Under the pieces are notes generated by a model. The model did no database searches. It was not told the DNA's origin and saw nothing but the letters and a program-made list of their open reading frames with translations. Below are positions 1 to 33,623 of a DNA stretch of 33,623 nucleotides, piece by piece; within the stretch, counting starts at the first letter, position 1, and each line of letters begins with the position of its first letter. The stretch comes from a virus. The DNA is taken from positions 1-33,623 of IMG/VR virus record IMGVR_UViG_3300017917_003842; one strand, 5' to 3'. A program made the position numbers and the translations under genes.

Positions 1-1
1 G

Positions 2-1531
2 GTAATTACCGGATCAGTAGTTGTTAGCAATTTTACCAGCACTGTTCAAGTTAGCAATACTTTAACAATTAGTAACACTAGCTTTGCTGTAACTAATTTC
101 CCAACAACAAGCACAGTCTATCAGGGCACTAATCCTTGGGTAGTCACTGGCAATCTAACAGCAACTATCACAGGCACAGTTTCTGCCAGTATAGAAGGCG
201 AAGTATCTGTAGCAGGCGCTAATCCGGATGCATTTGGTCGTCAGCGTGTTAGTGAATTGTTTACTCTAGGTGATTATAAACATATCTACGCTTTAGATCC
301 TAACTTCCTTGACAGCACAGCCAACGGTGGTACAGTAACATTCGTAGCTGACCAAGCCTGTGCTGTTCTGGCTACCACTAGTAATACAGCCAGTTATGCC
401 ATACACCAAACCAAGTTCTATCATCACTACCAACCAGGCAAGAGCCAACTGATCTATAGTTCAGTAAACTTTCGTGCTCCACATCGCAATGTTACCAAGC
501 GTACAGGATACTTTGATGACAGAGATGGTATCTACTTTGAACAAGTAGGCAGCAACACAGCAGACGGAACCACAGTAAGTTCTACAACACAAACACTGAA
601 CTGGGTCATAAGAACCTATGTAGGCGGAAGTCCTAGCGAAGCAACATTCAATACAACTGTCAATGGATTGGCTTATACATATAAGCGTCGTGTGCCGCAA
701 AGTGAATGGAATATAGATCACTGCGATGGCACAGGACCAAGTGGATTTAAGTTAGATATTACCAAAACACAGTTAGCCTGGATAGACTTCCAATGGCTAG
801 GAGTTGGTCGTGTTCGTTGCGGATTCGTTCACGACGGAGCATTAATCACAGCACACGAATACTATCACAGCAATGTTCTGCCTACTGTTTACATGAGCAA
901 TCCCAACTTGCCTGTACGCTGTGAAATACGCAACACAGGCATTACCACTGGCGGATTTATGGATCAGATCTGCTCTACTGTGATGAGTGAAGGTGGTTAT
1001 GTAGAGTCTGGCATAGACTGGAGTATATACACTACGGCACGAGCCACACCTACACCTGGACAGACACGCTTTCCGCTGGTTGCTATACGTTTAAAAAATA
1101 GTTTCAAAGGTTACCCTAATAGACTTAGTGTTCGTCCGTCAAGTTTGAGTTTATTTGCCAAAACAGAACCTATAGTATATGAAGTAGTTAAATTTCCCAG
1201 TGTAGCAAGTCTAAGCACTACAGATGTTGGGGGACTAGTATGGACCAGTGCTGACGATGATAGTGGTGTAGAATACTGTGTTAATGCCACTAGTTTTGTA
1301 TCTGCCAATGGAGATAGATTTGCCTCAGGTTATGTGCCCAGTGGATCCAGCCAGAACAGTCTCAGTCCTGTGGCCACAGGCTCTCTAACTTCAGCAAAGA
1401 AAAACATTATTAGCCAAAACATAGACAGCACCAACTCAGAAATCTATGTAGTAATTGTAAGCACAGTATTCGCAGGCCAGCAATTAACAGCAGATGTAGC
1501 CTGCGCTATACAGTGGCGTGAAATTTATTAA
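2..1531 (+). CDS. Tail fibre / adhesin-like protein, 5'-truncated
   Basis: The frame is open from base 2 to the TAA at 1529-1531 with no stop, so the gene starts before the window and about 509 residues are visible. The first ~80 residues are Thr/Ser/Val-rich with repeating beta-strand-like units (for example VVTGNLTATITGTVSAS), typical of fibrous phage tail proteins. The rest is a Gly/Thr/Ser-rich, beta-predicted globular part. An internal TTG at 257 is not a convincing start because coding character continues upstream. It sits directly before a secreted nuclease gene, 8 bp from that gene's preferred ATG. The role as a fibre or receptor-binding component is inferred from composition and phage context. 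I recognise no specific family. Confidence 0.6.
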   Translation, partial: VITGSVVVSNFTSTVQVSNTLTISNTSFAVTNFPTTSTVYQGTNPWVVTGNLTATITGTVSASIEGEVSVAGANPDAFGRQRVSELFTLGDYKHIYALDPNFLDSTANGGTVTFVADQACAVLATTSNTASYAIHQTKFYHHYQPGKSQLIYSSVNFRAPHRNVTKRTGYFDDRDGIYFEQVGSNTADGTTVSSTTQTLNWVIRTYVGGSPSEATFNTTVNGLAYTYKRRVPQSEWNIDHCDGTGPSGFKLDITKTQLAWIDFQWLGVGRVRCGFVHDGALITAHEYYHSNVLPTVYMSNPNLPVRCEIRNTGITTGGFMDQICSTVMSEGGYVESGIDWSIYTTARATPTPGQTRFPLVAIRLKNSFKGYPNRLSVRPSSLSLFAKTEPIVYEVVKFPSVASLSTTDVGGLVWTSADDDSGVEYCVNATSFVSANGDRFASGYVPSGSSQNSLSPVATGSLTSAKKNIISQNIDSTNSEIYVVIVSTVFAGQQLTADVACAIQWREIY

Positions 1532-1539
1532 GGATGAAT

Positions 1540-1980
1540 ATGAAAAAACTATTATTAACCCTATTATTAGCCGCTGCGGCAGTTCCTGTCCTAGCGCAAA
1601 AACAACCACAGGGGATGACCTATGACGCACAGATCGTACGTGTTAACGACGGGGATACTGTAGTTATAGCCGCACCCTTTCTACCTGCTCCGCTCAAACC
1701 AGAATTGGCTGTTAGAATCTACGGTGTGGACACACCAGAAAAGGGATTCCGTGCAAAGTGCCCTCAAGAGGATCAGCGAGGACAGGCCGCTACTGCATTT
1801 ACCAAAAATGCAGTTGCAAATAGTCAAAAAAGACAAGTCGTTTTATACGACTGGGATAAATTTGGTGGCCGTGTATTGGGAGATATCATTTTAAATGGTC
1901 AGAGCCTAAGACAGGCATTGATCGCTAATGGTTTTGCAAGAGAGTATTACGGAGAAGCTAAACAAAGCTGGTGCAACTAA
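1540..1980 (+). CDS. Secreted thermonuclease (SNase-like)
   Basis: A 146-aa protein of the staphylococcal nuclease family, which hydrolyses DNA and RNA with Ca2+. Residues 1-19 form a Sec-type signal peptide (KK, Leu-rich core, then VLA before Q20). The OB-fold motifs follow: VNDGDTV at 35-41, R59 in VRIYGVDTPE, E67 in the same motif, and R111 in DKFGGRVLG. These match the Arg/Glu/Arg catalytic triad of S. aureus nuclease, so the enzyme should be active. ATG 1540 is preferred over ATG 1534 because AAGGA at 1530-1534 is then correctly spaced and the signal peptide starts at once. Export implies a periplasmic or extracellular role, for example degrading host or competitor nucleic acid. That role is inference. 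Confidence 0.88.
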   Translation: MKKLLLTLLLAAAAVPVLAQKQPQGMTYDAQIVRVNDGDTVVIAAPFLPAPLKPELAVRIYGVDTPEKGFRAKCPQEDQRGQAATAFTKNAVANSQKRQVVLYDWDKFGGRVLGDIILNGQSLRQALIANGFAREYYGEAKQSWCN

Positions 1981-1981
1981 T

Positions 1982-2113
1982 ATGCCCTGGTACTTACACT
2001 TTTACCATATTGCATGGTTAATATTGGTAATTAGTCTAGGTTACTTTTTTAGCTGGTGGCTGTCTTTTTTAGTTATATTTTGTATTGTAATTTATGGATT
2101 AGTGTGGGCTTAA
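1982..2113 (+). CDS. Small membrane protein, 43 aa
   Basis: The ATG at 1982 lies one base after the thermonuclease stop and gives a 43-residue protein that is almost wholly hydrophobic and aromatic ([18 protein letters not shown]..., ending [10 protein letters not shown]). It probably forms two transmembrane segments with a short WW turn. No clear ribosome-binding site precedes it, so translation is likely coupled to the nuclease gene. Its TAA shares bases with the stop codon of the convergent ALAS gene. A holin or other lysis helper is possible on size and hydrophobicity alone, but there is no family-level evidence. Confidence 0.55.
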
Positions 2114-3300
2114 AATATTTTGCCTAATGCCCACACTAATTCTTCAATCATTCCATCTGAGTGCAAAGGTGTAGGTACTAATCTAAGCCTTTCAGTTCCT
2201 ACATCTACTGTGGGATAATTTATTGGCTGACAATAGATATTGTAATCGTTTAATAACTTATCGCTCATTGCCTTACATTTTTTTGCTTCTCCTACTAATA
2301 CAGGAACAATATGAGTAGTTGAACATGTCATTAACGGCAAGTTATTTTTTTCTAATAAATTTTTAAGCAATTTTGCTTTGGCTTGATGTTGCTGCCTAAG
2401 TTTATCATGATCTTTAAGATACTTTACCGCAGCCAATGCTCCTGCACAGGTAACTGGACTCATGCTGGTAGTAAAAATAAACCCGGCTGCTAGACTTCTT
2501 ATAGCATCTATAACCAATGAATCAGCAGCTATGTAGCCTCCTTGAACTCCGAACGCCTTTCCCAGGGTTCCGTTGACTATGTCAACGCGGTCTTGTAAAC
2601 CATATTCTTCAAGTTTGCCTGCTCCTTTCTCGCCGTACAATCCCACAGCATGAACTTCGTCTATGTAAGTAATTGCATTGTAACGATCTGCAAGATCGCA
2701 GATATCTTTGATTAATCCCACATCACCGTCCATGGAATAAACACTTTCAAATACAATACAAGGTGTTTCTCCTCTACCGCTAACATCGTGTAATATATTT
2801 TCTAAATGTCTGAGATCATTATGCCTAAAAACTGATTTGGTTGCACGACTATGAGTTATTCCAATAATTAGACTGTTATGATTATTACTATCACTGACAA
2901 AATGTATGTTAGGAATAATTTTACTTAATGCAATTAAGGTCCATTCATTGGCTACATACGCACTACTGAACAATAATGCTTTTTCTTTTTTATGTAAATT
3001 TGCTAGTTCTGATTCTAAGGCCACATGATAATGACTGGTGCCGCCTATGTTTCTTGTTCCTCCACTGCCGGAGCCTGTGTGGTCCAAGGCCGTGTGCATG
3101 GCATCAATGACTACTTTATGTTGCCCCATGCCCAAATAATCATTTGAACACCAGTTGATAATATTTTTTGGAGCATATGGTCCATACCATATAGCTCTAG
3201 GGAATTTTCCATTCTCACGAACAATATCAGTGAATACACGATATTTTCCGGAAGATTTTAAATCGGAGATTAGCTGTTCGAAATGTTTTTTATCAATCAT
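2110..3300 (-). CDS. hemA: 5-aminolevulinate synthase (ALAS, Shemin pathway)
   Basis: A 396-aa PLP enzyme of the alpha-oxoamine synthase family that condenses glycine with succinyl-CoA to 5-aminolevulinate, the first step of heme synthesis in Alphaproteobacteria. It aligns by eye along its whole length with Rhodobacter capsulatus [13 protein letters not shown] near 53-61, SGSGGTRNI near 77-85, ESVYSMDGD near 185-193, YIDEVHAVG at 212-220 (D214 and H217 contact the cofactor) and K248 in NGTLGKAFG, the Schiff-base lysine at the same number as in R. capsulatus. The C-terminal [17 protein letters not shown] block separates ALAS from the related KBL and BioF enzymes. ATG 3300 is chosen over TTG 3306 because a late-promoter-like octamer at 3308-3315 would start transcription near 3302. 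The gene lies alone on the minus strand with no other heme gene in view, so it looks like an auxiliary metabolic gene. Confidence 0.95.
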
Positions 3301-3307
3301 AGCCAAG

Positions 3308-3315
3308 TATTTACT
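3308..3315 (-). promoter_or_regulatory. T4-type late promoter octamer before ALAS
   Basis: On the minus strand AGTAAATA matches 6 of 8 bases of TATAAATA. With the T4 spacing (+1 six bases past the octamer) the transcript would begin at about 3302, two bases before ATG 3300. No Shine-Dalgarno is present. The TTGGCTATG that follows also follows the octamer at 8121. Confidence 0.5.
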
Positions 3316-3343
3316 TGAATTCTAGATTTACTTGCGCTATAAT
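3315..3343 (+). promoter_or_regulatory. Sigma-70 promoter for the glycosyltransferase gene
   Basis: TTGAAT at 3315-3320 and TATAAT at 3338-3343 with a 17-bp spacer. It points into the 3366 gene and overlaps the divergent late-type promoter of ALAS, so the two genes would be read at different times from one small intergenic region. Confidence 0.6.
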
Positions 3344-3365
3344 ATACGCAGATAAGTATGATATT

Positions 3366-6300
3366 ATGAACAAGATAAAAATAGCCATAGTCGATGTAAT
3401 TGGATTGCCTTACGATGGAAACACCCTTTGGAAAAAAGGTATTGGGGGCAGTGAAAGCAGTATTATCAGCGTAGCACGAGAACTTACAAAGTTAGGATTC
3501 TCTGTTACTGTATTCAATGATAATAACAAAGAAGGAGCCCAAGAGGGCGTATATGATGGTGTCGAGTACTGCGAGATAAAACGTCTTGCAGAAAAAGAAT
3601 ACGGCTTTGACATTGTTATCAGTCAAAGAACTGTGGTCCCATTCACTCCTCCACATTTATACGATCAGGTCAAACAACCTCCTCCTAGAGACCACGATAT
3701 CAATGTTTTTAGACAGTTACAACGACCCGGACAGTTAAAAATATTATGGTTGCAAGATACATTCTGCTGGGGTGACCATATCCTAGAAGCACTGGTCACT
3801 GAAGGGTATATAGATGAATTATTTGTTCTTAGCGACTGGCATTTTGCTTACACCACACATAGTTCACACGGTCCCCGCAGAAATGTAGAAGTGTTAAAAA
3901 ATCGCATATTTTTGACAAGAAATGCCATGAATAGGTGGATAGATTGGGTAGATATTAGACAAAAAGACCCCAATTTGTTCGTTTATAATGCCAGTGTGAC
4001 TAAGGGCATGGTTCCATTGTTAGAACGTATATGGCCAAGGTTAAAATCTCAGTTGCCTAATGCTAGGTTAAAAATTATAGGCGGATACTATCAATTCCCT
4101 AATGAGCCGTTAAATGAACAGGGGCATACTGTATTGCGTTTACAAAAAATGTATGAAGGAGATCCCAGCGTTGAGTTTACAGGAATAATTACACAGCCTG
4201 AGATAGCCAAAGTAATAGCCAACGCTACATACATGATCTATCCTGGAGCATTTCCTGAAACCAGCGGCATTGCTACTTTAGAAGCTATAAATTATAACAC
4301 CCCTGTTTTTGGAACTAGGTTCGGCGCCATGGAAGAAACAGCCACCGAGGCTGCTAGTTACATGATTGACTATGCCATAGAACCCAACAGTTTATTCCCA
4401 ATGATAAACTCAGATGATCAAGTCGATAGATTTATCAACATGGTCTTACGTGCAGTTCATAATCCTTATTTGCATCAGCAGAAACAATATGCCTGTAATG
4501 CAGTTAAAGATGTTAGTACCTGGGATACTGTGGCATTACAATGGAAACAACACTTCTATCATAAGCTAGGAATAAAATTAGATCAAGAAGAACTTGACAG
4601 AGTGCAATGGATTAATTACAGGGTGCATAAAGTATTTGGTCGTAGGATCAGTAATACTGAAGAAATTATAGTTCCTAAGGTTACTGCTCCTGTATATAAA
4701 GAAACTAACAAATTTAATCTAGCCATTGTCGATATTCCCGGTATGAGCTACGATGGATCTACATTAGATAGACGAGGTCTTGGCGGCAGTGAAAGTGCAG
4801 TTATATTAGTAGCCAAAGAACTTGTAAAGCTAGGAATTAATGTTACGGTGTTTAATGGGTGTAACGAAGATGACAGTTCTCCGGGTACTTATGACGGTGT
4901 AATTTATAGACCAATAACAGATATCGAACACGATCCTTGCAAATTTGATGTAGTTATAAGTTCAAGAACTGTAATGCCCTTTGTCACAGAACAATTCTAT
5001 GGTCTAGAACTGAATACGATTAGAAAGTATCCTTACCAGATGTTCAAGCGTTTGCGAGAAAACGCTCGCTGGAAAGTGTTTTGGATGCATGATACTTTTA
5101 GCTGGGGCGATGACGCTATAGAAGATCTAGTAGTAACAGGTGCAGTTAATGAGATTTGGTGTCTCAGCGATTTTCATTCTATGTATGTAATGAATTGTAA
5201 CCATGGTAAGCCTAGAAACTATGAAGTGCTAAGAAGGCACATGTGGATTACAAGAAATGGTCTAAGAAAGTACTTTGACAAAGTAGATTTAGATAAAAAA
5301 GATCCTAATTTATTTTTCTTTAACGCCAACATGAGCAAAGGATTAAATTCTTTGATACACACCGTGTGGCCTCGTGTCAAAGAACAAATACCTCAGGCTA
5401 GACTAAAGATTATTGGCGGCTTTTATAAACTCGGAAATGCTTTTGGTGAAGTGCATGATCAAGAACGTAGGTTTAAAGAATTAGTAGGTGATGCAATCAA
5501 TGACCCAAGCATAGAATTCACTGGAGTAATTAGTCAGCAGGCAGTAGCAGAAGTCTGTGCAGAAGCTAGTTATTTTATCTATCCTGCAGAACTGCCAGAA
5601 ACTTACGGTATTAGTTGTTTAGAAAGTCTGTATGCTAACACTCCATTGATAACCTGTAGATTTGGTGCATTAGAAGAAACAGCTACAGAAAATAGTTATA
5701 TGATAGATTATGCTATCATACCTAATGGTCTTTATCCGCAGATAAATGCAGAACAACAAGCTGACAAATTTGTTAAACTAGTTGTTGACGTGTTTAGAAA
5801 CAAAAAAGAACATAGGCGCAGACAAAAAGAATTAGATGAAATTAAAGATCTAGCAGGTTGGGATGTAACTGCCTTAGAATGGAAAAATCATTTGAATTCG
5901 AAACTAGGACTCTATACACAGCGAGGTGAGTTCCAATTAACTAATAATTATACTGCTAGATATAATAAAATATTTGGAAGAAAAATAACAGGTTTAGAAT
6001 TTTGGAATTGCCCTAAGTTATCACCTGAACAAAGAATAGTTGTAATTAGTGCGTTCTGGAATGCAGAACAGTATATAGAACGTTGTATACAAAGCGTGGC
6101 CTGCCAAGACTATGATAATTTTGTACACTACCTGATCGATGATTGCTCTGATGATCAAGGTTATCAACGTGCTAAAGATTGTATTGAACAACTACCTGCA
6201 GAATTACAGAAAAAGTTCATATTGAGAAAAAACAATACTCGTTTAGGCAGTGCTGTAGGAAATCAAGTTACTGTGATCAAAGAACTTGATGACAACGACA

Positions 6301-7451
6301 TTGTCATGCTTCTTGATGGAGACGATTGGTTAGTTAATAGAAATGATATTTTCACTTATTACAATGAGCTGCATAAAGATGCAGATTTTGTATATGGCAG
6401 CAGTTGGAGTGTGGTAGATAATATTCCATTGATTAGTCAAGAATATCCTCCTGAAGTAATTGAACAGGGAGAATTTAGGAATTATCACTTCAATTGGCGC
6501 ATGCCTTATACACACCTAAGAACCTATAAGGCCGGACTATTAAAACCAGTACCGGACAGTGAGTTTAAAGATGAACATGGCCAATGGTACAAAGCAGGTG
6601 GAGATAATTCTACTTTCTACTATCCATTAGAAAACTGTAATAGTTCAAGAATATTTGTCAACAGTGATATTGTCTATAATTACAATGATGCAAGCCCTTA
6701 CAACGATTATAAGATTAATTCTGTAGATCAAAATGTCACAGCTGACAAAATTTTAGCTAAAAATAATACTATGAAACCTTTTACGCCAATCCCAGATAGA
6801 AAAAATAAACTTAAACCTCAGGTAATGGAAGCTGCTCCTGCGGAAGTTAAAAAGAAAAAGATCTTAATAGCAGTTCCTAATAAAGTTGATATCAAGGCAG
6901 AAACATTTAAAAGTATCTACGATCTAGAAGTTCCAGAAGGCTATGAAACAGTATTCCAATACTTCTTTGGTTATCAAGTAGAACAGGTTAGAAACCTTAT
7001 AGCTCATTGGGTTACTACCGGCGATTATGATTATCTGTTTGCTGTAGACAGTGATATTGCATTTGCCCCGGATACTTTGAAAAAACTAATAAGCCATAAT
7101 AAAGATATGGTAACAGGACTATACATACAGAGAATCCCTGGCAAGCATTGTATAGAAGTTATGCGAAGAAACGAACATGGTGGTGTTAGCCATGTACCTT
7201 GGGAGCAGTTAAAAGGTCAGGGATTGACACCTGTAGATAGTTGCGGCTTTGGCTGTGTGTTAATTAAGAGGCATTTATTTGAAGCTATTCCTTATCCTCA
7301 GTTTGTATATAAGAGCAGTCTAGACCATTTATCAACAATCAGCGAAGATGTGTATTTCTGTTTACAGGCTAGAGAACGCGGGTTTGAAATCTATGCAGAT
7401 ACCACAGTTCTTTGCAATCACATAGGCGAATGGACATTTAGGGTAGAATAA
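3366..7451 (+). CDS. Four-domain glycosyltransferase (GT-B x2, GT-A x2)
   Basis: A 1361-residue protein holding four apparent glycosyltransferase modules. Domains 1 (about 1-430) and 2 (about 450-870) are GT4-like GT-B folds that are clear tandem duplicates: both begin with a VD-x-x-G-x-x-YDG block followed by GGSES, and both keep an EX7E motif (E298/E306 and E745/E753). Domain 3 (about 890-1130) is GT2-like with ISAFWNAEQYIERCI, DDCSDD and the DxD motif LLDGDDWL (D984-D987). Domain 4 (about 1161-1361) is another GT-A-type domain with AVDSD at 1226-1230 and a C-terminal SEDVYFCLQA block. ATG 3366 is chosen over the upstream TTG 3315, which lies in the -35 box. Such a protein could build an oligosaccharide stepwise on phage DNA, a virion protein or host glycan. 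The acceptor is unknown. Its stop overlaps the next start. Confidence 0.88.
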   Translation: MNKIKIAIVDVIGLPYDGNTLWKKGIGGSESSIISVARELTKLGFSVTVFNDNNKEGAQEGVYDGVEYCEIKRLAEKEYGFDIVISQRTVVPFTPPHLYDQVKQPPPRDHDINVFRQLQRPGQLKILWLQDTFCWGDHILEALVTEGYIDELFVLSDWHFAYTTHSSHGPRRNVEVLKNRIFLTRNAMNRWIDWVDIRQKDPNLFVYNASVTKGMVPLLERIWPRLKSQLPNARLKIIGGYYQFPNEPLNEQGHTVLRLQKMYEGDPSVEFTGIITQPEIAKVIANATYMIYPGAFPETSGIATLEAINYNTPVFGTRFGAMEETATEAASYMIDYAIEPNSLFPMINSDDQVDRFINMVLRAVHNPYLHQQKQYACNAVKDVSTWDTVALQWKQHFYHKLGIKLDQEELDRVQWINYRVHKVFGRRISNTEEIIVPKVTAPVYKETNKFNLAIVDIPGMSYDGSTLDRRGLGGSESAVILVAKELVKLGINVTVFNGCNEDDSSPGTYDGVIYRPITDIEHDPCKFDVVISSRTVMPFVTEQFYGLELNTIRKYPYQMFKRLRENARWKVFWMHDTFSWGDDAIEDLVVTGAVNEIWCLSDFHSMYVMNCNHGKPRNYEVLRRHMWITRNGLRKYFDKVDLDKKDPNLFFFNANMSKGLNSLIHTVWPRVKEQIPQARLKIIGGFYKLGNAFGEVHDQERRFKELVGDAINDPSIEFTGVISQQAVAEVCAEASYFIYPAELPETYGISCLESLYANTPLITCRFGALEETATENSYMIDYAIIPNGLYPQINAEQQADKFVKLVVDVFRNKKEHRRRQKELDEIKDLAGWDVTALEWKNHLNSKLGLYTQRGEFQLTNNYTARYNKIFGRKITGLEFWNCPKLSPEQRIVVISAFWNAEQYIERCIQSVACQDYDNFVHYLIDDCSDDQGYQRAKDCIEQLPAELQKKFILRKNNTRLGSAVGNQVTVIKELDDNDIVMLLDGDDWLVNRNDIFTYYNELHKDADFVYGSSWSVVDNIPLISQEYPPEVIEQGEFRNYHFNWRMPYTHLRTYKAGLLKPVPDSEFKDEHGQWYKAGGDNSTFYYPLENCNSSRIFVNSDIVYNYNDASPYNDYKINSVDQNVTADKILAKNNTMKPFTPIPDRKNKLKPQVMEAAPAEVKKKKILIAVPNKVDIKAETFKSIYDLEVPEGYETVFQYFFGYQVEQVRNLIAHWVTTGDYDYLFAVDSDIAFAPDTLKKLISHNKDMVTGLYIQRIPGKHCIEVMRRNEHGGVSHVPWEQLKGQGLTPVDSCGFGCVLIKRHLFEAIPYPQFVYKSSLDHLSTISEDVYFCLQARERGFEIYADTTVLCNHIGEWTFRVE

Positions 7452-8116
7452 TGAGTCAACAACTGTACCTTGCCAATAGAGACCAATTAGAATGGCCGTG
7501 GCATACAAGACCAGAAGTTATAGAAGCTGTAAAAAATCTCAAAGACAGCAGAGATAACTTTACCCTTATTGATATTGGTGCTAGCCATAATCCTTTTGAC
7601 AGGCAATATCTAACTCATACTTTTGATATAATGGATACACCCTTAGACGGTGTACAACATTTTGTTGGAAATATGAACAGATACCAAGATTGGGCGGAAA
7701 TCTTAGAATATGTTAAAGTACACGGAAAGTTTACTTTTGCTAATTGTACCCACACATTAGAAGACCTTGCTAATCCTATGTTAGTATTAGAGATGCTGCC
7801 AAAAATAGCTGAACAAGGATTTATTGCAGTCCCTAGCAAGTACAACGAACTTCAGCGCAGAGAAGGAAGCTTTAGAGGAACCATGCATCATAGATGGATT
7901 TGGAATATAGAACAGAACAACTTAATTGCATATCCTAAAATTCCTATTGTCGATACTATGACTTTTTATCCTCACGAAATAGAAATAGAAAAATACGCAG
8001 AAACAGAATTACGTATGCTATGGATTGAAAACATTGATTTTGCTATAGTAAACAATGATTATCTAGGACCCACTGCGGAAGCTATTATTGAAATCTACAA
8101 AAAATTATTGCCATAA
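7451..8116 (+). CDS. SAM methyltransferase-like protein
   Basis: A 221-aa protein whose ATG overlaps the stop of the giant glycosyltransferase gene, so the two are translationally coupled. A Rossmann-type motif I is visible as FTLIDIGASHNPF (about 37-49), with D41-I-G-A-S in place of the classic GxGxG. A later FANCTHTLEDLANP segment looks like the motif IV region followed by a helix and strand (EQGFIAVPSKY), as in class I SAM-dependent methyltransferases. The glycine-poor motif I leaves the call uncertain; a sugar-modifying protein with the same fold is the main alternative. Pairing with a glycosyltransferase suggests it modifies the same glycan or its carrier. Confidence 0.55.
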   Translation: MSQQLYLANRDQLEWPWHTRPEVIEAVKNLKDSRDNFTLIDIGASHNPFDRQYLTHTFDIMDTPLDGVQHFVGNMNRYQDWAEILEYVKVHGKFTFANCTHTLEDLANPMLVLEMLPKIAEQGFIAVPSKYNELQRREGSFRGTMHHRWIWNIEQNNLIAYPKIPIVDTMTFYPHEIEIEKYAETELRMLWIENIDFAIVNNDYLGPTAEAIIEIYKKLLP

Positions 8117-8120
8117 AATA

Positions 8121-8128
8121 TATAAATA
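8121..8128 (+). promoter_or_regulatory. T4 late promoter octamer (perfect)
   Basis: TATAAATA, identical to the T4 late consensus. The predicted +1 is about 8134, three bases before ATG 8137, so the mRNA would be practically leaderless for the 8137 gene. Confidence 0.75.
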
Positions 8129-8136
8129 TTTTGGCT

Positions 8137-8541
8137 ATGCGTATCATTGAAATTATTCTAGAAGATAACAAATGCCCTCCTGCAACACAGGACATTGATC
8201 TTAATTTAAAAAACAGACAAAAGGCCATAGAAGAACACGGTTATGGCCCGTTAGATCCTCGTCAACCTAATAACAAATTTTGGCAAAATAAAGCAGATAT
8301 GTGGCAGATGGACTCTGCTGAGGAAGCCAAATCTGCACTTTGCGGTAACTGTGCAGCCTTTGATGTTACAGAAAAAACATTGGGTTGTATAGCTCAAGGC
8401 ATAGGAACTGACCAAGGCAGCGAAAATCCCATGGATGTAGTTGAAGCAGGTGATCTCGGCTACTGTAGATTTCTTAAATTTAAATGTGCCAGTCTTAGAA
8501 CCTGCGATGCCTGGGTAGTTGGCGGGCCAATTAAGGATTAA
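8137..8541 (+). CDS. Cys-rich late phage protein with capsid-targeting-like N-terminus
   Basis: A 134-aa protein of unknown function. ATG 8137 is chosen over TTG 8131 because transcription from the late promoter at 8121 should begin between them. The N-terminus MRIIEIILED contains I-L-E at 7-9, resembling T4 gp21 protease sites (I/L-x-E) in capsid-targeting sequences. The C-terminal half has six cysteines (CGNCAAFD, GCIAQG, GYCRF, FKCASLRTCDAW) whose pattern suggests a bound metal or iron-sulfur cluster of the high-potential type. That is a reading of spacing, not a family match. It is followed closely by another small gene. Confidence 0.6.
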   Translation: MRIIEIILEDNKCPPATQDIDLNLKNRQKAIEEHGYGPLDPRQPNNKFWQNKADMWQMDSAEEAKSALCGNCAAFDVTEKTLGCIAQGIGTDQGSENPMDVVEAGDLGYCRFLKFKCASLRTCDAWVVGGPIKD

Positions 8542-8545
8542 AAAT

Positions 8546-8974
8546 ATGCACTGGATGACTTATGTAAAACATGCCTACGAAGTTGTCTTAGAATCAGAAG
8601 CTAAAGAATGTATTCATCTTGATCATGAAATAGAAGCTTATGTTGTACATCTTTGGGCAAGGTACATAGATAAACCTTTGATAAACAAAGATCCAATCTG
8701 TATTAAATTAATGTCTAGTTTAGATCTGCCAACACATCAAAAGAAAGAACAATTAAAGTCTGTAGGTGACGAATGTCTTTTAATCAACGGACTTCAACTA
8801 CAAAGAAAAAAATGGCCCAGCGACACTTATTATAAAGACATGGGACAGATAGCTTTTCAAGCGATAGCTCATGTTGAATATCCTCCCGAAATATTTTTTG
8901 AAGAATTAGCAGGTAAATTTGATGTTATCAGCAGAATATTAAATAACTGCACACTTAATAGATTACACCCTTAG
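8546..8974 (+). CDS. Conserved-looking phage protein, unknown function
   Basis: A 142-aa soluble, mainly helical protein beginning MHWMTYVKHAYEVVLESEAK. ATG 8546 is chosen because AAGGA at 8533-8537 lies the right distance upstream. An in-frame TTG at 8519 lies inside the previous gene. There is no signal peptide, membrane segment or catalytic motif that I recognise. It sits between two late genes and is probably co-transcribed from 8121. Confidence 0.55.
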   Translation: MHWMTYVKHAYEVVLESEAKECIHLDHEIEAYVVHLWARYIDKPLINKDPICIKLMSSLDLPTHQKKEQLKSVGDECLLINGLQLQRKKWPSDTYYKDMGQIAFQAIAHVEYPPEIFFEELAGKFDVISRILNNCTLNRLHP

Positions 8975-9011
8975 GACCGTTAAACTTACGGGTGTTTGGG
9001 CGGCTGCTGCC

Positions 9012-9039
9012 TGTTGCGATTAACGCCATTCTCGCAACA
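9012..9039 (+). other. Hairpin between late genes
   Basis: TGTTGCG at 9012-9018 pairs with CGCAACA at 9033-9039 around a 14-nt loop. There is no U-run after it, so it is not a standard terminator. It lies just upstream of the late promoter at 9050 and could mark the 3' end of the upstream transcript. Confidence 0.45.
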
Positions 9040-9049
9040 AAGTGAGCAA

Positions 9050-9057
9050 CATAAATA
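9050..9057 (+). promoter_or_regulatory. T4-type late promoter octamer, leaderless start
   Basis: CATAAATA, 7 of 8 matches to the late consensus. The predicted +1 falls on 9063, exactly the A of the ATG of the metallopeptidase gene. No ribosome-binding site exists. Confidence 0.65.
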
Positions 9058-9062
9058 CGCTT

Positions 9063-9473
9063 ATGAAAATTAAAGATCTAATCTGCGAATCAATGGACGC
9101 AAAAAAAGTTTTTCCAGACATGCTGGAAAAATTTGTTCCCATTGTCATTAATGTTTTAGAATTAGATAAATTTCCTAAAATAAAATTTATAGCACATAAT
9201 ATTACAGACGAGCATCCAACTTTTGGACAATACAATAATACATCAGAAGTAATTACATTAGATGTAAAGAACAGACACCCGTTGGACATTTTAAGAACTC
9301 TGGCCCACGAATTAGCGCATTACAAACAAGACGTAGATAACAGAATTGGGCCGCATAGCGGTGATACAGGCAGCAATGAAGAAAATGAGGCGCACGCCAA
9401 GGCCGGAGTTATTATGCGAAACTTCAATCAAGCACACCCAGAATATTTTAAAAGTTTACCTATGGTAATATAA
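9063..9473 (+). CDS. Small zinc metallopeptidase
   Basis: A 136-aa zincin-like protein. LAHELAHYKQD contains HELAH (H82, E83, H86), the zinc-binding and catalytic motif, and ENEAH at 107-111 could supply the third ligand (E109 or H111). It resembles small phage and bacterial SprT/ImmA-type metallopeptidases in size and layout. ATG 9063 is chosen over GTG 9042, which lies upstream of the late promoter. The N-terminus MKIKDLICES has I-C-E then S at 7-10, a good fit to a gp21-type capsid-targeting cleavage site, so the protein may be packaged in the head and injected. That is inference. A strong bidirectional terminator follows directly. Confidence 0.8.
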   Translation: MKIKDLICESMDAKKVFPDMLEKFVPIVINVLELDKFPKIKFIAHNITDEHPTFGQYNNTSEVITLDVKNRHPLDILRTLAHELAHYKQDVDNRIGPHSGDTGSNEENEAHAKAGVIMRNFNQAHPEYFKSLPMVI

Positions 9474-9499
9474 GAAAAGGCTCACTAAGAGCCTTTTCT
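9473..9499. terminator. Bidirectional terminator between convergent genes
   Basis: AGAAAAGGCTC at 9473-9483 pairs perfectly (11 bp) with GAGCCTTTTCT at 9489-9499 around the loop ACTAA. Both strands give a GC-rich stem base with T-rich flanks, and the genes at 9063 (+) and 9560 (-) converge on it. Confidence 0.8.
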
Positions 9500-9559
9500 G
9501 GTATAAAATATATATACTATGGTGTGCTACGCACTTAATATTGATTAATAATTATTATA

Positions 9560-9829
9560 TTATTTCTTAGACTGAGCTTGATTTACAAACGTGTACATCT
9601 TTTCAGCAGTTTCTAAAACTTTGTCAAGACCTGGAAACTCGGGCATACCTACTGTGGTAACGATTTGACCGTTTTTCTCATCACGCTTGGCTGACATCTC
9701 CCAACCTTGGAACTTCATTTGATATTCGGCCTGTACTAGCTCTTTGGCCATATGTAGAATATCTGTGCGGATTTCATATCCGTTCTTATTAAATTTAACT
9801 TCAGGTAATTTAGGTGTGTAATCAGACAT
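9560..9829 (-). CDS. Small soluble phage protein, unknown
   Basis: An 89-aa protein beginning MSDYTPKLPEVKFNKNGYEI, mixed alpha/beta, with no recognisable catalytic motif. A strong AAGGAG ribosome-binding site precedes it within a leader that is nearly repeated upstream of the gene starting at 10335. A sigma-70-like promoter (9893-9865) and a late-type octamer (9885-9878) both lie upstream. It is the last gene of a four-gene minus-strand islet ending at the terminator at 9473-9499. Confidence 0.7.
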   Translation of the reverse strand: MSDYTPKLPEVKFNKNGYEIRTDILHMAKELVQAEYQMKFQGWEMSAKRDEKNGQIVTTVGMPEFPGLDKVLETAEKMYTFVNQAQSKK

Positions 9830-9864
9830 TTTATTTCTCCTTATGTGTGTATGTCTACGCTATA

Positions 9865-9893
9865 AGTATAGCAAATTTATTTATGTGTGTCTA
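9865..9893 (-). promoter_or_regulatory. Sigma-70-like promoter, minus strand
   Basis: On the minus strand TAGACA (9893-9888) and TATACT (9870-9865) with a 17-bp spacer point at the gene starting at 9829. A CATAAATA late-type octamer lies between them at 9885-9878, so the gene may be read both early and late. Confidence 0.5.
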
Positions 9894-10032
9894 TACGTTT
9901 AGGTGTAAAATCCGTCTTTGTAAAGTCCCATTCACTGCCTAATGTATATGTTTCATTCTTTGATTGGTCTACGGCTACTAAAATACATAGAACAATCAAT
10001 ACAGCAAAAACAAAAATTAAACTTAGTTCCAT
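9877..10032 (-). CDS. Small membrane-anchored protein, 51 aa
   Basis: ATG 10032 is preceded by AAGGA at 7-bp spacing and opens a 51-residue frame. Residues 3-21 (LSLIFVFAVLIVLCILVAV) form one transmembrane helix. The remainder (about 30 residues, WDFTKTDFTPKR...) is polar and charged. It lies between two other tiny minus-strand genes. Function unknown. Single-helix phage proteins of this size are often early host-interaction factors, but nothing here proves it. Confidence 0.55.
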   Translation of the reverse strand: MELSLIFVFAVLIVLCILVAVDQSKNETYTLGSEWDFTKTDFTPKRIDTHK

Positions 10033-10034
10033 GA

Positions 10035-10154
10035 TTATCCTTGCATAACTTTTTTGGCAGACTCATAGTCGCCGATACGGCTAAAGTGTGTGGCTGCACG
10101 TACTTTGCCCATCATTTCAAAAAAATTAAATAGCTTTCTTAAAAAAATTTTCAT
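10035..10154 (-). CDS. Tiny basic protein, 39 aa
   Basis: ATG 10154 lies 7 nt after AAGGA and gives 39 residues: a basic, aromatic N-terminus (MKIFLRKLFNFFEMM) and a second helix ATHFSRIGDYESAKKVM. A longer frame reaching 10220 lacks a ribosome-binding site and overlaps the upstream gene, so the short version is preferred. The amphipathic basic N-terminus could touch membrane or nucleic acid. No family is recognised. Confidence 0.5.
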   Translation of the reverse strand: MKIFLRKLFNFFEMMGKVRAATHFSRIGDYESAKKVMQG

Positions 10155-10155
10155 T

Positions 10156-10335
10156 TTATATATTCCTTTGTAAGGTACGGTGTTCGAACTCTTTGGTAAA
10201 GTGTTCAACGTCTGCGGCATTTTGTGGATACCTAGATGAAATGTAACGATCTAATTCGGTCTGATAATGTTGCTGTGGGAACATTTCAGCTAGTCGTTCC
10301 ATTAGGGACAGCATAAATGCTGATAGTTGTTTCAT
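10156..10335 (-). CDS. Small acidic helical protein, 59 aa
   Basis: ATG 10335 is preceded by AAGGA and by a leader nearly identical to that of the gene starting at 9829. The 59-residue product (MKQLSAFMLSLMERLAEMFP..., then LDRYISSRYPQNAADVEHF) looks wholly helical, with an amphipathic N-terminal helix and a YISSRYPQNAADVEHFTKEF segment. Its stop is next to the following small gene, and the AAGGA within its last codons serves that gene. Function unknown. Confidence 0.55.
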   Translation of the reverse strand: MKQLSAFMLSLMERLAEMFPQQHYQTELDRYISSRYPQNAADVEHFTKEFEHRTLQRNI

Positions 10336-10338
10336 GTT

Positions 10339-10365
10339 ATTTTCCTTATGTGTGTATATCTATGT
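10339..10365 (-). repeat. Duplicated small-gene leader (copy 1)
   Basis: Read on the minus strand, TAGATATACACACATAAGGA precedes the gene at 10335, and TAGACATACACACATAAGGA precedes the gene at 9829 (near 9836-9857). They differ by one base, and both continue with a similar A-rich stretch to the ATG. A partial third copy, TAGACACACATAA, lies near 9893-9881. Confidence 0.65.
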
Positions 10366-10460
10366 AGAATATCATGGTTTCTACTGATATTATTTAGCTG
10401 AAAAAATTGTGCAGTGCAAAAAAACAAAGGATTTGATCTTATTGTTGATCTATATTACAA

Positions 10461-10468
10461 TATAAATA
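10461..10468 (+). promoter_or_regulatory. T4 late promoter octamer (perfect)
   Basis: TATAAATA with predicted +1 near 10474. It leaves a 13-nt leader carrying AAAGGAT before the GTG start at 10487. Confidence 0.7.
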
Positions 10469-10486
10469 TCAAAAAAGGATTGAATC

Positions 10487-10783
10487 GTGCAACGAAAGAC
10501 CAAAAGCCTCTTAGAAGAATTAAATGATATAGCTGTAAAAAGAGACAGTGAGTTAATTGTTGAATCTAGGGCTACCCATGTAATAAACAGCGCCATCAAT
10601 TTACTAACAATGATTAGAGAGAATTTCGATCCGGAAATTGCCTATGAATTAGAAAGGCGATTTATTAATAGCATCAAAGGCGGAGATCCTGCCAAATTCA
10701 CTAGAGCTATAAGAAAGTTACGCGATAACAAAGAAGTAGTTAAAAGCTTCAAAATTATCGAAGGCGATCTCAAAGACGATTAA
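10487..10783 (+). CDS. Late phage protein, helical, unknown
   Basis: A 98-aa, highly charged, all-helical protein (MQRKTKSLLEELNDIAVKRD..., GGDPAKFTRAIRKL). The GTG start at 10487 follows an AAAGGAT ribosome-binding site downstream of a perfect late promoter, which fixes both start and timing. There are no catalytic motifs. Its place just before an abundant-looking structural gene suggests a virion or assembly role, which is inference. Confidence 0.65.
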   Translation: MQRKTKSLLEELNDIAVKRDSELIVESRATHVINSAINLLTMIRENFDPEIAYELERRFINSIKGGDPAKFTRAIRKLRDNKEVVKSFKIIEGDLKDD

Positions 10784-10815
10784 ATTAGCCTGTTCTGCTC
10801 ATTTTTTCAAAATTT

Positions 10816-10823
10816 GATAAATA
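10816..10823 (+). promoter_or_regulatory. T4-type late promoter octamer
   Basis: GATAAATA, 7 of 8 matches, with predicted +1 near 10829. The transcript would begin almost directly with the hairpin at 10834-10848. Confidence 0.65.
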
Positions 10824-10833
10824 AAATTACAAT

Positions 10834-10848
10834 AGCTCAAGATGAGCT
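10834..10848 (+). promoter_or_regulatory. 5'-end mRNA hairpin
   Basis: AGCTCA at 10834-10839 and TGAGCT at 10843-10848 form a perfect 6-bp stem with a 3-nt loop, about 5 nt from the predicted +1. Hairpins at 5' ends can protect mRNA from decay, which would suit a highly expressed structural gene. Confidence 0.5.
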
Positions 10849-10872
10849 TGTAAAAAATTTAGGAGAAATAAA

Positions 10873-11286
10873 ATGCCAGCAGGTATTACAAAAGCTAACC
10901 CAACATTAGCAAATACAAGTAGAAGTTTTAACGGTAAGACATTGACAATGTTGACCGTTGACTTGGCTGTAAATGCTACAAACTTTGCTACAACAGAAAT
11001 GGGACCAACAGGTGCAGTTCAAGCTGTACTATATGTCATTGAAAGAAACTTAACTCTATTAGGTATGAGTGCTCTACGCAGTGACGGTGTTAACGCAGGT
11101 CAAGTATTTGACGTACTAGTTGAAGGTGATTTCCCAACTGACAACTACGACGGTGCAGCAGGTACAGAAACTCTAGCCGCTTACATTCAAGCTAACATCC
11201 AAGCACTAACATCAGTTGGTGTAGGTTTAGTTAACCTAAGCAGTGCTACAGTTACAGCCGCAACAGGCTTCCCATACGCAGCCTAA
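10873..11286 (+). CDS. Probable abundant virion structural protein
   Basis: A 137-aa, Ala/Thr/Val-rich protein (MPAGITKANPTLANTSRSF..., GPTGAVQAVLYVIERNL..., TAATGFPYAA) with beta-strand-like N- and C-terminal parts and no catalytic motif or signal peptide. Expression signals are the strongest in the window: late promoter, 5' hairpin, AGGAG ribosome-binding site and a 12-bp rho-independent terminator right behind it. That arrangement of a single-gene, strongly expressed late transcript is typical of head decoration, tail tube or similar structural proteins. The exact identity is not recognised. Confidence 0.65.
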   Translation: MPAGITKANPTLANTSRSFNGKTLTMLTVDLAVNATNFATTEMGPTGAVQAVLYVIERNLTLLGMSALRSDGVNAGQVFDVLVEGDFPTDNYDGAAGTETLAAYIQANIQALTSVGVGLVNLSSATVTAATGFPYAA

Positions 11287-11305
11287 TTACTGTTTTACAG
11301 TATCT

Positions 11306-11339
11306 AAATACCCTTGCTTTATGCAGGGGTATTTTTTTG
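11306..11339 (+). terminator. Rho-independent terminator
   Basis: A 12-bp stem (11306-11317 with 11323-11334, including one G-T pair) around the loop TTTAT, running into seven T. It isolates the structural gene at 10873 from the next late promoter at 11342. Confidence 0.9.
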
Positions 11340-11341
11340 TC

Positions 11342-11349
11342 TATAAATA
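11342..11349 (+). promoter_or_regulatory. T4 late promoter octamer (perfect)
   Basis: TATAAATA with predicted +1 near 11355, 13 nt before ATG 11368. The leader contains a weak TAGGT ribosome-binding site. Confidence 0.7.
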
Positions 11350-11367
11350 CCATAAAGTAGGTATATT

Positions 11368-11787
11368 ATGGAAATTATAGAAATCAAAACTTTAATAGAT
11401 ATAACCTGTAGTGGTCAGGCTAAATTTCAACACGGCAAAGAATTAGAATTTAACCAACATAAAAATTGGATAACGTTATTGCAATGTATAGGTCTAAGAT
11501 GTATTATATCTTATGACGTAGAGCCTACTGTAGATAAGGTTGATATCAAAAGTCTAGGATTCGGCAGTAAATTTAAAGGCAAGCATAATGTTTGGACATT
11601 TAGATTTAAAGCAGATAGGTCCGAAGCATGGGCAGGTCCTAACGGGAAAGTAGAGTTTCTTATCAGTGATCTTAACCTAGTCCCTATAATTGGAAACCTT
11701 ACTGAAACGATAAATAATCCAAAAGCAGCACTAGACACCTTAGATTCTTTGGAGAAGAATACTACAGTGACTTTTATTAGTGTTTGA
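11368..11787 (+). CDS. Late phage protein, unknown
   Basis: A 139-aa mixed alpha/beta protein (MEIIEIKTLIDITCSGQAKF..., SLGFGSKFKGKHNVWTFRF, WAGPNGKVEFLISDL). The repeated strand-like segments in the second half suggest a beta-sandwich. It is the first gene of a late transcript that runs through several small genes to about 14946. No function can be named. Confidence 0.6.
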   Translation: MEIIEIKTLIDITCSGQAKFQHGKELEFNQHKNWITLLQCIGLRCIISYDVEPTVDKVDIKSLGFGSKFKGKHNVWTFRFKADRSEAWAGPNGKVEFLISDLNLVPIIGNLTETINNPKAALDTLDSLEKNTTVTFISV

Positions 11788-11799
11788 CAAGGATCGAAT

Positions 11800-12033
11800 A
11801 TGCCAGTAACTACTGATATTGAAAAAGAAAATTTAGAAGCTCACGTTGAGCTTTGCGCCCAGCGTTATGATGCTTTGGAAAAAAGACTTACTAGCATTGA
11901 GACTAAAGTTAGTTCTTTGCAAGAGATTGTAGAAAAAGGACAGCTTAGTATGATCAAAGTCCTTATAGGAACCGCAGGTACTGTAATAGCTGGCGTCTTA
12001 TCAACTTTAGTAATTGTTCTACAAAAAACATGA
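11800..12033 (+). CDS. Coiled-coil protein with C-terminal membrane anchor (XhlA-like)
   Basis: A 77-aa protein: residues ~5-48 form a heptad-rich helix (RYDALEKRLTSIETKVSSL) and ~51-75 a single transmembrane helix (MIKVLIGTAGTVIAGVLSTL). This layout matches haemolysin XhlA-like and similar phage holin-associated proteins, so a role in lysis or membrane anchoring is plausible. AAGGA at 11790-11794 sets the start. Its stop overlaps the next ATG. Confidence 0.6.
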   Translation: MPVTTDIEKENLEAHVELCAQRYDALEKRLTSIETKVSSLQEIVEKGQLSMIKVLIGTAGTVIAGVLSTLVIVLQKT

Positions 12034-12443
12034 AAATCAGCGAACTGTTAGAACAAGGCGCACCAACTGCTCCAACAATGGGAAAGCCTACTGGTTTTGT
12101 ACAAGGTATCAAACAGGGCTTTAAACAGGGCGTGGGCATGAATCCAGAAAGAAGCCTAGCAGCCGGAATAGCAGCCAAGGCCATGGGAGCCGCTGGCATG
12201 AAAAACACCGCGGCTAGTTTACAAACCGATCCTGAAAATAAAGACCAAGAACAGGATCAAAATCAAACTCAACAACCAACTACACCTAAACCTATACTTC
12301 CAGGCACAGTTTTTAACGATCCTAAGTTTGGATCAGTAAAAGTGTTGCCTAATGCTCCGGGACAAAAGGGTATACATTTAGATACAGAACACTTGTTTGG
12401 TTTTAATGTGTACTTAGATCCTAAAGAACTTGGAGCCAAGTAA
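12030..12443 (+). CDS. Low-complexity phage protein with capsid-targeting-like N-terminus
   Basis: A 137-aa protein whose start overlaps the preceding stop (ATGA). It has a short N-terminal peptide MKISELLEQ with L-L-E at 6-8, then a Gly/Ala-rich segment, a Gln/Pro/Asn-rich linker (QEQDQNQTQQPTTPKP), and a compact C-terminal domain (GTVFNDPKFGSVKVLP to the end). A cleavable leader, flexible linker and small domain would suit an internal head protein. No family is recognised. Confidence 0.55.
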   Translation: MKISELLEQGAPTAPTMGKPTGFVQGIKQGFKQGVGMNPERSLAAGIAAKAMGAAGMKNTAASLQTDPENKDQEQDQNQTQQPTTPKPILPGTVFNDPKFGSVKVLPNAPGQKGIHLDTEHLFGFNVYLDPKELGAK

Positions 12444-12635
12444 ATGCGTATCCAAGAAGTGCTAGATGGGGTGCCTGTAGCCATTACCAACGAAGAAGCA
12501 GAATTCGTTGATAAATTCAAAGACAGGATCTATCTAAACTCTTTAGACGAACATCAGCTATGGTTGGCTCGTAATTTGGTTCGCAAGGGAATATACGAAA
12601 TAAGTAAAGATAACTTATATCTCGTTAGATCCTAA
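12444..12635 (+). CDS. Small phage protein, 63 aa
   Basis: A 63-aa acidic, helical protein that starts directly after the previous stop. The N-terminus MRIQEVLDGVPV follows the same M-[KR]-[IL]-x-[ED] pattern as several neighbours. The rest (NEEAEFVDKFKDRIYLNSL, ENLVRKGIYEIS-like segments) looks like a helical bundle or small DNA- or protein-binding domain. Translation is probably coupled to the upstream gene, as there is no obvious ribosome-binding site. Confidence 0.5.
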   Translation: MRIQEVLDGVPVAITNEEAEFVDKFKDRIYLNSLDEHQLWLARNLVRKGIYEISKDNLYLVRS

Positions 12636-12636
12636 T

Positions 12637-13107
12637 ATGCCCCAAGTCAAAGACGAAATTTACAAAAAAATAGAAACTGTTGCTAAATCTGTAAAACATG
12701 AATTACAGAAAAAGGGATTTGTTATCCCTGTAAAAAATGACGACGGTTCAGTGACCTTAGAAGGTTATACTATACGTAAAGATTTAAACGGATTTTATTC
12801 TATCTATAACAGCAGAGAAGAAGTGGTTGTAGACAAAATTAATCTTCCTCAGACCGCTGCGGTTCTGGCCAATGGACTAGCTCTGGGTAAATGGTTAGAT
12901 GACAAAATATTAAAAGTTGATCGTACCTACGGTCATAAAATGTTTGAAAATGTACTTTGCAGTAAATTAGCCAAAAAAAATCTATCGGAAAAAAACATAG
13001 AACGTGCTGAGATTTTATATACTAAGGCTGCAATCGCTAAAGCAAAAACTGAGCAGGTCAAACGAGAGGTTATACAAAGTTTTGAAAAACTTCGAAGGTT
13101 GCGCTAA
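12637..13107 (+). CDS. Phage protein, unknown
   Basis: A 156-aa lysine-rich protein. The first ~75 residues are mixed (a KKGFVIPVKNDDGSVTLEGY strand pair), and the C-terminal half is helical and very basic (AEILYTKAAIAKAKTEQVKR). It begins one base after the previous stop and is followed by a late-like TAAATA motif and the long repeat-containing gene. Function is not recognised. The basic tail suggests contact with nucleic acid or a scaffold core. Confidence 0.55.
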   Translation: MPQVKDEIYKKIETVAKSVKHELQKKGFVIPVKNDDGSVTLEGYTIRKDLNGFYSIYNSREEVVVDKINLPQTAAVLANGLALGKWLDDKILKVDRTYGHKMFENVLCSKLAKKNLSEKNIERAEILYTKAAIAKAKTEQVKREVIQSFEKLRRLR

Positions 13108-13110
13108 ATA
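13103..13110 (+). promoter_or_regulatory. Weak late-type promoter octamer
   Basis: GCTAAATA, 6 of 8 matches, overlapping the end of the previous gene. The predicted +1 is near 13116, giving a 20-nt leader to ATG 13136. Confidence 0.35.
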
Positions 13111-13135
13111 AAATATACTCGTTTGGATAACCAGC

Positions 13136-14593
13136 ATGAAAACTACCGATTTTACCAAAAGTTTAACCTCAGCTCAGCTTAACGAAAGCATGTTCAAGAA
13201 GTTTGGCTCTAAGGTTAATTTGACAAAATATACTAGAGAAGAATTAGAAAATTATAGAAATATTTTAAGAACTAAGCTTAGTCAAACTGAAAATACTTCT
13301 AAGTTCACTGATCTTCTTAGCAACGAATCATATCAAAAAGACAAATTTGTTTTAGATATTCTAAACACTAGGATTAAAGAGATGTTAGGTGAAGCTAAAA
13401 AAGGCGACGCTAAGAGCGTAAAACAACAACAGGCTGCTGGTGCTGCATTAGCCGCTAAACGTAAAGGCACTACTGTAGGACTTAAAGGAGCATCAAAGGA
13501 GATGGCAAACATGAGCACCAAGAGCTTAGAAAAAATTGCAGGAACAAAGCATAAGGGATTACCAAAGAAAGCCACAGAAGCTTTAGATCCAGTAGGTCAT
13601 GAAGATGACGATATAGACAACGACGGTAAAAAGAATACCAAGTCTGATCAATACTTAAAGGCAAGACGCACAGCAGTCAGCAAGGCTGTGGGCAAAACTG
13701 ACAGCAAAGTAAAAGAAGCTAGTTCAGATCGACCAGCATCGAAAAAGACAGATACAACTTGGACAGATAAGAGTGGTAAGAAACATCCTGCTACTAGAGT
13801 TCAAGGCAGTCGTTCGGTGGCCGCAGACAAAGAAGCAGACAAAGAGCGTCGAGCTATAGACAAAGAAATGAAAGAAGATCGCTTACCAGCTAAGAAAACT
13901 GACACATCGTGGACAGATAAGAGTGGTAAGAAGCATCCTGCCACTAGAGTTCAAGGTTCTGCTAGTCGTGCCGCTGATAAAGCCGCAGACAAAGAAAGAA
14001 AAGAAAGCGATAAAGTCAAAGAAGGTTATAAGCAAAGACTTAAACTTGTTCGTGAAAGTTTATTCAGAGCAAGAGTTCAATTAGTCAACGAAGCACTTCA
14101 TGATTATATTATTGAAGATGAAGAAGGTAAAGCTAAAGCCATTACCGCTGCCAGCGACATGGTCAATGACTTTACTACATGGATGCAACGTGTTGGCCAG
14201 TATCAAACCAAGAGTATGATTGAGTTAGCTGATGCTATACGTGCAGAGTTTGGTCAGGCAGAAAGTGATGCATTTAAAAATGCAGTAGCTCCTGCATTAT
14301 CATCAACATTAGACACACTAACAAGTCAGCGTGAAGCTATTAGCCATGCTGTAGCTGTGTTAGCAGGAGAAGCAACAGAAACTCCTCCAATGGGAGAAAT
14401 GCCTCCAGAAGATTCTATGGACGCCATGGATGCTGATACAATGAATACTCCTCCAGAAGATGAATTTGGAGCCAGCGATGCTGCCGCAGGCGGCGCTGAA
14501 ACATCGGGTCGTGAAATGCGAGAAAGCATTGAAGAAAGATTTGCTCGCAAAATCACTGAAAGTCATAGCATTATCAGCAGATTAGCAAGATGA
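13136..14593 (+). CDS. Large charged scaffold-like virion protein with internal repeats
   Basis: A 485-aa hydrophilic protein. The N-terminus MKTTDFTKSLTSAQLNES resembles a T4 capsid-targeting sequence, with L-N-E then S at 15-18. A helical region precedes a disordered Lys/Asp/Ala-rich middle that holds an acidic HEDDDIDNDGKKN segment, possibly a Ca2+-binding or linker motif, and two 50-residue repeats (each with TWTDKSGKKHPATRVQGS or a one-residue variant). The C-terminal part is a helical domain, then an acidic Met/Pro-rich linker, then REMRESIEERFARKITESHS. Composition and place suggest a prohead core or scaffold-associated protein. This is inference from charge pattern, N-terminus and neighbours. 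Confidence 0.6.
   Translation: MKTTDFTKSLTSAQLNESMFKKFGSKVNLTKYTREELENYRNILRTKLSQTENTSKFTDLLSNESYQKDKFVLDILNTRIKEMLGEAKKGDAKSVKQQQAAGAALAAKRKGTTVGLKGASKEMANMSTKSLEKIAGTKHKGLPKKATEALDPVGHEDDDIDNDGKKNTKSDQYLKARRTAVSKAVGKTDSKVKEASSDRPASKKTDTTWTDKSGKKHPATRVQGSRSVAADKEADKERRAIDKEMKEDRLPAKKTDTSWTDKSGKKHPATRVQGSASRAADKAADKERKESDKVKEGYKQRLKLVRESLFRARVQLVNEALHDYIIEDEEGKAKAITAASDMVNDFTTWMQRVGQYQTKSMIELADAIRAEFGQAESDAFKNAVAPALSSTLDTLTSQREAISHAVAVLAGEATETPPMGEMPPEDSMDAMDADTMNTPPEDEFGASDAAAGGAETSGREMRESIEERFARKITESHSIISRLAR
13741..13980 (+). repeat. Two direct in-frame repeats, 150-bp period
   Basis: The GGACAGATAAGAGTGGTAAG block at 13761 recurs at 13911, with flanking similarity on both sides. It encodes the duplicated lysine-rich unit. 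Most differences lie at third codon positions, so the protein repeat appears under selection. Confidence 0.8.
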
Positions 14594-14946
14594 GATTATT
14601 TGAAGTAGAAGATCGTTTTACCAATGACCTCGAAACTTTATTGAGAAATTTAGTTGGTCGTAGTAATAGTGAGAGATCTTCTCAAACTTTGAGCTATCCT
14701 GCTCTTAGCAATCTTTTACATAATATGGGGTATGGAGGTATTAATTATGATACCTTCAAAACCATATATGATAACAATCCATCTTTACAACCTCTTATAG
14801 CAAATTATGATGAGGATAAAATTGTCTTAGGGACAAAGACAGAAGCCGAACCTGAACCGACTCAGGGATTAAGCACACCAAAAGGTCCTAGCGTAGACTC
14901 AATGGCTAAAAGCGCCAGCAACAATTATCAAAAATCTTTGAGCTAA
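14590..14946 (+). CDS. Small phage protein, unknown
   Basis: A 118-aa protein whose ATG overlaps the previous stop (ATGA). The N-terminus MRLFEVEDRF fits the shared M-[KR]-[IL]-x-[ED] start. A helical domain (about 10-78, with LSYPALSNLLHNMGYGGINY) is followed by a Pro/Glu/Ser-rich tail. It ends the presumed head-related gene run. No catalytic motif is visible. Confidence 0.55.
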   Translation: MRLFEVEDRFTNDLETLLRNLVGRSNSERSSQTLSYPALSNLLHNMGYGGINYDTFKTIYDNNPSLQPLIANYDEDKIVLGTKTEAEPEPTQGLSTPKGPSVDSMAKSASNNYQKSLS

Positions 14947-14953
14947 TCAGTAA

Positions 14954-14981
14954 TTGTAATTAAAATTTTACGTAGTATAAT
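14954..14981 (+). promoter_or_regulatory. Sigma-70-like promoter for the nuclease gene
   Basis: TTGTAA at 14954-14959 and a perfect TATAAT at 14976-14981 with a 16-bp spacer. The predicted start near 14988 is almost on ATG 14990, so this transcript may also lack a leader. Confidence 0.5.
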
Positions 14982-14989
14982 TAAGTTAT

Positions 14990-15712
14990 ATGAATAATTA
15001 TACTCCACCTCCTTTTGTAGAAAAAATAGCTTATAAAAATTGCGTTCAGGTAAACGATCCTGTAACTAGAAAGCGAGTATACCTTACTCCGGATGGCGAA
15101 AGTCTTCCTAGCGTTACAACTATTCTTAGTTCAACTAAGGATATGACAGCACTAAACGAATGGCGTAAACGTATAGGAGAGGAAAAGGCTAATCAAATTA
15201 CTCGAGAAGCCGCAGGAGTTGGCACAGCCATGCATGCCAACTTAGAAAGATTCATAGCCGGACTACAACGTCAGCCCGGTAATAATCCTGTTCACGTACA
15301 AGCTAATAAAATGGCTGATATAATTATAGAACAAGGATTAAAATATGTGGATGAAGTTTGGGCCATGGAACAAAGTTTATATTTCCCTGGACTATACTCA
15401 GGCACCACAGACTTAGTAGCAGTATATAAAGGAAATCCTTCAGTCTGCGATTATAAGCAGACAAATAAGCCTAAAAAAGAAGAATGGGTAGAGGATTATA
15501 AAATGCAGTTAGTGGCGTATATACTAGCACATAACGAAGTTTACGGTACAGATATTAAAGAAGGCCATGTGTTTATGTGTTCGCGAGATTTACAGTATCA
15601 GCAGTTCGATCTATGGCCGGATGAATTCAACAAATACCAGGATTTATGGCTTGATAAAGTAGAAGAATATTATACTACAGGAATGCAGGGACTTAAACAG
15701 CTTCTAACCTGA
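14990..15712 (+). CDS. PD-(D/E)XK exonuclease, RecB/Cas4-like
   Basis: A 240-aa nuclease of the RecB-type PD-(D/E)XK group. The motifs read in order: GVGTAMHANLERF (H82), E127 in AMEQSL, GTTDLVAVYKG (D141), VCDYKQ (D154-x-K156, the catalytic pair) and the motif QLVAY with Q173. The likely role is DNA end resection in phage recombination or host DNA breakdown. It has its own sigma-70-like promoter, unlike the late genes around it, which suggests early or middle expression. Confidence 0.82.
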   Translation: MNNYTPPPFVEKIAYKNCVQVNDPVTRKRVYLTPDGESLPSVTTILSSTKDMTALNEWRKRIGEEKANQITREAAGVGTAMHANLERFIAGLQRQPGNNPVHVQANKMADIIIEQGLKYVDEVWAMEQSLYFPGLYSGTTDLVAVYKGNPSVCDYKQTNKPKKEEWVEDYKMQLVAYILAHNEVYGTDIKEGHVFMCSRDLQYQQFDLWPDEFNKYQDLWLDKVEEYYTTGMQGLKQLLT

Positions 15713-15718
15713 TAAATA
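15711..15718 (+). promoter_or_regulatory. T4-type late promoter octamer
   Basis: GATAAATA, 7 of 8 matches, overlapping the end of the nuclease gene. The predicted +1 near 15724 gives a 15-nt leader containing AAAGGGA before ATG 15739. Confidence 0.7.
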
Positions 15719-15738
15719 TCTCATAAAGGGATATAATC

Positions 15739-17376
15739 ATGGCCGTTATTGAGATTGCAAAAATTCAGGTTCGCAGAGGTGATGCTAGACTAACTGGTAT
15801 GCCTGCTTTAGATACCGGTGAATTTGGATGGGCTGTAGCAGGTACTGGAACTAATACTACTATACCTGAGCTTTTCATTGGAAACAATACAGGTACTGTA
15901 GGAGTAAGCGTAGGCGGAAACGTTAAAATCTTAACGATTTACGATCGACCCGGTCTTCTAGCTGAAGCCTTAGCAACTACAACTACAAATTATACTTACG
16001 GCGGCAATAAAGCACTTAGTAATATCCTTGTAAGGCCTGTACAAAGAACACTAAGATCAAAGCTCGATGATGCTGTAAGTTTACGCGATTTTGGAATAAC
16101 ACCTGACCCCATTGTTCCTCAAACAGAAAAGATACAACAAGCTATTAATGATCTATTTTTAAATTCTGATAAAAATCAGTTTGATGCTAGAGTACCGTTG
16201 GTAATTCCTCCTGGCGATTATTTGATCACAGGAACCATTTATATACCTCCTTATACCACCCTAGAAGGTGCTGGCCGAGATAAAACAGTGTTTACATACA
16301 CAGGAGCAGCCGGCGCACCTTTGTTCCAATTTGTTGACTTAACCAGTACACCAAACAACCCTGTTACACTAACAAACATGGTAAGCAATAGTTTGCCAAC
16401 AGCTATTTCCTTGACAGGTATGACATTGAGGTATGCTAATAGTACCAACCCTAATTTAATGCAACCTTTAATATATGCTGACTGCGCTACAGATGTATTA
16501 ATAGATGATCTAAGATTTTTAAATGATGCGGCCACTACAGGAACAAACATTAATCATGTAGGTATAAGCATTAGAGGTGTAGGTGCATTAATCAGTGAAA
16601 ACCTAAGAATTACTAACTGTCTGTTTGAAAAAATGTTCTACGGAATTAGATCAGACTATGACATAGAAGATACAGTTATAGAAGGTAATAGATTTTTAAA
16701 CTGTAATAGAGGTATTGTATACGGAGAGTTCTTAGGCCCAAGCCAACAAACTGGACCTAAAAAATCTCGTATCATAAGAAATGTGTTCTCTAATATTAAC
16801 AGAGAAGGCATAATGGTCATTGCCGCAAACACACAGACCAACAACGTAACCAATCATATCATATCAGAAAACATTTTTGAAAATGTAGGTAATAATGGAG
16901 TGGGCGATTTGCAAGCCCAATACAGTCCTATTAGATTAGAAACCTATGGTAATGTCAGTCAGAATGATTATTTTTCTAGATTTGAAGTTATAAACAGTAC
17001 CAGCACTTCGGCGCTGTTTGTAGTACCTATTGCCGGCAAGGCTAACATTATTGATAATCGTGTAAGGCAAGTCGTTCTAAGTTCTGGTTCAGCTACAGGA
17101 ACATTAGTTAAGCTGGGACACAGCGGCGGCATTACTAATATTAAAATACAGTATCATATGACCTTTGCTGGAATATCCAGATGGGGCAACTTGTTTACTG
17201 TTGTAACTCAAGGTGTGGTAGGAGACATCACAGACGACTATAAGTTCGTAGGAAACAGCGATGGCAATATAACATTTAATGCTACATTAAATGTTCCTAC
17301 TAATACCATATCAATTACCTATTCAGGTAATTCATTAAACGGACAAATCACTTACCAAGTTAATCAATACTACTGA
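15739..17376 (+). CDS. Tail spike with right-handed beta-helix (pectate-lyase fold)
   Basis: A 545-aa protein. Residues ~1-55 (IAKIQVRRGDARLTGMPALD..., ELFIGN) match the small N-terminal adaptor found on phage tail proteins and tropism determinants. SLRDFGITPD near 112-121 is the usual lead-in to a spike beta-helix. Residues ~120-420 show regular short strands with Asn/Gly turns, an aliphatic ladder (VIEGNRFLNC, RIIRNVFSNI, HIISENIFEN) and DxxT/I-type coils of parallel beta-helix proteins. The C-terminal ~120 residues are a separate beta domain. It probably binds or cleaves a surface polysaccharide. It is driven by a late promoter, and its stop overlaps the next start. Confidence 0.82.
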   Translation: MAVIEIAKIQVRRGDARLTGMPALDTGEFGWAVAGTGTNTTIPELFIGNNTGTVGVSVGGNVKILTIYDRPGLLAEALATTTTNYTYGGNKALSNILVRPVQRTLRSKLDDAVSLRDFGITPDPIVPQTEKIQQAINDLFLNSDKNQFDARVPLVIPPGDYLITGTIYIPPYTTLEGAGRDKTVFTYTGAAGAPLFQFVDLTSTPNNPVTLTNMVSNSLPTAISLTGMTLRYANSTNPNLMQPLIYADCATDVLIDDLRFLNDAATTGTNINHVGISIRGVGALISENLRITNCLFEKMFYGIRSDYDIEDTVIEGNRFLNCNRGIVYGEFLGPSQQTGPKKSRIIRNVFSNINREGIMVIAANTQTNNVTNHIISENIFENVGNNGVGDLQAQYSPIRLETYGNVSQNDYFSRFEVINSTSTSALFVVPIAGKANIIDNRVRQVVLSSGSATGTLVKLGHSGGITNIKIQYHMTFAGISRWGNLFTVVTQGVVGDITDDYKFVGNSDGNITFNATLNVPTNTISITYSGNSLNGQITYQVNQYY

Positions 17377-17807
17377 TGTTAAAAGATCCTGAACAAAGGC
17401 TTGCCGATTGGCGTGCATTAAGAGATCAAGTGGATCAATCTCATGATCCTTTTGCGCCAGTTTTAGAATTTTGGTCAGATGTTCCGTTAGTTCCTTATAA
17501 TCATAAAATAGACCAATATAACCCAAGGAGTTGGCCCACTCCTTGGGAAATTATAGTAGATAATCGGTACGATGATTTTACTATTGCTATGATGATGGGT
17601 TTGACATTAAAACTCACTGCTAAATTTGCCAATAGTAATATAGATATTAAAACCATGGTTGATGAAAATCGAACTAGATTGTATAATCTAGTCTATGTCG
17701 ACAACGATACAGTATTAAATTATAACCGAACACAGGCAGTTAAAGCCCAAGATATTCCGGAATCGTTTTTGCTAGAAAACCAAGTTGACATTTTGAGGCC
17801 AAGGTAA
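17376..17807 (+). CDS. Tail-spike-coupled phage protein, unknown
   Basis: A 143-aa protein starting inside the stop of the spike gene (TGATG). It is rich in Trp, Tyr and Asp (EFWSDVPLVPYNHKIDQYNP, WPTPWEIIVDNRYDDFTIAM), with no signal peptide. Tight coupling to the spike suggests a spike chaperone or tail attachment partner, but no family is recognised. Confidence 0.55.
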   Translation: MLKDPEQRLADWRALRDQVDQSHDPFAPVLEFWSDVPLVPYNHKIDQYNPRSWPTPWEIIVDNRYDDFTIAMMMGLTLKLTAKFANSNIDIKTMVDENRTRLYNLVYVDNDTVLNYNRTQAVKAQDIPESFLLENQVDILRPR

Positions 17808-17846
17808 ATATCATCCTACCCAAAAAAAAATTAAAAAGGTCGGTAT

Positions 17847-20201
17847 ATGATTACAGTCGTTAAACGCAATGGGGAGCGTGTCCCTTTAGACATCGCAAAG
17901 ATACAGAGACAGGTAGCACATGCCTGTAAAGGTATAGACGGGGTTAGTCCGTCTATGATTGAAATTAAAGCACAGATAGAATTACATGATGGAATCCATA
18001 CCAAGACCATAGACGAACTACTGCTCAAGGCCATGGTTAATTTGATAGACGAAAATGAAAATCCCGAAATCAATAATGTAAATTATCAATATGTAGCAGG
18101 TCGCCAACAAGTTAGTATGTTAAGAAAAGAAGTTTATGGAGAATATGATCCTCCTAAGCTTTATCAAATAGTTAAGAAAAATGTAGAGTCAGGAATGTAT
18201 ACCAAAGAACTACTAGATTGGTATACTGAAGAAGAATGGAATATCATTGATTTATTTTTAGATCATGCCAAAGATGAGCAATATACCTATGCCGCCATTG
18301 CTCAGCTTGCTGAAAAATACCTAGTTCAAAATCGTGCCACAGGACAGATCTACGAAACACCCCAAGTTCGTTATGCTGTAGCCGCAGCCACAGCCTTCCA
18401 TGCTGAACCTAAAGATAAGAGATTAAAATATGTTAAAGAATATTATGAATGTGCCAGTGAAGGTCACTTTACTCTCGCTACTCCTGTGCTCGCTGGTCTG
18501 GGCACTACTACAAAACAATTCAGTAGCTGTGTGCTCATTAGTAGCGATGATACCCTTGATAGCATATTTGCTGCGGGAGAGATGATGGCCAAGTATGCTA
18601 GCAAACGTGCTGGCATTGGTTTAGAGATTGGACGTATTCGACCGTTAGGTGCACCTATTCGCAATGGTGAAATTAAACATACAGGAATGATCCCTTTTTT
18701 AAAGAAATGGTTCTCAGACCTGCGTTCGTGCAGCCAAGGCGGAATACGTAATGCAAGTTGTACCGTAACATTCCCTATCTGGCATTATCAATTCGAAGAT
18801 CTTATCGTACTAAAAAATAATCAAGGTACAGAAGAAACTCGTGTACGCCAAATGGACTATTCTGTGGTAGTTAACGCTATGTTTTGGCGTCGTTACAAAA
18901 ACGGAGAAGATATCACTTTATTTGATCCTAACGATGTCCCTGATCTATATGAAGCATATTACAGGGATTCAAAAGAGTTTGAAAGGTTGTACTTAAAGTA
19001 TGAACAAGATAAGACAAAGAAAAAGAAAGTGTTATCAGCGGATGAGATATTCAAAAACGGAATCCTTAAAGAGAGGACTGATACTGGCCGCATCTATCTT
19101 GTATTCATCGACAACGTCATCAATCAAGGTCCGTTTGATACAACCCTTGATCCCATTTATCAATCAAACCTATGCCAAGAGATACTTTTACCCACCCGCC
19201 CTTTCCAGAGAATTGAAGACCCTGAGGGACGAATTGCTCTTTGTACTCTTGGGTCGATAAATTGGGGTGCGTTCCGTAATCCTCAAGACATGCGTAAAGC
19301 CTGTCGAGTTCTAGTTCGTAGTCTAAGTAATTTACTTAACTATCAAGATTTTTTAAGTATCCAAAGTCGGTTAGCTAATAAAGACTTTGAACCTTTAGGT
19401 GTTGGTATTACTAACTTGGCTTACTGGCATGCTCGTAAGAGCTTCAAGTATGGTAGTCCTGAAGCTCTAGCAGAAGTCAAGCGTTGGATGGAACATCAAG
19501 CATTTTATCTAACTGAAACCAGTGTTGAGCTAGCCGAAGAACGCGGTGCTTGCCTTCGAAGCCAACATACACATTATGGTCGTGGTATATTTCCCTGGGA
19601 GCGTCGCAATCCCGGTTCAAATGAATTAACTGATTTTACACCTAGTTTAGATTGGGAACCACTTCGCGAAAAGATGAAACAGCATGGCATTCGTAACGCC
19701 ACATTGATGGCAGTTGCTCCTGTTGAATCTAGTTCAGTTGTTCTCAACTCCACTAATGGTATTGAAATGCCTATGGAATTGATTTCTGTTAAAGAAAGCA
19801 AGGCAGGAAGTTTTGTACAGGTAGTACCAGAATACAAGCGTTTAAAGAATCGTTATCAATTAATGTGGGATCAGAAAGACTGTGTTGACTATTTGAAGAC
19901 AGCCGCGGTACTTGCTGTGTATATTGATCAAAGTCTGTCAACTAACACATTCTATAATCCTGCATATTTTAAAGATGGCAAGGTTCCGGGTACACTGATC
20001 GCTAAAAATTTAATGTTAGCCTACAAATGGGGAATCAAAACTATCTATTATAGTTTGATTAACAAAGTCGGTGCAAAGGCCAGTGTTACTGGTACTAACA
20101 CTATTCAAGTCAACGGTCATCACACAGGGATAACTACCTATGACAATGCAGTATTGTATCAGTCTTTTGATGATGCTGATTGCGAAGCTTGTAAATTATA
20201 A
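17847..20201 (+). CDS. nrdA: Ribonucleoside-diphosphate reductase alpha subunit, class Ia
   Basis: A 784-aa large subunit that reduces NDPs to dNDPs with the NrdB radical subunit. An ATP-cone fills residues ~1-90 (ITVVKRNGERVPLDIAKIQ), so allosteric activity control may be kept. The active site is complete: C228 in FSSCVLISSDD, N441, C443 and E445 in SNLCQEI, C466 in ALCTLGS, the YY radical-transfer pair in KTIYYSL, and a C-terminal CEACKL that accepts electrons from glutaredoxin. AAAAGG lies upstream of ATG 17847. It forms a block with nrdB and grx, supplying dNTPs during replication. Confidence 0.97.
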   Translation: MITVVKRNGERVPLDIAKIQRQVAHACKGIDGVSPSMIEIKAQIELHDGIHTKTIDELLLKAMVNLIDENENPEINNVNYQYVAGRQQVSMLRKEVYGEYDPPKLYQIVKKNVESGMYTKELLDWYTEEEWNIIDLFLDHAKDEQYTYAAIAQLAEKYLVQNRATGQIYETPQVRYAVAAATAFHAEPKDKRLKYVKEYYECASEGHFTLATPVLAGLGTTTKQFSSCVLISSDDTLDSIFAAGEMMAKYASKRAGIGLEIGRIRPLGAPIRNGEIKHTGMIPFLKKWFSDLRSCSQGGIRNASCTVTFPIWHYQFEDLIVLKNNQGTEETRVRQMDYSVVVNAMFWRRYKNGEDITLFDPNDVPDLYEAYYRDSKEFERLYLKYEQDKTKKKKVLSADEIFKNGILKERTDTGRIYLVFIDNVINQGPFDTTLDPIYQSNLCQEILLPTRPFQRIEDPEGRIALCTLGSINWGAFRNPQDMRKACRVLVRSLSNLLNYQDFLSIQSRLANKDFEPLGVGITNLAYWHARKSFKYGSPEALAEVKRWMEHQAFYLTETSVELAEERGACLRSQHTHYGRGIFPWERRNPGSNELTDFTPSLDWEPLREKMKQHGIRNATLMAVAPVESSSVVLNSTNGIEMPMELISVKESKAGSFVQVVPEYKRLKNRYQLMWDQKDCVDYLKTAAVLAVYIDQSLSTNTFYNPAYFKDGKVPGTLIAKNLMLAYKWGIKTIYYSLINKVGAKASVTGTNTIQVNGHHTGITTYDNAVLYQSFDDADCEACKL

Positions 20202-20214
20202 TAAGGAAAGAAAA

Positions 20215-20430
20215 ATGACAGTTGTACACGTAGGAAGTTTAAGACTAGAACTAAATGATGAATTAAAGAAATGGGGTATTGATCCCAACTCTGTTTTAAT
20301 AGAACCAGAAGCAGAAAGTTGGATACTTGCTAATCTTAGAAATCCTGATGTAGATTCTGTACAGGTTACCTATGATAACGCATTAGAAATAATTTTTAGA
20401 CACAATGGCACAGAGTTTAACTATGAGTAA
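20215..20430 (+). CDS. Small protein between nrdA and nrdB, 71 aa
   Basis: ATG 20215 follows AAGGA with good spacing and opens a 71-aa acidic frame (MTVVHVGSLRLELNDELKKW..., RHNGTEFNYE) with alternating strands and helices. It overlaps the nrdB start by 8 bp. No known RNR partner motif (NrdI, NrdH) is present. The tight position between the two subunits suggests a link to nucleotide metabolism or its control, but this is only context. Confidence 0.65.
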   Translation: MTVVHVGSLRLELNDELKKWGIDPNSVLIEPEAESWILANLRNPDVDSVQVTYDNALEIIFRHNGTEFNYE

Positions 20431-21523
20431 AGAACAATACAATATATCAAAACCAACAAATTATTTAAAACGTAAAATGTTTTTAGATCCTGAGGGTCCT
20501 GTTACAGTTCAACGTTTTGAAGAAGTCAAATATCCAAAGATAACTAAATTCGAAGAACTAGCTCGAGGATTTTTTTGGGTCCCGGAAGAAATTAGTTTAA
20601 CTAAAGATAAAATAGATCATAAGGAAGCAACAGATGCGGTCAAGCATATATTCACTTCAAATCTTCTTCGTCAAACTGCTTTGGACAGTATTCAAGGTAG
20701 AGCGCCGAATCAAGTATTTGGTCCCGTAATTAGTATTCCGGAATTAGAAGCACTGGTTAGTAATTGGAGCTTCTTTGAAACAAACATACATTCAAAAAGT
20801 TATAGTCATATCATAAGGAATGTTTATGGAGTACCAAAAGAAGAATTTAATAAAATACATGACACAGCCGAAATCGTTGGCATGGCTGCTAATATTGGTC
20901 GTTACTATGAGGATCTTCACGTTCTCAATTGCCGTAAAGAGTTGGGCGAAGAAATTGACGGATATGTTCATAAACGAGCCATATGGCTTGCACTACATGC
21001 CTCCTACGCCCTCGAAGCCTTACGGTTCATGGTATCTTTCGCCACTTCATTGGCCATGGTAGAAAATAAGATCTATATTGGTAATGGAAACATTATTAGT
21101 TTGATCTTACAAGATGAATTGTTACACACCGAATGGACAGCCTGGCTCATTAATAATGTCACTAAAGATGACAGTGATTTTGCCAAATTAGAAACAGAAT
21201 GCAGTCAAGAAGTGTATAATATGTACATGGAAGTTATTAAAGAAGAAAAGGCATGGGCAGAATATCTGTTCAGCAAAGGTGTTGTTATTGGTTTAAATGC
21301 AACGATATTAAAAGACTTTGTTGACTATACTGCATTTACTAGACTCAAAGATATAGGTATAAAATACAACGAAGAACATCCTAAGTCTAGTCCTATACCT
21401 TGGTTCAACAAGCATGTCAATATTAATAAGAAACAGACTGCACTCCAAGAAAATGAATCTACTAACTATGTTATTGGAGTCATGAGTGACACTGTAGAAT
21501 ATGCAGAACTTCCAGATTTATGA
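20423..21523 (+). CDS. nrdB: Ribonucleoside-diphosphate reductase beta subunit
   Basis: A 366-aa ferritin-like radical subunit. The metal and radical residues are in order: D in LDSIQGRAPNQ, E119 and H123 in FFETNIHSKSY, Y127 as the likely radical tyrosine, E in YALEALRFMVSFA, and E/H in LQDELLHTEWTAW. The C-terminal tail (ending VEYAELPDL) is acidic, as needed for docking to NrdA. Compared with E. coli NrdB as I recall it (E115-T-I-H118), there is one extra residue between the first Glu and His here. ATG 20423 is chosen over GTG/TTG alternatives within the preceding gene. Confidence 0.95.
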   Translation: MSKEQYNISKPTNYLKRKMFLDPEGPVTVQRFEEVKYPKITKFEELARGFFWVPEEISLTKDKIDHKEATDAVKHIFTSNLLRQTALDSIQGRAPNQVFGPVISIPELEALVSNWSFFETNIHSKSYSHIIRNVYGVPKEEFNKIHDTAEIVGMAANIGRYYEDLHVLNCRKELGEEIDGYVHKRAIWLALHASYALEALRFMVSFATSLAMVENKIYIGNGNIISLILQDELLHTEWTAWLINNVTKDDSDFAKLETECSQEVYNMYMEVIKEEKAWAEYLFSKGVVIGLNATILKDFVDYTAFTRLKDIGIKYNEEHPKSSPIPWFNKHVNINKKQTALQENESTNYVIGVMSDTVEYAELPDL

Positions 21524-21533
21524 AAGAGAAATT

Positions 21534-21779
21534 ATGGAAAATAAAATGACCGCTATATTATGGAGCAAGTATCATTGCCCTTACTGTGATCAAGCTAAAC
21601 AGTTATTAAAGACTAAAGGTTACGCAATCGAAGAAAGAAAAATTGGAGACGGGTGGAGCAAAGACGAATTATTAGAGTCTGTGCCTTCTGCTAGAAGTGT
21701 TCCTCAGATTTTCTTAGATGGAACTTATATTGGCGGATTTGATGAATTAAAAAAATATTTTAATCCGGTGATTTTATGA
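21534..21779 (+). CDS. Glutaredoxin
   Basis: An 81-aa thioredoxin-fold protein with the CPYC active site in WSKYHCPYCDQAK, the cis-Pro loop SVPQIFLDG and the GGFDEL glutathione-binding turn. It would pass electrons to NrdA in the adjacent operon, as T4 NrdC does. ATG 21534 follows AGAGAA; ATG 21546 is an alternative and would remove only four residues. Its stop overlaps the next gene. Confidence 0.93.
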   Translation: MENKMTAILWSKYHCPYCDQAKQLLKTKGYAIEERKIGDGWSKDELLESVPSARSVPQIFLDGTYIGGFDELKKYFNPVIL

Positions 21780-22258
21780 ACAAAGATGGCACTTCAGATC
21801 TTGATACAATAACAATAAGTGATAGTGAAGATATCACTTCTATTAACCTCAGTGATCTTACATTGCCTGCATTTGATACTATAGATATGTCTAGTGTAAC
21901 TTATCACAGTTCTACATTATCTAATAATCATTATACAATAAGCACAGCTAATCCTAATTTAAATATGGGACCCAGTTATTCTTTTTCAAATAACTGGAAT
22001 CCTATCATGGGTAATCTCACTGCTGGAACAACACAGCCTTCGATCAGTGTCAAGGGCGATGCAAGCTTTGACGGTGATATTACATGGAAAGGTCGAAACC
22101 TAGGAGAGATGTTAGAAAAGATTGAATCTAGGCTAGCTATTCTAACTCCTGATCCTAAAAAGCTAGAACATTTCGAAGCTTTGAAACGTGCCTATGAAAA
22201 TTATAAAACTTTAGAAAGACTGTGTCAATTGGAAGAAAACGATGACAAGCAACAATGA
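21776..22258 (+). CDS. Phage protein with C-terminal helical domain, unknown
   Basis: A 160-aa protein. Residues 1-95 are Ser/Thr/Asn-rich and probably beta or disordered. From ~96 onward the sequence changes to a short beta unit (GDASFDGDITWKGRNLGEML) leading into a helical pair (IESRLAILTPDPKKLEHF...). That layout, a fibre-like N-terminus with a short coiled-coil foot, occurs in phage virion accessory proteins. ATGA overlap with the glutaredoxin gene implies coupling. Confidence 0.6.
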   Translation: MNKDGTSDLDTITISDSEDITSINLSDLTLPAFDTIDMSSVTYHSSTLSNNHYTISTANPNLNMGPSYSFSNNWNPIMGNLTAGTTQPSISVKGDASFDGDITWKGRNLGEMLEKIESRLAILTPDPKKLEHFEALKRAYENYKTLERLCQLEENDDKQQ

Positions 22259-22406
22259 CAAGGTTATTAAAGAACTTGAACAAAAAGTTACTAAACTAGA
22301 ATCTCAGGTTCGAGAACTTGGTCAACGTTTGCAATATCTTGAAAGAGAAAATAATAGAAGGAAGAGCGAAGTTAATCAAATATCTTCCTCACTGGCAAGG
22401 AGATGA
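22242..22406 (+). CDS. Small coiled-coil protein, 54 aa
   Basis: ATG 22242 lies inside the end of the previous gene and opens a 54-residue frame in another register. The product is one long heptad-repeat helix (VIKELEQKVTKLESQVREL, GQRLQYLERENNRRK) with a basic C-terminus. The region would otherwise be a 140-bp gap, and AAGGAG near its end serves the next gene. It probably works as a dimeric clamp or adaptor. No family is named. Confidence 0.6.
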   Translation: MTSNNDKVIKELEQKVTKLESQVRELGQRLQYLERENNRRKSEVNQISSSLARR

Positions 22407-22408
22407 AG

Positions 22409-22789
22409 ATGGATAAAGAAATAATCGAATTCTGCAAAAGGCATAGTATAAGAATTATAGATAACAACAAAAGAGCTCATAAAATAACCAAGCTGAATTC
22501 AAGTTATTTTCAATCTCCATACGATTACAATAAAGTCCATCAAGAAATATTCCATGACACTGAGCCGTTGCTAACTATAGAAATAGCTCAGAGCGAATTA
22601 GAAAAACTGTCATGTTTTGAATCCGAAGTTTTTAACCATATGGAACGTGAAGGTCACTACAATATGTTTTTAACAATCATGGAACAAAAAGAAAAAGAAA
22701 AATTTCTCAAAGAGAAATATCCCGCAGTAAAAAAAGCCTATGAGCATTACAGCCTTATGCTTAAAATGGCAGGTGCTGGGGAACTATAA
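22409..22789 (+). CDS. Phage protein, unknown
   Basis: A 126-aa, highly charged, mostly helical protein (MDKEIIEFCKRHSIRIIDNN..., FLKEKYPAVKKAYEHYSLML). ATG 22409 is chosen over ATG 22403 because AAGGAG at 22398-22403 is then correctly spaced. It resembles no enzyme family I know. It lies in a run of small genes of likely virion or assembly role. Confidence 0.6.
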   Translation: MDKEIIEFCKRHSIRIIDNNKRAHKITKLNSSYFQSPYDYNKVHQEIFHDTEPLLTIEIAQSELEKLSCFESEVFNHMEREGHYNMFLTIMEQKEKEKFLKEKYPAVKKAYEHYSLMLKMAGAGEL

Positions 22790-22798
22790 AGGAAAATT

Positions 22799-23086
22799 AT
22801 GTTATTAGATAAGTTTGTTAAAGTAGGTGATATTGTTACGTTGAAGCTGATTAGCGGAGAAGAACTCATTGCCAGATTTGATGAGGAAACCAGCGAACAC
22901 ATCAAGGTCACTAAGCCGCTGGCATTAGTTGCCGGTAGACAGTTAGGAATGATACCCTGGGTATTTCTTGCCGAATCTGATTCAGTAAAAATTGTAAAGT
23001 CTGCAATTATAGCAGGTCCCATGATTAGTAAAAAAGATGCAGCTCAGCAATACCTAGAAGGGACCACAGGTATTGCTACTATCTAA
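22799..23086 (+). CDS. Small beta-barrel (Sm-like) phage protein
   Basis: A 95-aa protein with a strong AAAGGA ribosome-binding site. Residues ~8-62 read as five short strands with an ISGEELIARF turn and FDEETSEHIKVTKPLAL, similar in pattern to the Sm1 motif of LSm/Hfq-type barrels. The end (KKDAAQQYLEGTTGI) is a helix. An RNA-binding role is possible but rests on pattern only. Confidence 0.55.
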   Translation: MLLDKFVKVGDIVTLKLISGEELIARFDEETSEHIKVTKPLALVAGRQLGMIPWVFLAESDSVKIVKSAIIAGPMISKKDAAQQYLEGTTGIATI

Positions 23087-23095
23087 GGAGAACGC

Positions 23096-24211
23096 ATGCC
23101 AGCTTATGTAACTTACCCTCAAGCAGTACTTATGATCCTGCAAAGGATTGGACAAACTCCGCTACAACAAGTTAAAAGTGTTAAAACTGCCAATGCGCCA
23201 ACCGGGGCCAAAGCCGGTCTTCTTGCCACTGTATTATTTGTTGCCGGAGCCGCTTATAAAGAAATTCCAGGTGTAGCTGAAGCAGTTAATAATGTAGGAA
23301 CATGGGCCAACGAGGCCATAAGAAATTTTACAGGAAGTCTCGACTCGGCCTTAGGAGGAACTTTAAGCTCGATAAGCTTTAATCCAACCGCAGGAGATAT
23401 ACAGGCAGCAAAAACATTAGGTATTGATGTACGTGCTTTTGCTCCCCCAATTGGATCGGGATTAGATGTGTCTGGTCTAGTCAATAATGCCATGAAGTCG
23501 GCCAACGAAGCCTTAGACAATATGCTAGGACATACGAACCGTCTAGCAGGGTTAGAAAACTTTGATGCTGCCAAGACAGCTACTTTTAATGTTCAAACAG
23601 GGGCTACAACGTTCGCTGAACGAGCAACAGCCGTTGACAGCGGTATGTTAAAAGGTGTATTAGATAATACGGCTAGTGCTAGAAGTGAACTAATCGATCA
23701 GCTAACTAAAGAAGCAACCACATTGGGCAAGGATATTAACAGCTGGGTAAATCAAGGGCTAGCAAGTGCAAACGCACAAAGTTTAGCACTAACAGGCGGA
23801 AAATTAGGATTTTTTAGTGAAGGCTTATACGAATCATTAAAAGGCGGGGAAGTTAATCTTTTAAAAGCCGCAATTAATGAAGCAAAGGTTTTAATTACAA
23901 ATCCCTCAGTGACTCAACAAGCTATAGATGCAGCCGCAGATAAAATTGTAACAAGAGCACAAAATCTTGCGGCATTGCAGGCTCAAGAAGAAGCTACTAT
24001 TCAGAATCATATTAAAGCTACTGCCCTATTAGATAATCTGCAACGTCAAGCATTAGATTATACTAATCCCGTGTATCAAGATCTAGCTGAACTTACAACC
24101 AGAGCCGATAAAAAAGAATTATTGGCTTCTGTTGGTACAGCAGTAACAAACGTAGCTGATTCTAAGAATCAAGGTACTTTCTCGGCTCCCACTCCACCTC
24201 CGGGGGCTTAA
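23096..24211 (+). CDS. Ala-rich structural phage protein
   Basis: A 371-aa protein with an AAGGAG site before ATG 23096. It has a short hydrophobic segment at ~42-56 (LLATVLFVAGAAY), then long Ala/Asn/Leu-rich helices (VNNAMKSANEALDNML, IVTRAQNLAALQAQEEATI) and a flexible PTPPPGA tail. Such elongated helical, membrane-touching proteins are common among internal head or ejection proteins. No family is recognised. Its stop overlaps the start of dadA. Confidence 0.6.
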   Translation: MPAYVTYPQAVLMILQRIGQTPLQQVKSVKTANAPTGAKAGLLATVLFVAGAAYKEIPGVAEAVNNVGTWANEAIRNFTGSLDSALGGTLSSISFNPTAGDIQAAKTLGIDVRAFAPPIGSGLDVSGLVNNAMKSANEALDNMLGHTNRLAGLENFDAAKTATFNVQTGATTFAERATAVDSGMLKGVLDNTASARSELIDQLTKEATTLGKDINSWVNQGLASANAQSLALTGGKLGFFSEGLYESLKGGEVNLLKAAINEAKVLITNPSVTQQAIDAAADKIVTRAQNLAALQAQEEATIQNHIKATALLDNLQRQALDYTNPVYQDLAELTTRADKKELLASVGTAVTNVADSKNQGTFSAPTPPPGA

Positions 24212-25389
24212 TGAAAAATATAGTAGTTGTTGGCGCAGGCATTGCGGGTGTAACTGCCGCTTACTATCTAGTTAAAGCCGGGCATAAAGTCACTGTCATA
24301 GAGCAAGAAAGGTATGCGGCTATGCGTACCAGTTATGCCAACGGCGGTCAAATCAGTGTCAGTAACAGTGAAACTTGGACTACCTGGTCAAACATTCAAA
24401 AAGGTATTAAATGGATGTTTACCAAGGATGCACCTTTATTAATAAGGCCTAGTTTAGAATGGAATAAAATTAAGTGGATACTGTCCTTTCTCAAAGAAAC
24501 TATATTAGATACCTATGCTAGAAATACTGTAGAAACTATTAGACTGGGTTTAGATGCTAGAAAGTTATACGAAGAAATAGTCAAAGAAGAAGGTATTGAT
24601 TTTGATCAACAACCTTGCGGTATACTACATTTTTATAAAGATTCTAAGCTTTTAACTCATGCCCATCTAGTTAAAGAAATGTATCACGGCAATGGCTGTG
24701 ATTGGGAATTATTAAACAACCAAAAGACTATAAAAATTGAACCTGCTTTAAAGGATTCTCAAAACATTTTGGGCGGGGTATGGACTCGCAGTGACAGTGT
24801 CGGTGACATTCATAAATTTTGTCAACAGCTGGCTCAAGTTCTAAACGAAAAATATCATGTTGAATTTGTTTACAACAAACAAATTAAAAACATCAATGAA
24901 TTGTCAGATTATGATGCAGTAGTTTTAGCCAACGGAATAGGATCAGTAGCGTTGGCAAAAACAATAGGTGAGTCCTTGCCTGTATATCCTGTGAAAGGTT
25001 ACAGTATTACTATACCTGCCAAAGATCAAAAATCATATGATGCTATGCCTAAGGTAAGTTTATTAGACGATCAAGCTAAGATAGTTTGTTCCCTATTAGG
25101 ACGCAGACTCAGAGTAGCAGGCACCGCAGAACTCACCGGCGAGAATTATGATATTAGGCGAGATAGGATACAACCTTTGTTAAATTGGGTTCATACAAAT
25201 TTTCCAGAAGTGGATACCAGCGAATATTCAAGCTGGGCTTGTCTGCGCCCAATGACACCAAACATGATGCCCATAGTAAGACCCAGTGAAAAAAATCCCA
25301 AAGTATATTATCATACTGGGCATGGACATTTGGGTTGGACATTGGCTCCTGCTACTGCTAAAATGTTAGTTGGCTTAATTAAGTCTTGA
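24211..25389 (+). CDS. dadA: D-amino acid dehydrogenase
   Basis: A 392-aa FAD-dependent oxidoreductase of the DAO family that oxidises D-alanine and other D-amino acids to keto acids. GAGIAGVTAAYYL at 8-20 is the dinucleotide-binding fold, E31 (VIEQE) contacts the ribose, and SYANGGQIS matches the DadA SAANAGQIS block. KWMFTKDAPL, YPVKGYSITIP, CLRPMTPNMMPIV and the C-terminal GHGHLGWTLAPATA all agree with E. coli DadA over its length. Start by ATGA overlap with a virion-type gene. Host DadA passes electrons to the respiratory chain. A phage copy could turn cell-wall D-alanine into pyruvate and energy, which is inference. Confidence 0.93.
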   Translation: MKNIVVVGAGIAGVTAAYYLVKAGHKVTVIEQERYAAMRTSYANGGQISVSNSETWTTWSNIQKGIKWMFTKDAPLLIRPSLEWNKIKWILSFLKETILDTYARNTVETIRLGLDARKLYEEIVKEEGIDFDQQPCGILHFYKDSKLLTHAHLVKEMYHGNGCDWELLNNQKTIKIEPALKDSQNILGGVWTRSDSVGDIHKFCQQLAQVLNEKYHVEFVYNKQIKNINELSDYDAVVLANGIGSVALAKTIGESLPVYPVKGYSITIPAKDQKSYDAMPKVSLLDDQAKIVCSLLGRRLRVAGTAELTGENYDIRRDRIQPLLNWVHTNFPEVDTSEYSSWACLRPMTPNMMPIVRPSEKNPKVYYHTGHGHLGWTLAPATAKMLVGLIKS

Positions 25390-25414
25390 TTCATTCCTAA
25401 ATTTATTATATAAT
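25386..25414 (+). promoter_or_regulatory. Sigma-70 promoter
   Basis: TTGATT at 25386-25391 and TATAAT at 25409-25414 with a 17-bp spacer, just after dadA. The predicted start near 25421 leads to a 33-nt leader with AGGAG before ATG 25454. Confidence 0.7.
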
Positions 25415-25453
25415 AAAGAAAATAGGAGTTTTCAACTTAATTAGGAGACTAAT

Positions 25454-25843
25454 ATGTCCATGCATCTGCATCACCCTGCGCTGAGCCTTAATGGCAAGAA
25501 AAAGGGTAAAGTAAAATTTCGTAATTCAGACGAAGCAAGAAAGGCCCGAGAATTGGAAGAAAGTTGGAAAGAACTACAGAAAAAATGGGGAATAGAGCAA
25601 GAGGCTCGTAAACGGCAACGAGCACTGTCTGCACCTACTCTTAGCACATCCAAACCGTTTATTAGAGAAACTCAACATATCCCTAGCCTTAATGGTGGTA
25701 AGGATATGGGTCCTGCTCTTAAGGCAGCTCCCAAAGTTTACACTGGAACAAAAATAAAAGGTATTGGTACTATGCATAAGAGCAATGCAGTGCCTATCTT
25801 TTCGGACGAGGAGGCCAAGGATATTGCCCACATGCGCCGATAA
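25454..25843 (+). CDS. Basic phage protein, unknown
   Basis: A 129-aa, Lys/Arg-rich protein with a charged helix at ~22-55 (SDEARKARELEESWKELQKK) and a C-terminal block KIKGIGTMHKSNAVPIFSDE then AKDIAHMRR. That C-terminal block looks like one widespread in phages as an unassigned conserved protein (from memory, not checked). It has an early-type promoter and strong AGGAG. A DNA- or RNA-binding role is plausible from charge only. Confidence 0.65.
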   Translation: MSMHLHHPALSLNGKKKGKVKFRNSDEARKARELEESWKELQKKWGIEQEARKRQRALSAPTLSTSKPFIRETQHIPSLNGGKDMGPALKAAPKVYTGTKIKGIGTMHKSNAVPIFSDEEAKDIAHMRR

Positions 25844-25846
25844 ATA
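25839..25846 (+). promoter_or_regulatory. T4-type late promoter octamer, leaderless start
   Basis: GATAAATA, overlapping the end of the 25454 gene. Predicted +1 is 25852, one base before ATG 25853. No ribosome-binding site is present. Confidence 0.65.
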
Positions 25847-25852
25847 TTTCTT

Positions 25853-27334
25853 ATGTCAATAACCTTTAGTGATCGATTAATAGCCTATTTGGCTTTGTTA
25901 AGTGGTTTAAGTATTAGTGCTGTAGCTGTATATTATTCAGTTATAGGCCTTACTGCTATATTTGCGGCTGCATTTGTTCCCATTGTTATTATGGGAGTAG
26001 TCTTAGAATTAGGTAAGTTAGTAGCTACTATATGGCTTAAACAAAATTGGCAGATTGCTCCTAAGCTAATTAGGGCTTATCTGTTAGTTGCGGTAACTAT
26101 CTTAATGATAATTACCAGTATGGGTATATTTGGTTATCTATCAAAAGCCCACATGGATCAAGCTGTGCCAACCGGTGACATAGCAGAACGTGTAGCTGTG
26201 ATAGATGAAAAGATTCGGACTCAACGGGAGAACATAGATGCAGCTAAACGTGCTCTTAAACAAATGGATGAATCGGTTGACCAAATCATGGCTCGTAGTT
26301 CAGACGAACGAGGAGCAGAAAAAGCCGCCGCTCTTAGACGAGCACAACAAAAAGAGCGAACAACACTTCAAAATGATATTAGCAAGTCGCAGAGTAATAT
26401 TACTGCCCTTAATGAAGAACGAGCTCCAATCGCCAAAGACCTTAGAAAAATCGAAGCCGAAGTTGGACCAATCAAATACATTGCCGCATTAATTTATGGC
26501 GACGATCCTGATCAAAATCTTTTAGAACGTGCAGTTAGATGGGTCATTATTTTTATTGTTATAATATTTGACCCGCTGGCTGTGGTGTTGTTATTGGCCA
26601 GCCAATACAGTTTTCAATGGTTCCGCACAAAGAGAGAAGAAGATGAGCAAACTCCAGATCCGTATGTTGCAGATGTTGGAGAAAAGCCTACAGCAGAGGA
26701 ACTAATTGATACTGATTCTAATTTAGAAGTACAAAAACAAATCTCAGCTCTGTGGACTGCCATAAAAGAACCGTGCCCGAAATGCGGTACTGTTATGGTC
26801 TACGAATCCGACAAAGGTTTGAATTGTCCAAACAGTGAATGTCCTAAGGAAGATGATGCTGTCAAAGAACCTGTTGAAGTAGAACCGGCCCCACACCATC
26901 CAGATACACATCCATATTTGAGAGAAGGATTTAAATATCCTCCTGGGTGGATGTTTCAACCTCCTGTAGTTGCTACTCCAGAGCCTGTTACCCCAGAAAA
27001 TATCGAAATTACACCTATTGTAGAATCTGAGACTGTAACTACTGAGACTGTTGAGGAGAAGGTAGAAACTCAACCGAAGCGTGCCGAGTTCGATGACCTT
27101 GGCATCGACTGGAACAACTTACCCCCAGATACTGAATACATGGTAGTCAAGGGCGAAAGAATGAATGTCAAAGCCGCTAGAGATTTATACGGTCCTAAAC
27201 ACTTGGTTTCAGAATATGTTCAAAATGAAGAACAGAATCAAAGTGGTACTTGGAACAAAGTAATATCTGCCCAGGAATATAGAAACAAAGCAGAAGAAAA
27301 TGCCACTAAAAATAACTCTAGTAACACCCCCTGA
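25853..27334 (+). CDS. Membrane protein with coiled coil and zinc ribbon
   Basis: A 493-aa protein with three hydrophobic helices in residues ~8-100 (AYLALLSGLSISAVAVYYS, FAAAFVPIVIMGVVLELGKL, LLVAVTILMIITSMGIFGY), a long polar coiled coil at ~110-205 (RTQRENIDAAKRALKQMDES), and a fourth helix (WVIIFIVIIFDPLAVVLLL) near 225-245. A zinc ribbon, CPKCGTVMVYESDKGLNCPN with another CPNSECP pair, follows near 304-325, then a Pro/Glu/Thr-rich tail. It could be an inner-membrane platform for infection or assembly. Its end overlaps the next gene. Confidence 0.7.
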   Translation: MSITFSDRLIAYLALLSGLSISAVAVYYSVIGLTAIFAAAFVPIVIMGVVLELGKLVATIWLKQNWQIAPKLIRAYLLVAVTILMIITSMGIFGYLSKAHMDQAVPTGDIAERVAVIDEKIRTQRENIDAAKRALKQMDESVDQIMARSSDERGAEKAAALRRAQQKERTTLQNDISKSQSNITALNEERAPIAKDLRKIEAEVGPIKYIAALIYGDDPDQNLLERAVRWVIIFIVIIFDPLAVVLLLASQYSFQWFRTKREEDEQTPDPYVADVGEKPTAEELIDTDSNLEVQKQISALWTAIKEPCPKCGTVMVYESDKGLNCPNSECPKEDDAVKEPVEVEPAPHHPDTHPYLREGFKYPPGWMFQPPVVATPEPVTPENIEITPIVESETVTTETVEEKVETQPKRAEFDDLGIDWNNLPPDTEYMVVKGERMNVKAARDLYGPKHLVSEYVQNEEQNQSGTWNKVISAQEYRNKAEENATKNNSSNTP

Positions 27335-27698
27335 TATTTTCCAAAATGATAATCCTAGTATTTTGCTAATGAATCTTAACGAGCAAGAGCAAAATTCTAC
27401 TACTCAGTGGCTGGCAAAACTAGACGCCGATATTCATTTGAATTTATATTTTTATCAAAACGAACCCAATGCTATATGGTTTTTGCACTCATTGGCTACA
27501 TCCAGTCATAAGTATATAGACATCGATAACACCAATGGAATGAGTGAGATGTTGTTAGGGTATTTGTTGTCTAAGCCTGCGACGTATTACAAAACAGAAA
27601 ACAAAAATAAAAGCTCTGTTTTCTGTCATATAAATCAAAATCGTGTAGACAGCGTTACTGATTTTTTAGAAAGAGTTTTCTGTGAAAGATCAAAATAA
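27300..27698 (+). CDS. Phage protein, unknown
   Basis: A 132-aa protein starting at ATG 27300 inside the end of the previous gene (35-bp overlap). The N-terminal strand KITLVTPPDIF and NDNPSILLMNLNEQ look like the start of an alpha/beta domain. The rest is mixed with FLERVFCE at the end. It overlaps the GTG start of clpX by 17 bp, so all three genes form one coupled unit. Function unknown. Confidence 0.6.
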   Translation: MPLKITLVTPPDIFQNDNPSILLMNLNEQEQNSTTQWLAKLDADIHLNLYFYQNEPNAIWFLHSLATSSHKYIDIDNTNGMSEMLLGYLLSKPATYYKTENKNKSSVFCHINQNRVDSVTDFLERVFCERSK

Positions 27699-28923
27699 TG
27701 AACATAGCTGTGACTTCTGCGGTAAAAGCAAACAAGAAGTCGAAAAGCTAATCGTCAGCGAAGATAATGCTATCTGCAATGCCTGTGTAGATCTATGCGT
27801 TGATATTCTCAAAGATGAAAAGGTAAAAAAGTTTCCCATGAAAGATGGGGAAATTAACTATAACCCCAGTGCTATTAAAGATTATTTAGATGAGTATATC
27901 ATAGGTCAAGACGAAGCTAAGATAAGCCTAAGTGTAGCAGTATGCCAACACTTTAAACGAATTAATAATCCTAATCCAGATATTGAGTTAGAAAAAAGTA
28001 ATGTTTTATTATTAGGACCCACTGGATGTGGCAAAACATTTTTGGCTAGAAAACTTGCAGACTATCTTGATATACCGTTTGCAATCTGCGATGCAACAGG
28101 TATAACAGAAGCAGGTTATGTAGGCGATGACGTAGAAAGCGTGTTAATACGTTTACTAACTAATGCCGACGGCGACGTTGAAAAAGCACAAAGAGGCATT
28201 GTATACATAGACGAAATAGACAAAATAGCAAGAAAAGGCGAGAATGTCAGTATAACACGAGACGTCAGCGGAGAAGGTGTACAACAGGGCCTATTAAAAA
28301 TGATAGAAGGAACTGTAATGCGTGTTCCTTGTAGCCAAAAAAGAAAGAATCCCAAAGGCGATATGATTGATATAGATACTAGAGGTATCTTATTCATATG
28401 CGGCGGCGCATTCGTAGGCCTTGATAAAATTATTGCTAAAAGAAAAGATGGAAATTCTATAGGGTTTAACGGCACTATAAAGTCCAATGAAAACAGCACA
28501 GAATATTTTAATGAAGTAACTACCAAAGATCTAGTAACGTTTGGAATGATCCCAGAATTTGTAGGTAGATTTGGTATAATTACCAATGTAGAAGAATTAG
28601 ATACCAAGCAGTTAGTAAGAATTTTAAAAGAGCCTAAAAATAGTCTTGTAAGACAGTATCAATACTTGTTTGAATTAGATACTATAGAATTATCCTTTGA
28701 AGATGCGGCATTAGAAAAAATAGCAGAGAAGTCTAAAACTTTAAAGACTAATGCCCGCGGTTTAAAAAATATATTAGAAAAGATCCTACTACCTTATCAA
28801 TTTGATGCGATTAATCTTGTTGAACGCGGTTTAACCAAAATTATTATAAGTACATCTACAGTCGACGGAAATCCGGCTAAACTAATATTTGATAATAAGA
28901 ATGAACAGACAAAACACCATTAA
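27682..28923 (+). CDS. clpX: ClpX, ATP-dependent protease unfoldase subunit
   Basis: A 413-aa AAA+ unfoldase. An N-terminal zinc-binding domain has C10, C13, C32 and C35. The AAA+ core has GPTGCGKT at 112-119 (Walker A), a GYVG pore loop, VYIDEID at 174-180 (Walker B), GMIPEFVGRF with the arginine finger and a sensor-2 NARGLK. The ClpP-docking IGF motif is present at 260-262 (NSIGFNG), so it could work with host ClpP. The pore-entry RKH loop of E. coli ClpX reads RKN at 221-223, which may change substrate choice. No clpP is in the window. The GTG start overlaps the previous gene, and the end overlaps bS21 by 23 bp. Confidence 0.95.
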   Translation: MKDQNNEHSCDFCGKSKQEVEKLIVSEDNAICNACVDLCVDILKDEKVKKFPMKDGEINYNPSAIKDYLDEYIIGQDEAKISLSVAVCQHFKRINNPNPDIELEKSNVLLLGPTGCGKTFLARKLADYLDIPFAICDATGITEAGYVGDDVESVLIRLLTNADGDVEKAQRGIVYIDEIDKIARKGENVSITRDVSGEGVQQGLLKMIEGTVMRVPCSQKRKNPKGDMIDIDTRGILFICGGAFVGLDKIIAKRKDGNSIGFNGTIKSNENSTEYFNEVTTKDLVTFGMIPEFVGRFGIITNVEELDTKQLVRILKEPKNSLVRQYQYLFELDTIELSFEDAALEKIAEKSKTLKTNARGLKNILEKILLPYQFDAINLVERGLTKIIISTSTVDGNPAKLIFDNKNEQTKHH

Positions 28924-29134
28924 AGGACTCAAAGTAGAAGTCAAGGACAATAACGTCAATACCGCACTTAAGAAATTAAAAAAGAAAGTAGACGAAAGCG
29001 GTAAACTTATAGACGTTATTAAAAAATCTCATTACGAGAAACCCACCGAAACTAAAAAGAGAAAAAAAGGTGCTGCTCGAGCTAGATGGCTTAAAAAATT
29101 AGCATCAGATGCATTACCAAAGAAATACTTTTAA
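28901..29134 (+). CDS. rpsU: Ribosomal protein bS21
   Basis: A 77-aa basic protein matching bS21 over nearly its whole length: GLKVEVKDNNVNTALKKLKK, then SGKLIDVIKKSHYEKPTETK and KRKKGAARARWLKKL. The YEKPT block and the basic C-terminal helices are diagnostic. ATG 28901 is preferred over TTG 28889, and the gene starts inside clpX. bS21 is the small-subunit protein near the anti-Shine-Dalgarno and can exchange on assembled ribosomes, so a phage copy could bias initiation toward phage mRNAs. Phage-encoded bS21 is known in aquatic phages. Confidence 0.93.
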   Translation: MNRQNTIKGLKVEVKDNNVNTALKKLKKKVDESGKLIDVIKKSHYEKPTETKKRKKGAARARWLKKLASDALPKKYF

Positions 29135-29136
29135 CA

Positions 29137-29889
29137 ATGAAGACCTGCTTTATATATCAACCATCCGGAGTTGGTGATATAATATTCACTCAAAAGATAG
29201 CACAGCACTACAAAGATCTAGGTTATAAAATAGTTTGGCCGCTCTATGAATATGTTTCCTGGATGAAAGAATACTTGCCCTCAGATGGGATCAGCTATCC
29301 TATTCTAAGCAACGACAGAAAAATTTTAGAGCCTTTTGAACACAGCGAAAAATTTTATTATCTAATGGGCAGTACCTATGCATTGTTTAGAAAACCAGTA
29401 GTGGCCCTAGATTTTATCTATGTTAGTTGCGGCCCTGCCACTCTCGTAGACGATGAAATGATGACAGCCAAATATAGTGTTGCAGATGTTGACTATACTG
29501 ATTGGCAATCATATGTTCATTTAACAAGAAATCATACTAGAGAAAATGAACTATTTTACAATGTCCTAGGATTAAAGGATGACACTGAATATACATTGAT
29601 CAATGAATATTGTAGCAGTCATCAAATTGATATCGATCCAGTTGGTAACAGCGTTTATATGCAGACCATACCTGGGTTTACAGTCTTAGATTGGATTAAG
29701 GTAGTAGAAAAGGCCAATCGGTTAATAACCATTGATACTAGTTTACCTCACATAGCCGAAGTATACTTGCCCAAACATGTTCCCTGTCATTTGTTAAATC
29801 GATACAGCCCCCCTAGCTTTGTTGACCTGCCAAAAATTTTTAAACTTAATTGGCAATTTTGTACCACTACTAACGAACTTAAAATTTGA
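29137..29889 (+). CDS. GT-B glycosyltransferase-like protein (GT9-type fold)
   Basis: A 250-aa protein. The start, CFIYQPSGVGDIIFTQKIAQ, matches the heptosyltransferase-like N-terminus (short strand, GxGD, then helix). The end, FTVLDWIKVVEKANRLITID followed by TSLPHIAEV, matches the second Rossmann half, where nucleotide sugar is bound. At 250 residues it is shorter than typical GT9 enzymes (about 350), so it may be a reduced or specialised form. It is related in layout to the protein at 30465, the two flanking an exoribonuclease. Confidence 0.55.
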   Translation: MKTCFIYQPSGVGDIIFTQKIAQHYKDLGYKIVWPLYEYVSWMKEYLPSDGISYPILSNDRKILEPFEHSEKFYYLMGSTYALFRKPVVALDFIYVSCGPATLVDDEMMTAKYSVADVDYTDWQSYVHLTRNHTRENELFYNVLGLKDDTEYTLINEYCSSHQIDIDPVGNSVYMQTIPGFTVLDWIKVVEKANRLITIDTSLPHIAEVYLPKHVPCHLLNRYSPPSFVDLPKIFKLNWQFCTTTNELKI

Positions 29890-29914
29890 CATTTGTTAAT
29901 ATTTCAGTTAAAAT
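29886..29914 (+). promoter_or_regulatory. Sigma-70 promoter for the exoribonuclease gene
   Basis: A perfect TTGACA at 29886-29891 and TAAAAT at 29909-29914 with a 17-bp spacer. The predicted start near 29921 gives a 17-nt leader. It suggests early expression independent of the upstream clpX unit. Confidence 0.75.
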
Positions 29915-29937
29915 AAAGTTTTATTGAAAGATTATAC

Positions 29938-30468
29938 ATGGCAAAACATCTCATGGTAGACATGGAGACTATGGCTGTCTCACCCAATGCAGTTATTCTA
30001 AGTCTTGGCGCTGTTCATTTTAATCCCTACGGCAATGGCTACGGTGATAAAATTTATTTTAAAATTAATCTAGACGATCAAGATGCTCTGGGCAGAGAAA
30101 TTGATCCTAACACACTGGAATGGTGGTCAAAGCAAGATCCAAAAATTATGGAAGAAGCCTTTAGTGAAAATGATAGAATTTCTGTTGTAGAAGCTATCGA
30201 TAGGTTTCATAAATTTGCCTGGGGCTGTGATGCGTTTTGGAGTCACGGTGCGACCTTTGACTTGGTTATTTTAGAGAACTTGTATAGACAATTAAATAAA
30301 CCGTTGCCCTGGAATTACTGGCAACTTCGTGATACTCGTACACTGTTTGATCTAGGTTATGATCCTGATATGCCTCAGGGCAGTAAACACGATGCTTTAC
30401 AAGATGCTATCAGACAAAGTGTGGGTGTACAAAATATCTACTCTAAATTAAAAATTAGACCTAAATGA
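29938..30468 (+). CDS. 3'-5' exoribonuclease, DEDDh family
   Basis: A 176-aa nuclease resembling the Rv2179c-type exoribonucleases. The five catalytic residues are all seen: D8 and E10 in MVDMET, D108 in HGATFDLVIL, H151 and D156 in KHDALQDAIRQ. It probably degrades RNA, or the ends of RNA:DNA, from the 3' side with two metal ions, helping to recycle host RNA or shape phage transcripts. A strong sigma-70 promoter precedes it. Stop overlaps the next start. Confidence 0.85.
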   Translation: MAKHLMVDMETMAVSPNAVILSLGAVHFNPYGNGYGDKIYFKINLDDQDALGREIDPNTLEWWSKQDPKIMEEAFSENDRISVVEAIDRFHKFAWGCDAFWSHGATFDLVILENLYRQLNKPLPWNYWQLRDTRTLFDLGYDPDMPQGSKHDALQDAIRQSVGVQNIYSKLKIRPK

Positions 30469-31238
30469 CAATTAAATTGTTTGACAAACTATTCTTTGAC
30501 AGTTCCGTAGGCCTAGGTGATGCCTTTGTTATGAACGGAATTGTAAGACATTTTGCCAGCAATTGTAATAAACTGTATTATCCTGCAAGAGGCGAATTCT
30601 TTGAAACTTTAAAATGCCTTTATCAGGATGAACCTAACATAGAAGTTTGGAGATTCTACAGTAATCAACAAGAGGATTTTTTTGTTGATAACAATAATCT
30701 TCCAAGACTTCGAAGCCCTGCATTGATAACCAGCGAAATACACAGGGTAGGCTGTAAACCAGAACGTATACAAATCCATTGGCCACAGCAGATATACGAA
30801 AACTTTGATGTACCGTTTAGTTATAGATATAAAAACTTTAAACTACCAAAAGACATTCCGGGTCAAGAAGAATTATACAATAGACTTACAGAAGGCGAAT
30901 CTACTTATGCATTAGTAGCACGTCAAGCCAGCGATCATCCTAACGGAATACCATTGGACGTTGAAGGGATTAGAAAATTACAGGGCAAAGATCCAATTAA
31001 AATTATCGAAATAGTTGCAGGGCAAACTGAGAATATGTTAAGCTATAAACTATTAATTGAGAAGGCCGCAGAGATTCATTGTATTCCTAGTAGTTTTTTT
31101 AATCTTGTTGATAGTATGGTTACAGAAATCCCAGCAAGATGTTATTTTCATGATATTCGAGCAAATAGCCTAATGAAGGTTAATAGCAGATGGAATGATC
31201 ATAGATGGGATATTATTAACTACGATATCAGATACTAA
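30465..31238 (+). CDS. Glycosyltransferase-like protein (GT-B type)
   Basis: A 257-aa protein with an N-terminal SSVGLGDAFVMNGIVRHFA segment like the GxGD start of heptosyltransferase-fold proteins and a C-terminal EIVAGQTENMLSYKLLIEKA then EIHCIPSSFFNLVD, the same strand-helix order as in the 29137 protein. No catalytic residue can be named with confidence. It begins within the exoribonuclease stop (ATGA). It may act on the same glycan as the other transferases. Confidence 0.5.
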   Translation: MTIKLFDKLFFDSSVGLGDAFVMNGIVRHFASNCNKLYYPARGEFFETLKCLYQDEPNIEVWRFYSNQQEDFFVDNNNLPRLRSPALITSEIHRVGCKPERIQIHWPQQIYENFDVPFSYRYKNFKLPKDIPGQEELYNRLTEGESTYALVARQASDHPNGIPLDVEGIRKLQGKDPIKIIEIVAGQTENMLSYKLLIEKAAEIHCIPSSFFNLVDSMVTEIPARCYFHDIRANSLMKVNSRWNDHRWDIINYDIRY

Positions 31239-31241
31239 ATA
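31235..31241 (+). promoter_or_regulatory. Weak late-type promoter motif
   Basis: CTAAATA at the end of the upstream gene, predicted +1 near 31247, giving a 13-nt leader with AAAGGAC before ATG 31260. Confidence 0.35.
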
Positions 31242-31259
31242 GAAAAAAAGGACAAAATT

Positions 31260-31526
31260 ATGAAGCTATTATTCATACCCTTAATATTAATAAGTTTAAC
31301 TGGTTGTTCTGCGTTGAATAAAGATTATCAAGTATATGCAGAAAATACAGCCAAACTTATCCAAGCTACAAATGCCAGTGAATCTGCCTGTCTTTTAGTT
31401 TTAGCAGAAGGCGTTAAAGGTGGAGATAATTCTACTAAAACTGCAATTACAACTCAAATAGATAAGTGCAAGAAAGAAACACCAAAAATTGAGCCGCCCA
31501 AAAAAGGATGGCACGGTCTTTGGTAA
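31260..31526 (+). CDS. Small lipoprotein
   Basis: An 88-aa protein with a lipoprotein signal (MKLLFIPLILISLTGC), lipobox LTGC with lipid-carrying Cys16, then a short helical, mostly polar body with two further cysteines and a Pro/Lys-rich end (KIEPPKKGWHGLW). It would sit in the outer or inner membrane. Phage lipoproteins of this size include o-spanins and superinfection-exclusion factors. A partner i-spanin is not seen. AAGGAC precedes the start. Confidence 0.75.
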   Translation: MKLLFIPLILISLTGCSALNKDYQVYAENTAKLIQATNASESACLLVLAEGVKGGDNSTKTAITTQIDKCKKETPKIEPPKKGWHGLW

Positions 31527-31596
31527 TTGATTAAATAGAATTGTAGGGTGGTCCTACAAACCTACGGTCTTTAATTAACAGGTGCTTAGACCGTGC
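31511..31596 (+). promoter_or_regulatory. Structured leader with alternative pairings
   Basis: Hairpin 1 pairs TTGTAGG (31541-31547) with CCTACAA (31553-31559). Hairpin 2 pairs ACGGTCT (31564-31570) with AGACCGT (31588-31594). The second strand of hairpin 2 can also pair over 9 bp, AGACCGTGC (31588-31596), with GCACGGTCT (31511-31519) in the end of the lipoprotein gene. A late-type ATTAAATA at 31530-31537 would start a transcript lacking that upstream partner. Confidence 0.55.
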
Positions 31597-31615
31597 GCCG
31601 TAAAAAGGAAGAAAA

Positions 31616-32482
31616 ATGATGTTCAATCAAAAGTTGGTCGCCTCCATTAAAGTAAAAGGCAAAATTCTCCGTGAATTCAAAGACACAGTCTATATTCCAT
31701 TCGCCAGCGAATATAGTATTCTACTAAAAAACCTCAATACAGTTCGAGCCGTTGTCAATGTATTTGTCGACGGAGAGAATGCTGTTCCTGGCGGATTGGT
31801 CATAGACCCGGGTCAGAGTGTTGACCTTGAGCGTTGGATTAAAAACGGCAATCTCTCCGAAGGCAATCGTTTCAAGTTTATTGAGCGTACCAGTGCCGTT
31901 GAGAATGGCCCTCGTGGCATCAAAGAAGAAGACGGACTAATCCGTGTCGAGTATCAGTTTGAACTTCCGCGCCCTGTGATCAATGTTGGCAACATTTTTG
32001 GTAGCAATTATTTCCCACACTATCCACCGGGTGTTCGTGGTAACGACAAATATGTCTACGGACAAAATATGCCTGCTACCTATAATGTAAATGGGGTTCT
32101 TCGTGGAGTGGATTTTAGTCAAGGGGAGAGCACCAAAACAGCGGCCGCTACCGCAATCAATTCTACATTGAAGTCCATGAATATTTCTACCGCCGGAGCG
32201 GATTTTCACGAGGGTATGACTACAATGGACTGGAACGAAGTGGGAATTACAGTGCCGGGTAGTAAGAGCACACAGAGCTTCCAGCACACCACGGTTGGGG
32301 CATTGGATCCTACAATCCACAACATTATCCTACGTATTGTTGGTGATCTTGGACACAACAAGCCCGTTGAGCAAGCTGTTACAGTTAAACACAAGCCCAA
32401 ATGCGTAACCTGCGGCAAGCAGAACAAAGCAACAGCTAAATTCTGCACAGAATGTGGGACTGCGCTAGAAGTTTTTGCTTAA
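31616..32482 (+). CDS. Beta-rich phage protein with C-terminal zinc ribbon
   Basis: A 288-aa protein with AAGGAAG before ATG 31616 (ATG 31619 is an alternative). Residues ~5-110 are a beta domain (IPFASEYSILLKNLNTVRAV, GLVIDPGQSVDLERWIKNGN, RFKFIERT), then a Gly/Asn/Pro-rich linker, a second beta part (VGITVPGSKSTQSFQHTTVG) and a zinc ribbon with CVTCGK and FCTECG (four Cys) at the end. Function unknown; a structural or decoration role is possible. Its base composition (about 48-50% G+C in two 60-nt lines I counted) is higher than that of its neighbours (about 32-42% in two lines), which suggests different expression or origin. Confidence 0.65.
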   Translation: MMFNQKLVASIKVKGKILREFKDTVYIPFASEYSILLKNLNTVRAVVNVFVDGENAVPGGLVIDPGQSVDLERWIKNGNLSEGNRFKFIERTSAVENGPRGIKEEDGLIRVEYQFELPRPVINVGNIFGSNYFPHYPPGVRGNDKYVYGQNMPATYNVNGVLRGVDFSQGESTKTAAATAINSTLKSMNISTAGADFHEGMTTMDWNEVGITVPGSKSTQSFQHTTVGALDPTIHNIILRIVGDLGHNKPVEQAVTVKHKPKCVTCGKQNKATAKFCTECGTALEVFA

Positions 32483-32483
32483 C

Positions 32484-32491
32484 GTTAAATA
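32484..32491 (+). promoter_or_regulatory. Late-type promoter octamer near a GTG start
   Basis: GTTAAATA matches 6 of 8 bases of the late consensus. Predicted +1 (about 32497) falls on the GTG start at 32496, so the transcript would be leaderless or nearly so. Confidence 0.4.
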
Positions 32492-32495
32492 AAGG

Positions 32496-33191
32496 GTGAA
32501 AACAAAAATCGCCCTTTTTATGCACCATCCCGAGTGCTCAAGGCAATGCGCCTCGGGCATGGTCAAAGCTTTGTCTCCGGATTATGATATCAAATTTTTT
32601 ACAGAAAATGATATTAGTCCGGAGTTTTTTTATGACGTAACCTGTGTAGCTTTTCCCGGAGGAATCGGCGACAGCGAAAGCTTTCATAGGTTTTTTAATA
32701 GAACCAGGTCCAACATCATTGCAGATTTTATCAATCGTGGCGGGCACTATTTAGGTATATGCATGGGTGCATATTGGGCAGGCTGGCATTATTTTGATAT
32801 TCTAGAAGGCTGCGATGCTGTTCAATATATACGCAGACCCAAAACAGATATTGCTAGAAGTTATCATTCAGTGGCCAAAGTTAACTGGCAGGGCAATTCC
32901 GAGAATATGTTTTTCTTTGACGGCTGTGCCATAGTTGGGGACGAAAGCAAGTTTAAAACTGTGGCGCGATACTCAAACGGTGATCCTATGGCTATAATTC
33001 AAAATCGAATAGGAATTATCGGTTGTCATCCAGAAAGTCAAGAATTTTGGTATAAAAGAAACTATCTTAAGCCACACTGGCATCATGGTCGTCATCATAC
33101 TTTATTATTAAATTTTGTCAATGAACTAATTGGTGAAAAAATTATCTTGCAGAACGAAATCAAATTTGATAAGGCTGCAATAAAAATTTAA
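32496..33191 (+). CDS. Class I glutamine amidotransferase-like protein (BPL_N type)
   Basis: A 231-aa protein with the flavodoxin-like GATase fold. FPGGIGDSESFH (53-64) is the oxyanion region, C89 in YLGICMGAYWAG is the nucleophile on its elbow, and H178/E180 in IIGCHPES complete the triad. The layout is close to the biotin-protein-ligase N-terminal (BPL_N) group, whose role is poorly known. The GTG start at 32496 gives the first strand TKIALFMHH needed by the fold, so ATG 32520 is rejected. Substrate unknown. Confidence 0.75.
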   Translation: MKTKIALFMHHPECSRQCASGMVKALSPDYDIKFFTENDISPEFFYDVTCVAFPGGIGDSESFHRFFNRTRSNIIADFINRGGHYLGICMGAYWAGWHYFDILEGCDAVQYIRRPKTDIARSYHSVAKVNWQGNSENMFFFDGCAIVGDESKFKTVARYSNGDPMAIIQNRIGIIGCHPESQEFWYKRNYLKPHWHHGRHHTLLLNFVNELIGEKIILQNEIKFDKAAIKI

Positions 33192-33221
33192 TTTTTTGGC
33201 TATTTTAATACCAAATTTTTC

Positions 33222-33250
33222 TTGACAAGATAATTAAATGACTACATAAT
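33222..33250 (+). promoter_or_regulatory. Strong sigma-70 promoter for the right-end RNA
   Basis: A perfect TTGACA at 33222-33227 and CATAAT at 33245-33250 with an optimal 17-bp spacer. It is the best host-type promoter in the window. Predicted start near 33257. No ORF follows. Confidence 0.8.
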
Positions 33251-33256
33251 AAACAC

Positions 33257-33623
33257 ATTGCAAAAATAAGTTTTTAAGGTAAGGTACAGCAACATTCCAA
33301 AACATGGAACTGCTGGGGAGTTGGGTATAGCTGGAGTTCAAAGGTTCGCCGGAGAACAGTGAAGGTGTATACTTGAAGACGAACCAGATATGCGTGTTTC
33401 GATTTTGACGCAGAAAAATACTCAAAGTAGGCAACTTACCTGTTCTTTACTAGGATAGATTCAGCAATCTTAACTTTATGACGAAACCGCTAAAGCAGTA
33501 GAAAGGCCCGTGGAACGGTGAGTAGAAATACTCAGCAGAAATGCCCCTAAGGAACTGACGACTTATGGAAAGACATATATGCGCTGTCGCAGACACAAGG
33601 ACAGCTAGGCTTGGGAGACTGAA
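33257..33623 (+). ncRNA. Large structured non-coding RNA, 3'-truncated by the window
   Basis: About 370 nt after a strong sigma-70 promoter with no credible ORF. Stems read by eye: a long-range helix, AGGTAAG (33277-33283) with CTTACCT (33435-33441), encloses hairpin CAGCA/TGCTG with TTCCA/TGGAA (33287-33315), GGTTCG/CGAACC (33343-33348/33380-33385), and TGCGT/ACGCA near 33391-33412. Further down come AGATT/AATCT near 33447-33460, CCGTGGAACGG near 33508-33518, GAGTA-GAAA-TACTC (33520-33533) with a GNRA-type loop, TAAG/CTTA near 33548-33565 and GCTGTC/GACAGC near 33583-33605. Short stems with A- and GA-rich joints recall the large ornate phage RNAs (GOLLD, ROOL), but I cannot confirm either. 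tmRNA, RNase P and group I intron landmarks are absent. Confidence 0.65.

What the first reader, a model, noticed from the sequence alone, without database searches (positions are those of the whole stretch)
33222..33623. Large, highly structured non-coding RNA behind a near-perfect host promoter
The sequence shows TTGACA-N17-CATAAT followed by about 370 nt with no ORF but many complementary segments, including a 7-bp helix closing over 150 nt (33277-33283 with 33435-33441) and at least seven local hairpins, one with a GAAA loop. It continues past the window. It lacks landmarks of tmRNA, RNase P RNA or group I introns. Large ornate RNAs of unknown function (GOLLD, ROOL) are known from phages, GOLLD notably from freshwater samples. 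This may be a member or a new class.
Basis: partly seen in the sequence, partly recalled or inferred. Interest (0 to 1): 0.88.

Follow-up and report, generated by a model that had tools for sequence, protein, structure and literature searches.

The report
Phage Y-RNA-like array beside Ro60 gene
The end of this phage fragment carries the first part of a row of folded non-coding RNAs that in its relatives sits just in front of a gene for a viral version of Ro60, the protein that in animals and bacteria binds 'Y RNAs', suggesting that many phages carry their own, largely undescribed Y-RNA system.

Summary
In detail: a sigma-70 promoter (33222-33250) followed by non-coding, structured RNA cut off by the contig end. 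It is not GOLLD, ROOL, tmRNA, RNase P or a group I intron. It is the start of a tandem array. Each unit has a 7-bp closing stem, a 3-nt linker, CAGCAA, a variable insert, the second stem strand and GUU. Window unit 1 is 33277-33441. Unit 2 starts at 33452; its homologues hold a covarying pseudoknot. In relatives the array lies directly 5' of a gene of Ro60 fold (Foldseek: TROVE domain, phage phiLo Ro60, human Ro60). 62 of 63 distinct Ro leaders hold units, against 0.41 expected, and the last unit usually ends 10-25 nt before the start codon. Sister units enclose a circularly permuted tRNA and match Rfam YrlA (bacterial Y RNA) full length, but below its cutoff. Minimal units resemble Dictyostelium class I RNAs, also below cutoff. 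The same units flank Ro genes in Mycobacterium, Listeria, Campylobacter, Salmonella and Aeromonas phages. Best reading: Ro60-associated (Y) RNAs, co-transcribed with and probably autoregulating the phage Ro60 gene. RNA-Ro binding is inferred, not shown.

The parts
33222..33250 (+). sigma-70-type promoter TTGACA-N17-CATAAT driving the array
   Evidence: 11/12 consensus; TTGACA-N16-18-TATAAT in front of the same RNA in 29 related loci, some of them duplicate records
33277..33441 (+). unit 1 of the array, complete: AGGTAAG-GTA-CAGCAA ... CTTACCT, followed by GTT (33442-33444)
   Evidence: module scan; homologues by nhmmer; covarying closing stem
33277..33283 (+). closing stem P1, 5' strand, unit 1
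   Evidence: 100% paired in 26 sequences, 4 pairs with changes on both sides
33435..33441 (+). closing stem P1, 3' strand, unit 1
   Evidence: as above
33284..33292 (+). 3-nt linker GTA plus invariant CAGCAA core
   Evidence: CAGCAA invariant in alignment A3; linker of exactly 3 nt and CAGCAA strongly preferred over controls
33391..33412 (+). internal hairpin TGCGT-GTTTCGATTTTG-ACGCA, type B element of unit 1
   Evidence: read from sequence; position; GTTTCGA element conserved in relatives
33452..33623 (+). unit 2, 5' part (type C insert), truncated by the contig end; P1 5' strand AGGATAG 33452-33458, linker ATT, CAGCAA 33462-33467
   Evidence: pattern hit; profile match of window 33447-33623 to the type C family E=1.3e-22; alignment A4
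33520..33533 (+). GAGTA-GAAA-TACTC hairpin within unit 2
   Evidence: position; hairpin present in most relatives
33609..33619 (+). 5' strands of the two helices of the unit 2 pseudoknot (GCTTGG, GAGAC); their partners lie beyond the window
   Evidence: helices covary in relatives
32496..33191 (+). gene upstream of the array: amidotransferase-like / BPL_N protein; not part of the RNA
   Evidence: Pfam BPL_N E=1.4e-12

Best explanation
The feature is the 5' part of a phage-encoded array of Ro60-associated (Y-like) RNAs, transcribed from a host-type promoter into the phage's own Ro60 gene, which should lie just past the window. Each unit is closed by a 7-bp stem next to CAGCAA. I infer that this stem and core form the Ro60-docking platform. 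The variable insert is the effector part: a pseudoknotted domain, GUUUCGA-type hairpins, a permuted tRNA, or an anticodon-stem-loop-like hairpin in other units. Units are probably released as separate RNAs that tether or gate the phage Ro60 ring, as bacterial YrlA does for Rsr. The last unit abuts the ribosome-binding site, so Ro60 binding there would also repress its own translation. Shown here: units, stems, covariation, linkage to a Ro60-fold gene, tRNA-like sister units. Inferred: protein binding, processing, tethering, autoregulation.
For: Unit statistics: 121 distinct perfect units against a mean of 1.15 for 20 permuted-motif controls; a linker of 3 nt gives 170 against 7-22 for other lengths. 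P1 covariation: A3; A4. Linkage: every array homologue from the Ro-independent ClpX and Zn-ribbon searches has the Ro gene directly 3' where the contig reaches that far. 62 of 63 distinct Ro leaders have a unit within 1 kb 5', against a mean of 0.41 and maximum of 3 for 59 control motifs. The last unit ends 10-25 nt before the start codon in 55 of 63. Protein: phrog_850 'RNA-binding protein' E=2e-149 and DUF2828/DUF7788; AF2 model pLDDT 82.6; best PDB matches are a TROVE domain, Ro60 of Thermus phage phiLo and human Ro60. Y-RNA architecture: sister units enclose a permuted tRNA and match RF02553 YrlA over 1-114: LeBron 39.8 bits E=1.5e-7, L022 E=2.4e-5, phiN3 E=3.3e-4, L197 E=1.1e-3. Same units beside Ro in Listeria, Campylobacter, Mycobacterium, Salmonella and Aeromonas phages and in bacterial or archaeal bins, 21 against 0.84 expected. 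Published: YrlA basal stem binds Rsr and its tRNA-like part binds PNPase (PMC8394870).
Against: No binding, expression or processing data. The window's own Ro gene is not visible because the contig ends. All YrlA matches are below Rfam's cutoff (69 bits), and the window's two units have no tRNA-like insert. No unit was found within 4-6 kb of Ro in phages BF, OC, XbC2 and Ci1. The protein does not reach Pfam TROVE at E 0.01, and the fold match is moderate (TM 0.52-0.61). Position at the ribosome-binding site would also suit a purely cis-acting leader.
Confidence: 0.8

Rival explanations
1. The array is only a cis-acting leader: a structured 5' UTR that controls translation of the Ro60 gene (autoregulation or ligand sensing), with no separate trans-acting RNAs.
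For: Co-directional with Ro. The last unit's P1 ends 10-25 nt before the start codon in 55 of 63 leaders. No terminator between array and gene was seen in the sequences read.
Against: Units also occur 3' of Ro (LeBron, Felix O1; L138-L141) and inside tRNA clusters (L012, L019, L022), where they cannot act as its leader. Permuted-tRNA inserts fit a Y RNA better than a leader.
Confidence: 0.15
2. The units are tRNA or anticodon decoys that protect against host anticodon nucleases, independent of Ro60.
For: 16 of 40 minimal inserts hold a canonical anticodon stem-loop against 0.97 in shuffles. Some inserts are permuted tRNAs. Units often lie in tRNA clusters.
Against: The very tight linkage to the Ro gene. 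The large type A, B and C inserts, including the window's, show no obvious element of that kind.
Confidence: 0.1
3. It is a member of the GOLLD or ROOL class of ornate large RNAs.
For: Phage origin, size, a closing stem over a long interval.
Against: No Rfam match to GOLLD or ROOL even at E up to 10. Modular tandem build and Ro linkage.
Confidence: 0.01

Closest known systems
YrlA, bacterial Y RNA (Rfam RF02553)
   Same: Basal stem formed by the two ends, internal loop, insert that is a permuted tRNA with closed acceptor arm (in sister units), gene next to a Ro60 orthologue
   Different: CAGCAA core absent from the RF02553 consensus; tandem arrays; most inserts are not tRNA-like; scores below the family cutoff; associated Ro is the DUF2828/DUF7788 type
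Mycobacteriophage Y RNAs (Chen et al. 2014, as cited in PMC12282133)
   Same: Phage-encoded Y RNAs are an existing idea; LeBron has a YrlA-like unit beside Ro
   Different: The shared CAGCAA core, the arrays, the minimal and type A/B/C units and the spread over many phage lineages were not found described in the papers searched
Dictyostelium class I RNAs (Rfam RF01414; PMC7919456)
   Same: Short covarying stem joining the two ends, UUACAGCAA motif directly 3' of the 5' strand, CUGU end, variable middle, about 60 nt (minimal units)
   Different: Eukaryote, RRM protein Rnp1A binds one; phage linker varies; Rfam scores up to 36.5 against a cutoff of 41.5; the window's units are much longer
Abundant ncRNAs of Listeria phage CKA15 (PMC12282133)
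   Same: Same genomic neighbourhood, upstream of the Ro60-like gene CKA15_055; the authors suggested Y RNAs
   Different: The most abundant stretch (26,236-26,727) has no CAGC in the homologous A511 stretch; the CAGCAA units lie between it and the Ro gene
GOLLD and ROOL
   Same: Large structured phage RNAs
   Different: No sequence or structure match; different architecture

Membership tests
YrlA / bacterial Y RNA | Matches RF02553 above its gathering score (69 bits) | tested here: not met
   Window: no match. Best sister unit 39.8 bits
YrlA / bacterial Y RNA | 5' and 3' ends pair in a basal stem | tested here: met
   P1 100% paired with double changes
YrlA / bacterial Y RNA | Gene adjacent to a Ro60 orthologue | tested here: met
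   In relatives, protein of Ro60 fold; for the window itself the contig ends first
YrlA / bacterial Y RNA | tRNA-like effector domain | tested here: not met
   Not in the window's two units (no tRNA or YrlA hit); met in sister units
YrlA / bacterial Y RNA | Binds the Ro60 protein | not testable with these tools
   Needs biochemistry
Dictyostelium class I RNA | Matches RF01414 above its gathering score (41.5 bits) | tested here: not met
   Best phage units 36.5 and 35.4 bits; archaeal-bin unit 32.4 bits
Dictyostelium class I RNA | Terminal stem with compensatory changes, adjacent 11-nt motif, CUGU end | tested here: inconclusive
   Stem and CUGU(U) met; only the CAGCAA part of the motif is constant, linker varies
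GOLLD / ROOL / tmRNA / RNase P / group I intron | Match to the Rfam models | tested here: not met
   (E up to 10)
Ro60 / TROVE protein (neighbouring gene) | Ro60 fold: HEAT-like ring plus vWA domain | tested here: met
   Foldseek best hits 9kop, 9l5y, 9nfa, E 1e-8 to 5e-6
Ro60 / TROVE protein (neighbouring gene) | Pfam TROVE sequence match | tested here: not met
   Only DUF7788 and DUF2828 at E up to 0.01

The most novel reading that the evidence does not exclude
The phage units and the class I RNAs of social amoebae, so far described as unique to dictyostelids, belong to one RNA superfamily defined by a terminal stem next to UUACAGCAA and a CUGU end. Its members are Ro60-type (Y) RNAs. Phages with Ro60 carry and diversify them as tRNA-mimicking scaffolds.
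Probability: 0.3. Interest if true: 0.95.

Novelty: new variant of a known kind. Interest (0 to 1): 0.8.

Why it matters
Ro60-like genes occur in 682 of 50,697 phage records, but their RNA partners are almost undescribed. This work gives a simple signature for those partners, shows them in lineages with tractable lab phages, and exposes new inserts (a pseudoknotted domain, anticodon-loop mimics, permuted tRNAs). That makes the question of what phage Ro60 does directly testable. It also offers a concrete hypothesis for the origin and protein partner of the orphan class I RNAs of Dictyostelium.

Tried and rejected
Rfam on the window: nothing at cutoff; Atu_L1 at E 0.15 is noise. blastn of the RNA against 50,697 phage records: none. 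An exact 22-mer in IMG/VR: none. The first neighbour search (amidotransferase gene) gave loci without the RNA. Single-sequence AF2 of the Ro protein was poor (pLDDT 43) and was replaced by an alignment-based model. Riboswitch or group I/II intron readings were considered: no Rfam match, and units also lie 3' of Ro and within tRNA clusters. An exoribonuclease-like gene (PF16473, 29938-30468) upstream was considered as a Y-RNA-tethered partner, but it accompanies ClpX in 79 loci, of which only 15 show Ro, so no specific link. T4 and T5 tRNA regions (both phages taken as Ro-less; no Ro-like gene annotated in the stretches fetched) hold no credible unit: T4 two hits that by coordinates fall in protein-coding genes, T5 none. 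T4 species 1/2 RNAs and the T5 stable RNAs printed lack CAGCAA.

Full report
What is in the window. The window is a complete 33,623-nt IMG/VR virus record from a phage with a ribonucleotide reductase and virion genes. After an amidotransferase-like gene (32496-33191) there is a TTGACA-N17-CATAAT promoter at 33222-33250 (11/12). About 370 nt without a + strand ORF of 60 aa follow, up to the contig end. Rfam has nothing at its cutoffs, and at E up to 10 only a noise match. Folding energy is not exceptional (z -0.22; z -1.12 for the exact unit), so structure had to be shown by comparison.

Homologues. Searches with two neighbouring genes, chosen without regard to the RNA, brought in loci in which nhmmer finds the RNA with E down to 3e-40. 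In every one whose contig reaches far enough, the RNA is followed directly by one gene, MNAFV..GASRGKD..WARDVRGGAGER... The gene family was then used to fetch 80 more loci.

The unit. The leaders show a repeated design: U-rich stretch, 7-nt stem strand (often AGG....), 3-nt linker, CAGCAA, variable insert, complementary strand, then GUU or another G-initial tail. Perfect units number 121 against a mean of 1.15 for 20 permutations of CAGCAA, and a linker of exactly 3 nt gives 170 against 7-22 for other lengths. Window unit 1 is 33277-33441; unit 2 begins at 33452 and is cut off.

Covariation. Homologues of unit 1 were picked by nhmmer, not by pairing. In A3 (26 sequences) the stem is 100% paired, with 29 double-change cells against 10.3 in shuffles (0/500); slid versions fall to 10-46%. 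For unit 2 (A4, 25 sequences) the stem is 100% paired and two further helices form an H-type pseudoknot (order a-b-a'-b'). One of these is 100% paired with 30 double-change cells, the other is 77% paired in this alignment, with a visible register shift in some rows. The whole structure gives 68 double-change cells against 20.8 (0/500). Caveat: the 3' ends of the A4 rows were cut at TCCTG-like strings, which biases its P1 but not the pseudoknot; the pseudoknot columns were chosen by eye on one row.

The partner gene. The protein is phrog_850 'RNA-binding protein' (E 2e-149), Pfam DUF2828 plus DUF7788, not Pfam TROVE by sequence. An AF2 model from 39 relatives (pLDDT 82.6) finds as its three best PDB matches a TROVE domain, Ro60 of Thermus phage phiLo and human Ro60. 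The family occurs in 682 phage records and is annotated there as RNA-binding, Ro-like or Ro sixty-related.

Linkage of unit and gene. Of 63 distinct Ro leaders, 62 have at least one unit within 1 kb; 59 control motifs average 0.41 leaders. In 55 of 63 the last unit ends 10-25 nt before the start codon. In cultured phages, units lie beside Ro in A511 (Listeria, 3), CPX (Campylobacter, 2), LeBron (Mycobacterium, 3), Felix O1 (4), LAh_8 (Aeromonas, 7), BUCT-ZZ01, S13, phiN3 and KVP40, but not within 4-6 kb in BF, OC, XbC2 or Ci1; DLP_6 has a CAGCAC version at the ribosome-binding site. Ro loci in bacterial and archaeal bins, which may themselves be phage contigs, hold 21 against 0.84 expected. 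Eight of nine unit-bearing contigs tested carry the gene; the ninth is a 21-kb fragment.

What kind of RNA. Several sister units enclose a circularly permuted tRNA and match RF02553 YrlA over its full length: LeBron 39.8 bits E 1.5e-7, L022 31.9 bits E 2.4e-5, phiN3 35.9 bits, L197 34.1 bits. All are under the 69-bit cutoff. In YrlA the basal stem holds Rsr and the tRNA-like part binds PNPase (PMC8394870), and Y RNAs sit with rsr in RNA-repair operons (PMC7790460). Minimal units match RF01414, Dictyostelium class I RNA, at up to 36.5 bits (cutoff 41.5). That class is defined by a short covarying end stem, CCUUACAGCAA and a CUGU end, and is described as absent outside dictyostelids (PMC7919456). 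In 16 of 40 minimal inserts there is a canonical anticodon stem-loop against 0.97 in shuffles.

Interpretation. I take the units as Ro60-associated RNAs. P1 plus CAGCAA as the docking platform is inferred from its constancy and its linkage to Ro. The inserts as effector or tRNA-mimic parts is inferred by analogy with YrlA. The position of the last unit on the ribosome-binding site suggests autoregulation. In Listeria phage CKA15 the Ro-like protein was found in purified particles and abundant ncRNAs lie nearby, which the authors suggested might be Y RNAs (PMC12282133). The most abundant of those (26,236-26,727) has no CAGC in the homologous A511 stretch; the CAGCAA units lie between it and Ro.

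Limits. No expression or binding data; the window lacks the 3' part and the Ro gene; several matches are below curated cutoffs; literature search covers open-access papers only.

Noticed in passing
L012 7896-8274 and L022 1-448 (also L198 1-137, partial): Phage contigs appear to encode tmRNA (Rfam beta_tmRNA 134.9 and 114.4 bits; permuted tmRNA model also matches).
   Followed up: no
L212 about 4526-5017 (Listeria phage A511; CKA15 26236-26727): A separate ~490-nt non-coding stretch, reported as the most abundant phage transcript in CKA15, contains no CAGC; it was not searched further and may be another large RNA.
   Followed up: partly
Listeria phage CKA15_055 (OR088597 23695-25215): The phage Ro60-like protein was detected in purified virions by mass spectrometry (PMC12282133), so Ro60 and perhaps its RNAs may be packaged.
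   Followed up: no
L069 15285-15328, L082 6743-6797, L074 14452-14471: Stretches matching the array's promoter region occur elsewhere in the relatives, in L069 just at the start of the exonuclease-like gene; probably a shared phage promoter type.
   Followed up: no
minimal units, e.g. L022 13422-13476, L159 891-951, L205 3593 and 3904: Inserts look like anticodon stem-loops with anticodons UUU, UGU, CAU and others; may be decoys for anticodon nucleases.
   Followed up: partly
L212 8851-12563; L200 2319-3578; L214 4294-5559; L205 9069: RNA ligases (RtcB-like and others) are encoded near the Ro gene in several phages, as in bacterial RNA-repair operons.
   Followed up: no
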